Shown here piece by piece: positions 1-64,000 of a stretch of 64,000 nt of DNA (positions are counted from its first letter, which is position 1; each line of letters begins with the position of its first letter). The DNA comes from Agromyces cerinus subsp. cerinus (lineage in GTDB: Bacteria; Actinomycetota; Actinomycetes; Actinomycetales; Microbacteriaceae): the NCBI RefSeq assembly GCF_900142065.1, contig NZ_FSRJ01000003.1, positions 62,001 through 126,000 of the forward strand, read 5' to 3'. Both the position numbers and the translations under genes were made by a program. A model generated the notes under the pieces. That model had not been told where the DNA came from, made no database searches, and was given only the letters and a program-made list of their open reading frames with translations.

Positions 1-399
1 GACCGCGAAGGTGAGGTCGCGCTTCATCTCGTGGAAGCCGTGGATCACGCCGTTGTGCATGAACAGCCAGTTCAGGTACCGGTACGGATGGCAGTTGGTG
101 CGCTGGATCGGCGGCCCGGCCGCCGCCCGCACGTGGCTGAAGAACAGCGGGCTCTCGACCGCATCCGTGATCTCGCGCAGGTTCTCGTCGTTCCACGCCG
201 GTTCGACGCTGTGGAACATCGACGGCAGGCTGCCCACGGTGGAGTCGGCGGGATACCAGCCGAAGCCGAATCCGTCGCCGTTGACCGTCTCGGCGCCGAG
301 CGGCGAATCGAGCGACTGCGCGACGAGCGAGTGCTGCGCGTCGAGAATCACAAGTGATGCCTGGAGCGGTTCTCCTGCGTAAGCGAGCCAACGACACAT
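1..399 (-). CDS. class II glutamine amidotransferase, partial (C-terminus beyond left edge)
   Basis: The reverse strand reads MCRWLAYAGEPL from an ATG at 399, so the nucleophile Cys2 follows the initiator Met, as in Ntn-type class II glutamine amidotransferases (YafJ/EgtC-like). Further on, DGFGFGWY and FFSHVRAA resemble the glutaminase active-site strands, and FMHNG fits the conserved HNG substrate-binding motif. The frame is open to base 1, giving 133 codons of a family usually near 250-280 residues. Members hydrolyse glutamine or gamma-glutamyl amides; EgtC acts in ergothioneine synthesis, but no other egt gene is visible here, so the substrate is unknown. Confidence 0.85.
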   Translation of the reverse strand, partial: MCRWLAYAGEPLQASLVILDAQHSLVAQSLDSPLGAETVNGDGFGFGWYPADSTVGSLPSMFHSVEPAWNDENLREITDAVESPLFFSHVRAAAGPPIQRTNCHPYRYLNWLFMHNGVIHGFHEMKRDLTFAV

Positions 400-494
400 G
401 GGACTCAACCCCCTCGTCCGGCATCTGAGTCCGGACGCCGCCAGCCTAGTGCCGCCCCGACGATTCCTCACCTGCTGCGTGCGAGTTGCCCTCC

Positions 495-530
495 CCGAGG
501 GCGGAGGCCGTCGCCGCGCTCAGCCCTCGG
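495..530 (-). terminator. inverted repeat at the end of the serine hydrolase gene
   Basis: CCGAGGGC (495-502) pairs with GCCCTCGG (523-530). The right arm overlaps the last codons of the upstream reverse-strand gene. There is no T-run, so terminator function is only a possibility. Confidence 0.3.
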
Positions 531-1827
531 GCGCCGGTTCGGCCGCGGGATCCGGTGTGGGACACGTGGCCAGTTCCGTCATCTTGGTCGTCGCCTGCTC
601 GAGCGACCACGGCAGCTCCACGAGCGGCTGCTCGTGCTCCGAAGCCGCCGGCGCCTTGGACGCGAGGGATGCGAGTGCGAAGGCCGCCTCCCGGACGAAG
701 GCGCCACCGGAGGTCGAGTTGTTCAGTGCGATGACGACGGTGAGCCCGGTCTCGGGATCGGTGAACGCGGCCGTCAGCGCGCCGGGTGACTCGCCGGCGA
801 GACCGCGCATCGGACCGTACTCCGCACCACCGAGCCCCCAGCTCTGCCACGCGGGAGTCTCGCCGCCCAATGGAATGGGGGTCCACTGCTTGCGGGCCGT
901 GGCCTCGTCCAGCAGCGCACCGGTCGCGAATGCGGCGCTGATGCGACGTGCGTCGTCGAGACTCGACACCGCACCCGCCGCGGCGCCGCCCATCGAGCTC
1001 GACTGATCGGTGTCGTCGCGGATGACCGCGCAGTCGGCCGTGCCGTTCGGGGCGAATGCGGCGGAGTAGGCGCCGAGGGCGCCGTCGAGCTCGGTGTCGC
1101 TCGGCGCCGGCAGCGACGTGTCCTCGAGCCCGAGCGGATCGAGGACGTACTGCTCGGCGAGCTCGTTCCACGTGCGGCCCGTGCTGCGCTCGAGCGCCAT
1201 CGACAGCAGGAGCACCCCGGTGCGCGACTCCGCCCACTGCTCGCCCGGAGGGCCGACGCGCGGCAGCGCGAGCCCGCTCGAGAGCAGCTCGTTGGCCGGC
1301 CAGATGCGCTCGGGATTCGTCACGAAGTGGCTCTTCAGCCCCGGGTAGTAGTCGGCGACGCCCGAGGTGTGGGCGCAGAGCTGACCGAGCGTGATGCCGT
1401 CGAGACCGGGCACCCAGTCGACGTAGGTCGAGACCTTGTCGTCGAGGGCCACCTTGCCGTCTTCGACGAGGCGCAGCAGCACCGTGCAGGTGACCTCGCT
1501 CGTGAGCGGCCCGAGGTGGAACTCGGTGTCGGTGCTGACCGGTTCGGACTTCTCGCCGAAGTCGACCGTGCCCGAGGCACCCGTCCACTCGCCCGACCAC
1601 GGAGACCATGCACCGGCCACGCCGCCGCTCGAACCGCTGAGCCTCACGGCTTCGTCGAGCACGGCCTGCAGTTGGTCGGAGAGGTCGTTGCCGAACTCGG
1701 CGTCGACGGGTTGGAGCGCCGCCAACGGGTCGACGGTGCCGCCGGTGCATCCGGACAATCCGAGTACTCCGACGAGCAGTACGGCGAGCAATCCCCGCCT
1801 GCGTGCGACCTTGGTCTGGCCAGCCAC
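520..1827 (-). CDS. serine hydrolase (beta-lactamase/DD-peptidase fold) lipoprotein
   Basis: 435 residues. The N-terminus is a lipoprotein signal: basic start, hydrophobic stretch, lipobox LSGC with Cys27. The body matches the class C beta-lactamase/AmpH-like serine hydrolase family: LSGSSGGVAGAWSPW region, H-T-S-G-V-A-D-Y-Y motif near residue 185, and a C-terminal segment with GLTVVIALNNS. A canonical SxxK was not found with certainty (the expected site reads TDTEFHLGPLTS), so catalysis may be altered. The GTG start at 1827 follows a GGGGAG Shine-Dalgarno. It probably acts outside the membrane on peptidoglycan or small esters. Substrate unknown. Confidence 0.75.
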   Translation of the reverse strand: MAGQTKVARRRGLLAVLLVGVLGLSGCTGGTVDPLAALQPVDAEFGNDLSDQLQAVLDEAVRLSGSSGGVAGAWSPWSGEWTGASGTVDFGEKSEPVSTDTEFHLGPLTSEVTCTVLLRLVEDGKVALDDKVSTYVDWVPGLDGITLGQLCAHTSGVADYYPGLKSHFVTNPERIWPANELLSSGLALPRVGPPGEQWAESRTGVLLLSMALERSTGRTWNELAEQYVLDPLGLEDTSLPAPSDTELDGALGAYSAAFAPNGTADCAVIRDDTDQSSSMGGAAAGAVSSLDDARRISAAFATGALLDEATARKQWTPIPLGGETPAWQSWGLGGAEYGPMRGLAGESPGALTAAFTDPETGLTVVIALNNSTSGGAFVREAAFALASLASKAPAASEHEQPLVELPWSLEQATTKMTELATCPTPDPAAEPAPEG

Positions 1828-1946
1828 CTAGCTCCCCTCAGCCGTGTGTCCGGTGAAATTGTAACCCGGCCAGGGGGCGATACCCGGACGGGGCGTGCCG
1901 CGACCCTGAAGCCGGAGGTGTTCCGCGGTGGCCGGCGCGCAGCAGA

Positions 1947-3254
1947 TCAGCGCTGCGGCGCGGTGATCTCGCGGTCGGCCCCCGACATGAATCGCTCGAC
2001 GTTGCGGTCGACGATGATGTCGCTCGGCCGGAGCGGGCGCTCGAGGTAGAGCCCCTCGAGCGAGGTGAGCCGGCTCAGCGCGACATACGTCTGCCCGGGG
2101 CTGAAGACGCGCTGGCCGAGGTCGACGATCGCCGTGTCGTAGCTCGCGCCCTGCGACTTGTGGATGGTCACCGCCCAGGCCAGTTTCAACGGGAACTGCG
2201 TGAACTCGGCGACGATCTGCTTCTCGAGCTTCTTGCGGATCGGGTCCCACGTGTACTTGTACTTCTCCCACGTGACCTGCTCGACCTCGTGCTCCTCGCC
2301 GCCGACGTCGACGCGCACGGCCCGCTTGAGCGAGGTGACCGTGCCGATCGTGCCGTTCACCCAGCGCTGGCCCTCCGGGCCGATCGCGGTGTCGTTGCGG
2401 AGGAACATCACCTGCGCGCCGAGCTTCAGCTCGAGGTTCTCGTCGGCGGGGAACGCCCGACCGCCGAAGTCGCCGTTCACCTCGGCCTCGTTGCCCTGCG
2501 ACTGCCCCGGCAACCGGTGCAGCTGCGTGCGATTGATGCGGTTGACGGTGTCGTTGCGGGTCGCGAGCGTGATCGCACCCTGCTCGGGCAGTGGCCGCCG
2601 CGCGCCGACGCTGTTCAGCACGCCCGCGATCTCGGCCGTCACCATGCCGTGCCGCACCGCGTTCAGCATGTGCTTGAACTCGTCGTCGTGCTGGCGGTGG
2701 ATCTCGCCGAGCTCGAAGATGCGCAGGTCGGTCTCGCGCCACACCTTCGCGTCGAAGAACCACATCGAGTCGTAGGTGTCGGCGAAGTAGGCGCGCTCGT
2801 CGGCGTCGCCCGGCACGGGTGCGAGCTGGTACGGGTCGCCGAAGAGCACGACCTGCGCTCCCCCGAACGGCTCGAGCGGGCGCTGCCTGGCCTGGCGGAG
2901 CGACCGGTCCATCGCGTCGAGCAGGTCGGCGTTGACCATCGAGACCTCGTCGATCACGAGCGTGTCCATGGCGTTCAGGATCTTGCGCACCGTGTCGTTC
3001 TGCTCGATGTCGTGGTCGGCGATGACCCCGATCGGCAGCCGGAAGAGCGAATGGATCGTCTGCCCGCCCACGTTCAGCGCGGCCACGCCCGTCGGGGCGC
3101 AGATCACGATCTGCTTCTGCGTGTTCCAGTTCAAGTGGTTCAGCAGGGTCGACTTGCCGGTGCCGGCGCGACCGGTGACGAAGACGTGCTCGCGCGTGCC
3201 CTCGATGGCCTGGAACACCGCGGCCTGTTCTCGGCTGAGGGTGACGTTCTGCAC
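1947..3254 (-). CDS. PIF1/RecD2-like ATP-dependent DNA helicase (superfamily 1B)
   Basis: 435 residues. Walker A GRAGTGKSTLL lies near residue 30, APTGVAALNVGG follows as motif Ia, VIDEVSMVNADLLDAM is the Walker B/motif II, and WAVTIHKSQGASYD plus TYVALSRLTSLEGL near the C-terminus are SF1 motifs V-VI. This is the PIF1-type arrangement, shorter than RecD and without RecBCD partners nearby. PIF1 helicases unwind forked or structured DNA 5' to 3'. The start is a GTG at 3254. It stands alone, convergent with nothing and divergent from the membrane-protein gene at 3410. Confidence 0.85.
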   Translation of the reverse strand: MQNVTLSREQAAVFQAIEGTREHVFVTGRAGTGKSTLLNHLNWNTQKQIVICAPTGVAALNVGGQTIHSLFRLPIGVIADHDIEQNDTVRKILNAMDTLVIDEVSMVNADLLDAMDRSLRQARQRPLEPFGGAQVVLFGDPYQLAPVPGDADERAYFADTYDSMWFFDAKVWRETDLRIFELGEIHRQHDDEFKHMLNAVRHGMVTAEIAGVLNSVGARRPLPEQGAITLATRNDTVNRINRTQLHRLPGQSQGNEAEVNGDFGGRAFPADENLELKLGAQVMFLRNDTAIGPEGQRWVNGTIGTVTSLKRAVRVDVGGEEHEVEQVTWEKYKYTWDPIRKKLEKQIVAEFTQFPLKLAWAVTIHKSQGASYDTAIVDLGQRVFSPGQTYVALSRLTSLEGLYLERPLRPSDIIVDRNVERFMSGADREITAPQR

Positions 3255-3396
3255 TGGGGGCGCTTTCGATTCGGCGAGCGGATGCCACGGAAGACGACGC
3301 GTGGCGATCCCACTGTAACCGGCCGATGCGGGCGCCGAGCAGCGCTGGGGCCCTGCCGCTCAGAGCTCGGCCTCAGTTCCCGCAGTCGACGCCCCG

Positions 3397-3402
3397 TACA
3401 CT
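3397..3402 (+). promoter_or_regulatory. -10 box of a probable leaderless promoter
   Basis: TACACT fits the actinobacterial TAnnnT -10 pattern and ends 7 bases before the GTG at 3410. A transcript started there would begin at or next to the start codon. No convincing -35 was found. Confidence 0.4.
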
Positions 3403-3409
3403 TGTGCGG

Positions 3410-4456
3410 GTGGGGAGCTCCGGGGTGCGCGGCAGTCGAGTCTCGCCGTTGTCCGTCGCCGGGTGGGTCGGGCTCGCGGTGCTCCTCGTCGGCGCCTTCA
3501 TCGCCGCCCTCGGCGCCCTGAATCAGACCGTGTACGGCTCCTCGAGCTTCATCGAGCGCTACCTCTCGGCCATTGCGAACGACGACATCGCCGAGGCGGC
3601 CACGACCCCGGGCGTCGCCCTCGACGATGCCGAGCTCGCGGCGCTCGGCCTGCCCGCGAACGTCTCGACGGCGATGCTGCGCACCGGGGTCATCGAGTCG
3701 GGCCCCGAAGACGTGACGATCATGAGCGACGTCGCCCGGGCCGACGGCACGCACACCGTGACCGCGAGCTACCGTCTCGCCGACGCGATCGTGCAGTCCT
3801 CGTTCGACGTGCGCCCGATCGAGCCGCTCTACGGCGTGCTGAACCGCTGGGAGTTCGCGGTCAGCCCGCTCGCCGTGATCGACGTCACCGCCGCGCACAA
3901 CCCGACGTTCACGGTCGGCTCACTCACCCTCGACGCCCGTGCCCTGAAGTCGGGCGACGAACTCGCCGCCTTCACCCAGGTGACTCCCTACATCGCGATC
4001 GCACCGGCCGTCTACGAGTTCTCGTACAGCTCGGAGCTGCTCGAGGCCGTGCCCGTCACCCTGCAGGCCGACGCCTCGACGCGCACGGCGGTGACCGTCG
4101 ACGCCCAGCCGACCCCCGCGTTCGTCGAGCGCGTGCAGTTCAAGGTCGACGACTTCCTCTCCAAGTGCGCCGCGCAACCCGTGCTGCAGCCGGCGGAGTG
4201 CCCGTTCGGCATCGAGATCGACGACCGGGTCACCGGTGAACCGGAGTGGAGCATCATCAGCTCGCCGCAGGTCACCCTGACGCCCGGCGAATCGTCGTTC
4301 GACATGCCGCCGACCGAGGGCGTCGCCCACATCACGGTCGAGGTGCAGTCCCTCTTCGACGGTCACTACTACACGCTCGACGAGGATCGTCCGTTCACGC
4401 TCGCCCTGTCGGCGACGATCACGCCCGACGACACCATCGACATCCAGCTGAAGTAG
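3410..4456 (+). CDS. hypothetical single-pass membrane protein with large extracellular domain
   Basis: 348 residues from GTG 3410; GTG 3404 and an ATG at 3326 are in-frame alternatives, and the -10-like TACACT at 3397 favours 3410. One hydrophobic segment (VGLAVLLVGAFIAALGAL) near the N-terminus is followed by an outside domain rich in beta-prone sequence. This has a conserved-looking Cys pair (CAAQPVLQPAEC) near residue 255. No recognised domain or catalytic motif was seen. The topology suggests a cell-surface protein anchored at its N-terminus. It ends 6 bases before the convergent CopD-CtaG gene. Confidence 0.7.
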   Translation: MGSSGVRGSRVSPLSVAGWVGLAVLLVGAFIAALGALNQTVYGSSSFIERYLSAIANDDIAEAATTPGVALDDAELAALGLPANVSTAMLRTGVIESGPEDVTIMSDVARADGTHTVTASYRLADAIVQSSFDVRPIEPLYGVLNRWEFAVSPLAVIDVTAAHNPTFTVGSLTLDARALKSGDELAAFTQVTPYIAIAPAVYEFSYSSELLEAVPVTLQADASTRTAVTVDAQPTPAFVERVQFKVDDFLSKCAAQPVLQPAECPFGIEIDDRVTGEPEWSIISSPQVTLTPGESSFDMPPTEGVAHITVEVQSLFDGHYYTLDEDRPFTLALSATITPDDTIDIQLK

Positions 4457-4462
4457 CGCTCG

Positions 4463-6436
4463 CTACTGCGGGCGGTCGTGCTCGGCGATCGCCGCGAGCT
4501 GTGCGTTGTACGCCTCGAGTTCGGCGTCGCCGGTACGGTCGGCGTGACGGTCGCGGCGCTTCGACTCCTTCTCGTCGCTGCGCGCCCACTGCACGGCGAC
4601 GGTGATCGCGAGCGCCACGGTCGGGATCTCGCCGATCGACCATGCGATGCCGCCGCCGAGCACCTGGTCCTCCAGCGCGAGGGTGCCCCAGCCCATCGCT
4701 CCGTACCAGTCGGCGAGCAGGAGCCCGGTGCTCGACATGATCGTGAGTCCGAAGAACGCGTGGAACGCCATGGTGCCGAGCAGGAGCAGCAGACGGAACG
4801 GGTACGGCAGCCGATACGGCACCGGGTCGATGCCGATGAGCGACTGCACGAACAGGTAGCCCGTGATGAGGAAGTGCACGATCATCCACTCGTGTCCGAT
4901 GTGGTCGAGCATCGTCCAGCGGAAGAGCGGCGAGTAGTAGAAGACCCAGAGCGAGCCGACGAAGAGCAGCGCGGCCACGATCGGGTTCGCGATGAAGCCG
5001 GCGAACCTCGAGTGCACGCCGATCAGGATCCACTCGCGGCCGCCGCGGCTGCCGTCCTTCCGGGCACGGATGGCGCGGGCCGCGAGCGTCACCGGCGCAC
5101 CGGGCACGAGCAGCACCGGCACGGCCATCGTGAGCACCATGTGGGCGAGCATGTGGGCCGAGAAGAGGTACTGCTCGTAGACGTTCACGCCGCCGTTGGT
5201 GATGTAGACGAGCAGCAGCAGGCCCGAGACCCAGAGCACCGTGCGGTAGATCGGCCAGCGGTCTCCGCGCTTGCGCAGGCGCCGCACACCGGCGATGTAG
5301 AAGAAGATGCCGAAGCCGCACACCAGCAGCCAGATGAGGTCGGGGTTCCACTCGGTGAAGTAGCGGGTCCACTCGGGCCACGGCGGCAGGGGCTCCCCCG
5401 TGAGGATCTCGGCGGGTGTGCGGGCGAGCGAGCCCGCCTGCTCCTCGGAGACCGGCGTGGCCGTGCGGGCCAGGGCCGCGGCAGCGCCCGACGCGAGCCC
5501 CATGAACGCCAGTTCGGCGACGACCAACCACCAGAACGAGCCGGCGCGCGAACCGTCGCCCCGCGACATCCGCCCGATCAGGAACCGGCGCTGCGCGGCG
5601 CCGAAGAGCCCGAGCGCGATGAGGGCGACCACCTTGACGACGACGAGCATGCCGTAGGGCGTGAACAGCTGGTCCCAGTCGCCGATGCGGAGCGCAGCGC
5701 TCGCATACCCCGAGAGCGCGACGACGATGAAGCTGATGAGCGCGACGGTCGAGTACCGCGCGAGCACGACGGGCAGTCGCTTCGCCCCGAGCTCGCCCTT
5801 CAGCAGCACGATCGTGACGAGGCCGCCGAGCCACACCGAGGCGAAGACGAGGTGCAGGCCGAGTCCGGTGACGGCGGCGGCGTGGCCGGCGGCACCCGCC
5901 GCATGGCCCTGCTGGGCGAGCGGCACGAGCGAGGCGACCGCGAGCACGGTCACGAACACGAGCGCGGTGTGGTTGCGCACGGCGAAGCACAGCACGGTGA
6001 CGGCGGCCGCGACGAGCGTCGTGGTGAGCCAGGCCTGCCCGAGCTCGATGGTCGTGACGAACTGGCCGAGCTTCTGCCCGAACGCATCGCTCAGGTCGAA
6101 CGGCACGCCCGTGACGAGCAGGAAGGTGAAGAGGCCGGTCGCCGCGCTCGCGACCGTCATGACGGCAGCGGATGCCGCGGCGACGTCGAGCGCCAGGTCG
6201 AACTCGCGTCGCTTCGGGCTGAGTGCCCAGACCGCGAGCACGAGGGCGCCGATCATGCCGGCCGCACCGAGGTTCACGAAGAGCTTCGCGATCGGCACGC
6301 CGTAGCGGGCGATGGGACCGGGGTCCTGGATCAGCTGTTCTGCCGCTCCTCCGCCGTAGGCGAGGCCGGCGAATGTCGCGGCGAGGGCGACGGCGATGAG
6401 CGCGGCGGGGCCGAGCACTCGAACGGAGCGAGGCAC
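4463..6436 (-). CDS. CopD-CtaG fusion: copper import / cytochrome c oxidase assembly membrane protein
   Basis: 657 residues with about 14-15 hydrophobic segments. The N-terminal half (to about residue 320) resembles the CopD copper-transport domain. The C-terminal half (about 370-620) resembles CtaG of caa3 oxidase assembly, with HMLAHMVLTMAVPVLLVPGAP and HFLITGYLF segments carrying His/Met residues suited to copper. This two-domain form is common in actinobacteria. It presumably supplies copper to the CuB/CuA centres of cytochrome oxidase. GTG start at 6436; the cytosolic C-terminus is charged (ARSDEKESKRRDRHADR). No oxidase genes are in the window. Confidence 0.88.
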   Translation of the reverse strand: MPRSVRVLGPAALIAVALAATFAGLAYGGGAAEQLIQDPGPIARYGVPIAKLFVNLGAAGMIGALVLAVWALSPKRREFDLALDVAAASAAVMTVASAATGLFTFLLVTGVPFDLSDAFGQKLGQFVTTIELGQAWLTTTLVAAAVTVLCFAVRNHTALVFVTVLAVASLVPLAQQGHAAGAAGHAAAVTGLGLHLVFASVWLGGLVTIVLLKGELGAKRLPVVLARYSTVALISFIVVALSGYASAALRIGDWDQLFTPYGMLVVVKVVALIALGLFGAAQRRFLIGRMSRGDGSRAGSFWWLVVAELAFMGLASGAAAALARTATPVSEEQAGSLARTPAEILTGEPLPPWPEWTRYFTEWNPDLIWLLVCGFGIFFYIAGVRRLRKRGDRWPIYRTVLWVSGLLLLVYITNGGVNVYEQYLFSAHMLAHMVLTMAVPVLLVPGAPVTLAARAIRARKDGSRGGREWILIGVHSRFAGFIANPIVAALLFVGSLWVFYYSPLFRWTMLDHIGHEWMIVHFLITGYLFVQSLIGIDPVPYRLPYPFRLLLLLGTMAFHAFFGLTIMSSTGLLLADWYGAMGWGTLALEDQVLGGGIAWSIGEIPTVALAITVAVQWARSDEKESKRRDRHADRTGDAELEAYNAQLAAIAEHDRPQ

Positions 6437-6493
6437 CGAACCAGCCTAGACGGCGCTACCCGTGCTTCCGCCCAGAGCGGGCGCCGGGAACGA

Positions 6494-6529
6494 CGAAGGG
6501 GCGCACGGCTCACGCCGTACGCCCCTTCG
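6494..6529 (-). terminator. hairpin terminator of the HU gene
   Basis: CGAAGGGGCG...CGCCCCTTCG arms, with ACGGC/GCCGT inside and loop TCAC, form a 16-bp stem with one mismatch. It lies 12 bases past the HU stop, in the expected place for its terminator, but lacks a long T-run. Confidence 0.7.
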
Positions 6530-6540
6530 GGAAGTCGCAG

Positions 6541-6828
6541 TTACTTCGCAGCAGCCTTGAGCTTCGAGCCGGCCGAGACCTTGACCGAGTAGCCGGCCGG
6601 GATCTGGATCTCGGCGCCGGTCTGCGGGTTGCGGCCGGTGCGCGCAGCGCGGTGCGTGCGCTCGACTGCGAGCCAGCCCGGGATGGAGACCTTGGTGCCC
6701 GAGCCCACGGACTCGGCGAGCGCCTCGAAGAGGCCGCCGAGAACGGCGTCGACGGTGGCCTGGCTCTGTCCGGTCGACGCAGCGACCTTCGCGACGAGCT
6801 CGGTCTTGTTGAGCGACTTGTCAGCCAT
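6541..6828 (-). CDS. hupB: HU-family histone-like DNA-binding protein
   Basis: 95 residues, the usual length for a single-domain HU. MADKSLNKTELVAKVA starts the dimerisation helices. The DNA-binding arm contains AARTGRNPQTGAEIQIPAG, the family signature with the intercalating Pro in RNPQTG. The mycobacterial Lys/Ala-rich tail is absent, so this is the short form. ATG 6828 follows AGGAGG at ideal spacing, which excludes the in-frame ATG at 6867. HU bends and compacts the nucleoid. It is monocistronic, with a strong hairpin just downstream. Confidence 0.95.
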   Translation of the reverse strand: MADKSLNKTELVAKVAASTGQSQATVDAVLGGLFEALAESVGSGTKVSIPGWLAVERTHRAARTGRNPQTGAEIQIPAGYSVKVSAGSKLKAAAK

Positions 6829-7038
6829 TGAATGTCCTCCTCGGACGTTCGCTGTTCGGTACAGCATGTGTGAGTTCCCGGGAACGATCGTTCAACCGCC
6901 CCCGTGGCCGTTCAGGCCGCCTCGAATGTAACAGAGTTCCGCGGAATCCCGCGGATTTCCGGCACTTTCCGGCACCTTCGCTCCGGCGTGTCGCGTCCGC
7001 TGGGAGCGAATTCGCGTCGCACCGCTCGGTGCGGATGA

Positions 7039-7077
7039 CGAAAGGGGCGCCCCGGGAAACCCGGGACGCCCCTTTCG
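7039..7077 (-). terminator. strong hairpin terminator of rpmB-rpmG-rpsN
   Basis: The arms 7039-7056 and 7060-7077 pair over 18 positions with one mismatch around an AAA loop. Read on the minus strand the stem ends in CCCCTTTCG, a short T-run. It sits 21 bases after the rpsN stop. Confidence 0.8.
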
Positions 7078-7098
7078 GTGAAGCGTGAAGCTACGTGC

Positions 7099-7404
7099 TT
7101 ACCAGCTCGACTTGGTGATGCCGGGCAGCTCGCCACGGTGCGCCATGTCGCGGAAGCGGACACGCGAGACACCGAACTTGGTGAGCACACCACGGGGGCG
7201 GCCGTCGATGGCGTCGCGCGAGCGCAGGCGAACCGGCGACGCGTTGCGGGGAAGCTTCTGCAGGCCCTTGCGAGCGGCCTCACGGCTCTCGTCGGTGCCG
7301 TTCGGGTCGACGAGCGCCTTCTTCAGCTCGAGGCGCTTCGCGGCGTACCGCTCGACGATGACCTTGCGCTGGTCGTTGCGTGCGATCTTGCTCTTCTTCG
7401 CCAT
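7099..7404 (-). CDS. rpsN: 30S ribosomal protein S14, zinc-independent form
   Basis: 101 residues, the long form of S14. It has no CxxC...CxxC zinc ribbon, so it is a C- (zinc-free) paralogue. [12 protein letters not shown]-type sequence ([20 protein letters not shown]) and the C-terminal [11 protein letters not shown] are diagnostic. It is the last gene of rpmB-rpmG-rpsN, 3 bases after rpmG. In other actinobacteria the C- versions of these three proteins form a Zur-repressed zinc-sparing operon. No Zur box was seen upstream here, so regulation may be constitutive. Confidence 0.95.
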
Positions 7405-7407
7405 GTC

Positions 7408-7575
7408 TTAGCGCTCCTCTCGGAAGTCGACGTGCTTGCGCACTACAGGGTCGTACTTCTTGAGCACGAGGCGGTCGGGGTTGTTGCGGCGGTTCTTGCG
7501 GGTCACGTAGGTGTACCCGGTGCCGGCGGTCGACCGAAGCTTGATGATCGGCCGGATGTCCTGTGCCTTCGCCAT
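7408..7575 (-). CDS. rpmG: 50S ribosomal protein L33, zinc-independent form
   Basis: 55 residues. [20 protein letters not shown] begins a typical L33, followed by [18 protein letters not shown] and ending KHVDFREER. No cysteine is present, so this is the C- form. ATG 7575 shares its first base with the rpmB stop (TAATG), implying translational coupling. An AGGAGCG-type sequence at its own end serves as ribosome-binding site for rpsN. Confidence 0.95.
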
Positions 7576-7811
7576 TAGAGCTTCACCCCACGTGCCTGCA
7601 TGTCCTTGACCACTGCTTCAATGCCACGAGCGTCGATCACCTTGATGCCCTTGGCGGACACGTTGATGGTGATGCTGCGACGCAGCGACGGCACGAAATA
7701 GGTCTTCTTCTGCACGTTCGGGTCGAAGCGGCGCTTCGTCCGGCGGTGCGAGTGCGAGATGTTGTGCCCGAAGCCGGGAACGGCTCCAGTCACCTGGCAC
7801 ACTGCTGCCAT
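7575..7811 (-). CDS. rpmB: 50S ribosomal protein L28, zinc-independent form
   Basis: 78 residues starting MAAVCQVTG, with [18 protein letters not shown], the family signature. A single Cys5 is present rather than paired CxxC motifs, so it should not need zinc. ATG 7811 was chosen over the in-frame upstream ATG at 7910, because L28 begins here and AGGAAACC precedes it. First gene of the operon with rpmG and rpsN. Confidence 0.95.
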
Positions 7812-8045
7812 TGGTTTCCTCCAATACCGAGGGGCGGATGCCCCTCCCAAGGTCTCTTGTCTGCTGACCTTCCCCATGCGGAAGACCCGCGATCTCTCGC
7901 GTGAATTCAAGGGGATTGTCGCGGCATGGGCAGTGGAAGTGCCCAGCCAACGAGCCAGCTTACCAGACTGCGCCCGGGCGACCGAACCGAGCGGATGCCG
8001 CGCTGCGCGTCTCCCTCCGGCAGCGACGAGCGGACGACCCGCGCG

Positions 8046-8753
8046 TCAGCGATCCCAGACCGGCCCCACGACGCCTTCCCGACGCGTGAGCGGTCGGCGC
8101 GACAGCACGGCGGCGGTGAAGAAGCAGATCGCGCCGAGCAGGGTGCCGAGGTTCGCCCAGAACTGGCTCACGAAGTCCCCGGTGACCGGCGACACGTAGG
8201 CGCCCACGGCCGACACGGCGAAGGCCACCGAGCCGATCATGTTCAACCAGGTGCCGTGCCAGGTGCGGGCATGCGTGTCCCAGAGCGCGAGACGGTGCCG
8301 GGTCGCCACGACCGCCAGCACACTCGACACGAGGAAGGCGATGGACCCGAACGCGTCGGGCCGCCACCCCGCACCGAGCTTCTCAGGCGCGGCGATCGCG
8401 GCGGCGAGGGCGACGCCGGTGCTCACGTTGAAGCAGAGGGTTCCCGCGAACTGCACGGCGGCCGACCACCAGTCGGCGCGATCGGCGAGGTTCGTGTGGC
8501 TCCGGGGCGGTCGGCGGCCGCTGAGGCTCAGCTGGACGAATCCGGCACCGGTGAAGAACAACGAGCCGACGAAGAACGTGACGCCGACCAGCACGGCGCC
8601 GACCCAGTCGGCGTACGCGGGGAACGCGCCCGCCATGAAGCAGAGCGAACCGATGCCGAAGCCCCAGGCCTCGCGCCGCAGCCGAAGCGGCCTCCGATCG
8701 ACGGCCGCAGCTGGATCCTGCGCACCGTGGTCGTTCACGCTGCCGTGGTCCAT
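8046..8753 (-). CDS. six-helix integral membrane protein of unknown function
   Basis: 235 residues from ATG 8753, preceded by GAGAGGG; a longer in-frame start at 8888 is less likely. About six hydrophobic helices occur in three pairs (for example WVGAVLVGVTFFVGSLFFTGAGF and DAFGSIAFLVSSVLAVVAT), with Trp-rich loops (DWWSAAVQ, HGTWLNMIG). The repeating two-helix pattern resembles YrhK-type membrane proteins, a weak comparison. No partners, no catalytic residues. The 234 bases between its stop and rpmB hold only the latter's upstream region. Confidence 0.75.
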   Translation of the reverse strand: MDHGSVNDHGAQDPAAAVDRRPLRLRREAWGFGIGSLCFMAGAFPAYADWVGAVLVGVTFFVGSLFFTGAGFVQLSLSGRRPPRSHTNLADRADWWSAAVQFAGTLCFNVSTGVALAAAIAAPEKLGAGWRPDAFGSIAFLVSSVLAVVATRHRLALWDTHARTWHGTWLNMIGSVAFAVSAVGAYVSPVTGDFVSQFWANLGTLLGAICFFTAAVLSRRPLTRREGVVGPVWDR

Positions 8754-9037
8754 GCCGTCGCCCTCTCGCCGTGTGCGAAGCCCGCCCGTCAACCGTAGCC
8801 AGCGGGGCGCGGCGCTGGAAGGCGCGCCGCGCCGCACGATGGGGGCGCTGGTTGCGCTCGCCTTCGGTTGCTCTTCGCGAAAGACCACTGGCCGTAAACG
8901 ACGGCGGTCTCAACGGGTCAGTGCATCACCCTGGGCCGTTTCTGACCTCCGAAGCGGCGAACTGGGATTGTTCCCACCATCCCGATGGCACGCCGGTCCC
9001 TGATGTAGCGTGTGCCCAACCGATGGGGAGGATCACA

Positions 9038-9250
9038 ATGGAGTGGGTCGTTGTTGCGGTGGTTGTCGTCGTCGTGCTCGCAGCCGTTGCCACGGCGCTC
9101 CTCATCGTTCGCGAGCGCCGGAATCGTTCACTTGACGAGCATCACTCCCGGGCTCACGGTGATGCGTCGCACGCAGAAGCGATGGGGCGCGCATATGCGG
9201 CGGATGCTGGGCGCGGCACAGGGATCGGGGGCGGGGGCGGGAGTTTCTGA
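9038..9250 (+). CDS. small single-pass membrane protein
   Basis: 70 residues. MEWVVVAVVVVVVLAAVATALLIV is an N-terminal membrane anchor, followed by RERRNR and a cytosolic tail ending GIGGGGGSF. A strong GGGAGGA sits 6 bases before ATG 9038. It runs opposite to the gene on its left. Function unknown; the Gly-rich tail and single anchor give no family. Confidence 0.65.
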   Translation: MEWVVVAVVVVVVLAAVATALLIVRERRNRSLDEHHSRAHGDASHAEAMGRAYAADAGRGTGIGGGGGSF

Positions 9251-9410
9251 CTCCTCAGCGGCCTTCGGAAACACAACGCCGCTCACGGTGTACACATGTG
9301 CGCCATCCTGCGCGGTCTGAACAGTGAAGAGCTCTGACGTCGAGCCAGCTGACTCAACGCAGGAGAGCTCGGCCGTATCCCCCGCCCATTACCTGACGTT
9401 CACCAGAGGC

Positions 9411-9686
9411 TCAGGTGTGCCCGCCGCAAGGACTTTCCGCGAAGGGCTGCCCGTTGATTACGCCCCAACAGACCTCGAAGCCGTCGATCTCGTCGAGTTC
9501 CATCCAGTCGCCGGCGCCAGCGTTGGCATTCTTCTTGAGGCCGGCGTCGCGCGTTACGTGCTTCACCACGCGGCCTTTGGGCGGCTCAACGCCTGCCACC
9601 CGAGCGGTGATCATCGCGATCTCAGCGAGGCGCCCTCGAATTTCCTCCGAAAGACGAGCCAGCCGCAATGCATCTTCCTCGTTCAT
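9411..9686 (-). CDS. hypothetical protein, 91 residues
   Basis: ATG 9686 follows GAGGGGG. The N-terminal half (NEEDALRLARLSEEIRGRLAEIAMITARVAG) is predicted helical. The C-terminal half is mixed, with the Cys-containing FEVCWGVINGQP and CGGHT end. No family recognised. GC content and codon use here are lower and less biased than in neighbouring core genes, suggesting a recent arrival or weakly expressed gene. Confidence 0.5.
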   Translation of the reverse strand: MNEEDALRLARLSEEIRGRLAEIAMITARVAGVEPPKGRVVKHVTRDAGLKKNANAGAGDWMELDEIDGFEVCWGVINGQPFAESPCGGHT

Positions 9687-10090
9687 ACGTACCCCCTCAG
9701 AACACAAACGAGCATTGCTCAGCTTTCTCCCAGTAGATCGCGTTGTCAACAGGGGCGATGCTGAGCGGCGACGTTCCTCGCGGCCGCGAAAAGTGCCGTC
9801 ACCGTGGGCCGCGCACGGCTCGGCGACGCCGTCTCTCGGAGCGAGCGCACGATGACCCGGTTCTGGCGTGCAGCGAACGCGCTCTGGTTCAGCCGAGCGC
9901 GCGCCGGGGGCCACTACCTCACGACTGCACGACGCAGGGGGCGAGTTCACGCGATCTGGGCTATTGACCATGCGGCGGCATCGGGCCACACTCGGGGTTT
10001 GGGCCGTCTATTTGGGGGGCGACGCCCTGCGCCGCCGTCTCCGACGCGCCCATGTTCATGCACGACGAAGCAGAACACGGGGGAATCACC
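9687..10090. other. gene-free stretch upstream of the gad operon
   Basis: 404 bases between the 91-residue ORF and gadB. Open frames here lack ribosome-binding sites and show no family. It holds a sigma70-like promoter at 9964-9992, and nothing else was recognised. Confidence 0.6.
9964..9992 (+). promoter_or_regulatory. candidate gadBC promoter
   Basis: TTGACC (9964-9969), 17-base spacer, CACACT (9987-9992). This gives a leader of about 90 bases before the gadB ATG at 10091. Confidence 0.45.
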
Positions 10091-11545
10091 ATGACCGACA
10101 CCAAGCCACGATCCCATTCGGGCAGCGGCAGCACCGCGCCGATCACGCCCGATCACTCGCGCCACGCCTTCGCCGGCATCAGTGACAGCAACCAGTTGAA
10201 TCCGATCTTCGCGCGAGCCGGCGAGGCCACCGACTTCCCGCTGGACCAACTGCCCGACGGCGAATCGCTGCCGGAGACCGCGTACCAGATCGTGCACGAC
10301 GAGGCCATGCTCGACGGGAACGCCCGCCTCAACCTGGCGACGTTCGTCGGCACGTGGATGGATCCGTTCGCCTCCAAGCTGTACGCGGAGTCGGCGGACA
10401 AGAACATGATCGACAAGGACGAGTACCCGCAGACGGCCGCGATCGAGACCCGATGCTGGAAGATGATCGCGAGCCTCTGGAACGCCCCGAGCGCCGAGGG
10501 GGCCATCGGCACCTCCACCATCGGCTCGTCCGAGGCGTGCATGCTCGGCGGCCTCGCGTTGAAGCGGCGCTGGCAGGTCGCGCGTCGCGCCGCGGGCAAG
10601 TCGACCGAGAAGCCGAACCTCATCCTCTCGAGCGCGGTGCAGGTGTGCTGGGAGAAGTTCTGCAACTACTGGGACGTCGAGGCTCGGTACGTGCCGATCA
10701 GCGACGAGCACAAGGTGCTCGACGGCCACGACCTCGACAAGTACGTCGACGAGAACACGATCGGGGTCGTCGCGATCATGGGCGTGACCTACACCGGCAT
10801 GTACGAGCCGGTGAAGGAGATCGCGGCAGCTCTCGACAAGATCCAGGCCGAGACCGGGCTCGACGTGAAGATCCACGTCGACGGGGCATCCGGCGGCATG
10901 ATCGCACCCTTCCTCCAGCCCGACCTCGAGTGGGACTTCCGGGTCGACCGGGTCGTCTCGATCAGCACGTCCGCCCACAAGTACGGGCTCGTGTACCCGG
11001 GACTCGGCTGGGTGGTCTGGCGCACCGTCGACGACCTGCCGAAGGACCTCGTCTTCGACGTCACGTACCTCGGTGGGCACATGCCGACGTTCGCGCTGAA
11101 CTTCTCCCGGCCCGGCGCCCAGGTGCTGCTGCAGTACTACCTGTTCCTCCGACTCGGATGGGACGGCTACCGGAAGGTCCAGCAGGCGTCGCAGGATGTC
11201 GCGGTGTACCTCTCGAGCGAGATCGGGAAGATGGACGCCTTCGAGCTCTGGAACGACGGCACCGACATCCCGGTCTTCGCGTGGCAGCTGAAGAAGGGAC
11301 ACACCGACAAGTGGAACCTGTACCACCTGTCGGAGCGCCTGCGCCTGAAGGGCTGGCTCATCCCCGCGTATCCGATGCCCGATGACATCTCCGACCTCGT
11401 CGTGCAGCGCATCGTCGTGCGCAATGGTCTGAGCCGCAACCTCGCGGAGTCACTGCTCCTCGACATCCAGGAGGCCACCGAGTTCCTCGATGCCCTCGAG
11501 TCGCCCATGCCGATCGAGGGCCAAGTGTCCTCCTTCACGCACTAG
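10091..11545 (+). CDS. gadB: glutamate decarboxylase (PLP-dependent)
   Basis: 484 residues. It converts glutamate to GABA and CO2, consuming a cytosolic proton. The PLP-binding Lys297 is in SISTSAHKYGLVYPG; HVDGASGG carries the cofactor-contacting Asp, and GTSTIGSSEACMLGG binds the phosphate. The protein ends SSFTH, a His at the very C-terminus. In E. coli GadB a near-terminal His (HT end) forms the substituted aldimine that shuts the enzyme off at neutral pH, so similar gating is possible. ATG 10091 follows GGGGGAA; an in-frame ATG at 10052 lacks one. The antiporter gene follows after 9 bases. Confidence 0.95.
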   Translation: MTDTKPRSHSGSGSTAPITPDHSRHAFAGISDSNQLNPIFARAGEATDFPLDQLPDGESLPETAYQIVHDEAMLDGNARLNLATFVGTWMDPFASKLYAESADKNMIDKDEYPQTAAIETRCWKMIASLWNAPSAEGAIGTSTIGSSEACMLGGLALKRRWQVARRAAGKSTEKPNLILSSAVQVCWEKFCNYWDVEARYVPISDEHKVLDGHDLDKYVDENTIGVVAIMGVTYTGMYEPVKEIAAALDKIQAETGLDVKIHVDGASGGMIAPFLQPDLEWDFRVDRVVSISTSAHKYGLVYPGLGWVVWRTVDDLPKDLVFDVTYLGGHMPTFALNFSRPGAQVLLQYYLFLRLGWDGYRKVQQASQDVAVYLSSEIGKMDAFELWNDGTDIPVFAWQLKKGHTDKWNLYHLSERLRLKGWLIPAYPMPDDISDLVVQRIVVRNGLSRNLAESLLLDIQEATEFLDALESPMPIEGQVSSFTH

Positions 11546-11554
11546 GAGGCGACC

Positions 11555-13195
11555 ATGACGAACACCAAGGACTCGGCGCAGACGACGCCGGGATCGGCGC
11601 CGAAACGCGCCGACGGCACCGTCGCACCGTCGCCCGAGCATGTGAAGGCGCATCCGTTCGACAAGGTCCCGCACAAGCCGGCGATCGGCGCACCGGGCGT
11701 GACCTCGCAGAAGTTCATGTCGCTCATGCAGCTGGCGATCCTGACGGTCGTCGCGGTCGCCTCGCTCCGGAGCCTGCCTGCCATGGCCGGCTACGGACTC
11801 GGGGCGATCACGCTGTTCATCATCCCGGCGATCTTCTTCCTCGTGCCGACCGCGCTCGTCGCGGCGGAACTCGCGACCGGTTGGAAGGGCGGCGTCTTCA
11901 CGTGGGTACGTGAAGCATTCGGCGGCAAGTGGGGATTCCAGGCGATCTGGCTGCAGTGGGTGCAGAACGTCGTCTGGTATCCCACCCAGATCGCGTTCAT
12001 CGCGGCCTCGCTCGCGTTCGTGTTCCTCGATCCGAACCTCGCGAACTCCGGTCTTTACACCGCGATCGTCATCCTGGTGCTGTACTGGTTCAGCACCTTC
12101 ATCACGCTGAAGGGCGGCAACCTCTTCGCCAAGGTCGGCTCCTGGAGCGGACTCGCCGGAACGATCTTCCCGGGCCTGCTGCTGATCATCTTCGGCATCT
12201 TCTGGGTGTCGACAGGGCAGACCAGCCAGATCCCGCTGACGGCGGCATCGGTCATCCCGCCCTTCACGGGGCTCGCCTCGATCGTGCTCATCGTGTCGAA
12301 CGTGCTCGCGTACGCCGGCATGGAGGTCAACGCGGTGCACGCGAACGACCTGAAGAACCCGGGCAAGCAGTACCCGAAGACGGTGCTCATCGCGTCCATC
12401 CTGATCCTCGGCATCTTCATCGTGCCGACGATCGCGATCGGACTCGTGGTGCCGTCCGACAAGCTCGGGCTCACGACGGGAATCAACCTGGCGTTCCAGG
12501 CCTACTTCGAGGCCTTCGGCGTGCCGTGGCTCACGCCGGTGCTGTCGCTGCTCATCGCACTCGGCGCGTTCGCCTCGGTGGTCACGTGGATCGCCGGTCC
12601 TTCGCGAGGTCTGCTCGCGGCCGCACGCAGCGGATACCTTCCCGTGTTCCTCCAGAAACGCAACAAGGCGGGCGTGCAGGTCGGCATCCTCACCGTGCAG
12701 GGCATCGTGGTGACGCTGCTCGCATCGCTGTTCCTCTTCGTGCCCAACATCAACACCGCGTTCATCCTGCTCGTCGACATGGCGGCGGCGCTCTACCTCA
12801 TCATGTACATGATGATGTTCGCCGCGGCGATGCGGCTGCGGTCGAAGCAGCCGCACGTCGAGCGCAGCTACCGGGTGCCGGCGATGTACGTGGTCGCGAC
12901 CATCGGGTTCCTCGCGTGCCTGGCTGCGTTCTGTCTCGGCTTCGTTCCGCCCGAGGGCTTCGGCGGTGGCGCTCCCGGTTGGACCTATCCCGTGCTCGTC
13001 GGGGTGGTCGTCCTCGCGCTGGGCGTGCCCCCGCTCATCTTCTATGCGGCGCGGAAACCCTCATGGGACCAGCGCACCGATGAGGAGAAGTCGACGTTCG
13101 ACGACGTGCTCGTGAATCCGCCGGCCGCCGCGAACCCGGCTGATGCCCCGGCGACACCGGGGGCCGCGACCGGTGGGGCGCCGCCGGCGGGCTAG
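11555..13195 (+). CDS. gadC: glutamate:GABA antiporter, APC superfamily
   Basis: 546 residues with about 12 membrane segments. The sequences ATGWKGGVFTWVREAFG and WLQWVQNVVWYPTQ are typical of GadC/YjeM amino-acid antiporters. It would exchange external glutamate for internal GABA, completing the proton-consuming cycle with gadB. The stop TAG of gadB lies in the Shine-Dalgarno (CTAGGAGGCGACC), indicating coupled translation. The C-terminal cytosolic tail (about residues 500-546) is Ala/Pro-rich; in E. coli GadC the C-terminal plug closes the channel at neutral pH, but similarity here is not evident. Confidence 0.92.
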   Translation: MTNTKDSAQTTPGSAPKRADGTVAPSPEHVKAHPFDKVPHKPAIGAPGVTSQKFMSLMQLAILTVVAVASLRSLPAMAGYGLGAITLFIIPAIFFLVPTALVAAELATGWKGGVFTWVREAFGGKWGFQAIWLQWVQNVVWYPTQIAFIAASLAFVFLDPNLANSGLYTAIVILVLYWFSTFITLKGGNLFAKVGSWSGLAGTIFPGLLLIIFGIFWVSTGQTSQIPLTAASVIPPFTGLASIVLIVSNVLAYAGMEVNAVHANDLKNPGKQYPKTVLIASILILGIFIVPTIAIGLVVPSDKLGLTTGINLAFQAYFEAFGVPWLTPVLSLLIALGAFASVVTWIAGPSRGLLAAARSGYLPVFLQKRNKAGVQVGILTVQGIVVTLLASLFLFVPNINTAFILLVDMAAALYLIMYMMMFAAAMRLRSKQPHVERSYRVPAMYVVATIGFLACLAAFCLGFVPPEGFGGGAPGWTYPVLVGVVVLALGVPPLIFYAARKPSWDQRTDEEKSTFDDVLVNPPAAANPADAPATPGAATGGAPPAG

Positions 13196-13221
13196 CTCCA
13201 CGGTCCTCGAACGAAGCGGGC

Positions 13222-13251
13222 GGGTGACGGATGCCGCGGCATCCGTCACCC
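13222..13251. terminator. perfect palindromic hairpin between convergent gadC and amtB
   Basis: GGGTGACGGATGCC (13222-13235) pairs perfectly with GGCATCCGTCACCC (13238-13251). The right arm covers the amtB stop codon (13246-13248). It could terminate both convergent transcripts. Confidence 0.7.
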
Positions 13252-14841
13252 GTCTGTTCGTGTCGTCGGTCCCGACAGCGCACCGCGACTCAACACCGCC
13301 TGCACCGCCACCACCGCTGAAGCCGGCACCTGGACCTCCACCCGGGATGCACGTACGAAACCGACATCCGCCGACTGCTCGCGCACCGAGACGCGCCGCC
13401 CGTTGCCGGCCGCGACGGTGACCTCGTCGAGCACGATCGACTGCGCCCCCGCTGCGAAGAGCTCGGCGCGCAGCGCCTCGGCGTCGAGCACCTCGATGAC
13501 GGCCGTGATCGTCTGCCCGTCGGCGCCGATGGGCGGCCCGGCGTGCCGGCCGCTCGACTCGCCGCCCTGGCGATCACGCGTGAGCACGGCAGCGAGGTGG
13601 TAGGCGTCGCTGCCCTGCTCCTCCTGGTCGGCGTCGCGTGCGGGATCGGAGGAGGCGCGGAGCCCCACGGTGACCTGCGTCAGCATGGCGATGATCCAGG
13701 TGACGACGAAGGCGTACGCGATGACGACGACGAGGGCCAGCGCCTGGTCGCCGAGCAGTCCCCAGCCACCTCCCGAGAACAGTCCGTCGCGGCCCGCGGA
13801 GTTGATCGCCGCGGAGCCGAAGAGGCCGAGCAGCAGCGACCCGAGGATGCCGCCGACGAAGTGCACGGCGATCACGTCGAGCGCGTCGTCGAACCTGAAG
13901 AAGGTCTTGAGTTTCAGCGCGAGCGTGCAGACGATGCCGGCGATGATGCCGATCGCGAGTGCGGCGAGGGTGTTCACGTACCCGGCCGCCGGCGTGATGG
14001 TCGCGAGTCCGGCGACCGCGCCGGTGATGCCGCCGATCACCGTGGCCCGCTTCGTGCGGATGACCTCGCAGACGAGCCAGGCGGCCATGCCGCCGGCCGC
14101 GGCGACCTGGGTGTTCAGCAGCGCCTGCGCCGCCACCTCGTTCGCCTGGAGCGCCCCGCCGGCGTTGAAGCCGAACCACCCGAACCAGAGGATGCCGCCG
14201 CCGACGACCGCGAGGGGGATGGAATGCGGGATCGACCGGGTCGTCGGCCAGCCCGACCTGCGCCCCACCACCGCGAGCACCGCGAGTGCGGCAGCCCCTG
14301 CCGCGGCGTGCACGACGATGCCGCCCGCCCAGTCCTGAGCGCCGAGCTGCGCGAGCCAGCCATCGGGATCGAAGAGCCAGTGCGCGATGACCGGGTAGAC
14401 GAGGATCGACCAGAAGACCAGCACGACGACCCATCCGAGCGGGCGCAGCCTGCCCACGGTCGCGCCGGTGAGCAGCGCGGGCGTGATGATCGCGAACATC
14501 ATCTGGAACACGACGAACGCGAGCGTCGGGATCGCGACGTCGGGGTCGACGACGTGCAGCGCCGGTGCCGGCGCGCCCTCCACCCCGTTGAGTCCGAAGA
14601 GGCTCAGGTCGCCGACGAGGCCGGACCAGGTGTCCGGGCCGAACGCGAGGCTGAATCCCACCAGCACCCACGTGATCGAGACGACCGCGAGCGGCACGAT
14701 GTTCTGCTGCATGATGACGAGCACGTTGCTGCGGCGCACGAGACCCGCGTAGAAGAACGCCAGCCCTGGCACCATGAACAGCACCATTGCAGCGCACACG
14801 AGGACCCAGGCGGTGTCGCCGCTGTCGATCGCTTCGGACAT
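13246..14841 (-). CDS. amtB: ammonium channel AmtB with C-terminal PII-like domain
   Basis: 531 residues. Residues 1-425 form an 11-helix Amt channel: GLAFFYAGLVRRSNVL, the Phe gate region, and the twin conserved His in DWAGGIVVHAAAG and AVHFVGGILGSLL. After a linker, residues 445-531 resemble a PII (GlnB/GlnK) fold: VIEVLDAEALRAELFAAG, then a shortened T-loop with GNGRR, then SRVEVQVPASAVVAVQAVL. The T-loop Tyr51 that is uridylylated in GlnB is absent. The extra domain probably gates the pore in cis. ATG 14841 has GAGGAGG. It is monocistronic, with no separate glnK next door. Confidence 0.9.
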   Translation of the reverse strand: MSEAIDSGDTAWVLVCAAMVLFMVPGLAFFYAGLVRRSNVLVIMQQNIVPLAVVSITWVLVGFSLAFGPDTWSGLVGDLSLFGLNGVEGAPAPALHVVDPDVAIPTLAFVVFQMMFAIITPALLTGATVGRLRPLGWVVVLVFWSILVYPVIAHWLFDPDGWLAQLGAQDWAGGIVVHAAAGAAALAVLAVVGRRSGWPTTRSIPHSIPLAVVGGGILWFGWFGFNAGGALQANEVAAQALLNTQVAAAGGMAAWLVCEVIRTKRATVIGGITGAVAGLATITPAAGYVNTLAALAIGIIAGIVCTLALKLKTFFRFDDALDVIAVHFVGGILGSLLLGLFGSAAINSAGRDGLFSGGGWGLLGDQALALVVVIAYAFVVTWIIAMLTQVTVGLRASSDPARDADQEEQGSDAYHLAAVLTRDRQGGESSGRHAGPPIGADGQTITAVIEVLDAEALRAELFAAGAQSIVLDEVTVAAGNGRRVSVREQSADVGFVRASRVEVQVPASAVVAVQAVLSRGALSGPTTRTDG

Positions 14842-14993
14842 GGTCGAACCTCCTCGGGGTGGAACCCCTGGTTCCGGAAGGAGATCGGATCGGATTTCCG
14901 GGCCCCCCGGACCGGATCACACCATCTGATCGCCGACCATACGCCGCCGCGGCTCACCGCGGTACCCCGGAGATGCGATCAGGCGGGTGAAGA

Positions 14994-15029
14994 ACGAGGG
15001 GGCGGATGCCGCAGCATCCGCCCCCTCGT
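14994..15029 (-). terminator. hairpin terminator downstream of proX
   Basis: A 16-bp perfect stem (ACGAGGGGGCGGATGC and its complement) with a four-base loop, CGCA, lies 31 bases after the proX stop. It contains the CGGATGC element common in this window. Confidence 0.75.
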
Positions 15030-15060
15030 CTCCCCCGCCTGTTCGCGTGGCGCGGTCGAG

Positions 15061-15954
15061 CTACTTCGTGAGCGTGTCGACGTAGTCGCGGTTGTCGGCG
15101 ATCCACTGCTCGACGATCGGCGCGTAGTCGTCGGAGCCGTCGGCGTTGAACATCGCGTTCTCGAGCGAGAAGAGCAGCTCGGAGTCCATCTCGAAGTCCT
15201 TCAGCCAGCCGGCGAGGGTCGGGTGGGTCTCCGCGAAGCTCTTGCCGCCGAAGGAGTGGATGCCCTCGGCCTCGCCGAGCGCGCCCTCGGGATCTTCGAG
15301 GTCCTTCAGGGGGAAGGCGTCGTACGCCCAGTGCGGGCGCCAGAGCGTGACGGCGACGTTCTCGCCGGCCTCGGTCGCGGCGGTCAGCTCGGCGAGCATC
15401 GCCGGCGTCGAGCTCGTCAGGTAGTCCATCTTCTCGAGGCCGTAGGTCGGGATGACCTCGTCGGTCGTGACCCGGTTCAGGCCCGAGCCGGGCTCGATGC
15501 CGACGAGTCGGTTGTCGAACAGCTCCGCGTTCGCGGCGAGGTCGGCGAGCGAGTCGACCGGGGCGTCCTCGTTCACGGCGATCGTGAGCTTGGCGTCCTC
15601 GTTCCAGGCGCCGAGGTCGACGAGGTCGTCGCCGTACTGCTCGATGTAGTCGGCGTGCGTGATCGGCAGCCACGTGTCGAGGGTCACGTCGTAGTCGTCG
15701 GTCGTGAGGCCGGAGTAGACCGGCGCGGGGTCGGCGTACTCAAGCGTGACGTCGTAGCCCTGCTCGGTGAGCACGGCCTTCCAGAGCTCGCTCGCGGCGA
15801 TGCCCTCGTCCCAGCCGTTGAACACGGCGATCGTGACGGACTTCTCATCGCCGTTGTCGAGGGTCTCGGCCTCCGCGCCGGCGGCGCAGCCGCTGAGGGC
15901 CAGGGCGGAGACCGCCCCGAGTGCGAGTGCTCCGGTGAGCATGCGCTTCTTCAT
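15061..15954 (-). CDS. proX: glycine betaine/proline-type substrate-binding lipoprotein
   Basis: 297 residues. A signal peptide with lipobox LSGC (Cys23) precedes an OpuAC-type domain. Aromatic residues suited to cation-pi binding of quaternary ammonium are seen in FNGWDEG, LDTWLPITHADY and LWRPHWAY. ATG 15954 follows GGAGGAAAGG. It is the last gene of proV-proW-proX and delivers betaine-type osmolytes to ProW. The protein is acidic, as expected for an extracellular actinobacterial binding protein. Confidence 0.92.
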   Translation of the reverse strand: MKKRMLTGALALGAVSALALSGCAAGAEAETLDNGDEKSVTIAVFNGWDEGIAASELWKAVLTEQGYDVTLEYADPAPVYSGLTTDDYDVTLDTWLPITHADYIEQYGDDLVDLGAWNEDAKLTIAVNEDAPVDSLADLAANAELFDNRLVGIEPGSGLNRVTTDEVIPTYGLEKMDYLTSSTPAMLAELTAATEAGENVAVTLWRPHWAYDAFPLKDLEDPEGALGEAEGIHSFGGKSFAETHPTLAGWLKDFEMDSELLFSLENAMFNADGSDDYAPIVEQWIADNRDYVDTLTK

Positions 15955-16034
15955 GTGTTCCTTTCCTCCCGTGTGCTGTGTCACGGGTGTTGGGGAGCGC
16001 CGCGCGAGTCCGCGCGACGAACGTTCGCGGCGGG

Positions 16035-16958
16035 TCAGGCGGTGGCGGATGCCGCGGGCAGGCGTTCCGCCTCGGGGCCGAGCGGCTCCGCGGCATCCGT
16101 CGCCGGTGCCTGCTTGCGCGGTGCGCCGGGCTTGCGCGGGGTGCCGAGCGCGCCGGTGACCCGGTCGAGGATGATCGCGAGGATCACGACGGAGAGCCCG
16201 GCCTCGAAGCCGAGGCCCACGTCGATGCGGGTGAGCGACTGCACGACCTCGCCGCCGAGCCCGCCGGCGCCGACCATGCCGGCGATGACGACCATCGAGA
16301 GCGAGAGCATGATGACCTGGTTGACGCCGGCCATGATGCTCGGCATCGCGAGCGGCAGCTGGATCTGGCGGAGGATGCGCCACGGCGATGCGCCGAAGGC
16401 CTGGCCGGCCTCGACGACCTCCTTGTCGACGCCGCGGATGCCGAGCTCGGTGAGCCTGACACCGGGGGCCATCGCGAAGATGATCGTCGCCACGATGCCC
16501 GGTACGACGCCCACCCGGAAGAGGATGAGCGCGGGGATCAGGTAGACCATCGCCGGCATCGTCTGCATGAAGTCGAGGATCGGGCGGATGACCTTCGACG
16601 CCACGTCGGAGCGGGCGGCGAGCACGCCGAGCGGCACCGAGATCACGACGGCGATCAGGGAGGCGACGAGCACGAGGGCGAGCGTCGACATGGCGTTGTC
16701 CCACTGGTCGACGCCGACGATCACGAGGAGGCCGACGGCGGTGCCGACGGCGAGCTTCCAGCCCTTCGCGAGCCAGGCGACGGCCGCGAGCGCGAGGACG
16801 ACGATCCAGAACGGCGGCGTCTGCAGCGCGAAGTCGACGAGGTCGTAGAAGCCGGCGAAGATGTTGCGCACGACGGTGAAGAACCCGCCGAACACGTCGG
16901 TGATGAAGTGGATGAATGCATCGGCCCAATCGCCGAGCGGGAGACGGAAGTCGTTCAT
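16035..16958 (-). CDS. proW: glycine betaine ABC transporter permease
   Basis: 307 residues with about 6-7 membrane helices. The EAA loop is present in VVEAGQAFGASPWRILRQIQLPLAMPSI form (GxxxxxxxxxLP). The N-terminal segment MNDFRLPLGDWADAFIHFIT is like that of ProW/OpuAB. Its ATG overlaps the proV stop (ATGA). An Ala/Pro-rich tail of about 40 residues extends the C-terminus. It forms the membrane channel of the osmoprotectant importer. Confidence 0.92.
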   Translation of the reverse strand: MNDFRLPLGDWADAFIHFITDVFGGFFTVVRNIFAGFYDLVDFALQTPPFWIVVLALAAVAWLAKGWKLAVGTAVGLLVIVGVDQWDNAMSTLALVLVASLIAVVISVPLGVLAARSDVASKVIRPILDFMQTMPAMVYLIPALILFRVGVVPGIVATIIFAMAPGVRLTELGIRGVDKEVVEAGQAFGASPWRILRQIQLPLAMPSIMAGVNQVIMLSLSMVVIAGMVGAGGLGGEVVQSLTRIDVGLGFEAGLSVVILAIILDRVTGALGTPRKPGAPRKQAPATDAAEPLGPEAERLPAASATA

Positions 16959-18367
16959 GCCGGGCTCCTCTCCCCCGCGGCATCCGCTCGCGTGGCTTCG
17001 GCGCGGATGTCAGCGGCTTCCGCCGCCGCTGCCGCCACGGCGTTGGCGTCGGCCGCGTCGGCGATCGCCGTGTCCGGTCGGGCCGTGCGGTGCAGCGTCG
17101 CGGTGATCACGTCGACCGGGATCGTCGCGGGCGTCTCGATGACGGCGTGCTCGCCGGTGTTCGACGACACGTTGCCGAGCGCGGCGAGCAGCGTGACGCG
17201 CGGCACGGCGCCGAGCAGGCGACCCTGCTCGTCGACGACGGCGAGCGGGAGCTGACTCTCGACCGCGCTCTCGAAGAGCTCGGAGAGGTGCTCGTCGGCG
17301 CTGACGACGGGGTGGTCGTCGCTGATCGCGGGCTCGAGGGATCGCTCTCCGCGTTGCACGAGGCGGAGCACGTCGCGGTCGTGCACGACGCCGAGCAGCC
17401 GACGGCCGCTGCCGACCACGAAGACCATCGAGGTCTGCAGGTCGCGCATCGCGCGGAGCGCCGCACGCGGTCCGGCCGAGGCGGTGACGACGGCGCGGGG
17501 CGCCTCCATCACGTTTCCGGCGGTCAGCACGCGCGAACGGTCGACGTCCTGCACGAACTGGGCGACGTAGTCGTCGGCGGGGTCGGTGAGGATCTCCTCC
17601 GCGGTGCCGAGCTGCACGATGCGGCCGTCGCGCATGACCGCGATGCGGTCGCCGAGGAACATCGCCTCGTTGAGGTCGTGGGTGATGAAGACGATCGTCT
17701 TGCCCAGCTCCTGCTGCAGTTCGACGAGCTGCTCCTGCATCTCCTTGCGGATCAGCGGATCGAGCGCCGAGAACGCCTCGTCCATGAGCAGGATGTCGGT
17801 GTTCGACGCGAGCGCCCTGGCGAGGCCGACGCGCTGCTGCATGCCGCCCGAGAGCTCCGAGGGCATCTTGTCGCCCCAGCCGCCGAGGCCGACGCGCTCG
17901 AGGATGTGCTCGGCGCGCTCCCGCCGCTCGGCGGTGGGTACTCCCTGGATCTCGAGCCCGTAGCCCGCGTTCTCGAGCACGCTGCGGTGCGGGAGCAGCG
18001 CGAAGTGCTGGAAGACCATGGAGACGTGGCGACGACGCACCTCGCGGAGGCGCTTCGGCGACATGCCCGTGATGGTCTCCCCCATCACCGTGACGGTGCC
18101 GTCGGTCGGCTCGAGCAGGCCGTTCAGGGTGCGGATGAGCGTCGACTTGCCGGAGCCCGACAGCCCCATGACGACGAAGATCTCGCCGCGTCGCACGTCG
18201 AAGTCGGCGTCGATCACCGCGGCGGTGCCGAGCGGCGCGAGTTCGGCGCGACCGGCGCCGGCGCGGAGCCGATCGAGCGCCTCCTTGGGCTTCCGCCCGA
18301 AGAACTTGGTGAGGCGACGGACCGAGAGCGCCGGTGTTCCGGCCTCGGGTACGGGTGTTTCGGACAT
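16955..18367 (-). CDS. proV: glycine betaine ABC transporter ATPase with CBS domains
   Basis: 470 residues. Walker A GLSGSGKST, Q-loop FQHFALLPHRSV, signature LSGGMQQRVGLARAL, Walker B ILLMDEAFSALDP and H-loop FITHDLNEA are all intact. A CBS pair occupies about residues 295-410 (MVFVVGSGRRLLGVVHDRDVLR and LAVVDEQGRLLGAVPR). In OpuA the CBS pair senses ionic strength or c-di-AMP. The tail is Ala-rich. ATG 18367 with GGGAG was chosen over 18388. First gene of the operon. Confidence 0.93.
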   Translation of the reverse strand: MSETPVPEAGTPALSVRRLTKFFGRKPKEALDRLRAGAGRAELAPLGTAAVIDADFDVRRGEIFVVMGLSGSGKSTLIRTLNGLLEPTDGTVTVMGETITGMSPKRLREVRRRHVSMVFQHFALLPHRSVLENAGYGLEIQGVPTAERRERAEHILERVGLGGWGDKMPSELSGGMQQRVGLARALASNTDILLMDEAFSALDPLIRKEMQEQLVELQQELGKTIVFITHDLNEAMFLGDRIAVMRDGRIVQLGTAEEILTDPADDYVAQFVQDVDRSRVLTAGNVMEAPRAVVTASAGPRAALRAMRDLQTSMVFVVGSGRRLLGVVHDRDVLRLVQRGERSLEPAISDDHPVVSADEHLSELFESAVESQLPLAVVDEQGRLLGAVPRVTLLAALGNVSSNTGEHAVIETPATIPVDVITATLHRTARPDTAIADAADANAVAAAAAEAADIRAEATRADAAGERSPA

Positions 18368-18574
18368 GGACTGGCTCCCGGAGCGCACGCCGAACGCCGC
18401 GCACGTCGAACGTGCGCGGTCGCGAATCGGGCAGGGCTGACTCGTGGGTCACGGCCGGGTTGACGGCGATTCGGATGCCTCGGCTCAAGCCCCGGTCTGG
18501 TGCGACCTCGGGCGAAACACGACTTCCGCGCATCCGGCCATCGGGGCCGGATGCCACGCCGCCGAACCATACGC

Positions 18575-18602
18575 TTCTGCATGCCGTTTTCGGAATGCAG
18601 AA
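18575..18602. repeat. 28-base interrupted palindrome upstream of proV
   Basis: TTCTGCAT (18575-18582) and ATGCAGAA (18595-18602) are perfect arms; CCG/CGG around TTTT continues the pairing after one mismatch. It lies about 210 bases upstream of the proV start. It could be an operator or an RNA stem in the leader. Confidence 0.45.
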
Positions 18603-18686
18603 CCGCGGACTGGGCGATTCGGTCTTGCAGGACCGTGTCCACCGTATCGAGGTGGTCGTGACAAACCCAAATCGAGCCGCGCGTAT

Positions 18687-18703
18687 TCCCTGCTGATCAG
18701 GGA
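18687..18703 (-). terminator. short stem at the end of the znu-zur operon
   Basis: TCCCTG and CAGGGA pair around CTGAT, 23 bases past the zur stop. The T-run (TTTTC) lies on the plus-strand side, so minus-strand termination is uncertain. Confidence 0.35.
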
Positions 18704-18725
18704 TTTTCATTCCCCGACTTCGGGA

Positions 18726-19127
18726 CTACTCCCCCGCGGCCTGCAGCTTCGTGCAGTTGGCGCAGAGTCCGAAGACGTCGACGACATGCGCCGCACCGGT
18801 GAATCCGTGCTCGGCTGCGACCGTCTTCGCCCACGCCTCGACCTCGTCGGCGGCGATCTCGACCGTCAGCCCGCAGTTGCGGCAGATGAGGTGATGGTGA
18901 TGCCCGGTCGTGCTGCACGCGCGATAGAGCGCTTCGCCGTCGGGCGACTGCAGCGAATCGGCCTCGCCGCTCGAGGCGAGATCGCCGAGCGCGCGGTAGA
19001 CGGTCGCGAGTCCGATCGGGGAACCGCTCGAATGCAGGGTCGAATGCAGCGCCTGCGCGCTGATGAACCCCTCGGTGCCGTCGAGTGCTTCGCGAACGGC
19101 CTCTCGCTGCCAGGTGTTGCGCTTCAT
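18726..19127 (-). CDS. zur: Fur-family zinc uptake regulator
   Basis: 133 residues. N-terminal winged helix (TWQREAVREALDG...GLATVYRALGDLA) is followed by the HHHH metal site and the structural zinc pairs CRNC and CANC. With zinc bound it should bind the box at 22887-22903 and repress the operon. Its ATG overlaps the stop of the second permease gene (ATGA). Location within a zinc transporter operon supports Zur rather than Fur. Confidence 0.92.
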   Translation of the reverse strand: MKRNTWQREAVREALDGTEGFISAQALHSTLHSSGSPIGLATVYRALGDLASSGEADSLQSPDGEALYRACSTTGHHHHLICRNCGLTVEIAADEVEAWAKTVAAEHGFTGAAHVVDVFGLCANCTKLQAAGE

Positions 19128-19966
19128 GCGATCCGTGCGTCCTCCGCGGTCTCCACCGGTATGGAGACTCGGTTCAACGGTAGCGCGCGAAGCTTGGAGA
19201 TCCCCAGTGCGAGCAGGAAGAAGGCGGTGGCGGCGAGGGCGATCGCGGGGCCGGCCGCGATCTCGAACATCCGCGACGAGATGACGCCCAGCACGCCCGC
19301 CGCCGCGCCGATCACCGGGGCCGCGAACAACAGGCCCCGGAAGGATCGGACCATGAGCCGTGCGGCCGCGGCGGGTGCGGCGATGAGGGCGATCGCGAGG
19401 ATCGCGCCGACCGCCGGCAGCGAGCTGACGACCGAGGCCGCCGTGAGGCCGAGCACGAGCAGCTCGATCGGCCATTCGCGGTATCCGGCAGCGCGGAAGC
19501 CGTGGGGGTCGAAGGTCGAGAATGCGATCTCCTTGCCGAACAGCGAGATGCAGACGACCGCGACGATGCCGACACATGCCGCGAGCAGAATGTCGCCGTC
19601 GCTCACCGTGAGGATCGACCCCATGAGCAGCGATTCGGCTCGAACGGGCAGCCCGGGGATCAGCGCCTGGAGCAGCGCACCGGCGGCGAACCCTCCCGTC
19701 AACACGATGCCGGCTGCCACCTGTGCCCCTTGCCGGCGAACGCGGGCGATGCCCGCCATGACCGCCACGAGCACGACGGATGCCACGGCCGCACCGGCCG
19801 GCACGCTCACGCCGAGGGCGGCCGCCGCCACGGCGCCGGGGTAGGTGCCGTGCGTCAGTGCCTGGGCGAAGAAGGTGCGACGCCGCACGACGACGAGGCT
19901 GCCGACCAGTCCGGCGCCGGCACCGATGATGATCGCGGCGATGAGCGCGCGTTCGAAGTACCCCAT
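19124..19966 (-). CDS. znuB: zinc ABC transporter permease (second)
   Basis: 280 residues, about 8 membrane helices, ABC-3 family. FFAQALTHGTYPGAVAAAALG and AILAIALIAAPAAAARLM are family-typical. The start ATG 19966 shares one base with the stop of the preceding permease gene (TGATG). It is a paralogue of the neighbouring permease, so the channel may be a heterodimer. Confidence 0.88.
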   Translation of the reverse strand: MGYFERALIAAIIIGAGAGLVGSLVVVRRRTFFAQALTHGTYPGAVAAAALGVSVPAGAAVASVVLVAVMAGIARVRRQGAQVAAGIVLTGGFAAGALLQALIPGLPVRAESLLMGSILTVSDGDILLAACVGIVAVVCISLFGKEIAFSTFDPHGFRAAGYREWPIELLVLGLTAASVVSSLPAVGAILAIALIAAPAAAARLMVRSFRGLLFAAPVIGAAAGVLGVISSRMFEIAAGPAIALAATAFFLLALGISKLRALPLNRVSIPVETAEDARIA

Positions 19967-20922
19967 CAGCGCCCCTCCCCCGCTGCTCGAGTCGCCGCCG
20001 CGGCTTCTGCCGCCGGTCGCGGAGCGGCCGACGAAGGAGCTCGCGTCTCGAGACCCGGCCCACGTGTCCCCCGGCGGCTCCGACCGAAAGCGGTGCTCAC
20101 CAGCAGCACGAGGGCGTAGCCGAGCACGAAGACCGCGACGACCGTGCTGCCGGCGGGCACGTCGACGCCGGCGCCGACCGAGATCGCGAACCCGAGGGCC
20201 AGGCCGAGCCATGCGGCGACGGCGGCGAAGACCGCCGCGGCGGGGAAGAGCCACCACAGGCGCGCGGTGGTCAGGCGCGCGACCGCACCGGGGACGATGA
20301 GCAGCGCGAGCACGAGCAGCGTTCCGATCGTGCTCGCCGCCGCCACCACGACCAGCGCGATCGCCGAGTTGAGCACGAGGTCGAGCACGAGCGCCGAGTC
20401 CCCGGCGGCGCGGCTGCCCTTCGCATCGAAGGCACGGTACAACTGCTGCTTGAGGGTGACCAGCACCATGACGAGCGCGATCAGGCTCACCGCGACGAGT
20501 GGCAGCACCTCGTCGGGCGGGATCGTCAGCACCCGGCCGAAGAGCAGGGCCTCGAGCTCGCCCGCGTAGTCGTCGCTGCGGGAGACGACGATGACACCGA
20601 CGCTGAACGTCGCCGTCAGCACGATCGCGATCGCCGCGTCGGAGGTGATCCCGGCGCGGTCGAGCCAGGTCAGGGCGAGCGCGCCGGCGAGGGCGGCGAT
20701 CGCCGCACCGGGCAGCAGGCCGGCACTCCCGCCGATGGCGAGGCCGATGGCCAGCCCCGGGAAGACCGCGTGGGTGAGCCCGTCGCTGATGAACTCGAGC
20801 CCCCTGAGGTTCACGAGCACGCCGACGAACCCGGCGACGACCGCAAGCACGAGCATCACGAGCAGGGCTCGCCCCATGAACGGGATGGCGAAGGCGCCGA
20901 AGAGCGCGTCGGTCAGCGACAT
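19966..20922 (-). CDS. znuB: zinc ABC transporter permease (first)
   Basis: 318 residues, ABC-3 family. [25 protein letters not shown] is the characteristic stretch, with about 8 helices. An Ala/Arg-rich cytosolic tail of about 45 residues follows. It lies 47 bases after znuC and overlaps the second permease by one base. Symbol assigned by family and context. Confidence 0.88.
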
Positions 20923-20969
20923 CCGTCACCGCCCGACCGGATTGCACCGATATATGTCGCAGTCGGCAT

Positions 20970-21767
20970 TCAGTGGCCCTCGTGCCCGGGCACCACGAGG
21001 GTGTGCTCGTCGATCTCGACTTCGACTCCCTCGAAGCACTCCTGCACGTTGCCGAGCGTGAGCACTGCTTCGACCGGTCCGCTCGCGAGCTGCGTGCGAT
21101 TGACGAGCACCACCGAATCGCAGACCCGCCGAGCGAGATCGAGGTCGTGCGTCGAGACCAGCACGGCGACGCCGCGGGACTTGAGGGTGCGGAGCGTCTC
21201 GACGAGCGCATCGCGATTGGGCTGGTCGAGGCCGTTGAACGGCTCGTCGAGCAGCAGCAGCCTGGGATCGGAGGCCAGCGCTCGGGCGAGGAGACCGCGC
21301 TGCCGCTGGCCGCCCGACAGCTCGCCGAACGGCCGCTTCGCGAGCTCGGCGAGGCCGACGGTCTCGAGCGCGGTGCGCACGGCGGCACGGTCGGCGCGAC
21401 CGGGCCAGCGGAGGAGCCCGAGGCCGCGGTAGCGGCCCTGCATGACGACCTGCTCGACGCTGATCGGGAAGTCGGGGTCGAGGTCGGCGGATTGCGGGAG
21501 GAATCCGACCATGCCGTTCGCGGCATGCTCCGCCCCCGCACCGCCGACGGGCGTACGGGCGCCGAACTCGATCGTGCCGGCCGTGCGCGGCACGAGACCG
21601 AGCACGCCCTTCAGCAGGGTCGACTTGCCCGCGCCGTTCGGCCCGATGAGCGCGACGGCCTCGCCCGGCGCGATGTCGAGCTCGAGACCGCTGACGCCCG
21701 TGCCACCGGGGTGGGTGAACGCGGCGCCGCGGAGGCGCAGCACGGGGGAGTCGTTCATGGCAGTCAT
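20970..21767 (-). CDS. znuC: zinc ABC transporter ATP-binding protein
   Basis: 265 residues. Walker A GPNGAGKST, Q-loop FLPQ, signature LSGGQRQRGLLARAL, Walker B LLLLDEPFNGLDQ and H-loop STHDLDL are intact. The start at 21767 forms an ATGA overlap with znuA; an in-frame ATG at 21758 is possible. It powers the two ABC-3 permeases downstream. Confidence 0.92.
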   Translation of the reverse strand: MTAMNDSPVLRLRGAAFTHPGGTGVSGLELDIAPGEAVALIGPNGAGKSTLLKGVLGLVPRTAGTIEFGARTPVGGAGAEHAANGMVGFLPQSADLDPDFPISVEQVVMQGRYRGLGLLRWPGRADRAAVRTALETVGLAELAKRPFGELSGGQRQRGLLARALASDPRLLLLDEPFNGLDQPNRDALVETLRTLKSRGVAVLVSTHDLDLARRVCDSVVLVNRTQLASGPVEAVLTLGNVQECFEGVEVEIDEHTLVVPGHEGH

Positions 21768-22867
21768 CCTTGCAGTGCCGCGGGCAGGGCGGTAGGCGCG
21801 ACGCCCCACGATTCGAGGATGAGCCGAGCGTTGTGCAGCTGGCTGCCGAGGTACGTGGCGCCGTCGCTGCCCTCGACGCCGAGCGAGTCGCCGTAGAGGG
21901 CGTCGGGGCCGGAGTAGACGGTGACACCGGCCTCGGCCGCGATAGTCTCCGCGGCCTTCGGCGAGATGGACGCCTCTGAGAACACGGCCGTCGCGCCGGT
22001 CGCACGGATGCGGTCGACGAGCGCATCGATCTCGGCGGCGCTCGGCTCGGCATTGTCGTCGAAGCTCGGGATGACGCTGCCGACGAAGGTGACGTCGTAC
22101 GCGTCGATGAAGTAGGTGAACGCGTCGTGGTTCGTCACGAGCAGCCGCTGGGCGGCCGGCACGGTCTCGACGTTCTCGGTGATCCATTCGTCGAGCGAAT
22201 CGAGCTTCGCAAGGTAGTCGGTCTCGTTCTGCGCGATCACGGCGGCATCGGCACCCGGCACCTCGGCGAGGCCGTCGGCGATGTTCTCCACCATCTGCTC
22301 GGCGAGCTCGGGGTCGGTCCAGATGTGGGGGTTGCCCGCGCCGTGGTCGTGTTCGGCGTCGTCGTGTTCGGCATGGTCGTCGTCTGCGGCATCCGACGCC
22401 TCGGACTCGTCGTGGGCTTCGGCCTCGTCGTGGGCATCCGCCTCGTCGTGGGCGTCCGCCTCGTGCTCGTCGGTGCCGTGGAGCTCGATGCCGGTGCTCG
22501 CGTCGATCAGCACGCCGTCGAAGCCGGAGGCCTGCACTGCGTCGTCGAGCCAGCTCTCGAGCCCGCCGCCGTTGACGACGAGCGCGTCGGCCTGCGCGAG
22601 CGCGAGCAACTGCGCGGCGGAGGGGTCGAAGCTGTGGGCGCTCTGGCCGGGGGAGAGGAGCTGGGTGACCGCGGCGCTGTCGCCGACGAGTTCGCGCGTG
22701 AAGTCGCCGACCTGGGTCGTCGTCGCGACGATCTCGGGTCCGCCGCCTGCAGCACCGGATGCCGCGGGCGCCGTGCACCCCGCCAGCGCCAGTGCCGACA
22801 CGGCCAACACCGTCCCGCCGGCGAGGGCCGCGGGCAGTCGACGGGAGGCACTGGTTCGCGTGGTCAT
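21764..22867 (-). CDS. znuA: zinc-binding lipoprotein of the ABC importer
   Basis: 367 residues. Lipobox LAGC (Cys30) follows a signal peptide. The ZnuA/TroA fold shows the metal ligands in SAHSFDPSAA, NPHIWTDPEL, NHDAFTYF and the late Asp/Glu region. A His/Asp/Glu-rich loop of about 45 residues (near 131-175) contains three EADAHD-like repeats, as in zinc-specific ZnuA proteins. It captures Zn outside the membrane. ATG 22867 appears leaderless: a -10 box ends 6 bases upstream. First gene of the Zur-controlled operon. Confidence 0.93.
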   Translation of the reverse strand: MTTRTSASRRLPAALAGGTVLAVSALALAGCTAPAASGAAGGGPEIVATTTQVGDFTRELVGDSAAVTQLLSPGQSAHSFDPSAAQLLALAQADALVVNGGGLESWLDDAVQASGFDGVLIDASTGIELHGTDEHEADAHDEADAHDEAEAHDESEASDAADDDHAEHDDAEHDHGAGNPHIWTDPELAEQMVENIADGLAEVPGADAAVIAQNETDYLAKLDSLDEWITENVETVPAAQRLLVTNHDAFTYFIDAYDVTFVGSVIPSFDDNAEPSAAEIDALVDRIRATGATAVFSEASISPKAAETIAAEAGVTVYSGPDALYGDSLGVEGSDGATYLGSQLHNARLILESWGVAPTALPAALQG

Positions 22868-22873
22868 GAGTCC

Positions 22874-22903
22874 ACCGTACGTCTTATTGATAATGATTGT
22901 CAA
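22874..22903 (-). promoter_or_regulatory. znuA promoter, probably leaderless
   Basis: On the minus strand TTGACA (22898-22903), 18-base spacer and TACGGT (22874-22879) form a good promoter. The start codon lies 6 bases past the -10, so the mRNA would begin at or next to ATG. Confidence 0.65.
22887..22903. promoter_or_regulatory. Zur box
   Basis: TTGATAATGATTGTCAA matches its reverse complement at 14 of 17 positions and fits the actinobacterial Zur consensus TGATAATNATTNTCA. It covers the -35 element of the znuA promoter, which gives direct repression. Confidence 0.85.
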
Positions 22904-23021
22904 AACCATGAAGCGACCGATTCGGACACAATGAATGAACATCGGCGGGCGATCCCCGCATTCCCGCGAATCCTGTGCACAGCTCTGGCGAGTGTCGCAC
23001 CGACGTGGGAGAGTGAAGCAC

Positions 23022-23507
23022 GTGGATACGACGACAGCTCCTCTCACGTTGCATCCGTTCACCGTCGCCGATGCCGAGCGCGTGCTCTCGGGCGAGGTGG
23101 ACCCCCACGACGGATGGGAAGGCGCCTACGCCTTCACCGACGAGCCCGAGCTGCTCGCCGAGTACCTCCGCACGGTGCAGCAGAACGGCGATCCGACGCC
23201 CTTCGGCCCCTACCTCGTTCGTCGAGGCGAAGACGGCCCGGCCATCGGGGGAGTGAACCTGTTCGGTCCGCCCGGCGACGACGGGGCCGTCGAGTTCGCA
23301 TTCGGGCTCGTGCCCGCGGTGCGCGGCCAGGGCCTCTCGATCCACACCGTCGCGGCCGTCGTCGAGCTCGCCCGCAGCGCCGGCGTCGTCATCCTCCGCG
23401 CCGAGGCCGAAGTGCCGAACCTGCCCGCACGGCGCGCTCTCGAGGGCGCCGGATTCGCGCAGTCGTCGCGCACCTCAGAGGCGATCATCTACGAGCTGCA
23501 CCTGTAA
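23022..23507 (+). CDS. GNAT-family N-acetyltransferase (RimJ/RimL-like)
   Basis: 161 residues from GTG 23022, 8 bases after GGGAGAG; GTG 23013 and ATG 22935 are in-frame alternatives. The acetyl-CoA site is seen as PAVRGQGLSIHTV, the R/Q-x-x-G-x-G/S type. The C-terminal NLPARRALEGAGF motif is typical of RimJ/RimL-like enzymes that acetylate amino groups of proteins or small molecules. Divergent from znuA. Substrate unknown. Confidence 0.85.
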   Translation: MDTTTAPLTLHPFTVADAERVLSGEVDPHDGWEGAYAFTDEPELLAEYLRTVQQNGDPTPFGPYLVRRGEDGPAIGGVNLFGPPGDDGAVEFAFGLVPAVRGQGLSIHTVAAVVELARSAGVVILRAEAEVPNLPARRALEGAGFAQSSRTSEAIIYELHL

Positions 23508-23547
23508 CCGGCCTGGCTGGTTACCGAAGTTCGACCTGAAGCGGCGA

Positions 23548-24993
23548 CTACTCGAGCAGCAGCGCCGGCTCTTCGATGATCGACGCGACGTCGGCGAGGA
23601 ATCGCGACGCCACGTCGCCGTCGACCACGCGGTGGTCGAACGAGGCGCCGATCGTCGTGACGAAGCGCGGACGCACCTCGCCGTCGACGACCCACGGCTT
23701 CTGCTTGATCGTGCCGAGCGCGACGATCGCGACCTCGCCCGGGTTCAGGATCGGGGTGCCGGTGTCCATGCCGAAGACGCCGATGTTCGTGATCGTGATC
23801 GTGCCGTTCTGCATCTCGGCGGGCTGCGTCTTGCCCTCGCGCGCCGTCAGCGTGAGCTGCTCGAGCGCCGTGGCGAGCTCGACCATCGTCATCGCCTGCG
23901 CCTCCTTGACGTTCGGCACGATGAGGCCCCGCGGCGTGGCCGCGGCGATGCCGAGGTTCACGTAGTTCTTGACCACGATCTCGGTGTCGGTCCACTGGGC
24001 GTTGACCGTGGGGTTGCGGCGTACGGCCCAGATCATCGCCTTGGCCATGATCAGCAGCGGCGAGATGCGCACGCCGGCGTAGTCGGGGGAGGCCTTCAGT
24101 CGCTTCAGGTACTCCATCGTGCGGCTCGCGTCGACGTCGACGAAGACGCTGACGTGCGGCGCCTGGAAGGCGCTCTGCACCATCGCGCTCGCGATCGCCT
24201 TGCGCACGCCCTTGACGGGGATGCGCTCTTCACGGGCTTCGGGCCGCTCCGGCGTCTGGATGTTGCGGAAGACGCTCGCCTGGCTCGCCTCGCGGATCAC
24301 GTCGTCGCGCGTGATGTCGCCGATCGGGCCCGTGGGCGCGACGCGCGACAGGTCGACGCCGAGGTCTTTCGCGAGCTTGCGGATCGGCGGCTTCGCGATG
24401 ACGGGAAGCCGCGGGGTCGGGCGCGACGGCGCAGCGGCGACAGCAGCGGATGCCACGGCGCCGGCCGCGCCCGCAGGCGCCGCGTTCGCCGGAGCGGGCG
24501 GGGGAGTGGGGGCGGCGAGACGCCCGTGCGCCCCGTCGGGTGTGGCGTGCCGGCGGCGACGCGTGGCCGCCGGACCGGAGCTGCCGTGCCCGACGAGCAC
24601 GGCGCCGCTGGCCTCAGCGGCATCGGCTGCCGGTACGGTGCCGTAGATCGGCAGTGACTCCGCAGCCGGTTCAGCACTGCCGGCGGTCACACCGGAGTCG
24701 ACCACCGGCGCCGCGGTCGGCGCGGCAGGGGAATCCGACGCGAGCCCCGCGGCATCCGTCTGGATGACCAGGATCGGCGTGCCGACGTCGACGGTGCTGC
24801 CTTCTTCGACGAGGAGTTCGGAGACGACGCCCTCGAACGCGCTCGGCAGCTCGACGAGCGACTTCGCGGTCTCGATCTCGACGAAGACCTGGTCGAGGCT
24901 GATGCGATCACCGGGCGCGACGCGCCACTGCACGATCTCGGCCTCGGTGAGGCCCTCGCCGACATCGGGGAGGGGGAATCGGATCTCGCTCAT
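23548..24993 (-). CDS. dihydrolipoamide acyltransferase (E2) of a 2-oxoacid dehydrogenase
   Basis: 481 residues. A single lipoyl domain (residues 1-80; lipoylated Lys44 in [10 protein letters not shown]) is followed by a Pro/Ala linker, a peripheral E1/E3-binding domain (about 190-225, [18 protein letters not shown]) and the catalytic domain, with active-site [10 protein letters not shown] near the C-terminus. It transfers the acyl group to CoA. Last gene of E1alpha-E1beta-E2. Sequence alone does not separate pyruvate from branched-chain substrate; in actinobacteria this gene order is most often a branched-chain complex. Confidence 0.9.
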
Positions 24994-25060
24994 ACTCTTT
25001 ACCCTCGCAGTCGGTCTATGCCGTCATCGTCATGTCAGTGCCGCGCGTCGCCGCGCCGCG

Positions 25061-26119
25061 TCAGTACGCCAGTGCGCGGTCGACGGCTTCGAGCACCCGG
25101 TCGGGGCTCGGCAGGTACTCGGTCTCGAGTGCGGCCGGGGGGAAGGGCGTGTCGAAGCCCGACACGCGCAGCACCGGCGCCTCGAGCGAGTAGAACGCGC
25201 GCTCGGCGACGGTGGCGGCGATCTCGGAGCCGACGGAGACGTTGCCGTACGCCTCCTGGGCGACGACGAGCCGCCCCGTGCGGTGCACCGACTCGAGCAG
25301 GGGTCCGTAATCGATGGGGGAGAGCGAGCGGAGGTCGACGACCTCGATGCTGCGCCCCTCGGTGGCGGCGATGTCGGCCGCCTGCAGCAGCGTCGCGATC
25401 ATCGCGCCGTGGCCGACGACGGTGACATCGGTGCCCTGGCGCATGACGCGGCTCGCGTGCAGCGGCAGGCCGGCGTGGTCGAGGTCGACCGGCCCCTTCG
25501 GCCAGTAGCGGCTCTTCGGCTCGAAGAACAGCACGGGGTCGTCGGAGCGGATCGCCTCCTGGATCATCCAGTAGGCGTCGTGGGGGTTCGACGGGCTCAC
25601 CACGCGGAGGCCCGGGGTGTGCGCGAAGTACGCCTCGGGGCTCTCTTGGTGGTGCTCGATCGAGCCGATGTGGCCGCCGTACGGCACCCGGATCACGACC
25701 GGCATCGAGAGGGTGCCGTCGTGTCGCACCGTCTGGCGTGCGAGCTGGGTCGTGATCTGGTCGAACGCGGGGAAGATGAAGCCGTCGAACTGGATCTCGA
25801 TGACCGGGCGGTAGCCGCGCATCGCGAGTCCGATCGCGGTGCCGACGATGGCCGACTCCGCGAGTGGGGTGTCGAGGATGCGCCGCTCGCCGAACTCGGC
25901 CGTCAGCCCCTCGGTCACGCGGAAGACGCCGCCGAGCGGACCGATGTCCTCGCCCATGAGCAGCACCTTCTCGTCGGCGCGGAGCGCCTCGCGGAGGCCG
26001 GCGTTGATGGCCTTGGCCATCGAGAGCGTCTGCACGCCGCGTACGGGAGCCTCGCCGGTCGAGGGCGTGTCGCTCGCGACATCCGTCACGTGGTTCTCCT
26101 CTTCGGTGCGGGCGCTCAT
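25061..26119 (-). CDS. 2-oxoacid dehydrogenase E1 beta subunit
   Basis: 352 residues from ATG 26119, which overlaps the E1alpha stop (ATGA). MGEDIGPLGGVFRVTEGL and DTPLAESAIVGTAIGLAMRGYRPVIEIQF are E1beta signatures; VPYGGHIGSIEHHQESPEAYFAH carries the active-site His. With E1alpha it forms the thiamine-dependent heterotetramer that decarboxylates the 2-oxoacid. Confidence 0.92.
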   Translation of the reverse strand: MSARTEEENHVTDVASDTPSTGEAPVRGVQTLSMAKAINAGLREALRADEKVLLMGEDIGPLGGVFRVTEGLTAEFGERRILDTPLAESAIVGTAIGLAMRGYRPVIEIQFDGFIFPAFDQITTQLARQTVRHDGTLSMPVVIRVPYGGHIGSIEHHQESPEAYFAHTPGLRVVSPSNPHDAYWMIQEAIRSDDPVLFFEPKSRYWPKGPVDLDHAGLPLHASRVMRQGTDVTVVGHGAMIATLLQAADIAATEGRSIEVVDLRSLSPIDYGPLLESVHRTGRLVVAQEAYGNVSVGSEIAATVAERAFYSLEAPVLRVSGFDTPFPPAALETEYLPSPDRVLEAVDRALAY

Positions 26120-27258
26120 GCCGCGCCCCCTTCCGGGTTCTCGAACGAGGTCTCGAAGTTCTCGAGCCACGCGGCCTGCTCGACCATGAGGGGGTGCGGC
26201 TCGCTGTAGACGTGCTCGAAGATCGCCTCGCGCGTCGGTGCCTGCAGTTCGAGGGCGCGGCGGCGCAGGTCAGCGGCGATGTCGTTCGCCTCGGCCTCGA
26301 CGTCGGCGAAGAACGAGGCGGATGCCCCGCGGCCCTCGAGCCACGTGCGGTAGCGCGTGATCGGGTCGCGCGCCTCCCAGTAGGCCACCTCGTCGTCGGT
26401 GCGGTACTTCGTGGGGTCGTCGGCGGTGGTGTGGGCGCCCATGCGGTACGTCACGGCCTCGATGAGGCTGGGGCCGTCGCCGGCGCGCGCCTCTTCGAGC
26501 GACTGCCGGGTGACCGCGTAGCTCGCGAGCACGTCGTTGCCGTCGACTCGGATGCCGGGCATGCCGAAGCCGCCGCCGCGGAGCGACAACGGGCTCCGCG
26601 ACTGCCGTGCGACCGGCACCGAGATCGCCCACTGGTTGTTCTGGATGAAGAACACCTGCGGAGTCTGGTAGCTCGACGCGAAGACGAGCGCCTCGTTGGC
26701 GTCACCCTGCGAGGTGGAGCCGTCGCCGTAGTACACGAGCACCGCGGCATCCGTCTCGGGGTCGCCCGTCGCGGTCGCGCCGTCGAACTGGAGGCCCATG
26801 GCGTAGCCCGTGGCATGCAGCGTCTGCGACGCGAGCACGAGCGTGTAGAGGTGGAAGTTGCCGTTCTCCTCGGGGTTCCAGCCGCCGAGCGTCGCGCCGC
26901 GCAGCAGGGCCAGGACGCGCACGAGGTCGAGCCCGCGGATCATGCCGACGATGTGCTCGCGGTACGACGGGAACAGGTGGTCCTGCGGGCGCGCGGCGTG
27001 CGCAGAGCCCACCTGGGCGGCCTCCTGCCCGTGGCTCGGCACCCAGAGGGCGAGCTGGCCCTGCCGTTGCAGGTTCGCGCCGGCGACGTCGATGCGGCGC
27101 GAGACCGCCATGTCGCGGTAGAAGCGCTGCAGCTCGGCGTCGTGCAACGCCTCGACGAGCGGGAGATAGGCCTCGGCCTCGGGGGAGGGACGAAGTTCGC
27201 CCTCATGGGTCAGGAGCTGGACCGTCGGCGCGGTGAACTCTCTTTCGCGGGCTGCCAC
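26116..27258 (-). CDS. 2-oxoacid dehydrogenase E1 alpha subunit
   Basis: 380 residues, GTG start 27258. The thiamine pyrophosphate motif is GDGSTSQGDANEALVFASS...NN (GDG-x-NN). The phosphorylation-loop region reads YRMGAHTTADDPTKYR, as in bacterial branched-chain E1alpha. The enzyme decarboxylates the 2-oxoacid and passes the acyl group to E2-lipoate. It begins 16 bases after the neighbouring aminotransferase gene, so transamination and oxidative decarboxylation of amino-acid carbon may be linked. E3 is not in the window. Confidence 0.92.
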   Translation of the reverse strand: MAAREREFTAPTVQLLTHEGELRPSPEAEAYLPLVEALHDAELQRFYRDMAVSRRIDVAGANLQRQGQLALWVPSHGQEAAQVGSAHAARPQDHLFPSYREHIVGMIRGLDLVRVLALLRGATLGGWNPEENGNFHLYTLVLASQTLHATGYAMGLQFDGATATGDPETDAAVLVYYGDGSTSQGDANEALVFASSYQTPQVFFIQNNQWAISVPVARQSRSPLSLRGGGFGMPGIRVDGNDVLASYAVTRQSLEEARAGDGPSLIEAVTYRMGAHTTADDPTKYRTDDEVAYWEARDPITRYRTWLEGRGASASFFADVEAEANDIAADLRRRALELQAPTREAIFEHVYSEPHPLMVEQAAWLENFETSFENPEGGAA

Positions 27259-27274
27259 CGTTCCACGCTACCCG

Positions 27275-28405
27275 CTACTGCGGGTGCCCTTCTTGTGAGC
27301 CCGGTACAAGCTCACCCAGAATCGTGAGGAGGATGTCCACAGATTCCTCTTCACCGATCGAGATGCGGATGCCGTCGGGGGCGAACGCCCGGGTCACGAT
27401 TCCGGCGTCGAAGAGACGCTCCGCCACGGCGGTCGTCGCCTCGCCGGCGGGGAGCCAGACGAAGTTGCTGCGCGCGACCGGCACCGGCCAGCCCTGCGCC
27501 ACGAGGGTCGCGTGTACGCGATCGCGTCGATCGGCGATCGCCCCGACCCGCTCGAGCAGCTCGGCCTCGGCGGCGGGCTCGAGCGAGGCGATGGCAGCGG
27601 ATGCCGCAGCAGCCGTGACCCCGAGGGGGATCGCCGTGGCGCGGGCGGCGTCGAGCAGTTCGACGGGACCGATGGCGTAGCCCACCCGGAGGCCGGCGAG
27701 GCCGTAGGCCTTCGAGAAGGTGCGGAGCATGACGAGGTTCGGGTAGCGGCCGATGAGCGTCGCCCCGTCGACGGCGTCGTCGGCGCTGCCGTCGCCGCGC
27801 ACGAACTCCGCGTACGCCTCGTCGAGCAGCACGAGGCGGTCGGCGGGGACCTTCGCCATGAACGCCTCGAACTCGGCGGCGGTCACGACGACGCCCGTGG
27901 GGTTGTTCGGCGAGCAGACGATGACGACCCGGGTGCGGTCGGTGATCGCCGCCGCCATCGCGTCGAGGTCGTGGCCGTGGTCGGCGCGGTTCGGCACCAT
28001 CACGCTCGTGGCGCCTGCCACCGTGACGAGGCCGGGGTAGGCCTCGAACGAGCGCCAGGAGTAGACGACCTCGTCGCCGGGTGCGGCGGCCGCGAGGATG
28101 AACTGCGCGAGGAGCGCGACCGACCCTGCGCCGATCAGCACCTCGTCGGCCGTGACGCCGAAGCGCTCGGCGAGCCGCTCGCGAAGGGCGAGCGCCGTGG
28201 CATCCGGGTACCGGTTGATGTCGTGCGCCGCGCTTGCGACGACCTCGACGACCGAGGGCAGCGGCCCGAACGGGTTCTCGTTGCTCGACAGCTTGAAGCC
28301 GTCGGCGGGCGCGGGGCGCCCCTGTCGGTACGGCGGAAGGGCGGCGATCTCGGGGCGCAGGCGTACGCGCGCCCCCGTGGGCTCCGGTGCGGTCACGATT
28401 TCCAC
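27275..28405 (-). CDS. histidinol-phosphate / aromatic amino acid aminotransferase
   Basis: 376 residues, fold-type I PLP aminotransferase. [11 protein letters not shown] at the start, [17 protein letters not shown] and Lys232 in [16 protein letters not shown] are HisC-family hallmarks. The same family includes Pat (aromatic aminotransferase); the two cannot be separated here. It is read in the same direction as the E1-E2 genes after it, spaced 16 bases, which suggests an operon. Start is GTG 28405. No other his genes nearby argue for Pat. Confidence 0.88.
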
Positions 28406-28449
28406 CGTACTCCTTCGCTCCCGACTGGCCCGTCTGACAGAGTGGACGC

Positions 28450-28836
28450 ATGCGGTTCATCGTCAAGGTCATCGTCATCGCGCTCGCCCTCTGGCTCACG
28501 ACACTCATCGTGTCGGGCGTCAGCGTCGTGCCCTACGAGGACACCCAGCTCGCGACGGTGCTCACCTACCTGCTCGTCGCGCTCATCTTCGGCCTCGTGA
28601 ACGCCATCATCGGCAACTTCATCAGGATCGTCGCGTTCCCGCTCTACGTGCTGACCCTCGGGCTCATCTCCTTCATCGTCAACGGCCTCCTGCTGCTGCT
28701 CGTGGACTGGATCAGCGACCTCATGGGCTTCGGCCTCGTTGTCGAGAGCTTCTGGTGGGGCGTTCTGGGCGCACTGGTGCTCGGTCTCATCAGCTGGCTC
28801 ATCGGCTTGGTGCTCCGCCCGGTGTCGAAGGGCTGA
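28450..28836 (+). CDS. phage-holin-family IV / YvlD-like membrane protein
   Basis: 128 residues with four membrane helices. The pattern [19 protein letters not shown], then [21 protein letters not shown] and [10 protein letters not shown], fits the YvlD/mycobacterial four-helix family. It is named holin for sequence only; no phage genes are near. Its last 38 bases overlap the end of the opposite-strand hydrolase gene. Confidence 0.85.
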
Positions 28837-30331
28837 GCTCCCGCGTCGCGATCCACCGGCTCATCTCACCCGGCCCGCCGCCGGTGAAGTCGACGAGCTG
28901 CTCGCGGAACGCCACGAGTCGCTCCTCCTCGGAGCCGTCGACGAGCGCTGCCGTCTCGCGATAGCGGAACAGCTCGTGGGCCGGAACCGCGGCGTCGTAC
29001 TCGGCACCCGCTTCGAGCACGCTTCGCGAAACGGTGAGGCGGTCGGGCGACGGATGCCCCCAGCCACCGGTCGCGGGAACCAGATCCTCCTCGTGCTCGA
29101 TCGAGAGCAGCGGCCTGCCGTCGGGGAGGACGGCCGAGGCGACGGGGCCGCCGACGCTCACGGCCGCGACAACGTTGAGTTCGGGGTCTGCTGCGAGGCC
29201 CGCGGCCGCGGCGCCGCCTCCCGAGTACCCGATCGGCACGATCGGATCGCCCGGCTTCGCCCCGGCGTCGGCGAGCGCCAGGCGGGCCGCGCGGTCGACC
29301 GCCGCCGAGTCGGCGCCGGCGAGGCGCAGCGCGTCGATGGCCGAATCGTCGGCGATGCCGTGCACGTTGCTCGTCATGTCGTTCGTCTCGGCGCCGGCCG
29401 TGGTGGTGAAGTCGACCGTGCCGCCGATGTAGACGACCCAGCGCGGGTCGGTCGCATCGCCATAGCGTTCCACCCGGATCTGCGCGTCGGCGTCGGACAA
29501 CGGAATGCGCTCGATGAGATCGGCGACACCGGTGGGGGCGGCGACCGGGGCATCGAGGGGAGGCCCGTCGGTGCGGGCTGCCGGGCCGCCCGCACGCTGA
29601 TGCACCGGCGCAGGCGGCGCCGCACGCCCGTCGGGCGGCTGACGTCGCACGCTCACCTGACCGTCGACGAGCACCCTGCTGCCGAAGACAGCACCGACCA
29701 ACCCGGCGGCACCGAGGAGCAGCGACGCGGACTCGGGCGCGCGGATCTCGTGGCCCGCACCGACGGTGACCCCCGGGGGCACGAGCAGCGCGCCGCCGGC
29801 GACCTCGTCGACCGAATCGACCGCGGTCGCGACGAACGAGACGAACTCGGGGCTCTGGAGCACGTCGTCGAGATCGTCTCCACGCGCGAACGCGATCGCG
29901 GCAGCGCCCGCGGCGATCGCCTGCACCGTCACGAGCGGAAGCACGTGCAGCGAGAAGCCCAGAGCCCACGCCGCGACCTGGCCGCCGAGTCGCGCGTAGT
30001 GGTCGATCGACGCCTCAGCGGCACCGTATCGTTCGCCGGCTTCGACGAGCGCGGCGCGCAGTTGCCTCGCACGCTCGTTCGCCGTCTCCACCGCTCTCCC
30101 GCCCGACCTCAGGTCGGCCGCCGCTCGGCCGAGCCCTCCTGCGGAGATCGAACTCTGCATGGGGGAGTCCACGACGGGCGCGAGCGCCTCCAGCCGCCCG
30201 GTCAGCTCGCCGAACGTCGCCCCCCATCCGGCGAGCACGGCATCGATGGATCCGAGCCGCGCCGCCTCCTCGAAGAGTTCGGCGGTGGCGACGGCCGTCG
30301 AGCCGCCCCCGGAGATGATCAGCTCACCCAT
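28799..30331 (-). CDS. alpha/beta-hydrolase with N-terminal ESX-like helical domain
   Basis: 510 residues from ATG 30331, overlapping the preceding small gene by 13 bases. Residues 1-120 are helical and Ala-rich, like WXG100/LXG-type secretion domains; 125-150 and 200-220 are hydrophobic; 225-265 is a Pro/Ala linker. The C-terminal alpha/beta-hydrolase has nucleophile elbow GYSGGG (Ser370), with candidate acid EHEEDLV and His near PAHELFRY. The order resembles actinobacterial type VII secretion substrates with a lipase/esterase effector. Its small partner is encoded upstream. Secretion is inference; no esx core genes are in the window. Confidence 0.7.
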   Translation of the reverse strand: MGELIISGGGSTAVATAELFEEAARLGSIDAVLAGWGATFGELTGRLEALAPVVDSPMQSSISAGGLGRAAADLRSGGRAVETANERARQLRAALVEAGERYGAAEASIDHYARLGGQVAAWALGFSLHVLPLVTVQAIAAGAAAIAFARGDDLDDVLQSPEFVSFVATAVDSVDEVAGGALLVPPGVTVGAGHEIRAPESASLLLGAAGLVGAVFGSRVLVDGQVSVRRQPPDGRAAPPAPVHQRAGGPAARTDGPPLDAPVAAPTGVADLIERIPLSDADAQIRVERYGDATDPRWVVYIGGTVDFTTTAGAETNDMTSNVHGIADDSAIDALRLAGADSAAVDRAARLALADAGAKPGDPIVPIGYSGGGAAAAGLAADPELNVVAAVSVGGPVASAVLPDGRPLLSIEHEEDLVPATGGWGHPSPDRLTVSRSVLEAGAEYDAAVPAHELFRYRETAALVDGSEEERLVAFREQLVDFTGGGPGEMSRWIATRELSPSTPGGAPSR

Positions 30332-30684
30332 GCGCCCCGCCCCGCTCCGTGCCAGTCGTCGGTGCGCATGCCCGCCGCACGTGCCGCCGCGGCATCCTGC
30401 ACGGCCTCGAGTTCGCGGATCGTCGCCTCGATCACCGGGGCGGCGGCGTCGAGACACGACTGCGCTCTGGTCACCTCGGTGCCGAGCTCGGCAAGCCTGG
30501 TGGCGTAGGCCTCGGATGCCTCGGAACGCCAGGACGTGCACCGGGCCGCGGGCAGGCTCGGAGCGGCATCCGCGATGACGCTCGCGAGCTCGCGCACGGC
30601 GTACAGCACCGACCGGGCCTCCATGAGCTGCTGCTCGAGGGCGAGCCTGCCGAGGGCGAGCGACGCCTGATCCAAACCGTCCAT
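30319..30684 (-). CDS. WXG100-like small helical protein
   Basis: 121 residues, almost wholly helical, with SWRSEASEAYATRL in the middle. W52-R-S54 sits where WXG100 proteins have W-x-G. Its stop overlaps the start of the hydrolase gene, so the two are translated together. WXG100 proteins usually dimerise with partners of this kind, as ESX export pairs. The C-terminal YxxxD/E export signal is not obvious. ATG 30684 is near GAGGATCG. Confidence 0.55.
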   Translation of the reverse strand: MDGLDQASLALGRLALEQQLMEARSVLYAVRELASVIADAAPSLPAARCTSWRSEASEAYATRLAELGTEVTRAQSCLDAAAPVIEATIRELEAVQDAAAARAAGMRTDDWHGAGRGAWVS

Positions 30685-30781
30685 TCGTCGATCCTCGCGG
30701 CGGCGGTGCGACGATCCTCGGGCCCATACGAGATCGTTGAGCGGCGAGCGAAGGCTCCAGCTGTGGAGGGGGAGTGTCGCC

Positions 30782-31681
30782 TCAGTCGGCGAGCACCGCG
30801 TCGAGCGCGTGCACGCCGACCCGGCCGAGCCGCCCGGAGGCGCCGATCGCGTCGATGATCGCGCTGCCGAGCACGAGCGCCCAGCCGCGGGCGCGGTCCC
30901 ACATCGCGGCGTCCGTCGCGCGAAGCCGGTCTATCTCGGCGCGGAAGACCGCGCGCGCCGGGGCATCGAAGGTGAGCCAGGCCGTGGCGAGATCGCCGGC
31001 AGGGTCGCCGGCGCAGACATCGCCGAAGTCGATGACCGCTGCCAGATCGCCGGATGCCGCGAGCACGAGGTTCGCGGGATGCAGGTCTCCGTGCAGCCAG
31101 GTCGGCGGGCCTGACCATTCCGCCGCGGCGAGTCCACGGTTCCAGACGGCGCGGAGCGCCTCGATTTTTTCGGGTTCCGACGCGAGTCCGCGCTCGAACC
31201 TCCCCTGCACGACCTCGTCGCGCTCGGCGAGCGGCACACCGCGATAGGGGTTGGTCGGGGCGTCCGCGGGCGCGGAGACCGCGAGCTCCGCGACGAACCC
31301 CGCCAGTGACGTGGCGGCGGCGGCTCGTGCCGAGGGAGCCACGTCGGCCGCACTCACCCCGTCGAACCAGGGCAGGATGCTCCACGGGAAGCCGAACCCG
31401 AGTTCGGGGTCCGGGCGGCCGATCCGCACGGGCGCCGGCACCGGCACCGTGACGCGCGAGGCGATCTCGGGCAGCCAGCGCTGCTCGTGCAGCACGAGAC
31501 CGGCGGCGATCGTGCGCCGCGGCAACCGCACCAGGTGGTGCTCGCCGAGGCGGAACATCGCGTTGTCCCATCCGTTCGCGACCAGTTCGATCGGCCCGGC
31601 GAGATCGGGGTGCTGCGCCGCCACGAGCTGGCCGGCCAGTCGTGCATCGACGAGGATGTCAGGCTCGGGGGCATCCGTCAT
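30782..31681 (-). CDS. APH-family phosphotransferase
   Basis: 299 residues. Brenner-type catalytic loop HGDLHPANLVLA and metal site VIDFGDVCAGDPAGDLA place it in the aminoglycoside/choline-kinase fold, close to the macrolide/aminoglycoside phosphotransferase-like group. LVANGWDNAMFRLGEHHLVRLPRR holds the nucleotide-binding beta strands with Lys replaced by Arg. It may modify a drug or a cell metabolite; no resistance phenotype can be claimed. ATG 31681. Confidence 0.85.
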   Translation of the reverse strand: MTDAPEPDILVDARLAGQLVAAQHPDLAGPIELVANGWDNAMFRLGEHHLVRLPRRTIAAGLVLHEQRWLPEIASRVTVPVPAPVRIGRPDPELGFGFPWSILPWFDGVSAADVAPSARAAAATSLAGFVAELAVSAPADAPTNPYRGVPLAERDEVVQGRFERGLASEPEKIEALRAVWNRGLAAAEWSGPPTWLHGDLHPANLVLAASGDLAAVIDFGDVCAGDPAGDLATAWLTFDAPARAVFRAEIDRLRATDAAMWDRARGWALVLGSAIIDAIGASGRLGRVGVHALDAVLAD

Positions 31682-31768
31682 CGGCTCACCCCCGTCTGCT
31701 CGCCTCGCTCGACCGCCCAGCGTACCGCCCCCGAACTGGTGCTGTGCGATCGCCCGAAGTCGTCCACA

Positions 31769-32305
31769 ATGGAACCCATGACGCGAGCGGATTCCGCGGG
31801 GGACGACGCGCCGCCGTTCAGAGTGTCGTTCGTGTGCACGGGAAACATCTGTCGCTCTCCGATGGCGGAGGTGGTGCTGCGCGCACACGCCGATCGCGCC
31901 GGGCTCGGCGACCGGCTGTCGATCGAGTCCGCGGCGACGGGCGACTGGCACGTCGGCGAACCCGCCGACCGGCGCACGGTCGATGCCCTCGAACGCGCCG
32001 GGTACGACGGGAGCGGTCATCGGGCGCGCCAGTTCGAGGCGACCGACTTCCCGCGGCTCGACCTCGTGGTGGCCTTCGACCGCGGGCAGGCGCGCATCCT
32101 GCGCAACTGGGCGCCGGGCGCGGCCGAGCAGGAGAAGGTGCGGATGCTGCTCGAGTTCGGGCCCGATTCGGCCGAGCTGCAGGACGTTCCCGACCCCTAC
32201 TACTCCGACGAACCGATGTTCGATCGAGTCCTTGAGATGATTGAACGGTCGACGTCGGCGCTATTCCGGCAACTCGCACCAGCACTCAGACAAGGAATCC
32301 GATGA
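31769..32305 (+). CDS. low-molecular-weight protein-tyrosine phosphatase
   Basis: 178 residues from ATG 31769; ATG 31778 is equally possible and neither has a clear Shine-Dalgarno, so the transcript may be leaderless. P-loop CTGNICRS carries Cys and Arg of CX5R, and DVPDPYYSDE supplies the general acid Asp. LMW-PTPs dephosphorylate tyrosine-protein or arginine-phosphate substrates; the target is unknown. It overlaps purB by ATGA and is therefore co-transcribed with it. Confidence 0.88.
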   Translation: MEPMTRADSAGDDAPPFRVSFVCTGNICRSPMAEVVLRAHADRAGLGDRLSIESAATGDWHVGEPADRRTVDALERAGYDGSGHRARQFEATDFPRLDLVVAFDRGQARILRNWAPGAAEQEKVRMLLEFGPDSAELQDVPDPYYSDEPMFDRVLEMIERSTSALFRQLAPALRQGIR

Positions 32306-33684
32306 CTTCGCTGCCTCCCCAGCCGCTCAGCCCCCTCGACGGACGGTACCGATTGGCGGTCGGCGAGCTCGGCGAGCACCTCTCAGAGGCCGGTCTCAAC
32401 CGGGCGCGCGTGCACGTCGAGGTCGAGTGGCTGATCGCCCAGACCGACCGCGGCTTCTTCGGCTCGTCGCCGCTGACCGACCACCAGAAGGCGAGCCTGC
32501 GCCAGGTCGTCGCCGACTTCGGCCAGCCCGACATCGACGAGCTCGCAGGCCTCGAGGCCACCACCCGGCACGACGTCAAGGCCGTGGAGTACTACGTGCG
32601 CCGCCGCCTCTCCGACCTCGGCCTCGACGCGATCGCCGAGCTCACGCACTTCGCCTGCACGAGCGAGGACATCAACAACCTCTCCTACGCGATCACGGTG
32701 CGCGACGCCGTGCGCGACGTCTGGCTGCCGAAGTACCGCGCCGTGATCGAGACGATCGAGGCGCTCGCCCGCGAGCACCGGGACGCCTCGATGCTCTCGC
32801 GCACCCACGGCCAGCCGGCCACGCCGTCGACCATGGGCAAGGAGCTCGCGGTCTTCGCGTACCGCCTGCGCCGCATCGAGCGCCAGGTCGAGGCGACCGA
32901 GTACCTCGGCAAGTTCTCGGGCGCGACCGGCACCTTCTCGGCGCACGTCGTCGCCGCCCCGGATGTCTCGTGGCCCGAGGTCTCTCGCGAGTTCGTCGAG
33001 TCGCTCGGCCTCACCTGGAACCCGCTCACCACGCAGATCGAGTCGCACGACTGGCAGGCCGAGCTCTACGGCAAGGTCTCGCACGCCAACCGCGTACTGC
33101 ACAACCTCGCGACCGACATCTGGACCTACATCTCGCTCGGCATCTTCCGCCAGATCCCCGCGCCCGGCGCGACCGGCTCGTCGACGATGCCGCACAAGGT
33201 CAACCCGATCCGCTTCGAGAACGCCGAGGCGAACCTCGAGCTCTCGAGCGCCCTGCTCGACTCGCTCGCCGCGACCCTCGTCACCTCGCGCATGCAGCGC
33301 GACCTCACAGACTCGAGCGCCCAGCGCAACATCGGCGTCGGCTTCGGGCACTCGATGCTCGCCCTCGACAACATCCAGCGCGGCCTCGGCGAGATCGACC
33401 TCGACCTCACGGTGCTCGCCGCCGACCTCAACGGCAACTGGGAGGTGCTCGGCGAGGCGATCCAGACGGTCATCCGCGCCGAGGTCGTCGCCGGCCGGTC
33501 GACCATCGCCGACCCCTACGCGATGCTCAAGGAGCTCACCCGCGGCAAGCGGGTCGGCGCCGCCGAGCTCGCGGAGTTCGTGAACGGCCTCGAGATCGGC
33601 GATGCCGCGAAGCAGCGCCTGCTCGCCCTCACGCCGCAGTCGTACACCGGCATCGCCTCGGAGCTCGTCGACCGCCTGAGCTGA
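32302..33684 (+). CDS. purB: adenylosuccinate lyase
   Basis: 460 residues. Fumarase/aspartase-superfamily signature GSSTMPHKVNPIRFENAEANL and the catalytic regions HFACTSEDINNLSYA and SRTHGQPATPSTMGKE identify PurB. It splits adenylosuccinate and SAICAR, releasing fumarate, in purine synthesis. It starts within the phosphatase stop codon (ATGA). A hairpin follows its end. Confidence 0.96.
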   Translation: MTSLPPQPLSPLDGRYRLAVGELGEHLSEAGLNRARVHVEVEWLIAQTDRGFFGSSPLTDHQKASLRQVVADFGQPDIDELAGLEATTRHDVKAVEYYVRRRLSDLGLDAIAELTHFACTSEDINNLSYAITVRDAVRDVWLPKYRAVIETIEALAREHRDASMLSRTHGQPATPSTMGKELAVFAYRLRRIERQVEATEYLGKFSGATGTFSAHVVAAPDVSWPEVSREFVESLGLTWNPLTTQIESHDWQAELYGKVSHANRVLHNLATDIWTYISLGIFRQIPAPGATGSSTMPHKVNPIRFENAEANLELSSALLDSLAATLVTSRMQRDLTDSSAQRNIGVGFGHSMLALDNIQRGLGEIDLDLTVLAADLNGNWEVLGEAIQTVIRAEVVAGRSTIADPYAMLKELTRGKRVGAAELAEFVNGLEIGDAAKQRLLALTPQSYTGIASELVDRLS

Positions 33685-33691
33685 CGTCGCG

Positions 33692-33724
33692 CCGCGGCAT
33701 CCGCCCCAGGGCAGGATGCCGCGG
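33692..33724. terminator. hairpin between convergent purB and small membrane gene
   Basis: CCGCGGCATCC (33692-33702) pairs perfectly with GGATGCCGCGG (33714-33724) around an 11-base loop. It lies between converging genes and probably serves both. Confidence 0.65.
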
Positions 33725-33756
33725 TCGGTGCGTGGTGCCGCGGTCGCCGACTCGCG

Positions 33757-34092
33757 TCAGCGACCGGGGGTGCCGGGCTCGGCCGGGCCGTCGGTCTCGT
33801 CGGGCTTCGACGCATCCGGCGCGGTCGGCGCATCGGGCGCGGACGCGGCACCGCCGTCGATCTCGGCCGTCTCCTCGGCGTTGGGCTTGATCGCCATCGA
33901 GAGCAGCGCGAGCGTCATGAGCACGGCGATGAAGGCGATGCCGGCGACGATCAGGGCGAGGGTGAGGTCGCGGGCGGTGACGAGCACCACGACGCCCGTG
34001 AAGACGGCGGCGATCGCGGCGCCGCCGACGTACTCGATGGGGCGGAGCATGTCGCGCCGGCTCGGCTTGTAGTCACCGGGGGTGTTGGTCAC
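33757..34092 (-). CDS. small membrane protein with acidic Pro-rich tail
   Basis: 111 residues. Two membrane helices (AAIAAVFTGVVVLVTA and LIVAGIAFIAVLMTLALLSMA) follow a basic start; the tail is Asp/Pro/Ala-rich. GTG 34092 overlaps the upstream gene stop (GTGA), so the two are translationally coupled. Unknown function. Confidence 0.75.
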   Translation of the reverse strand: MTNTPGDYKPSRRDMLRPIEYVGGAAIAAVFTGVVVLVTARDLTLALIVAGIAFIAVLMTLALLSMAIKPNAEETAEIDGGAASAPDAPTAPDASKPDETDGPAEPGTPGR

Positions 34093-34691
34093 GAGGTCTG
34101 CTCCGTTCCGGGGGCGTCGGGCGCGCCATCCGCTGGGCTGGTGGCCCACTTCAGCGAGAACCCGCCGATCACGAGGTAGACGCCGAGGATGACGAGGTAG
34201 CCGCCGAGCAGGCCGACCGCGGTGACGGCGTCGAGCGGGATGACGAGGAACACGAGCGCGAGGATCGCGGTGAAGGCGCCGGCGGCGATCCAGTCGCGCG
34301 CGGCCGGAGTGCGGCCGCGGGCGCGGAGGCCGGCGAAGAGTTCGAGGATGCCGGTGATGGCAGCCCAGACGCTCACGAGGTAGAGCAGGAACGCCAGCCC
34401 GCCGGGCACGGTGAGGGCCAGCAGGCCGGCGGCGACGGTCACCACGGCGGCGATCACGAAGAACGAGCGGATGCCGCGCTCCGCCGTGAACCGCAGTGAC
34501 AGCGCACCCGTGATGAGGCCCGACACGACGGCCCAGAGGCCGAAGACGAGGAGGCCGAACTCGGGGGAGTGGTTCTGCGAGAAGGTGATGACGGCGGCGG
34601 GCACGAGTGCCAGGATGCCGCGGACGACCGGGACGACCCAGTACCGGGCACGCTCGGGAGCGGCGGCGATGGCCACGACGACCTCTTTCAC
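34089..34691 (-). CDS. HdeD/DUF308-like membrane protein
   Basis: 200 residues, GTG start 34691, about six helices. GLWAVVSGLITGALSLRF and VWAAITGILELFAGLRA match the repeated helix pairs of the HdeD (DUF308) family, acid-resistance membrane proteins in enterobacteria. Its function in actinobacteria is unknown. It is coupled to the small membrane gene that follows. Confidence 0.75.
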   Translation of the reverse strand: MKEVVVAIAAAPERARYWVVPVVRGILALVPAAVITFSQNHSPEFGLLVFGLWAVVSGLITGALSLRFTAERGIRSFFVIAAVVTVAAGLLALTVPGGLAFLLYLVSVWAAITGILELFAGLRARGRTPAARDWIAAGAFTAILALVFLVIPLDAVTAVGLLGGYLVILGVYLVIGGFSLKWATSPADGAPDAPGTEQTS

Positions 34692-34714
34692 ATCGGTTGG
34701 GGTACCGATCCATC

Positions 34715-35707
34715 CTACGTTGGCGGCGCGGGCGCCGAGTCCGGGGCCGGTGCCGCATCACCGACGGGTGCGTTCCGGGCGACGAGGGCGGCGCCGAGCC
34801 GGCGCAGCTCGCGCCGGAGCGACTCGGGCTCGACGACCTCGAGGAACTCGGCCCACCCGGCGAGGCCGCGAGCGATGATGGCCTCGGTCGGGGCGGTCAC
34901 GACGACGCGCGAGCGGCCTGGATCGAGGTGCGCCTCAGCGACGGCTCGCTGGCCGAACTGCGTGTGCAGCAGCGCCACGACGCCCGAGTCGACGATGACC
35001 GTCGCGGTCGCGGCGGCACGCTGCTGTTCGACTGCGGCGGTGACGCGCTCCCAGACCTCGACGAGGTCGAGGTCGTCGGGGCGGTCCGCCGGTTCGTCGG
35101 TGGGCACGGCGTCGAGCATCCGATCGACGCGGTAGGTGCGCTCGGCGCCGTCGACTCCGCCGAGCAGGTACCAGTGCTCCTGCTTCTGCACGAGTCCCCA
35201 CGGGTCGACAATGCGATCGGCGGGCTCTCGGTTCCACGCGGCGTATCGGATGCGGAGACGCACGCGCTCGACGATCGCGGCTTCGAGCACGGGCAGCAGC
35301 TCGGGTCGCTCGCGAGCCGGCCTGCCCCACTCGCCGGGATCGATGACGACGGCCTCGGCCGCCGCCTCAGCGTCGGTGCGGAAGGTCTCGGGCAGCGCGC
35401 GCACGAGCTTGCGCAGCGCCGCCTTCGCCTCGGGGGCGACGGATGCCGCGGGTCCCACGAGCAGGAACAGTGCCCGTGCTTCACTCGACGACAGGCCGCT
35501 GAGATCGGTGCGGGCTCCGCCGAGGAGCTGCCATCCGCCGCCGCGGCCGGCCTGCGGGTAGACGGGGATGCCCGCGGCGGACAGGGCCTCGAGGTCGCGC
35601 CGCGCGGTTGCGACCGAGACCTCGAGCTCGTCGGCGAGCTGCGCGGCGGTCACCCGCCCCCGAGCCTGCAGGGTGAGGAGCACTGCCACGAGACGGTCTG
35701 CGCGCAT
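34715..35707 (-). CDS. WYL-domain transcriptional regulator
   Basis: 330 residues. Helix-turn-helix (residues 1-65: RGRVTAAQLADELEVSVATARRDLEAL) is followed by a WYL domain with HWYLLGGVDGAERTYRVDRM, and a WCX-type C-terminus. WYL domains sense nucleic-acid or small ligands. It is divergent from the VOC gene at 35811 across 103 bases and probably controls it. ATG 35707. Confidence 0.9.
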   Translation of the reverse strand: MRADRLVAVLLTLQARGRVTAAQLADELEVSVATARRDLEALSAAGIPVYPQAGRGGGWQLLGGARTDLSGLSSSEARALFLLVGPAASVAPEAKAALRKLVRALPETFRTDAEAAAEAVVIDPGEWGRPARERPELLPVLEAAIVERVRLRIRYAAWNREPADRIVDPWGLVQKQEHWYLLGGVDGAERTYRVDRMLDAVPTDEPADRPDDLDLVEVWERVTAAVEQQRAAATATVIVDSGVVALLHTQFGQRAVAEAHLDPGRSRVVVTAPTEAIIARGLAGWAEFLEVVEPESLRRELRRLGAALVARNAPVGDAAPAPDSAPAPPT

Positions 35708-35810
35708 GACTTCATTCTTGCGAACAAAGTAGTCAAGAGGTGAGCACTTCTGCGTTCGAGACTGGTATCAGCAGTTCGAAACCGGATGTCACACCGAGAG
35801 GAAACCACCC

Positions 35811-36200
35811 ATGCTCAGGGGATTCTCCACCGTCAGCTACTACGCCGCCGACCTCGAGGCGGCCACCGCCTGGTACGCCGAGGTGCTCGGCGTCGAGCCC
35901 TATTTCCACCGGCCGGGCTACGTCGAGTTCCGTGTCGGCGACTTCCAGCACGAACTCGGCATCATCGACGCCCGGTACCGCCCGACGTCGTCCGAGATGC
36001 CCGCGGGAGAGATCGTCTACTGGGCCGTCGATGATGTCGCGGCCGCGTTCGACCGTCTCCTCGCGCTCGGCGCGACGAGCTATCAGCCTCTGATGGAGCG
36101 GGGCCCTGGCTTCACGACCGCGTCGGTCGTCGATCCGTTCGGCAACATCCTCGGCGTGATGTTCAACCAGCACTATCTCGACGTGCTCGCCGGGCGGTGA
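35811..36200 (+). CDS. VOC-superfamily (glyoxalase/bleomycin-resistance-like) protein
   Basis: 129 residues. Paired beta-alpha-beta-beta-beta modules are visible: SYYAADLEAATAWYAEVLGVEPYF and DDVAAAFDRLLALGATSYQP, then VVDPFGNILGVMFN at the end. Potential metal ligands are His/Glu at the usual places. ATG 35811 has GAGAGGAAA. Such proteins are commonly divergent from WYL regulators. Substrate unknown. Confidence 0.88.
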   Translation: MLRGFSTVSYYAADLEAATAWYAEVLGVEPYFHRPGYVEFRVGDFQHELGIIDARYRPTSSEMPAGEIVYWAVDDVAAAFDRLLALGATSYQPLMERGPGFTTASVVDPFGNILGVMFNQHYLDVLAGR

Positions 36201-36245
36201 ACCGGCGCCGTCGGGCGGTGAGCGCCGGCTCACCGCCCGACCCGG

Positions 36246-37709
36246 TCACAACGCCCGCAGGATGTCCTCCACCCGAGCCTTCGCGTCGCCGAAGAGCATC
36301 TGGGCGTTGTCGCGATGGAAGAGCGGGTTCGCCACCCCGGCGTAGCCGGCCGACATCGAGCGCTTGAACACGATGACGTTCGACGCCTCCCACACCCGCA
36401 GCACCGGCATGCCGGCGATGGGGCTGCCCGGGTCTTCGGCGGCCGACGGGTTCACCGTGTCGTTCGCCCCGATCACGAGCACGACCGACGTCTTCGCGAA
36501 GTCGTCGTTGATCTCGTCCATCTCCTCGACGATGTCGTAGGGCACTTTCGCCTCCGCGAGCAGCACGTTCATGTGCCCCGGCAGTCGGCCGGCGACGGGG
36601 TGGATGCCGAAGCGCACGTCGACGCCCCGCTCGCGCAGACGGCTCGTGAGCTCGGCCACGGGGTACTGCGCCTGTGCCACGGCCATGCCGTAGCCCGGCG
36701 TGATGATGACCGACCCGGCGTCGCGCAGCAGCTCCGCGGCATCCGCTGCCGTGACCTCGCGGATCTCGCCCGCCTCCTCGCCGTCGCTCGACGACGTCGG
36801 CGCGGCGATGCCGAAGCCGCCGGCGATCACCGAGATGAACGAGCGGTTCATCGCCTTGCACATGATGTACGAGAGGTAGGCACCCGAGGAGCCCACGAGC
36901 GCACCGGTGACGATGAGCAGGTCGTTGTTGAGCAGGAAGCCCGCCGCGGCCGCCGCCCAGCCCGAGTAGCTGTTGAGCATCGAGATGACGACCGGCATGT
37001 CGCCGCCGCCGATGGAGGCGACGAGGTGCCAACCGAGCGCGAGCGCGAGGGCCGTCACCACGACGAGGAGCCACAGCTCGGGGGTGATGACGTACCAGAC
37101 CGTGAGCGCGACGAAGGCGACGAGCGCCCCGAGGTTCAGCACGTTCTTGCCGGGCAGCATGAGCGGCGCCGACGACATGCGGGCCGAGAGCTTCAGGAAC
37201 GCCACGATCGAACCGGTGAAGGTGACACCGCCGATGAAGACGCCGATGAAGACCTCGGCGTGGTGGATGTCGAGGAGTGCCCCGCTCATACCGGTGACCT
37301 CGAGGGCGCCGTTCCAGCCGACGAGCACGGCGGCGAGGCCGACGAAGCTGTGCAGCAGGGCGATGAGCTCGGGCATGCCGGTCATCGCGACGACGCGCGC
37401 CCGCCAGAGGCCGATCGCTCCGCCGACGAGCACGGCCACGACGAGCAGGATGAGGCCGGTCGTCGCCTGCGGCGAACCCCAGGCGTCGGCGAAGGTCGCG
37501 TACACGGTGGCGACGAGCGCGATGGTCATGCCGGCGATGCCATAACCGACACCGGCTTTGGCGGTGTCATGCCGACTGAGCCCCGCGAGGCTCATGATGA
37601 ACAGCAGCGCCGCGACGATGTAGGCGGCTCCGGCGATCGATGCCGGGGTCAGCAGTGTCGTGGCCTCTGCGGTGTTCACGAGATCTGCAGCGGTCACGAG
37701 ATCAGCCAC
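36246..37709 (-). CDS. pntB: NAD(P) transhydrogenase beta subunit
   Basis: 487 residues. About nine helices form the proton channel ([20 protein letters not shown]), then the soluble NADP-binding domain III has [34 protein letters not shown] and [11 protein letters not shown]. It couples proton movement to hydride transfer from NADH to NADP, supplying NADPH. GTG start 37709 overlaps pntA by 8 bases. Confidence 0.95.
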
Positions 37710-39282
37710 TTTCGGCTCCAGTCTTGGCGTTGTCGGCGGCTCCGCGCGCGAACATCGCGAGCATGCGTCGGGTCACGGCGAAACCGCCGAAGATGTTGAT
37801 GCTGGCCAGCAGCACGGCGACGGTCGCGATGACCTGCACGACGAGCACCTCGCTCGTGATCTGCACCATCGCGCCGACGATGATGATGCCCGAGATCGCG
37901 TTCGTCACGCTCATGAGCGGCGTGTGCAGCGCGTGCGCCACCTTGCCGATCACGTAGAAGCCGACGACGACCGCGAGCACCAGCACCGTGAAGTGCTGCG
38001 GCAACGGGGGCGGCGCGATCGCGTTCACCAGGAAGAGCGCCGCGATGCCGATCGCGACGAGCACGACCCTCTTCACGGGCGACATCGGCCGCTTGGGCTC
38101 CGGTGCGGCTGCGGCATCCGTCGCACCCGAAGCGGATGCCGCGGCCGCCGGTGCCGCTGAAACCTGCACAGGGGGTGGCGGCCAGGTGACGGCGCCGTCT
38201 CGCGCGACGGTGACCGATCGCTGCACGACGTCGTCGAAGTCGAGCACGAGCTCGCCGTCCTTCGCCGGGGTCAGGAGCTTCACGAGGTTCACGACGTTGG
38301 TGCCGTAGAGCTGCGAGGCCTGCGTCGGCAGGCGGGACGCGAGGTCGGTGTAGCCGAGGATCACGACGCCGTTCGGCGTGACGATGCGCTCGCCCGCGAC
38401 GGAGCCCTCGACGTTGCCGCCCATGCCCGCCGCCATGTCGACGATGACACTGCCCGACTTCATGCTCGCGACGTCTGCGGCGGTGATGAGTCGCGGCGCT
38501 GCCCGGCCGGGGATGAGTGCCGTCGTGATGATGATGTCGACATCGGCCGCCTGCTCGGAGTAGATCTCGGCTGCCCGCCGGTCGTAGTCCTCGCTCGTGG
38601 CCTTGGCGTAGCCGTCGGTCGACTGCTCGACCTCGACCTCGACCTTCAGGTACTCGCCGCCGATCGACTTGACCTGGTCGGCGACCTCTGGCCTCGGGTC
38701 GGTGGCCCGCACGATCGCGCCGAGGCTCGATGCCGCGCCGATCGCGGCGAGGCCGGCGACACCGGCACCGGCGACGAGCACCTTGGCGGGCGGTACCTTG
38801 CCGGCCGCGGTGACCTGGCCCGTGAAGAACCGGCCGAACTCGTGCGCCGCCTCCACGACGGCGCGGTAGCCGGCGATGTTCGCCATCGAGCTGAGCACGT
38901 CCATCGACTGGGCGCGCGAGATGCGCGGCACGGCGTCCATCGCGAGTGCCGTGACGCCGCGGGTCGCAAGCGCCTCGAGCAGCTCGGGCTTGAAGGCCGG
39001 CGCCAGCAGCGCGATGAGCGTGGCACCCGGCGTCAGCTGTGCGATCTCGGCCTCGCTCGGGGCGTTGACCTTCAACACGAGGTCGCTCGCGAACGCGGCG
39101 GTGCCGTCGACGAGCTCGGCGCCCGCCGCGACGTAGGCGTCGTCGGGGAAGGCCGACCGCGCGCCGGCCCCCGCCTCGACGACGACGTCGTAGCCGAGGG
39201 CGATCAACTGCTTCACGGTCGCCGGCGTGGCGGCGACGCGGGTCTCGGGTCTCTGTTCGGTGACGACACCGATGCGCGTCAT
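37702..39282 (-). CDS. pntA: NAD(P) transhydrogenase alpha subunit
   Basis: 526 residues, single-chain alpha form. The NAD domain (about 1-375) has [16 protein letters not shown] and [22 protein letters not shown]; the C-terminal 130 residues contain four helices, including [22 protein letters not shown]. An Ala/Pro linker joins them. ATG 39282 follows GAGGAG. Four repeats at 39302-39398 lie immediately upstream and likely regulate it. Confidence 0.94.
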
Positions 39283-39301
39283 GCGGTACTCCTCATTCGT
39301 C

Positions 39302-39398
39302 TTCTCCATCGAAGCGGTGCTCGTCGTGCATCTTCACCATCGAAGTCGCGCACCTCGTTCGTTTCTCCATCGAAGCGCTCGGCTTCACCATCGAAGCG
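39302..39398. repeat. array of four direct repeats with dyad symmetry upstream of pntA
   Basis: Core TTC(A/T)CCATCGAAG occurs at 39302, 39333, 39363 and 39384, spaced 31, 30 and 21 bases: about 3, 3 and 2 helical turns. In three copies the core is preceded by C or extends into CG so that CTTC...GAAG forms a small dyad. The first copy is 20 bases upstream of the pntA ATG. Confidence 0.75.
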
Positions 39399-39480
39399 GC
39401 AAGCTCGGTGGCTTGCGCTCGCTCAGCGTAGAACGCGAGCGGCGATGATCGGGAGGAATTCGCCGGAATCGGAGGTGAAG

Positions 39481-39492
39481 GAACCGCGGTTC
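39481..39492. promoter_or_regulatory. 12-bp palindrome upstream of IclR gene
   Basis: GAACCGCGGTTC is a perfect palindrome, with AA/TT pairs beyond one mismatch. It lies 48 bases upstream of a -10 box. It could be the IclR operator. Confidence 0.45.
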
Positions 39493-39539
39493 TTTCGCCC
39501 AGCGGAAAAGTCCCCGTCCGATGATCGATCGAGGCGTTC

Positions 39540-39545
39540 TAGTAT
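39540..39545 (+). promoter_or_regulatory. -10 box of the IclR gene
   Basis: TAGTAT, about 45 bases upstream of the ATG at 39590. No good -35 was seen. Confidence 0.45.
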
Positions 39546-39589
39546 CGGACGAGCACCGTGATGTCGAGCGGCGGCAGGAAGGCAGGGCG

Positions 39590-40303
39590 ATGGTCACCGA
39601 CGACGCCACCCGGGCCGGGTCGCAGACGCTGAGCCGTGGCATCCGGATTCTCGAGGTCCTGGCCGATGCCGACCGCGCCCTCTCGATCGACGAGGTCGCC
39701 GCGGCGCTCGGCGTGCACCGCTCGGTCGCGTACCGGCTCGTGCGCACCCTCGAGCACCATGGCCTCGTCACGCGCGACGCCGCCGGGCGCCTCGCACTCG
39801 GCACCGGGCTCGCGGCCCTCGCCTCGGGCGTCGCGCGCGACCTGCAGCACCTCGCGCTGCCCGAGCTCAACGCGGTCGCGAACGAACTCGGCATGACCTG
39901 CCTGCTCGCGGTGCTCGCCGACGCCGAGGAGGCCGTCACCCTCGTGAGCGCCTCGCCCCGCCAGTCCGTCGCGGTGGTGTCGTACCGCCCGGGCCACCGG
40001 CATCCGATCACGCGCGGCGGACCCGGCAAGGCGATCCTGCTGAGCCTGCCCGAGAGCGCCTGGCCCGCCGAGGTGCCGAGCGGCCTGCGCGACGAGATCG
40101 CCGAGAGCCGTCGCCGCGGCTACGCTCTCAGCCACGACGAGGTCGTGCCGTCGCTCGCGTCGGTCGCGGTGCCCCTCGTGCTGCCGGGGCAGCCCCCGGC
40201 GTCGATCGCGGTGATCCACGTCTCGTTCTCGCAGCCCGAGGCCGAGATCGCCGAACGTCTGCGACTCGCGGCCGAGGCGGTCACGCGCGCGTACGGCGCC
40301 TGA
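39590..40303 (+). CDS. IclR-family transcriptional regulator
   Basis: 237 residues from ATG 39590 with GGAAGG 7 bases upstream; an earlier in-frame start at 39521 overlaps the promoter. N-terminal winged helix: SIDEVAAALGVHRSVAYRLVRTL. The C-terminal effector domain has SVAVVSYRPGHRHPI and RGGPGKAILLSLP. IclR proteins control aromatic and acetate metabolism. It converges on the FAD monooxygenase gene after 24 bases and is the best candidate to regulate that gene, whose promoter has its own palindrome. Confidence 0.9.
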   Translation: MVTDDATRAGSQTLSRGIRILEVLADADRALSIDEVAAALGVHRSVAYRLVRTLEHHGLVTRDAAGRLALGTGLAALASGVARDLQHLALPELNAVANELGMTCLLAVLADAEEAVTLVSASPRQSVAVVSYRPGHRHPITRGGPGKAILLSLPESAWPAEVPSGLRDEIAESRRRGYALSHDEVVPSLASVAVPLVLPGQPPASIAVIHVSFSQPEAEIAERLRLAAEAVTRAYGA

Positions 40304-40326
40304 CCGCTCCGCCGCTCACGTCGGTC

Positions 40327-42234
40327 TCATCTCGCGAGCATCTGCCCCGCGAAGAACTCGCCGAGTTCGGCGGTCGCCGACAGCGGCAGCACCTGCGCGA
40401 CGTATCCGTCGGGTCGCACCACGACGACCGCGCCGTCGCGCGAGATGCCGCGCTCCTCGAAGATGTCGGTCGGGCACCAGAAACTCGGTGCGGCGGCGAA
40501 GACCTTCTCCCAGTCCATCAGGCCGAGCGGCCCGGTCTTCGGACGGAACAGCTCGGGGGCGCGGGTGATGTCGATCACCTCATGCGGCTGCTGATAGATC
40601 ACCTTGACGTCGAACACGGCGTCGACGTCGGCACCCGCCGGGGTGAATCGAGCGAGCGGCGCGTCGGGCGACGACATCCATTCGGCCCACTCGTTCAGAG
40701 CGGATGCCTCGCCCGCACCGGGTGCGTCGGCGAAGGCGTACACACGCCAGCGGCCGTCGGCCTTCGCGTGGTGCCCGAGGTGCACGACGTTACCGTCGCA
40801 GACGAACGACACCTGCGACGACTTGAAGCGCTTGCCGATCGGGAACCCGGTCGCGAGCTCCTGGTGCTCGGCGTCGCCCGTGATCATCGACGGCCCGTAC
40901 TGCGTCATGAAGCCCGACGGGAACTCGGCGGTGCCGAGGTAGAAGGTCGCGAGCTCCTGCGGGTCGGAGATCTCCTCGGGCTTGCGCGCCATGAGCGACG
41001 ACCACTCGCGGTCGAAGTCGATGAGCTGCTGGGCGACGGGCTGCCGCTCGGCCGAGTAGGTCGAGAGCAGCGACTCGGGCGCGAGCCCCGACACCACCGA
41101 GCCGAGCTTCCAGCCGAGGTTGAAGCCGTCCTGCATCGACACGTTCATGCCCTGACCGGCTTTCGCGCTGTGCGTGTGGCACGCGTCACCGGTGAGGAAC
41201 ACGCGGGGCGAGGCATCCGCCGCATCGCTCGAACGGTCGTCGAAGTGGTCGGTGACCCGGTGCCCGACCTCGTACACGCTGAACCAGGCGACGTCGCGCA
41301 CGTCGAGCGTGTACGGATGCAGGATGTCGTTGGCCTTCGCGATGATCGCCTCGATGGGGGTCTTCCGCACCTCGTGGTTGTCGTCTTGAGCAACCTCGCC
41401 GAGGTCGATGTACATGCGGCTGAGGTACCCGCCTTCGCGGGGGATGTGCAGGATGTTGCCCGCGACCGAGTTGATCGCGCACTTGGTGCGCCAGTCCGGG
41501 AAGTCGGTGTTGACCACCACGTCCATCACGCCCCACGCATGGGCCGAGATGCCACCGAGGTGCTTGCGCCCGATGGCCTCGCGCACGCCGCTGCGGGCGC
41601 CGTCGCACCCGGCGACGTACTTGGCGCGCACGGTGCGCTCTTCGCCGGCGCGCTCGCCCGCGACGTAGCGCAGCCGCACCTCGACGGGGTAGTCGCCCGC
41701 CTCTGGCGTGCCGGCCTCGTGCACGGTGAGCCCCGTGAACTCGACGCCGTAGTCGGGTGCGATGCGCCCGGGGCCGTGGGCGGCGGCTTCGGCGAAGTAG
41801 TCGAGCACGCGCGCCTGGTTCACGATCAGGTGCGGGAACTCGCTGATCTTGTAGCCGTAGTCTTCGGTGCGCGACGTGCGGATGATGTTCTGCGGAGCCT
41901 CGGGATCGGGCCCCCAGAAGTTCATGTAGCCGATGTTGTAGGCCTCGGCGGTGATGCGCTCGGCGAAGCCGAACAGCTGGAAGGTCTCGACGCTGCGCGG
42001 CTGGATGCCGTCGGCCTGGCCGAGCACGAGGCGGCCGTCGCGACGCTCGACGATGCGCGTGACGACGCCGGGGTACTGCGAGAGCTGCGCCGCGAGCAGC
42101 ATGCCGGCTGGGCCCGATCCGACGATCAGCACGTCGATCTCGTCGGGCAGCTCCGCGGGGCGATCGATGCCGACGCCTGCCGCGGGCTGCACTCGCGGGT
42201 CACCGGACACGTAGCCGGAGTGGTGGAACTGCAC
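40327..42234 (-). CDS. FAD-dependent phenol/3-hydroxybenzoate-type monooxygenase
   Basis: 635 residues. FAD motifs: GSGPAGMLLAAQLS (Rossmann), YVAGCDGARSGVREA and RVFLTGDACHTHSAKAGQGMN (GD motif). The C-terminal thioredoxin-like domain is that of phenol 2-monooxygenase and MobA. The sequence best fits the PheA/MobA group, which hydroxylates phenol or 3-hydroxybenzoate with NADPH and O2 to a catechol or protocatechuate. No ring-cleavage genes are in the window. The IclR gene adjoins. pntAB on the other side of the regulator could provide NADPH, which is inference. Confidence 0.88.
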   Translation of the reverse strand: MQFHHSGYVSGDPRVQPAAGVGIDRPAELPDEIDVLIVGSGPAGMLLAAQLSQYPGVVTRIVERRDGRLVLGQADGIQPRSVETFQLFGFAERITAEAYNIGYMNFWGPDPEAPQNIIRTSRTEDYGYKISEFPHLIVNQARVLDYFAEAAAHGPGRIAPDYGVEFTGLTVHEAGTPEAGDYPVEVRLRYVAGERAGEERTVRAKYVAGCDGARSGVREAIGRKHLGGISAHAWGVMDVVVNTDFPDWRTKCAINSVAGNILHIPREGGYLSRMYIDLGEVAQDDNHEVRKTPIEAIIAKANDILHPYTLDVRDVAWFSVYEVGHRVTDHFDDRSSDAADASPRVFLTGDACHTHSAKAGQGMNVSMQDGFNLGWKLGSVVSGLAPESLLSTYSAERQPVAQQLIDFDREWSSLMARKPEEISDPQELATFYLGTAEFPSGFMTQYGPSMITGDAEHQELATGFPIGKRFKSSQVSFVCDGNVVHLGHHAKADGRWRVYAFADAPGAGEASALNEWAEWMSSPDAPLARFTPAGADVDAVFDVKVIYQQPHEVIDITRAPELFRPKTGPLGLMDWEKVFAAAPSFWCPTDIFEERGISRDGAVVVVRPDGYVAQVLPLSATAELGEFFAGQMLAR

Positions 42235-42298
42235 AGCTTCTCCTCACTGCTCTGTGGGCACGTCTCGGTGGACCGTGGGCCGGCACCTCTCGTGTTCG

Positions 42299-42318
42299 AT
42301 AATAGAATGCGTCATTCT
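42299..42318 (-). promoter_or_regulatory. promoter with overlapping palindrome upstream of the monooxygenase
   Basis: On the minus strand TATTAT (42299-42304) is a good -10. Directly upstream, AGAATG-ACG-CATTCT (42304-42318) is a 15-base palindrome placed between -35 and -10. No consensus -35 was seen, suggesting control by a bound regulator. Confidence 0.5.
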
Positions 42319-42374
42319 CATATCGCGCACTCATCATAAGCCTGCGGTCGAGGGCGGGCAAACCCCCGCTCAGC

Positions 42375-43298
42375 TCACCCGGCGTCGGCCGTGCTCGACG
42401 CGGGAACAGCCGTGATCCGCGGCCACCAGCAGCGCACGGCCGCGCGATAGCCCCGGAACTCGTCCCCGAACCGAGCCTCGAGGTCGGATTCCTCATGCGG
42501 CCGCACCGCGAAGTTCCACACGAGCGATCCGAGGACCGCGTAGACGACGACCAGCCAGGAGGAGAGAATGAGCCCGACCGCCACGCCCTGCACGATCCCC
42601 GAGAGCGCCATCGGATTGCGCACGTATCGGTACGGGCCGGCGATGACGAGACGATTCGGCATCGCCGCAGGCAGCGGCGTGCCGTCGCCCCTCGTCGACA
42701 TCGCTGCGGCCGACCAGATTCCCAGCGCGCTCGCGAGCAGCAGCACCACGAGCCCGGCGATCCGGATGAATGCGGGGAACCCGACGGCGAGACCCCATCG
42801 TTGCTCGAGGAGGTCGATGACGAGCGGGCCGACCACGAGGAACAGTCCCCAGAACACGACGATCTGGGCTGCGGTGCGAGCCGCGTGCACCGCGACGCCG
42901 CCCCGGGCATCGGCCGGCGCGAAGGCGAAGGGGCCGACGAGGATCCACTCGGTCGGCACCCGCCCGAGGATCAGGAGACACAGGGCGAAGACGGAGGCGC
43001 CTGCCGCTGCGGCCATGAAGAGCACGCCCCACCCTGCTTCGGACGTGAGGGTCGCGTAGCCGGCCAGGGCGACCGTGACGGCCATCGTCCATCCGGTGGC
43101 CAGAACGGCGGCGAACCGAAGCCCGAACGCGGCCGCCGCCGAGGCGCCGACGAACAGCGGCACGTCGAGGACCGCGACCATGACGGGGTCGAGTCCGCCG
43201 AGGGTGGCCTCGCGCACAGCGGGCGACAGGAACACCGCGACCCACCACACTGCGCCGGCGATCGCCTGCACGGCGAAGTACCTCCGACCCCAACGCAT
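42375..43298 (-). CDS. isoprenylcysteine carboxyl methyltransferase (ICMT/PEMT)-family membrane protein
   Basis: 307 residues with about 8 helices. The C-terminal third has RLVIAGPYRYVRNPMALSG, and ESDLEARFGDEFRGYRAAV, the family signature for SAM and lipid-phosphate binding. Members methylate isoprenylated or phospholipid targets; the bacterial substrate is unknown. ATG 43298. Confidence 0.78.
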   Translation of the reverse strand: MRWGRRYFAVQAIAGAVWWVAVFLSPAVREATLGGLDPVMVAVLDVPLFVGASAAAAFGLRFAAVLATGWTMAVTVALAGYATLTSEAGWGVLFMAAAAGASVFALCLLILGRVPTEWILVGPFAFAPADARGGVAVHAARTAAQIVVFWGLFLVVGPLVIDLLEQRWGLAVGFPAFIRIAGLVVLLLASALGIWSAAAMSTRGDGTPLPAAMPNRLVIAGPYRYVRNPMALSGIVQGVAVGLILSSWLVVVYAVLGSLVWNFAVRPHEESDLEARFGDEFRGYRAAVRCWWPRITAVPASSTADAG

Positions 43299-43382
43299 GG
43301 CCAAACGGTAACACCGTCGGTGCGGGCCGGGAGCACGCCGGAATCGCCCGGGCGCGTCTGCGGCCGAGGCTAGGCTTCGAGC

Positions 43383-43844
43383 GTGACTCCGCCGAACGAA
43401 CGACCGAAGATCGTGATCACCCGCGTCGACACGGCCCCGGATGATCTCGCGGCGCAGCTGCCCGTTCATGCCGAGCTGGTGCGGATCCTGCCCGGCTCCG
43501 ATCGACCCGACTACGCCCTCGCCATCGCGAAGAAGCCGATCCACTTCCGCACCACGCTGACCGCACTCGAGCAGGCCGGCGTCGACCCGAGCGCGGCCGA
43601 CCCGCAGATGATCCGCGTGCACGACGACGGCACGGCCGACCTCGTCGTCTTCGGACTGGTGCTGTGCGCCCGTGTGGCCGGCGAGACGATCCACCTCGCC
43701 ATGGAGGACTTCCCGGTGAACATCGCCTACATCATCGACAACACGCAACTGGGCGACGCTTCGGTGGACTTCGCCAAGAGCTACTTCGCCGCGATCGGCT
43801 TCGTCAGCATGGAGGCATCCGGCTCGCCCGTCTCACCCGCGTAG
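43383..43844 (+). CDS. hypothetical protein, 153 residues
   Basis: GTG start 43383. A soluble alpha/beta sequence (IVITRVDTAPDDLAAQLPVHAELVRIL) without recognised motifs. The end of the gene overlaps the DedA gene by 64 bases tail to tail. No family assigned. Plausible because its codon use matches the local high-GC pattern. Confidence 0.6.
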   Translation: MTPPNERPKIVITRVDTAPDDLAAQLPVHAELVRILPGSDRPDYALAIAKKPIHFRTTLTALEQAGVDPSAADPQMIRVHDDGTADLVVFGLVLCARVAGETIHLAMEDFPVNIAYIIDNTQLGDASVDFAKSYFAAIGFVSMEASGSPVSPA

Positions 43845-44479
43845 CGCGGAGACACCGGCGAGGGGCTCTCGGCAGCGACATCCGCTCTGCGTCGGCGGGC
43901 CGCGGCGACGCGGTCGATCACGAATCCGATCACGAGGGCGAAGGCCACCCCGAGCACCGCACTGAGGAGCGGTTTGCCCTCGAGCCACTGTCCGGCCAGG
44001 ATTCCGATGCACGCGCTGTAGACGGCCCAGGTCACCCCGGCCACGGCGCTGATGGGCAGGAAGCGGCGCCAGGGATAGCGCAGGGCCCCGGCCGACATGT
44101 TGACGACCACGCGGCCGACCGGGATGTAGCGAGCGCCGAAGATGACCGGCGTGCCCCGGTGCACGAACGCTCGCTGCGCTCGAACGAATGCCGCCGAGAC
44201 CCGCGGACCTCGCATCCAGTGGAACCGCGTCGTGCCGACCGCACCGCCGATCGCGTACGCGATGTTGTCGCCGATCGTCGCGCCGACCGCGGCGACGAGG
44301 CACAGCAGCAGCACCGTGGCGGGGTCGCCGGCAGACGCGGCGACCGCAGCGGCGGCCACGAGCACCATCTCACTCGGGATGGGCGGGAAGAAGCCGTCGA
44401 TGACCGCCGTCGAGAACATGACGAGGAGGAGCCACGGCGAGGCCGTGGCCTGCAGGATGAAGTCGTTGAGAACGTCCAC
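43781..44479 (-). CDS. DedA-family membrane protein
   Basis: 232 residues with about five helices. FFPPIPSEMVLVAAA holds the FPPxPSE motif, and GARYIPVGRVVVNMSAGALRYPWRRFL has the GR-F/Y-PG-type region. DedA proteins are lipid scramblases or flippases for undecaprenyl phosphate and phosphatidylethanolamine. The tail is Arg/Ser/Pro-rich, with no extra domain. It overlaps the 43383-43844 gene by 64 bases. Confidence 0.85.
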   Translation of the reverse strand: MDVLNDFILQATASPWLLLVMFSTAVIDGFFPPIPSEMVLVAAAAVAASAGDPATVLLLCLVAAVGATIGDNIAYAIGGAVGTTRFHWMRGPRVSAAFVRAQRAFVHRGTPVIFGARYIPVGRVVVNMSAGALRYPWRRFLPISAVAGVTWAVYSACIGILAGQWLEGKPLLSAVLGVAFALVIGFVIDRVAAARRRRADVAAESPSPVSPRYAGETGEPDASMLTKPIAAK

Positions 44480-44597
44480 CTCTCGACGCTACGAACGCCA
44501 TCCTCGTCGGCGCGTCCCTCGGCGGTATCGCCCGTGTAGTACTTCGGAGTGATCTCGACGGGTCACGCGGTACCCGCGTCGTACGGTGCCCCGATAC

Positions 44598-44705
44598 TCA
44601 GCCGAGCGGGATCTCGGTCAGTGGCGACCCCGTGTCGCGCATGCCCGGTTCGAGCGGCAGTGCGTCGACCACGCGGCGCAACCGGTCGGAGAGCTCGCTC
44701 GCCAT
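44598..44705 (-). pseudogene. truncated SAM-dependent methyltransferase N-terminus (remnant)
   Basis: 35 residues: MASELSDRLRRVVDALPLEPG then MRDTGSPLTEIPLG and stop. LRRVVDALPLEPGMR is what usually precedes the SAM-binding VLEIGCGPG of class I methyltransferases; here the sequence switches to unrelated residues at that point. Start ATG 44705 overlaps the upstream stop (TGATG) and has GGAGGAA. It may be translated but has no active site. Confidence 0.55.
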
Positions 44706-46006
44706 CAGTTCCTCCTCCGTGCATTCTTGCGGGCGCGCAGGAGCGCGAACGCTCCGAGCGCGACGAGCACGCCGACCAGGGCGAGCGCGAGCGGCCGCAA
44801 CGTCTCCGCCCACGGCCACGCCTCACCCTCGAGCGCCAGGCCGTCGATCGGATACTCGAGCACCTTCGCCGTCCACTCGGCGGTGGCCACGTCGGTCGTT
44901 CGCGCGAGGTCCTGCAGCACGGCGTCGAAGGCGAAGCCCGCCCGGTGATGGGGGTACTGCACCGGTTCCATCCCGGGCACGGCATCGTGCTCCGTCGTGC
45001 CGGGAACGACGAGTCGATCGAGACCGACCCCCGAATCCGCACGCGGCACGAAGGTGAGCCCGTGGCGGGATCGCACGGGCCCATCGCCCACGGCGACCGT
45101 GCCCACTGCGAGCGACTGCCCGTAGGTGTCGAAGACCGAGGCGAGTTCGATCTCGCCGACGCCGTCGGTGAGTTGGACCCCGATCCGCGGGCGATCCCAG
45201 CCGAACGCGGTGTTGAACGCGACCACGGCATCGGATGTCGCGAGCTCCGCCTGCTCCATGGGCGCCGCGCCGTCGGGGTCGAAGTGCGGCCACTCGATCG
45301 CGCGGGCCGCGTCAGCCGCGGCATCCGCACCGATGAGTCGATCGACGACGTGGAGGGTGCCATCGATGCCCGACAGGATGCCTGCGGTGCTGACGACCTC
45401 GCCGTCGTCGACGTACCGCGTGCCGCGCTCCCAGTCGACGGCCGGATACGTGCCTTCCCAGTCGTCGAGGCGCAGCCAGTGCGCGGTGGCCCGGTGGCCG
45501 TCGAGCAGCCCCGCCGAGGCGACCACGGCGGCACCGTTGCAGATGCTGAGGAGCAGCGCACCGCCGTTCGCCTGGGCCTCGAGCCAGTCGGTGACGGGCC
45601 TCGTGGTCGGCCGGCCGACATCCGGCATGGCGGGCACCACCACGAGGTCTGCAGCCCCGCCCATCTCGTCGAGTTCGGCGAAGGTGAGGTCGGGCACGAG
45701 GTCGAGCCCGCCGGTCAGCGGTACCGGGTGCGTCTCGGATGCCACGGTGTACACGTTGAACGCCCCGGTCGTCGCGAGGATCTCGTATGGGGCGAGCGTG
45801 TCGGACACGACCGCGCCGTTGTCACCGACGACGACGACCGCCGTGGGCTTGGCCGGGTCGTGTTCGACCGGTGCGGGTGACTGGGAGGCGCCGTCGGTTC
45901 GCGGCTCGTTCAGGGCGAGGGCGTCGAAGACGGCCGGCGCGCCGAGCGCTGCGGGAAGCGCCACTGCAGCGAGCACGAGCACGACGGCTCGGAGGAAGGT
46001 GCGCAT
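44705..46006 (-). CDS. membrane-anchored DJ-1/PfpI-family protein with second partial PfpI unit
   Basis: 433 residues from ATG 46006. A signal peptide at the N-terminus and a C-terminal helix (ALALVGVLVALGAFALL) followed by RARKNARRR place the body outside. Residues 50-250 are a DJ-1/PfpI domain with nucleophile elbow SICNGAAVVASAGLLDG (Cys) and ATAHW. Residues about 280-350 repeat the first half (IELASVFDTYGQ, PVRSRHGLTFVPRADSG, LVVPG) without a second Cys. Such enzymes can be deglycases or amidases. Operon with the four-helix gene 5 bases upstream. Confidence 0.78.
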   Translation of the reverse strand: MRTFLRAVVLVLAAVALPAALGAPAVFDALALNEPRTDGASQSPAPVEHDPAKPTAVVVVGDNGAVVSDTLAPYEILATTGAFNVYTVASETHPVPLTGGLDLVPDLTFAELDEMGGAADLVVVPAMPDVGRPTTRPVTDWLEAQANGGALLLSICNGAAVVASAGLLDGHRATAHWLRLDDWEGTYPAVDWERGTRYVDDGEVVSTAGILSGIDGTLHVVDRLIGADAAADAARAIEWPHFDPDGAAPMEQAELATSDAVVAFNTAFGWDRPRIGVQLTDGVGEIELASVFDTYGQSLAVGTVAVGDGPVRSRHGLTFVPRADSGVGLDRLVVPGTTEHDAVPGMEPVQYPHHRAGFAFDAVLQDLARTTDVATAEWTAKVLEYPIDGLALEGEAWPWAETLRPLALALVGVLVALGAFALLRARKNARRRN

Positions 46007-46011
46007 CGAGC

Positions 46012-46407
46012 TCACCACCCGTACTCGTGCCGGCGGCGCAGCATCGCGATCACCATGGCCGGCAGCATCAGCACGTGGGCGGCGGTCATGAACGCCATGG
46101 CCGACAGGGCGCCCGCCCAGTGGAAGGGCAGCAGCACCAGGAACGGCAGGTACATGGCGGCGACCATCTCGCCGATGGCCGGCAGGCCATGGCCGCGGAT
46201 CCGCATCCACACGGCCATGCCGATCGACATGTCGGTGGCCATCACCAACGCCTCCGCGGTCGTGTTCTCGTCGAGCCCCGGCCACGCCCAGTGCCACACG
46301 GGGCCCAGCACCATCATGCCCAGCACCATGGCGATCACCATCTCGACGCCGTGCAGCGCGAACCGCCCCACTGACGGTCGGTACAGCGTCGTCTCTTCGT
46401 GGTCCAT
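46012..46407 (-). CDS. multi-pass membrane protein, unknown function
   Basis: 131 residues, about four helices, rich in Met, His and Trp (MVIAMVLGMMVLGPVWHWAWPG, ALVMATDMSIGMAVWMRIRGHG). This composition could suit metal binding or be incidental. It precedes the DJ-1/PfpI gene by 5 bases, forming an operon. A 12-bp inverted repeat lies 15 bases upstream of its ATG at 46407. Confidence 0.7.
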   Translation of the reverse strand: MDHEETTLYRPSVGRFALHGVEMVIAMVLGMMVLGPVWHWAWPGLDENTTAEALVMATDMSIGMAVWMRIRGHGLPAIGEMVAAMYLPFLVLLPFHWAGALSAMAFMTAAHVLMLPAMVIAMLRRRHEYGW

Positions 46408-46422
46408 TTCGACTCCTCTTCG

Positions 46423-46451
46423 GGATTCCAGTGTTCGGACACTGGGAATCC
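46423..46451. repeat. inverted repeat upstream of the DJ-1 operon
   Basis: GGATTCCAGTGT (46423-46434) and ACACTGGGAATCC (46439-46451) pair over 12 bases with one extra G. The core AGTGT-TCGG-ACACT looks like a dimeric-repressor operator (TetR- or MarR-type). Confidence 0.5.
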
Positions 46452-46540
46452 TTCGCCGGGAGCAGGCGCGCGTCAGGTGCAGAAGGTCACACCCCGGGTC
46501 ACATTTCGCGGATGACCCCGTTGACGTCGGGGCGGAGTCG

Positions 46541-47179
46541 TCAGAGGATCCCGTGGTCGCGCGCGCGGAGCGCCGCCTGCGTGCGGTCGCGCACCTCGAG
46601 TTTCGCCAGCACGCTGGTGACGAGGTTCTTCACCGTGCCCTCGGCGAGGAACAGGGCGCCGGCGATCTCACGGTTGCTGCGGCCTTCTGCAAGCAGCCGC
46701 ACCACTTCGACCTCCCGCTCGGTCAGCGGATGCTCCGGCGGCGGCGCATCCTGCGGCATCCGCGCCACCCTGGCGACGACCTTCGCGGCCACCGACGGCT
46801 GGAGCACGGATTCGCCCCGATCGGCCGCGTCGAGCGCTTCGACGAGCCTCGCTGAGCTCACGTCCTTGAGCAGGTATCCCACGGCGCCGGCACGAAGGGC
46901 GGCGAACACGTCCTCGTCGTCGTCGAAGGTCGTCAAGGCGAGCACCCGTACGTCGGGTTGCTCACGACGAAGGCGCGCGGTGGCGGCGATGCCGTCGAGC
47001 ACCGGCATCCGAAGGTCCATGAGCACGACGTCGGGATGCAGCAGGCCGCTGCGCCGCACCGCTTCCTCGCCGTTGCCGGCCTCGCCGACGACCTCGATTC
47101 CCTGCTGCACCTCGAGCAGCGTCGTGAGCGCCTCGCGGAAGAGCGCCTGGTCGTCGGCGACGAGCACGCGGATCGTCAT
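46541..47179 (-). CDS. NarL/LuxR-family response regulator
   Basis: 212 residues. Receiver: acidic pocket DD near residue 9-10, phospho-acceptor Asp55 in LMDLRMP, Lys in YLLKDVS. Output: LuxR helix-turn-helix with LTEREVEVVRLLAEGRSNREIAGAL. ATG 47179 overlaps the kinase stop (ATGA). It forms a two-component pair with the next gene. Confidence 0.93.
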   Translation of the reverse strand: MTIRVLVADDQALFREALTTLLEVQQGIEVVGEAGNGEEAVRRSGLLHPDVVLMDLRMPVLDGIAATARLRREQPDVRVLALTTFDDDEDVFAALRAGAVGYLLKDVSSARLVEALDAADRGESVLQPSVAAKVVARVARMPQDAPPPEHPLTEREVEVVRLLAEGRSNREIAGALFLAEGTVKNLVTSVLAKLEVRDRTQAALRARDHGIL

Positions 47180-48306
47180 CCCGGCACCTCCACGGTGAGC
47201 ACGAGCCCCGTGGCACCGGCCGGGTCCAACGAGATGCGTCCGCCGAGGTTCGCCATCCGCTCGCGCAGGCCGGTGAGCCCGAAGCCGTCTCCCGGCTTCT
47301 CGGGAAGGCCCCGACCGTCGTCGCGAACCTCGAGCCTGACGTGATCCTCGGCGGAGAAGTCGAGGACGACCGTCGTACTGCTCGCACCGGCGTGCTTGCG
47401 AACGTTGGTGAGACCTTCCTGAGCGGCCCGGAAGAGCGACTCGTCGACTTCCGCGCGGATGGTCCTGGCCTGCCCGAGCACCTCGACCTCGGTCGGCACG
47501 CCCGCCTCGGTCGCCTCGTCCGCGAGGGTCTGCAGCGCCTCCGGAAGCGCGGGACGATGCTCGCGCAGGGCCGCCACTGAGCGCCGGACCTCGGCGAGGG
47601 CCTGACCCGACTGATCCTGCGCCGTCGCCAGCATCGCGTCGAGCCGCTCCGGCTCGGCGGTGCGGATGACCGCGCGAGCCGCCTCGAGCTGCATCTGCAC
47701 GACGGTCAGATGGTGCCCGACACCATCGTGGATGTCGCGCGCGAGCCGGTTGCGCTCCTGGATGACGGCCAACTGCTCGGCCTGGGCGGCGTAGCCGCGC
47801 AAGCGCTCGTTGGCATCGGCGAGCTCGGCCCGCGCCGCCCGCTCCCGCACGAGGAGCCACGTCACGATGAGCGTGAACGTCGTGACCGCCAGGGTGCCGA
47901 GGCCCTCCCGCATTCCGCCCTGCCAGTCCATCCCCAGATGCACGAACGGGATGATCGCGGCGACGACTGCCGCGGCCGGCAGCGGAAGGAGCAGGACGCT
48001 CTGGGAGACGAGCACCACGAGCAGCAGGATCGAGCCGACCGCCGCGCCCGAGAGCGAGAACACCACGAAGCCGAGGGGCAACTGCACGGCGACGTACGCC
48101 ACCGCCCACCAGATCGAGCGGTCCTGAACGAATCGGAACCCGAAGATCGCGAGCAGGGTGAACCCGAGTCCGGCGAGCATGGTGGGCAGCAACTGCTGCT
48201 CGAAGCTCGCGGACCCGAGCGGCAACGTCGCGTACGCGACGACGGTGAGGATAGCCAAAGCCCACTGCACTGTTCCACTGTGAGGGCGCTCGGCCTTCCA
48301 GGTCAA
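47176..48306 (-). CDS. NarL-type sensor histidine kinase
   Basis: 376 residues, TTG start 48306 with GGAGGG. About five to six membrane helices (1-155) with short loops act as sensor. HisKA_3 site: His193 in RLARDIHDGVGHHLTV. HATPase: QEGLTNVRKHAGAS (N box), DDGRGL (G1) and GFGLTGLRERM (G2). Ligand unknown; DesK-like topology suggests membrane or envelope stress. Confidence 0.92.
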   Translation of the reverse strand: MTWKAERPHSGTVQWALAILTVVAYATLPLGSASFEQQLLPTMLAGLGFTLLAIFGFRFVQDRSIWWAVAYVAVQLPLGFVVFSLSGAAVGSILLLVVLVSQSVLLLPLPAAAVVAAIIPFVHLGMDWQGGMREGLGTLAVTTFTLIVTWLLVRERAARAELADANERLRGYAAQAEQLAVIQERNRLARDIHDGVGHHLTVVQMQLEAARAVIRTAEPERLDAMLATAQDQSGQALAEVRRSVAALREHRPALPEALQTLADEATEAGVPTEVEVLGQARTIRAEVDESLFRAAQEGLTNVRKHAGASSTTVVLDFSAEDHVRLEVRDDGRGLPEKPGDGFGLTGLRERMANLGGRISLDPAGATGLVLTVEVPG

Positions 48307-48365
48307 CCGTCCCTCCAGAGCCGATGTTTCTTCACGTGCGCGTCGAAAACTGGAAGGCTGGGGCT

Positions 48366-48860
48366 GTGACCATCGAACCGACGAACGAGGCTGCCACCGT
48401 CGCGGGCGCCACGTCCGAACGGTTCGATGGACCGGGCCCGCATCGCATCCGCGTCCGTTGGGGCTGGTTCTTCGGGTGCGTCGTGCTCGGCCTGGCCGCC
48501 ATCACCGCCGGGTGGTTCCTCGTCTCGCCCGCGAGCCGTCTCGGCTATGTCGGGGGTGTGCTCGCCGGTATCGGAACCACACTCCTGCTCGTCGGCGTCG
48601 TCGTGCTGCTCGAGCGGCGCATCGTCGACACGGCCGTGCAGGTCGTTCAGGACGCGACGAACGAGGCCAGGAACAAGACCAACGAGGAGGTCCGCGCCCA
48701 GATCCGCGACTTCGAGGACCGGGTCGCCGGGATCTGGAAGACCGGAACTCCGGCGGCCGCGACGGAAGAGACGCTTCGTATGAGCGAGGAGTTCACGAAG
48801 CACGTGGTCGACGCCTACACCGATGACGGCGGCCCGCCTTCCGGCACACCTTCCAGCTGA
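48366..48860 (+). CDS. hypothetical two-helix membrane protein
   Basis: 164 residues from GTG 48366, 8 bases after GGAAGG. Two helices (FFGCVVLGLAAITAGWFLV and VGGVLAGIGTTLLLVGVVVLLE) are followed by a coiled-coil-like region (DATNEARNKTNEEVRAQIRDFEDRVAG). It is divergent from the kinase gene, sharing 59 bases of upstream DNA, which suggests a functional link. No family recognised. Confidence 0.65.
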   Translation: MTIEPTNEAATVAGATSERFDGPGPHRIRVRWGWFFGCVVLGLAAITAGWFLVSPASRLGYVGGVLAGIGTTLLLVGVVVLLERRIVDTAVQVVQDATNEARNKTNEEVRAQIRDFEDRVAGIWKTGTPAAATEETLRMSEEFTKHVVDAYTDDGGPPSGTPSS

Positions 48861-48935
48861 GGCGTCAGCCGCCCCGATGGGCGCGCCGACGTCTCCGAGG
48901 TGGTCGATCACTCACCTCGGATATCGCGGGGTCGG

Positions 48936-49307
48936 TCAGTGCCTGCCGGAATACCGGGCCGCGCCGACGATGACGGCCAGCGCTGCACCGAGCGCGGTCA
49001 CCAACGGCACAGCGACCACGGCGAGGGCGATCGTGTTGGGGCGGAACCTCAGTCCGTCGGGGCCGTCGATGTACGCCCCGATCGGCACTGCCCAGCCGCC
49101 GCCACCGCCTCCGCTTCCCTCGCCCCGTCCGGCCGGGGTCTTCTCGGATGCCGGCATGTCGCCGGAGCCCTCGCCCCCGCCGAATCCGAACGCCACGAGG
49201 GCAACGGGCACGAGTTCGCGCCCGTCTACCGTGGTCTTCTCGCCGTATGCCACCTTCGCGCCCCACGCGGGCACCGATTCCGCCAGGTTTTCGATGAGCT
49301 TCGCCAT
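48936..49307 (-). CDS. GerW/YtfJ-like protein
   Basis: 123 residues. LIENLAESVPAWGAKVAYGEKTTVDGRELVPVALVAFGFGGG matches the GerW (YtfJ) family N-terminus, then a Gly-rich linker and one C-terminal helix. In Bacillus it acts in spore germination; in actinobacteria without spores its role is unknown. ATG 49307. Confidence 0.7.
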   Translation of the reverse strand: MAKLIENLAESVPAWGAKVAYGEKTTVDGRELVPVALVAFGFGGGEGSGDMPASEKTPAGRGEGSGGGGGGWAVPIGAYIDGPDGLRFRPNTIALAVVAVPLVTALGAALAVIVGAARYSGRH

Positions 49308-49414
49308 AGCTCGACGGTACGCGCGATGTCGACGCGCGGCTAGACGCGGAGACGTTCGTCCACGTCGGCCGGCCGCCGCAATGCCAGCGAATCGGCGGGC
49401 GTAGGTTGGCCTGC

Positions 49415-50155
49415 ATGAGCATCGAGGGACGACAAGAGGCTGCCGCAAATCCAACGCGGGCTGATGCACTTGAAGTCGCGCGGCGATACCTCGCAGCGGA
49501 ACATCCCGCTGCATCGGCCGCGGTTCTCGCGGGAAGCGTCGCGGCCGGCACCTCGACATCGACATCCGATCTCGACATCGCGATCTACTACACGGATCGG
49601 ATCGCCAACTCTGCGGTCACGCTTGAACGCGACGGATGGCTGATCGAAACGTTTCTCTACGATCCGACGTCGCTGAACGAGTGGTTCGATCGTGAAGCCA
49701 TGCAGCGTCGCCCCGTGGCCATCGATATGTGGATGCGAGGTGTTCCGCTCGTGGGATCCGACACACTGACCGCGCTTCAACAGCGCGCCCGCGCGCGATT
49801 CGACCTGGGCCCCGAACCGCTGAGCGTCTCTGAGTCTGCCGAGTTGCGATACCAACTGACGGCCGCAGTCGATGACCTTGCAGGTGTGGGCGACGCCGCC
49901 GAGGAGTATGCGATTGCATCGCGCGTCTTCGAGAACACCGCCTCCCTCCTGTTGCTCACGAATGGGCAGTGGCTGGGCTTCGGAAAGTGGCTGATACGGC
50001 GGCTGCAGCACCTCGACGATGCGAACGCGCATGCGCTCGTCGAGTGGGCACGAGACCCGCACCGCACCGGACGCATGCTGGTGGGGCTGGCTGAACGTGT
50101 GCTTGATCGCGCAGGTGGACGATTGCAAGCAGGTCACGCTCGGGGTGCCTCCTGA
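49415..50155 (+). CDS. nucleotidyltransferase-domain protein
   Basis: 246 residues. LAGSVAAGTSTSTSDLDIAIYY holds the GS-x10-DxD catalytic motif of the Pol-beta NTase fold; VAIDMWMRG may give the third Asp. A helical C-terminus follows. Aminoglycoside and lincosamide adenylyltransferases have this fold, as do NTase toxins. Codon use is less biased than that of neighbours. ATG 49415. Substrate unknown. Confidence 0.8.
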   Translation: MSIEGRQEAAANPTRADALEVARRYLAAEHPAASAAVLAGSVAAGTSTSTSDLDIAIYYTDRIANSAVTLERDGWLIETFLYDPTSLNEWFDREAMQRRPVAIDMWMRGVPLVGSDTLTALQQRARARFDLGPEPLSVSESAELRYQLTAAVDDLAGVGDAAEEYAIASRVFENTASLLLLTNGQWLGFGKWLIRRLQHLDDANAHALVEWARDPHRTGRMLVGLAERVLDRAGGRLQAGHARGAS

Positions 50156-50181
50156 CAATGACGAATGTCGCGCGAAGATTC

Positions 50182-50919
50182 CTAGTCGGGGGCGTCGGGC
50201 GCGTCTCGGAAGTAGCGAACGGACACCGTCGCGACGATGACCTCTGACTCACCGGATGCGACCAGCTCGGGAAGTCGCTCGATCAGATCGCCATCATCCT
50301 GATGGACGACGTCGTTCGCGAGCCAACCCCGCACCGGAAGGTCATCAACGGTCGAGGGTTCATCGATGAGATCGCGAGAGACTTCGACGAGCACAGTGAA
50401 TCCGGCGGCCTGGATCCGATCGCTGACGATGTACTCGCCGTCCCAACGTTCGGTTGCAGGGGCTCCAAGAGCGGCACCCAGCTGCTGCACCGCTGCATCG
50501 AGGTCGACGGTGACGCCGTCGGCTGGGGTGTACACGACACGTTGGACGGCGAAGCACTCGTAACCCTCCACATGTCGGTCATCCAGGCCGTCACGATCAC
50601 TCGTCGGCGAACCGCACGCATCCACCGTGCGGTGCGCGGCACGAGCGAACCCAGTTGGAGCCCCGAAGTCGAACCCGGCAAGCGCCTGGTGGCCGTCATC
50701 TCGGGCCTCTGCGGCGCCGGCCAGCTCAGCCTCGGTCGGAGCTCGGCTGCAGCCGGATACCCCAATCGCGAGAACACAGACGATCAGGGCGGGGATGCCC
50801 CGGCGCCATGTTCGAGCGAGGACCCGTCGTGTCGCGCGCGCGTCGCGCGAGTGTCGGTGGGATAGCTCCACCGGTGCGTGCGGTCGGGTGCTGGAGTTCG
50901 GGTCGATCATCAGGTCCAT
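50182..50919 (-). CDS. hypothetical lipoprotein
   Basis: 245 residues. A long basic N-region (about 40 residues) precedes a hydrophobic stretch (IPALIVCVLAIGVSGC) with a lipobox Cys near 57; the true start may be a later one. The mature part is acidic, with repeated beta-strand-like segments. No family assigned. Confidence 0.65.
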   Translation of the reverse strand: MDLMIDPNSSTRPHAPVELSHRHSRDARATRRVLARTWRRGIPALIVCVLAIGVSGCSRAPTEAELAGAAEARDDGHQALAGFDFGAPTGFARAAHRTVDACGSPTSDRDGLDDRHVEGYECFAVQRVVYTPADGVTVDLDAAVQQLGAALGAPATERWDGEYIVSDRIQAAGFTVLVEVSRDLIDEPSTVDDLPVRGWLANDVVHQDDGDLIERLPELVASGESEVIVATVSVRYFRDAPDAPD

Positions 50920-51045
50920 TCATGACTACAGGGTTGACGATTCGGTGTTAAACCGGCCCGCTTTCCGATCGGCAGCAGGGAACGAGTCGAGCGTCCCGAT
51001 CGCTGCGAGGAGAATGCTCGCGCACGCGCCCGGCTCGAAGCAGAG

Positions 51046-51648
51046 TCAGGAAATGCGAATGAACGGCCCGGCCGAGAGATCGCTCCAGCCGTCGGTGCAG
51101 ACCTGGAAGTCGGCCGGTGCGTCGATGCCAGGGCCGGCGCCGTCTGATGTGACGAGAACCCGGACCGTCGTCGCGGTCGTCTTGGTCGGGCAGTCGTGCC
51201 CGGCGATCTCCCCGAGCTGTCCTTCTACCTTGCCCGATTCACCCGGGGCGAGCGCGCCGGGCGGGGCGGACTCCACGGGTGAGTCGTTGAGGCTGGTGAG
51301 GATGGTGCCGTCGGCGCCGAGCAGCAACACGCCGGGGGGACCCCCGTAGTACGAGCACGCCTGCTCGGACACGTTTGTCAGCACGATCTCGAAGCCTTCC
51401 CGGCCGGCTGCCGACAGGTCGGGTCGCTCTACGAGCTTGGCGGCGAGCTGCTCGTCCTGGCACCGGTCTTCCGGCCAGACCGGACCAGACTCTTCGCTCT
51501 GTGGAGCCGCAGTCGCGGTCGACGTCGGCGCGACGGTCGGAGTCGACGCCGGAGCCTCGGCAGCCGCAGCAGCACAGGCGGCCAGCGCAAGAACGGGGAG
51601 CATGAGCAGCGCGGTGAGGGCGACGCGGCTCGTTCGGGTCTTTATCAC
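51046..51648 (-). CDS. DUF4232-like secreted lipoprotein
   Basis: 200 residues. Signal with lipobox ALAACA, then a Ser/Thr/Pro/Ala linker. The domain has CQDEQLAAKLVERPDL...FEIVLTNVSEQACSYYGGPPGVLLL, with paired Cys and the LTNxSxxxCxxxGxP motif of DUF4232 in actinobacterial surface proteins. Function unknown. ATG 51648. Confidence 0.75.
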   Translation of the reverse strand: MIKTRTSRVALTALLMLPVLALAACAAAAAEAPASTPTVAPTSTATAAPQSEESGPVWPEDRCQDEQLAAKLVERPDLSAAGREGFEIVLTNVSEQACSYYGGPPGVLLLGADGTILTSLNDSPVESAPPGALAPGESGKVEGQLGEIAGHDCPTKTTATTVRVLVTSDGAGPGIDAPADFQVCTDGWSDLSAGPFIRIS

Positions 51649-51749
51649 GTGACGAACCTATCGGCATGCCTCGGCAGCGTTGGAGCGCTCACCGGTGGCA
51701 CGGCCGGCGAGCAGTTCTGTCTGGCTCTGGCGGCGGACCATGCGTTCGC

Positions 51750-52196
51750 TCAGCCCGCGTGAGCAGGAATGTCGAAGCCGAGTTCGACGAACGGGGTGAC
51801 GAGTACCGTGAACTGCTCGGCGGTCAGCCGCCGACGCGTCAGAATCGCTCGCGCCGCCGTGGAGATCGCCGTCCGGGCATCGGAGTGGAGCCCGAAGAGG
51901 TGTTCGTTGAGTTCGTCGGCACGAGGAAGGAGCGCTGCTCGAATCCGATGATCGAGCTCGGAACTCGCACTCGCGGATGGACCCGCGGCTTCGCTCGCCT
52001 CCTTGCCGCCCTCGGTCCACAGATCGATCTGTCGATCGAACGCCGCTTCGAGATTCGTCGCCGACAGAGCTGTCGCCGCGTCGACGAACTGCGTCGTCTC
52101 GGTGTCCAGCATCAGTTCGTCGCACCCTGAGTCATCGTGCGATCGTATCGAGGTCCGGGCGGATGCCTCTTGGGCAGCGACGACCTCGTCGGGCAA
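51750..52196 (-). CDS. hypothetical protein, 148 residues
   Basis: TTG 52196 or ATG 52112 could be the start. Largely helical, with DLWTEGGKEASEAAG and a basic patch ILTRRRLTAEQF. No recognised domain. GC and codon bias are low for the window. Confidence 0.4.
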   Translation of the reverse strand: MPDEVVAAQEASARTSIRSHDDSGCDELMLDTETTQFVDAATALSATNLEAAFDRQIDLWTEGGKEASEAAGPSASASSELDHRIRAALLPRADELNEHLFGLHSDARTAISTAARAILTRRRLTAEQFTVLVTPFVELGFDIPAHAG

Positions 52197-52290
52197 GAAC
52201 GCACTCGGAGTTCCTCCCTCGACTCCACCCGGTCAAAACACTCGTGGATGATGCCGCGATCTACAACGTCGCCCAGATCGTCATGTCGCG

Positions 52291-52353
52291 ATGATCATCG
52301 GTGTGGCACTGTTGGTACTGGTGGGAGTGAAGTACGGGTGGGAGTGGACATGA
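52291..52353 (+). CDS. possible 20-residue membrane microprotein
   Basis: MIIGVALLVLVGVKYGWEWT is a hydrophobic peptide whose TGA overlaps the ATG of the next gene (ATGA at 52350-52353). A Shine-Dalgarno is weak, so it may act as a translational leader. Confidence 0.3.
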   Translation: MIIGVALLVLVGVKYGWEWT

Positions 52354-52622
52354 GCGGCAAGTGGCATCGTAAGCACCTCGGAGACGACGTACCGGAGCAG
52401 GCTCCCGGCGAAGAGACACTGTTGGGTGCCGCAGGCGACGAGGTTCCCCCCGGGGGAGTCGTCGCCGGCTCCTTCAGTCAAGAGTTCCCCGGCGCCGACC
52501 CGTACGCGGGCATTCCGGCCGACGAAGTCGGCCTCCCGCCGCTGAGTGAGGCCGAGCAGGAAGCCGTGGCGCGTCTGGCAGACCGGCTCGCAGACGACCC
52601 GGACGCACGCCGCAACCTCTGA
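52350..52622 (+). CDS. hypothetical acidic protein, 90 residues
   Basis: ATG 52350 follows GGGAG at 6-8 bases. Asp/Glu/Pro-rich with a C-terminal helix (LSEAEQEAVARLADRLADDPDARRNL). No recognised domain. It converges on the sigma factor gene. Confidence 0.5.
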   Translation: MSGKWHRKHLGDDVPEQAPGEETLLGAAGDEVPPGGVVAGSFSQEFPGADPYAGIPADEVGLPPLSEAEQEAVARLADRLADDPDARRNL

Positions 52623-52680
52623 GATGCCGTCCCGGACGCCCGGACGACAAATCGACGGGTGCCGACCGGAGCCGGTCGCA

Positions 52681-53916
52681 TTACTGCAGCTGGTCGCGGC
52701 GACGTGACAGGTTCGCGGTCTCGGCGGTGTTGCCCGCCAGATCGATGGCTTTGTCATACGCGGCGCGGGCGTCTTGGCTACGGCCCAGTCTGCGCAGCAG
52801 GTCAGCGCGAGTCGCGTGGAAGGCGTGATAGCCGTTCAGTCCCGTTTCGAGCCGATCGACGGTCGCAAGTGCCACTCTCGGGCCGTCGAGCTCGGCGACC
52901 GCGATGGCCCGGTTGAGGGCGATGATCGGTGATGGGTCGACGTTGACGAGCTGATCGTAGAGGGCGACGACCTGTGACCAGTCGGTGTCGCGGATGTCGC
53001 GGGCGGAGGTGTGCACTGCGCCGATGGCTGCGAGGATCTGGTAGCGACCGGGCGCTTCACCGGCAGCGGCGGCGGCCAGGCGCTCGCGCACCAGCCGATG
53101 ACCCTCAGCAATGAGCGCCGGGTCCCAGGCGCCCCGGTCCTGCTCATCGAGCGGAATCAGTTCGCCGTTCATCGAGATCCGGGCGGTGCGTCGGGCCTCG
53201 GTGAGGAGCATCAACGCGAGCAACCCGGCAACCTCGCCATCCTCCGGCATGAGGGCGCGCACCAGGCGAGTGAGCCGGATCGCCTCGGCCGTCAGGTCGG
53301 CACGTACCGGGCCGGTGCCTGGGCCGGTCGCCAGGTAGCCCTCGTTGAAGACCAGGAAGAGCACCGCGAGCACTCCTGAGACGCGGCCGGGGAGATCCGC
53401 CGCAGACGGCATCCGGTACGGGATGCGAGCCGCCTTGATCTTGGCTTTGGCACGGGTTATCCGCTGTCCCATCGTGCTCTCGGAGACGAGGAACGCGCGG
53501 GCGATCTCGGCCACGGTCAGACCGCCGATCATGCGCAGTGTCAGCGCCACCCGGGTCTCCATCGCCAACGCCGGATGACAGCAGGTGAAGATCAACCGGA
53601 GCCGGTCGTCGTCAATGGCACCGATCGACTCGGGCGGTGCGTTGTCGAACACCATCTGAGCCTCCTTGTGCTTGCCGACGCGTTGGTTCTCGCGCCGCAT
53701 TCGATCGATGCCCTTACGGGTGGCGGTGGTGGTGAGCCAGGCGCCTGGATTGGGTGGAACACCGTCGGTCGGCCACCGGGCGACGGCGGTCGCGAACGCC
53801 TCGGCCGCAGCCTCCTCGGCCAGGTCGAGGTTGCTGAAGCGTCTGGTCAGGCTGGCGACTATCCTGGCCCACTCGCCGCGGTATGCCCGGCTGATTGCGT
53901 CCTCGACGTCGCTCAT
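52681..53916 (-). CDS. ECF42-type RNA polymerase sigma factor
   Basis: 411 residues, longer than ordinary ECF sigma factors (about 180). Sigma-2 (SNLDLAEEAAAEAFATAVARWP) and sigma-4 (LTVAEIARAFLVSESTMGQRITRAK) are followed by a C-terminal extension (DUF6596/TPR-like) of about 200 residues, replacing an anti-sigma factor as control element. ECF42 genes sit beside DGPF proteins, exactly as here. The start overlaps the DGPF stop (ATGA). Confidence 0.88.
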   Translation of the reverse strand: MSDVEDAISRAYRGEWARIVASLTRRFSNLDLAEEAAAEAFATAVARWPTDGVPPNPGAWLTTTATRKGIDRMRRENQRVGKHKEAQMVFDNAPPESIGAIDDDRLRLIFTCCHPALAMETRVALTLRMIGGLTVAEIARAFLVSESTMGQRITRAKAKIKAARIPYRMPSAADLPGRVSGVLAVLFLVFNEGYLATGPGTGPVRADLTAEAIRLTRLVRALMPEDGEVAGLLALMLLTEARRTARISMNGELIPLDEQDRGAWDPALIAEGHRLVRERLAAAAAGEAPGRYQILAAIGAVHTSARDIRDTDWSQVVALYDQLVNVDPSPIIALNRAIAVAELDGPRVALATVDRLETGLNGYHAFHATRADLLRRLGRSQDARAAYDKAIDLAGNTAETANLSRRRDQLQ

Positions 53917-54236
53917 TGGAACGGTCGCACCTCGAGCTTCCGATCGCAGATCTTCGACGCCTCGGCGGCGAGGGCGAGCGCAACATCCAGATCAGGCGCC
54001 TCCCACACCCAGACGCCGGCGAGGTACTCCTTCGACTCCACGAAGGGTCCGTCGCTGAGCATCGGCTGCTCGCCCCGGTTGTCGATGACCGTCGCCGCGT
54101 CAGGGTCCGCGAGTCCGCCCGCGAACACCCAATAGCCGTCGGCGATGAGACGCTCGTTGAACTCGCTGATCGCCGGCCGCCTGTCCGAACTCCCGGGACT
54201 GCTCTTGTCGTCGATCACGGAAACGAGGTACTGCAT
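53913..54236 (-). CDS. DGPF / YCII-related protein
   Basis: 107 residues. MQYLVSVIDD begins a YCII-like ferredoxin-fold; LSDGPFVESKEYLAGVWVWEA gives the defining DGPF motif. Such proteins are the usual targets and neighbours of ECF42 sigma factors and form small enzyme-like dimers of unknown activity. ATG 54236 follows GGAGAGG. Confidence 0.9.
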   Translation of the reverse strand: MQYLVSVIDDKSSPGSSDRRPAISEFNERLIADGYWVFAGGLADPDAATVIDNRGEQPMLSDGPFVESKEYLAGVWVWEAPDLDVALALAAEASKICDRKLEVRPFQ

Positions 54237-54297
54237 TTGAAGATCCTCTCCTTCGGTTCGTGTCAGCGTTGAACGCCGGTCAGGTCGCGCGTCAATG

Positions 54298-54657
54298 TCA
54301 CTGCGGGCCCGCGGGATGCGCGAGATCGTAGGCGCGGGAGAGCTTCGCCGGGACGACCATGCGCCAGGCATCGACGACGAGCTCGCGGGCCTCGGTAGCC
54401 TCCAAGACCGTGAGATCGGCGTGGACCCAGTTGAAGCGCAGATCCGAGTCCGAGGGCATCTGGAACTTGCGCGGATTCCCCGCGACGAGCGCTGCCCGCT
54501 CCTCCTTCGGGAAGGCGAACCCCATCACGCTCTCGTCGAGCGAGAACGCGACGTAGACCATCTGTCCCACGCGGAACTTCAATCGCCCGCGCACGTAGGC
54601 AAGGTAGGAGCGCTCCAACTCTGCGCCCAGCGCTCGAACGTCGTCGATGACCGCCAT
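54298..54657 (-). CDS. MmcQ/YjbR-family protein
   Basis: 119 residues. The pattern FRVGQMVYVAFSLDESVMGFAFPKEERAAL...DLRFNWVHADL...ELVVDAWRMVVPAKL is that of the MmcQ/YjbR family (CyaY-like fold, DNA-binding in some). Function unknown. It lies upstream of the DGPF gene with a 61-base gap. Confidence 0.85.
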   Translation of the reverse strand: MAVIDDVRALGAELERSYLAYVRGRLKFRVGQMVYVAFSLDESVMGFAFPKEERAALVAGNPRKFQMPSDSDLRFNWVHADLTVLEATEARELVVDAWRMVVPAKLSRAYDLAHPAGPQ

Positions 54658-54659
54658 GT

Positions 54660-54794
54660 CTACAGCCTCTCAGGCGTTTCCGACACGGAGCGATCCCCGA
54701 TCCGCAGGTAGGCAATTCCGCGGCCAAGCGGTCGTTCCCCAGCGCAGGATCCACGGTGCATGACCTCATGGATGGTGCGGAGTGTTTCGGTCAT
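54660..54794 (-). CDS. possible 44-residue protein
   Basis: ATG 54794 to TAG 54660, two bases before the MmcQ ATG. A weak GAGGA lies 11 bases upstream. MTETLRTIHEVMHRGSCAGE has no known match. It may be a coupled leader peptide or chance. Confidence 0.25.
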   Translation of the reverse strand: MTETLRTIHEVMHRGSCAGERPLGRGIAYLRIGDRSVSETPERL

Positions 54795-54853
54795 TGCGAC
54801 ACATCCTCGTGCGTAGGTGAACTGATCGGCGGCATACGGCAGAAGTCCGGCGA

Positions 54854-55465
54854 TCAGAACGTCGCGTAGTTGGGCCGGCCAGCGGGCCGATAGGTCTGAA
54901 TCATCACGCCCTTCGAATCGGAGCGAGAGTCGACCAGGTTCATCGCGATATCCCGACCTGAGTCTGCGAAGAGGCGGGCACCCTGCCCCAGGACCACGGG
55001 GACGATGATGAGTTCCATTTCATCGACCAGGTCCTTCTCGAGGAGCCACTGGATGAGACGACTGCTTCCGTGTACTTGGAGTTCCCCGTCGCCGCTCGCT
55101 TTCAGTTCCGTGACGGCGGCGAAGAGGTCGTCTCCGAAGACCGCCGTGCTTGCCCATTCCGGTTCCATCAGCGTTCTGGATGCCACGTACTTCGGCCTCG
55201 AATTCAAGGCCACCCCAATCGGGTGCCGTTTCAGGTCCTCGATGGTGCCCCAGAACTCGAGGAGGATGTCGTACGTTCGGCGGCCGAAGAGGAACGCATC
55301 GGCGCGCTGGAACGTCGCGGCAATGTGATCCCGGGTCGTGTCGTCACCCGCTCCCCTCGCCCATCCACCGCGTTCGAACCCGCCCTCGCGGTCATCGGCA
55401 GTCGGGCCACCATTACCCTGAGTCACTCCGTCCAGAGTGAGCTGCGTGATCGTCGTGAGTTTCAT
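54854..55465 (-). CDS. dihydrofolate reductase-like (RibD C-terminal) protein
   Basis: 203 residues. ADAFLFGRRTYDILLEFW and GELQVHGSSRLIQWLLEKDLVDEMELIIVPVVLGQGARLF are RibD_C signatures. Members reduce pterin or riboflavin intermediates, or are NADPH-dependent reductases of unknown substrate. Often found in ECF42/DGPF neighbourhoods. ATG 55465. Confidence 0.85.
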   Translation of the reverse strand: MKLTTITQLTLDGVTQGNGGPTADDREGGFERGGWARGAGDDTTRDHIAATFQRADAFLFGRRTYDILLEFWGTIEDLKRHPIGVALNSRPKYVASRTLMEPEWASTAVFGDDLFAAVTELKASGDGELQVHGSSRLIQWLLEKDLVDEMELIIVPVVLGQGARLFADSGRDIAMNLVDSRSDSKGVMIQTYRPAGRPNYATF

Positions 55466-55782
55466 TGGTTCGGTTCTCCATGCCTTCGGCACCCACGCAT
55501 TGGGCACCACTCACCAACTCAACGAACGACACCGCCCAAATCCGACAACAGCGAGAAGAATGCATTCGGACACGAAGTCTCGCGGTGAACAATCCGTGTT
55601 CGCGTGGATCCGATCATGGGCCACCTCAAGACTGGGTGGACCCGTCGTCTCGGAACGTCGCTATGGCGCCGATTCCACGGCACTTGTCCCGGGGAGGAGC
55701 GAGCGGGATTCCACGGTAGAGAGCAGATTCCTACCCGTGGCCGGTGTCGTTGAATAGCCCATCCCGCCCGCAAGCGAATCCA
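55466..55782. other. 317-base stretch without a gene
   Basis: Open frames on both strands lack ribosome-binding sites and protein-like composition. It may hold the promoter of the RibD-like gene. No recognised motif. Confidence 0.5.
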
Positions 55783-56130
55783 CTACGGGGCGCCCTGGTC
55801 TGACCATTGCCAGTACGGCAGGAGCACGGCGATCCAGACGCCGATCGCGGCGAGGAGAGCAAGGAAGGCAACAGCTGATCTGCGCGGCCACGAAGTCCCG
55901 CGCGGCCGCGAAGTCTCCCGCCCAATCGCGACCAGAGCGAAAATCGTGAGCACGAGCGCAACAAGCGGTGGGACGGCTGCGCCGAAGGGGATCCAGATAA
56001 GGACCCAGGTCGCGGCGTAGAGCGGCAACGCCAAGAGCACCGACGCGACGATGACTGTCCAGGCGATCGCAGTGCCGTCCTTGCGGGGAGTGTCGGCGCG
56101 CGCCTGGTTGCGGCCCGTGAACGGTGGCAT
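55783..56130 (-). CDS. hypothetical membrane protein, 115 residues
   Basis: Three hydrophobic helices (AIAWTVIVASVLLALPLYAATWV, VPPLVALVLTIFALVAIG and AFLALLAAIGVWIAVLLPYW). N-terminus MPPFTGRNQAR. Function unknown. ATG 56130 was preferred to longer frames because it begins the coherent part. Confidence 0.6.
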   Translation of the reverse strand: MPPFTGRNQARADTPRKDGTAIAWTVIVASVLLALPLYAATWVLIWIPFGAAVPPLVALVLTIFALVAIGRETSRPRGTSWPRRSAVAFLALLAAIGVWIAVLLPYWQWSDQGAP

Positions 56131-56229
56131 AGCAGTCACGCTACTTGAACCGCCGGAATGACAAGTACGTGACAGGTACTCGTGGAAGATGACATCTTCC
56201 CGCGGAACCTGCAACGGGGGGCTCGGAAG

Positions 56230-57609
56230 CTACCCCTGCACCATGTCCGCGAACCGCGAGAAGTGCCCGTGGAACGCCACGGTGATGGTGCGCGTGGGGC
56301 CGTTACGGTGCTTGGCCACGATGAGGTCCGCCTCGCCGGCACGGGGGCTGTCGCGCTCGTAGGCGCTCTCGCGGTGCAGCAGGATCACCATGTCGGCGTC
56401 CTGCTCGATCGAGCCCGACTCGCGCAGGTCGCTGATGGCGGGCATCTTGTCGGCGCGCTGCTCGGGGCCACGGTTCAGCTGCGACAGCGCGATGACGGGC
56501 ACCTGCAGCTCCTTCGCGAGCAGCTTCAGCGCACGCGAGAACTCCGAGACCTCTTGCTGGCGGCTCTCGACGCGCTTGCCGCTCGTCATGAGCTGGAGGT
56601 AGTCGATGACGACCATCTTCAGCCCGACCTTCTGCTTGAGGCGGCGGCACTTCGCGCGGATCTCGACGAGCGTCATGTTGGGGGAGTCGTCGATGTAGAG
56701 CGGTGCGTCGTTGATGCGCCCGCGGGTCGCGGCGATCGTGGTCCAGTCGCGCGAGTCGACCGTGCCCTTGCGCATCATCTGCAGCGGTACGGATGCCTCG
56801 GCGCTGAGCAGACGCATCGCGATCTCGCTCTTGCCCATCTCGAGTGAGAAGAAGACCGACGGCTGGCCGTTCGTGATCGACGCGGCACGGGCGAAGTCGA
56901 GCGCGAGCGTCGACTTACCCATGGCGGGTCGCGCTGCGACGATGATCATCTGGCCGGGGTGGAAGCCGTTGGTCAGGTCGTCGAGGTCGGCGAAGCCGGT
57001 GGGCACGCCGGTGAACTTGCCGTCGGTGTGCTTGGCGGCCTCGATCTCATCGATCGCCACGGTGACGGCCTCGGAGAGCGGCACGTAGTCTTCGGTCTCG
57101 ACCGAGCCGGTCACGGCGTAGATCTCGGCCTGGGCGTTGTTGACGAGGTCGGTGACCTCGCCCTCGCCCTGGTAGCCCATCTGCACGATGCGCGTGCCGG
57201 CCTCGACGAGGCGGCGCAGCATCGCGCGCTCGGCGACGATGGACGAGTAGAAGCCGGCGTTCGCCGCGGTCGGCACGATGCTCGTGAGCGTGTGCAGGTA
57301 TTCGACGCCGCCGGCCCGCTGCAGGTCGCCGGTCTTCGTCAGCTCGTCGGTGACGGCGATGACGTCGGTGGGCTCGCCGTGCGAGTACAGGGTGAGGATC
57401 GCGTTGAAGACGACCTCGTGCTTCGGCACGTAGAAGTCGACGCCGCGAACGGTCTCGATGACGTCTGCGACGGCGTCTTTCGAGAGCATCATGCCGCCGA
57501 GCGCGCTCTGCTCGGCGAGGAGGTCGTGGGGAGGAACGCGTTCGCCCCGTCGGGCGTCACCGTCGTCGGCCGGTTCAGCGAGCCCGATGTGCGCGATCGA
57601 CAAGTTCAT
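56230..57609 (-). CDS. dnaB: replicative DNA helicase
   Basis: 459 residues. N-terminal domain (PHDLLAEQSALGGMMLSKDAVADV), linker, then RecA-like C-domain with Walker A ARPAMGKSTLALDF, Walker B MVVIDYLQLM and the arginine-finger region SQLNRGPEQRADKMPAISDLRESGSIEQDADM. No intein. ATG 57609. It unwinds DNA at the fork. A gap with DnaA boxes lies upstream. Confidence 0.97.
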   Translation of the reverse strand: MNLSIAHIGLAEPADDGDARRGERVPPHDLLAEQSALGGMMLSKDAVADVIETVRGVDFYVPKHEVVFNAILTLYSHGEPTDVIAVTDELTKTGDLQRAGGVEYLHTLTSIVPTAANAGFYSSIVAERAMLRRLVEAGTRIVQMGYQGEGEVTDLVNNAQAEIYAVTGSVETEDYVPLSEAVTVAIDEIEAAKHTDGKFTGVPTGFADLDDLTNGFHPGQMIIVAARPAMGKSTLALDFARAASITNGQPSVFFSLEMGKSEIAMRLLSAEASVPLQMMRKGTVDSRDWTTIAATRGRINDAPLYIDDSPNMTLVEIRAKCRRLKQKVGLKMVVIDYLQLMTSGKRVESRQQEVSEFSRALKLLAKELQVPVIALSQLNRGPEQRADKMPAISDLRESGSIEQDADMVILLHRESAYERDSPRAGEADLIVAKHRNGPTRTITVAFHGHFSRFADMVQG

Positions 57610-58017
57610 GACCTCCGGTTCGGCTCGGACGGGCGAGCGACCCGCGCCCACGACCCAGTGTCCCGGAGGCCGCCGACATGGCGGGCCGTGCAGGATTTCA
57701 GAAGGGGTGGAATGGACGCTGCTTCACGATAGGGAAGCCTGTGCACACACACAACCCAGCCTGTGGATAACTCTGGGGACAATCTGGGCGAAACGCCGTG
57801 GAATGTGTGCACTACGCCTGTGGATAACTGTGGAAACTCGGTGAATTACATGGGTTGAATTTCAGTCTGACCAGCGAATTTATCTACTCACACCTGTGGG
57901 GGAAAACTTCTTTGAAAGTCGTTTCCACCTGTGTGCCGACCTGTGTACAACCATCTCAGGAAACATGCATCTCGACTTGCGCGCACCACCGCGGCGGGTG
58001 TACGGCGGGAACGCGAA
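57610..58017. promoter_or_regulatory. intergenic region upstream of dnaB with DnaA-box cluster
   Basis: Two exact boxes TGTGGATAA (57762-57770 and 57819-57827) lie in the same orientation. Near-matches are TGTGGAAAC (57829), TTATCTACT (57880) and TGTGTACAA (57942). A relatively AT-rich stretch sits at 57840-57925. The dnaB promoter is expected here. It may mediate DnaA control of dnaB or titrate DnaA. Confidence 0.65.
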
Positions 58018-58050
58018 AACGGCGGCCGGGCCGAAGCCCGAACCGCCGTT
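58018..58050 (-). terminator. rho-independent terminator of the rpsF-rplI operon
   Basis: AACGGCGG (58018-58025) pairs with CCGCCGTT (58043-58050), with CGGG/CCCG inside. On the minus strand the stem is followed by TTTTCGCG. It lies 18 bases past the rplI stop. Confidence 0.85.
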
Positions 58051-58068
58051 CCCGTGGTGCGTCGCGAG

Positions 58069-58521
58069 TTACTTCGCGGCAACCACCTGAAGGGTGATCG
58101 TCGCAGAGAGCTCGTCGTGCAGACGAACCGTCGCCTCGTGGTCGCCGACCGCCTTGATGGGGGTCGTGATCTCGATCTTGCGCTTGTCGAGCTCGCCGAG
58201 ACCGGCGGTCGCGACGGCAGCCGCGACATCCGAGGTCTTGACGGAGCCGAAGAGGCGCCCGCCCGTGCCGGCCTTGACGGCCAGCTTGACCTTGGTCGAC
58301 TCGAGCTTGGCCTTGACGGCCTGCGCGTCTTCGAGCGAGTGCAGCGCGCGAGCGGCGCGAGCCGCCTTGATCTGCTCGACCTGCTTCTCGCCACCGCGCG
58401 ACCACGCCACAGCGAAGCCCTGGGGAACGAGGTAGTTGCGAGCGTAACCGCTCTTGACCTCGACGACGTCGCCGGCCGTGCCGAGGCCGGTGACCTCGTG
58501 GGTGAGAATTACCTTAGCCAT
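58069..58521 (-). CDS. rplI: 50S ribosomal protein L9
   Basis: 150 residues. N-terminal domain [34 protein letters not shown] with the G-DVVEVK-GYARN-LP motif, the long connecting helix and the C-terminal RNA-binding domain ([17 protein letters not shown]) are intact. It lies 11 bases after rpsR. Confidence 0.96.
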
Positions 58522-58532
58522 TGTCGTGCTCC

Positions 58533-58793
58533 TTAGCGGCCAGAGCCCGAGTAGGGCAGAAGGGCCATCTCGCGTGCGTTCTTGACGGCACGGGCGATCA
58601 GGCGCTGCTCCTGCACGGAGACACCGGTGATACGGCGGGCGCGGATCTTTCCACGCTCGGAGATGAACTTGCGGAGGGTCGCGACGTCCTTGTAGTCGAT
58701 GACACCGACCTTGATGGACTTCGCCGGGGCGGCGTTCTTCGCGCCCTTCCCGCGGGTCGGCTTGCGGCGATCGCCGCTCGACTTTCCAGCCAT
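58533..58793 (-). CDS. rpsR: 30S ribosomal protein S18
   Basis: 86 residues. [51 protein letters not shown] is the S18 core. No CxxC, so the zinc-free type. Ninety bases separate it from ssb, with a CGGATGCC/GGCATCCG hairpin at 58829-58847. Confidence 0.96.
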
Positions 58794-58828
58794 TGTCTTT
58801 CCTGTCTATTGAAAACGATTCGAGCGAG

Positions 58829-58847
58829 CGGATGCCCGTGGCATCCG
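58829..58847. repeat. hairpin between ssb and rpsR
   Basis: CGGATGCC (58829-58836), loop CGT and GGCATCCG (58840-58847) form an 8-bp perfect stem within the ribosomal operon. It could attenuate or protect the mRNA. Confidence 0.55.
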
Positions 58848-58882
58848 TTCACCGGCCGCTGCGCTCCTGAAAGCGCCTGGGC

Positions 58883-59407
58883 CTAGAAGGGGGTCTCGTC
58901 GCCGTAGCTCGTACCGGGGGTGTTCCAGACGTCGCCACCGCCGCCGCCCTGAGGGGCTGCTGCGGGAGCGCTGGGTGCCCACGGCTCGTCGGCACCGGCG
59001 CCGCCCCCGAAGGAGCTGTTGCCGCCGCCGACACCACGGTTGGACTGGGCGCGCGTCACGGACGCGGTGGCGTAGCGCAGGCTCGGGCCGATTTCATCGA
59101 CCTCGAGCTCGATGGTGGTGCGCTTCTCGCCTTCCTTCGTCTCGTAGGAACGCTGCTTGAGACGCCCGGAAGCGATGACCCGGGATCCCTTGGTGAGTGA
59201 ACCGGCCACGTGCTCGGCGAATTCACGCCAGACGCTCGCGCGCAGGAACAGCGCTTCGCCGTCCTTCCACTCGTTCGCCTGACGGTCGAACGTACGAGGA
59301 GTGGAAGCGATGGTGAAGTTGGCAACCGCGAGGCCGTTCTGCGTGTAACGCAGCTCGGGATCTGCAGTGAGGTTGCCCACCACGGTGATGATGGTCTCGC
59401 CGGCCAT
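58883..59407 (-). CDS. ssb: single-stranded DNA-binding protein
   Basis: 174 residues. OB-fold start [31 protein letters not shown], with [29 protein letters not shown]; then a Gly-rich disordered tail ending GDETPF, the acidic protein-interaction tip. It lies 5 bases after rpsF. Confidence 0.96.
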
Positions 59408-59412
59408 GAGGA

Positions 59413-59868
59413 CTAGTCGTCCTTCTTGGCCGTGGCGGGAGCGGCGGCGACCGCAGCAGCGGGAGCGGCGGCGACAGCGGCAGCAGGAGCTGCAGCCTTC
59501 GCGCCGGCCTTCGCCTGAGCGGCGGCCTTCTTCGCGGCCTTCGCCTCCTGGGCCTTCGCGTGAGCGGCGACCTGAGCGATCGCCTCTTCGGCACGGAGGA
59601 CCTTGGTGCGCATGACGGCCTCGCTGAGGTTCAGCTGGCGGTCGAGCTCATCGGTGGTCTTGGACTCGGCGGTGAAGTCGACGACGGCGTAGATGCCCTC
59701 GTTCTTCTTGTTGATCTCGTACGCCAGACGACGACGTCCCCAGATGTCGACCTTGTCGACGGTGCCGCCATCATTACGGATGACGTTGAGGAACTTGTCA
59801 AGGCTGGGAGCAACGGTGCGCTCATCGATCTCGGGATCGAGGATAACCATCAGCTCGTATTGGTGCAT
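59413..59868 (-). CDS. rpsF: 30S ribosomal protein S6 with Ala/Lys-rich C-terminal tail
   Basis: 151 residues. [19 protein letters not shown] and [22 protein letters not shown] are S6 signatures. After about residue 98 comes an Ala/Lys/Pro-rich tail of about 50 residues ending KKDD, as in some actinobacterial S6. First gene of the operon with ssb, rpsR, rplI; AAGGAGG precedes ATG 59868. Confidence 0.95.
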
Positions 59869-60064
59869 GACTAACCCACCTCCTTCGGACTCAAACGGCT
59901 ACAGGATCTCTGCAGCAGGAGGGTTGTGCATACGTCACGCCGTGGAGGCCGCACATTCGCGGCACACGGGCAACCTAGACAGCATAGCGGATGCCCCGCA
60001 CCCGCGCCATTCGGCCCCGGGAGGGCATCGGGCCGGGCGTCAGGCCCAGGCCCCGGTCGTCGAA

Positions 60065-60100
60065 CTCAGGCCTCAGGCCTCAGGGCCTCAGGCCTCAGGA
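60065..60100. repeat. five tandem CTCAGG(C) units at a gene end
   Basis: CTCAGGC units of 7 bases (one of 8) run from 60065 to 60100 and include the last codons and stop of the next gene. Slippage could alter the C-terminus. Confidence 0.6.
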
Positions 60101-60900
60101 ACCTTCTCGCCGGCGCTGACCGGCCACCACGGGGCATCCGCGCCGAATCGAACGACCGCGAGCCCGCTCTTGGCGCCGGGCTTGACGAACATCCCCTCGA
60201 GCCGGCTGCCTGCCTGCGGCACGCCGGGCGCGGCAGCGGCCTTCGCCGTCAGCACGAGTTCGGTGCCGACAGGGATCCCCTCGGTCGCCGACGCGGCCAC
60301 TGCGGTGATGTCGATCTCGGTGTTCTTCGGCGTCGCGGCCTTCTTCTGGTTGACGACGCGCACGGTCGCACCGGTCACGTCGAGCGCGAGCTCAGGCGTT
60401 CGCGACGACGGGTCGAACCGCGACAGACGAACGGTGCCCGCGATCGAGCCGACGAGCGCGATGACGCCGCCCGCGAGCACGAGGCCGCCGGCGATGCCCC
60501 AGAACCAGCCCCAGAAGTCGATGGCCTCTGGCGCCTCGAACGCCACTCGATCGGTGCTCGTGTTGAGGTAGACCGTCACGTCGCCGAGCTGCTCGTCATC
60601 GGTCGCGAGCGTCTCGCGGTACTGCGTGCCGGCGAACTCGAACTCCACCACGAGGGCACGGACCTCTTCGATGTGACGGTTCCGACGCGAACCCTGCGTC
60701 TGCATGACCGTCGTCTCCTCGACCGCGACGGCGGAGACCTGCTCGGTGTGCTCGGTGGCCTGGGCGATGACCGGGCCGACGAAGACCAACGACCAGAACC
60801 CGACGCCGATCACGAGCACCACGGCCCAGAGCGCATTGAGACGGGCTCGCGCCTTCGTGTAGGTCGAGAGGTGCGAACGGTCGATGGTCGTCATGGTCAT
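60088..60900 (-). CDS. hypothetical two-helix membrane protein (DUF3592-like)
   Basis: 270 residues from ATG 60900; ATG 60894 is next. Helix 1 (LNALWAVVLVIGVGFWSLVFVG), an extracytoplasmic domain of about 80 residues, helix 2 (WGWFWGIAGGLVLAGGVIALVGS), then a cytosolic domain. The topology and the ALVVEFEFAGTQYRETLATDDEQLGDVTVYLN part resemble DUF3592 proteins. Function unknown. Confidence 0.7.
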   Translation of the reverse strand: MTMTTIDRSHLSTYTKARARLNALWAVVLVIGVGFWSLVFVGPVIAQATEHTEQVSAVAVEETTVMQTQGSRRNRHIEEVRALVVEFEFAGTQYRETLATDDEQLGDVTVYLNTSTDRVAFEAPEAIDFWGWFWGIAGGLVLAGGVIALVGSIAGTVRLSRFDPSSRTPELALDVTGATVRVVNQKKAATPKNTEIDITAVAASATEGIPVGTELVLTAKAAAAPGVPQAGSRLEGMFVKPGAKSGLAVVRFGADAPWWPVSAGEKVPEA

Positions 60901-60992
60901 GCGTGTGTTCCCCCAGGGGTCGGTGCGGTGTCGTCCGCGCCGATCATAACGACTCGGGAATCCCGCTCCGCGCGCCTGTGGACAGCCCTGTG

Positions 60993-62423
60993 TCAGGCTT
61001 CGCGCGACGCCCACCAGGCGAGGAGCCGATCGGTCGCGGCATCCGGGCCGATGGGCCCCTCGTCGAGGCGCACCTCGAGCAGGTACCGGTAGGCCTCGCC
61101 GACGACGGGGCCGGGCGCGACGCCCAGCAGCCGCATGATGTCGGCGCCGTCGAGCTCGGGCCGCACCGCGGCGAGCTCCTCCTCCTCGGCGAGCACGGCG
61201 ATGCGCTCCTCGAGGTCGTCGTACGCGAAGGCGAGCTGGTCGGCCTTGCGGCGATTGCGAGTCGTGACGTCGGCACGGGCGAGGATGTGGAGCCGCTCGA
61301 GCTGGTCGCCGGCGTCGCGCACATAGCGGCGCACGGCCGAGTCGCTCCACGCTCCATCGGTGTACCCGAAGAACCGCAGGTGCAGCTCGATGAGCCGCGA
61401 GACGGCGGCGATCGTGTCGTTGTCGAAGCGCAGCGCGCGCAGGCGCTTGCGGGCGAGCTTCGCGCCGACCACGTCGTGGTGGTGGAAGCTGACGGCACCG
61501 CCCGCCTCGAAGCGCCGGGTGGCGGGCTTGCCGATGTCGTGCAGCAGCGCCGCGAGGCGCACGATGAGGTCGGGGGAGTCGAGCACGCCGCGCTCGATCT
61601 CGTAGTCGATCGCCTGGTCGAGCACGGTGAGGCTGTGCTCGTAGACGTCCTTGTGGCGATGGTGCTCGTCGCGCTCGAGCGAGAGCGCGGGCAGCTCGGG
61701 CAGCACGCGTTCGGCGAGGCCCGATTCGACGAGCAGTCGGATGCCGCTGCGCGGGGTCCTCGACAAGAGCAGCTTCGTCAGCTCGTCGCGCACGCGCTCG
61801 GCCGAGATGCGGTCGATCTCGGCGGCGAGGTCGGTCATCGCCTGCTCTGTGGCGGGCTCCACCGTGAAGCCGAGCTGGGCGGCGAAACGCGCGGCCCGCA
61901 GCATCCGCAGCGGGTCGTCGCCGAACGACTGCTCGGGGGCGGCAGGGGTGCGCAGCACCTTGGCGACGAGGTCCTCGACGCCGCCGGACGGATCGACGAG
62001 CTCGAGCTTCGGCAGGCGGAGCGCCAGGGCGTTGACCGTGAAGTCGCGTCGCGTGAGGTCGTCTTCGAGGCTCGTGCCGAACACGACCTCGGGCTTGCGC
62101 GAGGCCCCGTCGTACGCGTCGGCGCGATAGGTCGTGATCTCCACGGTCTCGCCGGCGATCTTCGCGCCGATCGTGCCGAACGCACGGCCGATGTCCCAGT
62201 GGGCCTCGGCGATCGGCTTGACGATCGCGAGGATCTCGTCGGGCGTGGCATCCGTCGTGAAGTCGAGGTCGTTGACGGGCCGCCCGAGGAAGGCGTCGCG
62301 CACCGGGCCGCCGACGAGTGCGAGCTCGTGCCCGGCCGCCTCGAACGCCGCCGCGAGTCGCGAGACGGTCGGCGAAGCCGCCAGCTCGCCCAGCCGGTCG
62401 AGGGCTGTCGCGACACTCTGCAT
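60993..62423 (-). CDS. pcnA: CCA tRNA nucleotidyltransferase
   Basis: 476 residues. Class II CCA-adding head: LVGGPVRDAFLGRPVNDLDFTTDA, then RRDFTVNALAL, and the HD domain HSLTVLDQAID...LAALLHDIGKPATR...HHHDVVGAKLA. It repairs or adds CCA to tRNA 3' ends. ATG 62423 may be leaderless: TAATAT lies 6 bases upstream. Confidence 0.95.
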   Translation of the reverse strand: MQSVATALDRLGELAASPTVSRLAAAFEAAGHELALVGGPVRDAFLGRPVNDLDFTTDATPDEILAIVKPIAEAHWDIGRAFGTIGAKIAGETVEITTYRADAYDGASRKPEVVFGTSLEDDLTRRDFTVNALALRLPKLELVDPSGGVEDLVAKVLRTPAAPEQSFGDDPLRMLRAARFAAQLGFTVEPATEQAMTDLAAEIDRISAERVRDELTKLLLSRTPRSGIRLLVESGLAERVLPELPALSLERDEHHRHKDVYEHSLTVLDQAIDYEIERGVLDSPDLIVRLAALLHDIGKPATRRFEAGGAVSFHHHDVVGAKLARKRLRALRFDNDTIAAVSRLIELHLRFFGYTDGAWSDSAVRRYVRDAGDQLERLHILARADVTTRNRRKADQLAFAYDDLEERIAVLAEEEELAAVRPELDGADIMRLLGVAPGPVVGEAYRYLLEVRLDEGPIGPDAATDRLLAWWASREA

Positions 62424-62429
62424 GTCCCT

Positions 62430-62435
62430 ATATTA
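62430..62435 (-). promoter_or_regulatory. -10 box of pcnA, probable leaderless promoter
   Basis: On the minus strand TAATAT ends 6 bases before the ATG at 62423. No -35 is assigned. Confidence 0.5.
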
Positions 62436-62516
62436 AGCGCCGGGCGACGGATGCCTCGGCCCGTACGGAACCCGAAGCGCCTGTGGATGCCGAGCGAACG
62501 CCCCGGTACCACGCCG

Positions 62517-62522
62517 TAGAAT
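62517..62522 (+). promoter_or_regulatory. -10 box of the DUF6049-like gene, probable leaderless promoter
   Basis: TAGAAT ends 7 bases before the ATG at 62530. Confidence 0.5.
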
Positions 62523-62529
62523 CGCCAGC

Positions 62530-64000
62530 ATGGTGCCCGAGTCGAACCCTGCGCGCCGCCGGTGCTCACGGGTCGAATCGACGGAGAGCGCCCGGCGGCC
62601 GTCGCCGTCAGCGCACGCGAACCGGCTCCACCGGCGCGGTTCCACGGCGTTCGGTGCGGTGATCGCCACGGCCGCGACGGTCGCGATGCTGGCCTCCGCG
62701 CCGCTCGCGGCGAGTGCCGTCACCGGCGGCGCATCGACCGCGACCGCGACGCGCACCGTCCCGGCGGAATCACGCGCCGACACGGGCTCAGGCGTCGTGC
62801 TGCGCGTCGCGCCCACGGTGACGACGAGCATCGCGCCCGACGCGCCCGTCGCGCTCGAGATCGAGGTCGAGAACGCCACGGCCAAGCCCATCCCGGCCGG
62901 CACCCTCCAACTCCTCCGATCGGCTTCGATCGACGACACGGCCGAGCTCGATGCCTGGCTCGCACAGGCACCCGGCCCCGACACCTCGGCAACCGACGCG
63001 GTCGCGGCCGAGGCGACCGCCATCGACGGCGTCGAGGTCGCCGAGGTCGTGTCGTCGATGATCGCGCCCGGCGCGGTCGAAGTCGTGTCGATCGCGCTGC
63101 CGCCGTCTGCCGTCGACGACATCGACGAGTCCCCGGTGCTCGGATTCGGTGCTGAACTGCACGTCGACGGCACACTCGTCGCGTCGGCCACCGACGTCTT
63201 CGCCAGCACGACCGCGCCGACCACGGGTCCGACCGCGATCTCGGTCGCGGTTCCCGTGACCGTGCCGGCATCCGCCACCGGCCTGCTCGGAGCGGATGAC
63301 CTGGCCGCCTGGACGTCACCGTCGGGCCTGCTGACCCGCCAGCTCGATGCCGTCGAGGGTCACCCCGTCGCGATCGGCATCGACCCGCGCATCATCGCGT
63401 CGATCCGCACGCTCGGCACCTCTGCGCCGAGCACGGCATCCGCATGGCTCGAGCGCCTCGCCGCACTTCCCAACGAGATATTCCCGCTCGCGTATGCAGA
63501 TGCGGATGTCGCGGCGCAGGCCCAGCTCCGCCTGCCCGCGCTGCTCACTCCGACGTCGTTCTCCGACGAGCTCGATCCGGCGGACTTCGCGGGAGTCGCG
63601 GACGCCGACGCCGCCGAAGAAGAAGCCGGTGCCGGGGCGCCCGACGGCACCGATCCGAGCGCCACGCCGGTACCGACCGAGCCACCGACGGGTGAAGTCC
63701 CGACGACCGAAGAGCTGCTCGCCTGGACGTATACCCGAACCGACATCGGCTGGCCCGCCGACGACACGATCGCCGCCGGAGATCTCGCCTACCTGGCCAC
63801 CGCAGGGCTGACGAGCTCGATCCTCGCGCCGGGCAACGTCGCCCCCGGTGAGCAGTGGGCCAACGCCGCCTCGAGCGTCGACGGGTCGACCGCCGTCGTG
63901 GCGGACGCGCGGATCACGGCGCCGCTCCGCGCGGCATCCGAAGCCCTCAGCGACACGGAGTGGCGCGCCGCGGCGGGCCAGCTCGGGGCCGAACTCGCCC
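62530..64000 (+). CDS. DUF6049-like secreted protein, partial (runs off right edge)
   Basis: About 490 residues visible, open to the window end. A long basic N-terminus (about 45 residues) precedes a signal-like stretch (STAFGAVIATAATVAMLASAPLAASA). The extracytoplasmic region has APTVTTSIAPDAPVALEIEVENATAKPIPAGTL, a beta-sandwich start, and later IGIDPRIIASIRTLGT. DUF6049 genes lie next to pcnA and murJ in actinobacteria and probably act at the cell surface; MurJ would be just outside. ATG 62530. Confidence 0.8.
   Translation, partial: MVPESNPARRRCSRVESTESARRPSPSAHANRLHRRGSTAFGAVIATAATVAMLASAPLAASAVTGGASTATATRTVPAESRADTGSGVVLRVAPTVTTSIAPDAPVALEIEVENATAKPIPAGTLQLLRSASIDDTAELDAWLAQAPGPDTSATDAVAAEATAIDGVEVAEVVSSMIAPGAVEVVSIALPPSAVDDIDESPVLGFGAELHVDGTLVASATDVFASTTAPTTGPTAISVAVPVTVPASATGLLGADDLAAWTSPSGLLTRQLDAVEGHPVAIGIDPRIIASIRTLGTSAPSTASAWLERLAALPNEIFPLAYADADVAAQAQLRLPALLTPTSFSDELDPADFAGVADADAAEEEAGAGAPDGTDPSATPVPTEPPTGEVPTTEELLAWTYTRTDIGWPADDTIAAGDLAYLATAGLTSSILAPGNVAPGEQWANAASSVDGSTAVVADARITAPLRAASEALSDTEWRAAAGQLGAELA

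Follow-up and report, generated by a model that had tools for sequence, protein, structure and literature searches.

The amt-PII fusion gene (P0001) at 13246..14841 on the minus strand of the window, the whole 64,000-nucleotide stretch of Agromyces cerinus subsp. cerinus DNA analysed here, encodes an ammonium channel followed by a C-terminal tail which, judged by its sequence, is descended from GlnK/PII. The best reading of the data, to which we give about an even chance of being right, is that this domain would serve as a tethered, effector-blind T-loop plug or throttle on the Amt channel. The computed basis for it comprises the PII ancestry and fold of the tail, the gathering of the fused genes in one clade, selection on the tail, loss of the effector residues, a kept arginine and altered sites in the channel.

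The open reading frame (14841 to 13246, 531 codons) lies where an earlier note, made from the sequence alone, had placed it, and is preceded by an AGGAGG ribosome-binding site (14849..14854) 7 nt before the ATG. Residues 1–415 (13597..14841) form the Amt channel core, and Ammonium_transp (PF00909, residues 11–414, 358 bits against a cut-off of 23.2) is the sole Pfam family assigned to the full-length protein, which NCBIfam TIGR00836 matches at 394.7 bits, above its cut-off of 343.3. A linker (residues 416–440, 13522..13596) leads to the degenerate PII-like domain (residues 441–531, 13249..13521), in which the T-loop hairpin, delimited by the AlphaFold models and tail conservation, covers residues 477–495 (13357..13413). 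A perfect 16+16 nt inverted repeat (13221..13252), terminator-like and with no T run, sits between the convergent ends of the amt-PII gene and a permease gene; no sigma-70-like promoters or T-tailed terminators were found in 13150–15100. The fusion gene lies downstream of an ABC transporter operon of osmoprotectant type, in which an ATPase with a CBS domain (16955–18388) is encoded beside a permease gene on the same strand. Between this operon and amt-PII, at 14994–15029, there is a further perfect 16 nt inverted repeat with a 4 nt loop, perhaps the terminator of the ABC operon.

The assignment of the tail to PII comes from profile comparisons in several directions. The isolated window tail matches PF00543 (P-II) over profile positions 3–74/75 with 16 and 16.8 bits (E 0.016 and 0.0088), under the curated cut-off of that family (16.8 vs 25 bits). 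When nine tails were compared with PF00543, 8/9 matched at 16.7–24.8 bits and the tail of locus L116 gave no match; because the tails score below the cut-off, Pfam leaves the domain unflagged. Against a profile built from 119 separate GlnKs the window tail reaches 15.5 bits and the best shuffled tail 11.9, in a control of 7000 shuffled tails (1000 for each of 7 tails) of which 6852 scored. The weakest relative, L116, gives 10.4 bits, under the two best shuffles (11.9 and 11.3), and the tail of L214, at 12.0 bits, is barely over the best shuffles. A profile of three tails picks up separate GlnKs in 25/25 genomes of two other genera at E-values of about 1e-7 to 1e-9, a 16-tail profile retrieves PII chains of Mycobacterium tuberculosis from the PDB (E 4e-11) in an alignment that pairs the T-loop arginines, and profile–profile comparison of the tails with 24 GlnKs returns a probability of 97.4 (E 9.7e-12). 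Loci L258 to L262 are near-copies that add little independent evidence, and the set of 16 tails used for conservation includes two of them, L258 and L260.

The predicted structure agrees with this assignment. AlphaFold, given an alignment of seven tails only, with no GlnK or PII sequence, and a single chain, models the tail as beta-alpha-beta-(T-loop)-beta-alpha-beta (pLDDT 78.4, pTM 0.66); the two long strands are joined by a turn at R487-E488. Structure prediction of the tail was a check that the earlier note had named, and it yields a PII fold, for which the top Foldseek matches are PII proteins (3lf0, E 2.5e-6). The order of PII elements described in the note is present in the model, but the T-loop that it called shortened is barely so, with one residue missing in the alignment, and its order omits a final short strand, which the models predict. 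VIA-align places LarC2 at the top (Z 10.4), level with GlnK1 (Z 10.2), with CutA at about 9. The fold by itself thus fails to tell PII from LarC2 or CutA, and PII was chosen over them because the sequence profiles decide. In the full-length model, a single chain built from a 40-sequence alignment of Amts and fused proteins, most of the channel exceeds pLDDT 90, one loop (96–99) falling below 50, and the tail halves 441–470 and 501–520 stand at 83–92. The T-loop region 471–500 has pLDDT 47–70, with its tip (482–489) below 50, the last ten residues are at 66 or lower, and residues 416–437 lie below 50, for which reason the linker 416–440 is probably disordered. PF00909, the tail profiles, AlphaFold and Foldseek together thus bear out the description of a complete Amt followed by a PII-like domain.

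Fused genes are rare, and 19 such proteins (the window's and 18 others) were found in three actinobacterial families. In the genus, no other fused copy occurs in the 59 other genomes, with no match but the window's own above 277 bits; the window's genome apart, a search of 398 family genomes gave no fused copy (none above 345 bits), nor among the matches listed in 394 genomes of the class (none above 450 bits). A search with the tail only gave, besides the window, 4 weak matches in 299 family genomes (E 0.0015–0.0094), and the tail alone found nothing in the named genome collection. With the full protein as query in that collection, two fused relatives stood among the best 80 loci, the first to be found: Rhodococcus sp. 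CH91 (core identity 61%) and Cellulomonas cellasea ET82 (59.5%). Read in frame, fused genes occur in 3/18 genomes of Rhodococcus and 3/7 of Cellulomonas. Across 221 genomes of the Cellulomonas family only three reach fused-tail scores (144–149 bits), the other matches listed being at 54 bits or less, and the 17 lower-scoring ones that were read are separate GlnKs, some inside long open frames. In the Rhodococcus family 15/401 genomes match at E<=1e-18 and all read as fusions; one of the fused genes, locus L266 (G1217), has no in-frame N-terminus, probably through a frameshift in the gene or the assembly. A plasmid collection searched with one fused relative gave no match at E<=1e-60. An assembly artefact or single-strain oddity is ruled out by the 18 further fused genes. 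We also considered whether the fusion is common in actinobacterial Amts, which was ruled out: 16 long alignments (query end beyond residue 500) are read-through past the stop codon of amt. In 15/16 loci they run on into a separate glnK immediately downstream, an arrangement of non-fused relatives, whereas L089 has another gene there.

A tree of 115 Amt cores places the 18 different fused rows together on one side of a single branch (SH-aLRT 100, in a quick search with this support measure and no bootstrap). The window protein branches inside the fused clade, with members of the Rhodococcus family, and because the 59 sampled genomes of its own genus are without a fused gene, it was likely acquired horizontally by the window lineage. 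A decaying remnant, left by read-through fusion with a dying glnK and functionless, would agree with the weak PII similarity and with a window tail only 26–38% identical to the other tails. We think it very improbable, since a single clade spans three families and, in six non-independent pairs from a Rhodococcus and a Cellulomonas trio, analysed with our own Nei–Gojobori script and representing the relatives rather than the window tail, omega is 0.07–0.23 for the tail, beside 0.05–0.12 for the core and 0.25–0.48 for the linker. In the Rhodococcus and Cellulomonas groups the tail is a maintained domain under purifying selection.

What has been maintained is revealed by comparison with the 119 GlnKs, in which G27, T29, G35, G37, R38, Q39, K58, the B-loop GDGK (G87–K90), R101 and R103 are invariant or nearly so. 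None of these positions, those for ATP and 2-oxoglutarate among them, is kept in any of the 19 tails, where positions 87–103 count as unaligned, the profile alignment of the tails stopping before them. Q39 and K58 constitute the 2-oxoglutarate switch of PII, according to the accessible text of PMC3198391; the K58 position is Arg in 18 tails and Ala in the window tail. Tyr51, the modified T-loop residue, is missing in 19/19 tails and replaced by Ala in the window, which agrees with the absence of the uridylylated Tyr remarked on in the earlier note. T5, G24, R47 and R60 are kept in 19/19. Arg487 (13381..13383), the equivalent of GlnK Arg47, is the only invariant T-loop residue across the 16 distinct tails, and the window tail has Glu directly after it in place of the Gly of the clade. 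In the accessible part of PMC4274968, GlnK Arg47 is described as blocking ammonia conduction in the complex with AmtB, and Escherichia coli GlnK R47A as binding AmtB as the wild type does. With R47 kept and Q39, K58 and Tyr51 gone, the tail has the blocking residue without the sensing ones. The fusion and the PII fold are real, as a working PII in cis, gated by nucleotides or 2-oxoglutarate, would have them, and this was the conclusion drawn in the earlier note; we give it almost no credence, because the nucleotide and 2-oxoglutarate residues are missing throughout the tails and no GDGK B-loop or C-loop arginine pair could be aligned. PII in cis is thus supported, and the built-in gating disfavoured.

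The channel part has changed as well. Comparison of 19 fused with 92 non-fused Amts, numbered by alignment to E. coli AmtB, shows D170, H178 and H327 (AmtB D160, H168 and H318) intact in 19/19 fused proteins, and since the twin histidines and Asp160 are intact, the fused Amt is expected to be a conducting channel. The position of AmtB Trp148 is F157 in the window protein. The residue after Asp160 is Phe in 91/92 non-fused Amts and Trp in 19/19 fused ones (Trp171 in the window, 14329..14331). The Ser219 position is Ser in 92/92 non-fused proteins, Asp in 18 fused ones and Gly in the window (Gly229, 14155..14157). In the accessible part of a 2023 review (PMC10433425) Ser219 belongs to the S1 ammonium-recruiting site, and S219A in AmtB raised transport. 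Since Ser219 is common in Amts but does not strictly define them, we treat its change as variation at one site of a channel that otherwise conforms to Amt. In the C-terminal region the H-x-E of non-fused Amts (H 89/92, E 91/92) is altered, with Q in 19/19 fused proteins at the first position and E never at the last, and reads Q409-G410-S411 in the window (13609..13617).

The alteration of H-x-E is also relevant to the main rival of the plug, in which the tail is a shield that covers the face where GlnK docks and thereby keeps the cell's own GlnK from closing the channel. The channel would then stay open when ammonium is plentiful, e.g. to let urease-made ammonia leave. A separate GlnK is indeed also held by six fused genomes of two other genera, and the urease neighbourhood of the relatives described below fits this reading as well. 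The window genome, however, contains no GlnK to be shielded from as far as PF00543 detects, with no match at E<=1 by a search that is positive in 13/14 control genomes, and the blocking arginine is the single T-loop residue that every tail has preserved. We consider the shield unlikely, both as an obstacle to docking and as a means of keeping the channel open. The search for a separate glnK, likewise proposed in the earlier note, bears on its claim that a cis-acting PII replaces this protein. PII is present in cis and GlnK was not found; yet PF00543 is missing (E<=0.1) in 56/59 other genomes of the genus too, so absence of GlnK does not track the fusion, and the six genomes above keep both. 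Within the genus PF00543 matches occur in 3/60 genomes (L113, L114 and L115). Like the tail, these PII-like proteins match the family, but they are separate, and in two loci (L113 by Pfam, L114 by eye) they adjoin DabA, an inorganic carbon transporter subunit, and not an Amt. The window genome has a second, tail-less Amt. Among other tail-less Amts, two other genus genomes (L105 and L106) have a second, divergent one, near-identical to each other, and on a Frondihabitans plasmid (L196) one is immediately preceded by genes for a nitrilase-type hydrolase and an APC permease.

The genes around the fusion differ between the window and its relatives. Urease motifs lie within a few kilobases in 11 of 15 fused loci with wide flanks, on the other strand in one of the 11; three further fused genomes were left out of this count, in which urease was recognised by sequence motifs, its subunits being confirmed by Pfam for L268 and L274 only. 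The next same-strand gene in L258 and L265, ureA by similarity to the ureA of L268, starts 51 bases after the amt-PII stop, and in Rhodococcus CH91 the distance from this stop to the start of ureA is 353 bases. No urease motifs were found in the wide flanks of three Cellulomonas loci and G1079, nor near the window gene. There, amt-PII converges with a gene pair (10052–13195) for a pyridoxal-dependent decarboxylase and an amino-acid permease; we take the decarboxylase, by resemblance, to be a glutamate decarboxylase and the pair to be gadB-gadC-like. Urease and gad-type systems can both raise pH, a trait of the pair that may or may not be related to amt-PII. Within the stretches compared, no partner gene is common to the window and the other fused loci, the fused gene apart. 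The neighbourhood also bears on a scaffold role, whereby the domain would stabilise the Amt trimer or dock a partner such as urease with no part in gating. Many fused genes lie near urease genes and the effector residues are gone, both as this role would have it; the strict conservation of the T-loop arginine speaks against it, as does the want of a nearby urease in 4/15 wide-flank loci and in the window, and we regard it as rather improbable.

Taken as a plug or throttle, the fusion can be pictured as follows. An ancestral actinobacterial amt and its neighbouring glnK probably became one gene, and three tethered PII-like domains would probably assemble beneath the Amt trimer, with T-loop hairpins presenting Arg487 to the cytoplasmic pore exits. 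The domain would then probably act as a permanent plug or throttle at high local concentration, one that would no longer read ATP/ADP, 2-oxoglutarate or Tyr51 modification, and the gate may open to something else, e.g. pH or ammonium at the pore. That many relatives have urease nearby suggests that the channel handles ammonia made inside the cell, where it would help to limit the flow without reliance on the 2-oxoglutarate signal. Several points count against the plug. A permanently shut channel would be useless, loss of the effector sites would also fit a mere scaffold, the T-loop tip is predicted with the low confidence given above, and the window departs from its clade in the Glu after the arginine, Gly229 for Asp and Ala at K58. 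Kept Arg487 is by itself no proof of docking, because E. coli GlnK R47A still binds AmtB.

The AmtB-GlnK pair is the classic example of a channel plugged by a signal protein. The E. coli complex (PDB 2NS1, 2NUU) and actinobacterial amt-glnK have the same two proteins in the same order as the fusion, with the T-loop arginine kept, and PDB sequence matches include both partners. The fusion differs from the pair in being one polypeptide and in having lost the effector and modification residues and the C-terminal H-x-E of Amt. A second comparison is with Ks-Amt5 of Ca. Kuenenia stuttgartiensis, an Amt with a C-terminal histidine kinase, whose kinase tail is the only C-terminal addition named in the accessible part of the 2023 review (PMC10433425). 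Both have a cytoplasmic C-terminal domain, but that of Ks-Amt5 is a signalling kinase and that of the fused protein PII-like; there is no histidine kinase in the fused protein, which is matched only by PF00909 (full protein) and PF00543 (tail). Read by eye, four Amts are fused to a histidine-kinase-like domain with an HDGVGQ-type box in hosts outside the anammox bacterium that has Ks-Amt5: a Bacillota MAG (L147), uncultured Firmicutes (L190), a Fusobacteria MAG (L135) and Clostridium aminobutyricum (L174). No title or abstract opening among the papers listed in the literature searches, which mostly did not extend to subscription papers, names an Amt-PII fusion, and novelty is unproven.

These data suggest that the two jobs of PII have been split, as the plug residue is kept and the known sensing residues are gone. 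The fusion would allow the effect of a T-loop on the Amt pore to be asked without effectors, in a single polypeptide and at a fixed 1:1 ratio. With the tested tails under the Pfam PII threshold, the clade is easily overlooked, and its urease linkage in the relatives suggests a role of Amt different from external uptake. As a tentative proposal, which we think less probable than the plug itself, there may be an unnamed actinobacterial Amt clade in which a PII domain was turned into a fixed, effector-blind T-loop gate, with a redesigned Ser219-to-Asp site and C-terminal region. Its genes would often adjoin those of urease or form what looks like an operon with them, and the channel may be used for controlled release or for recapture of internal ammonia, not for scavenging.
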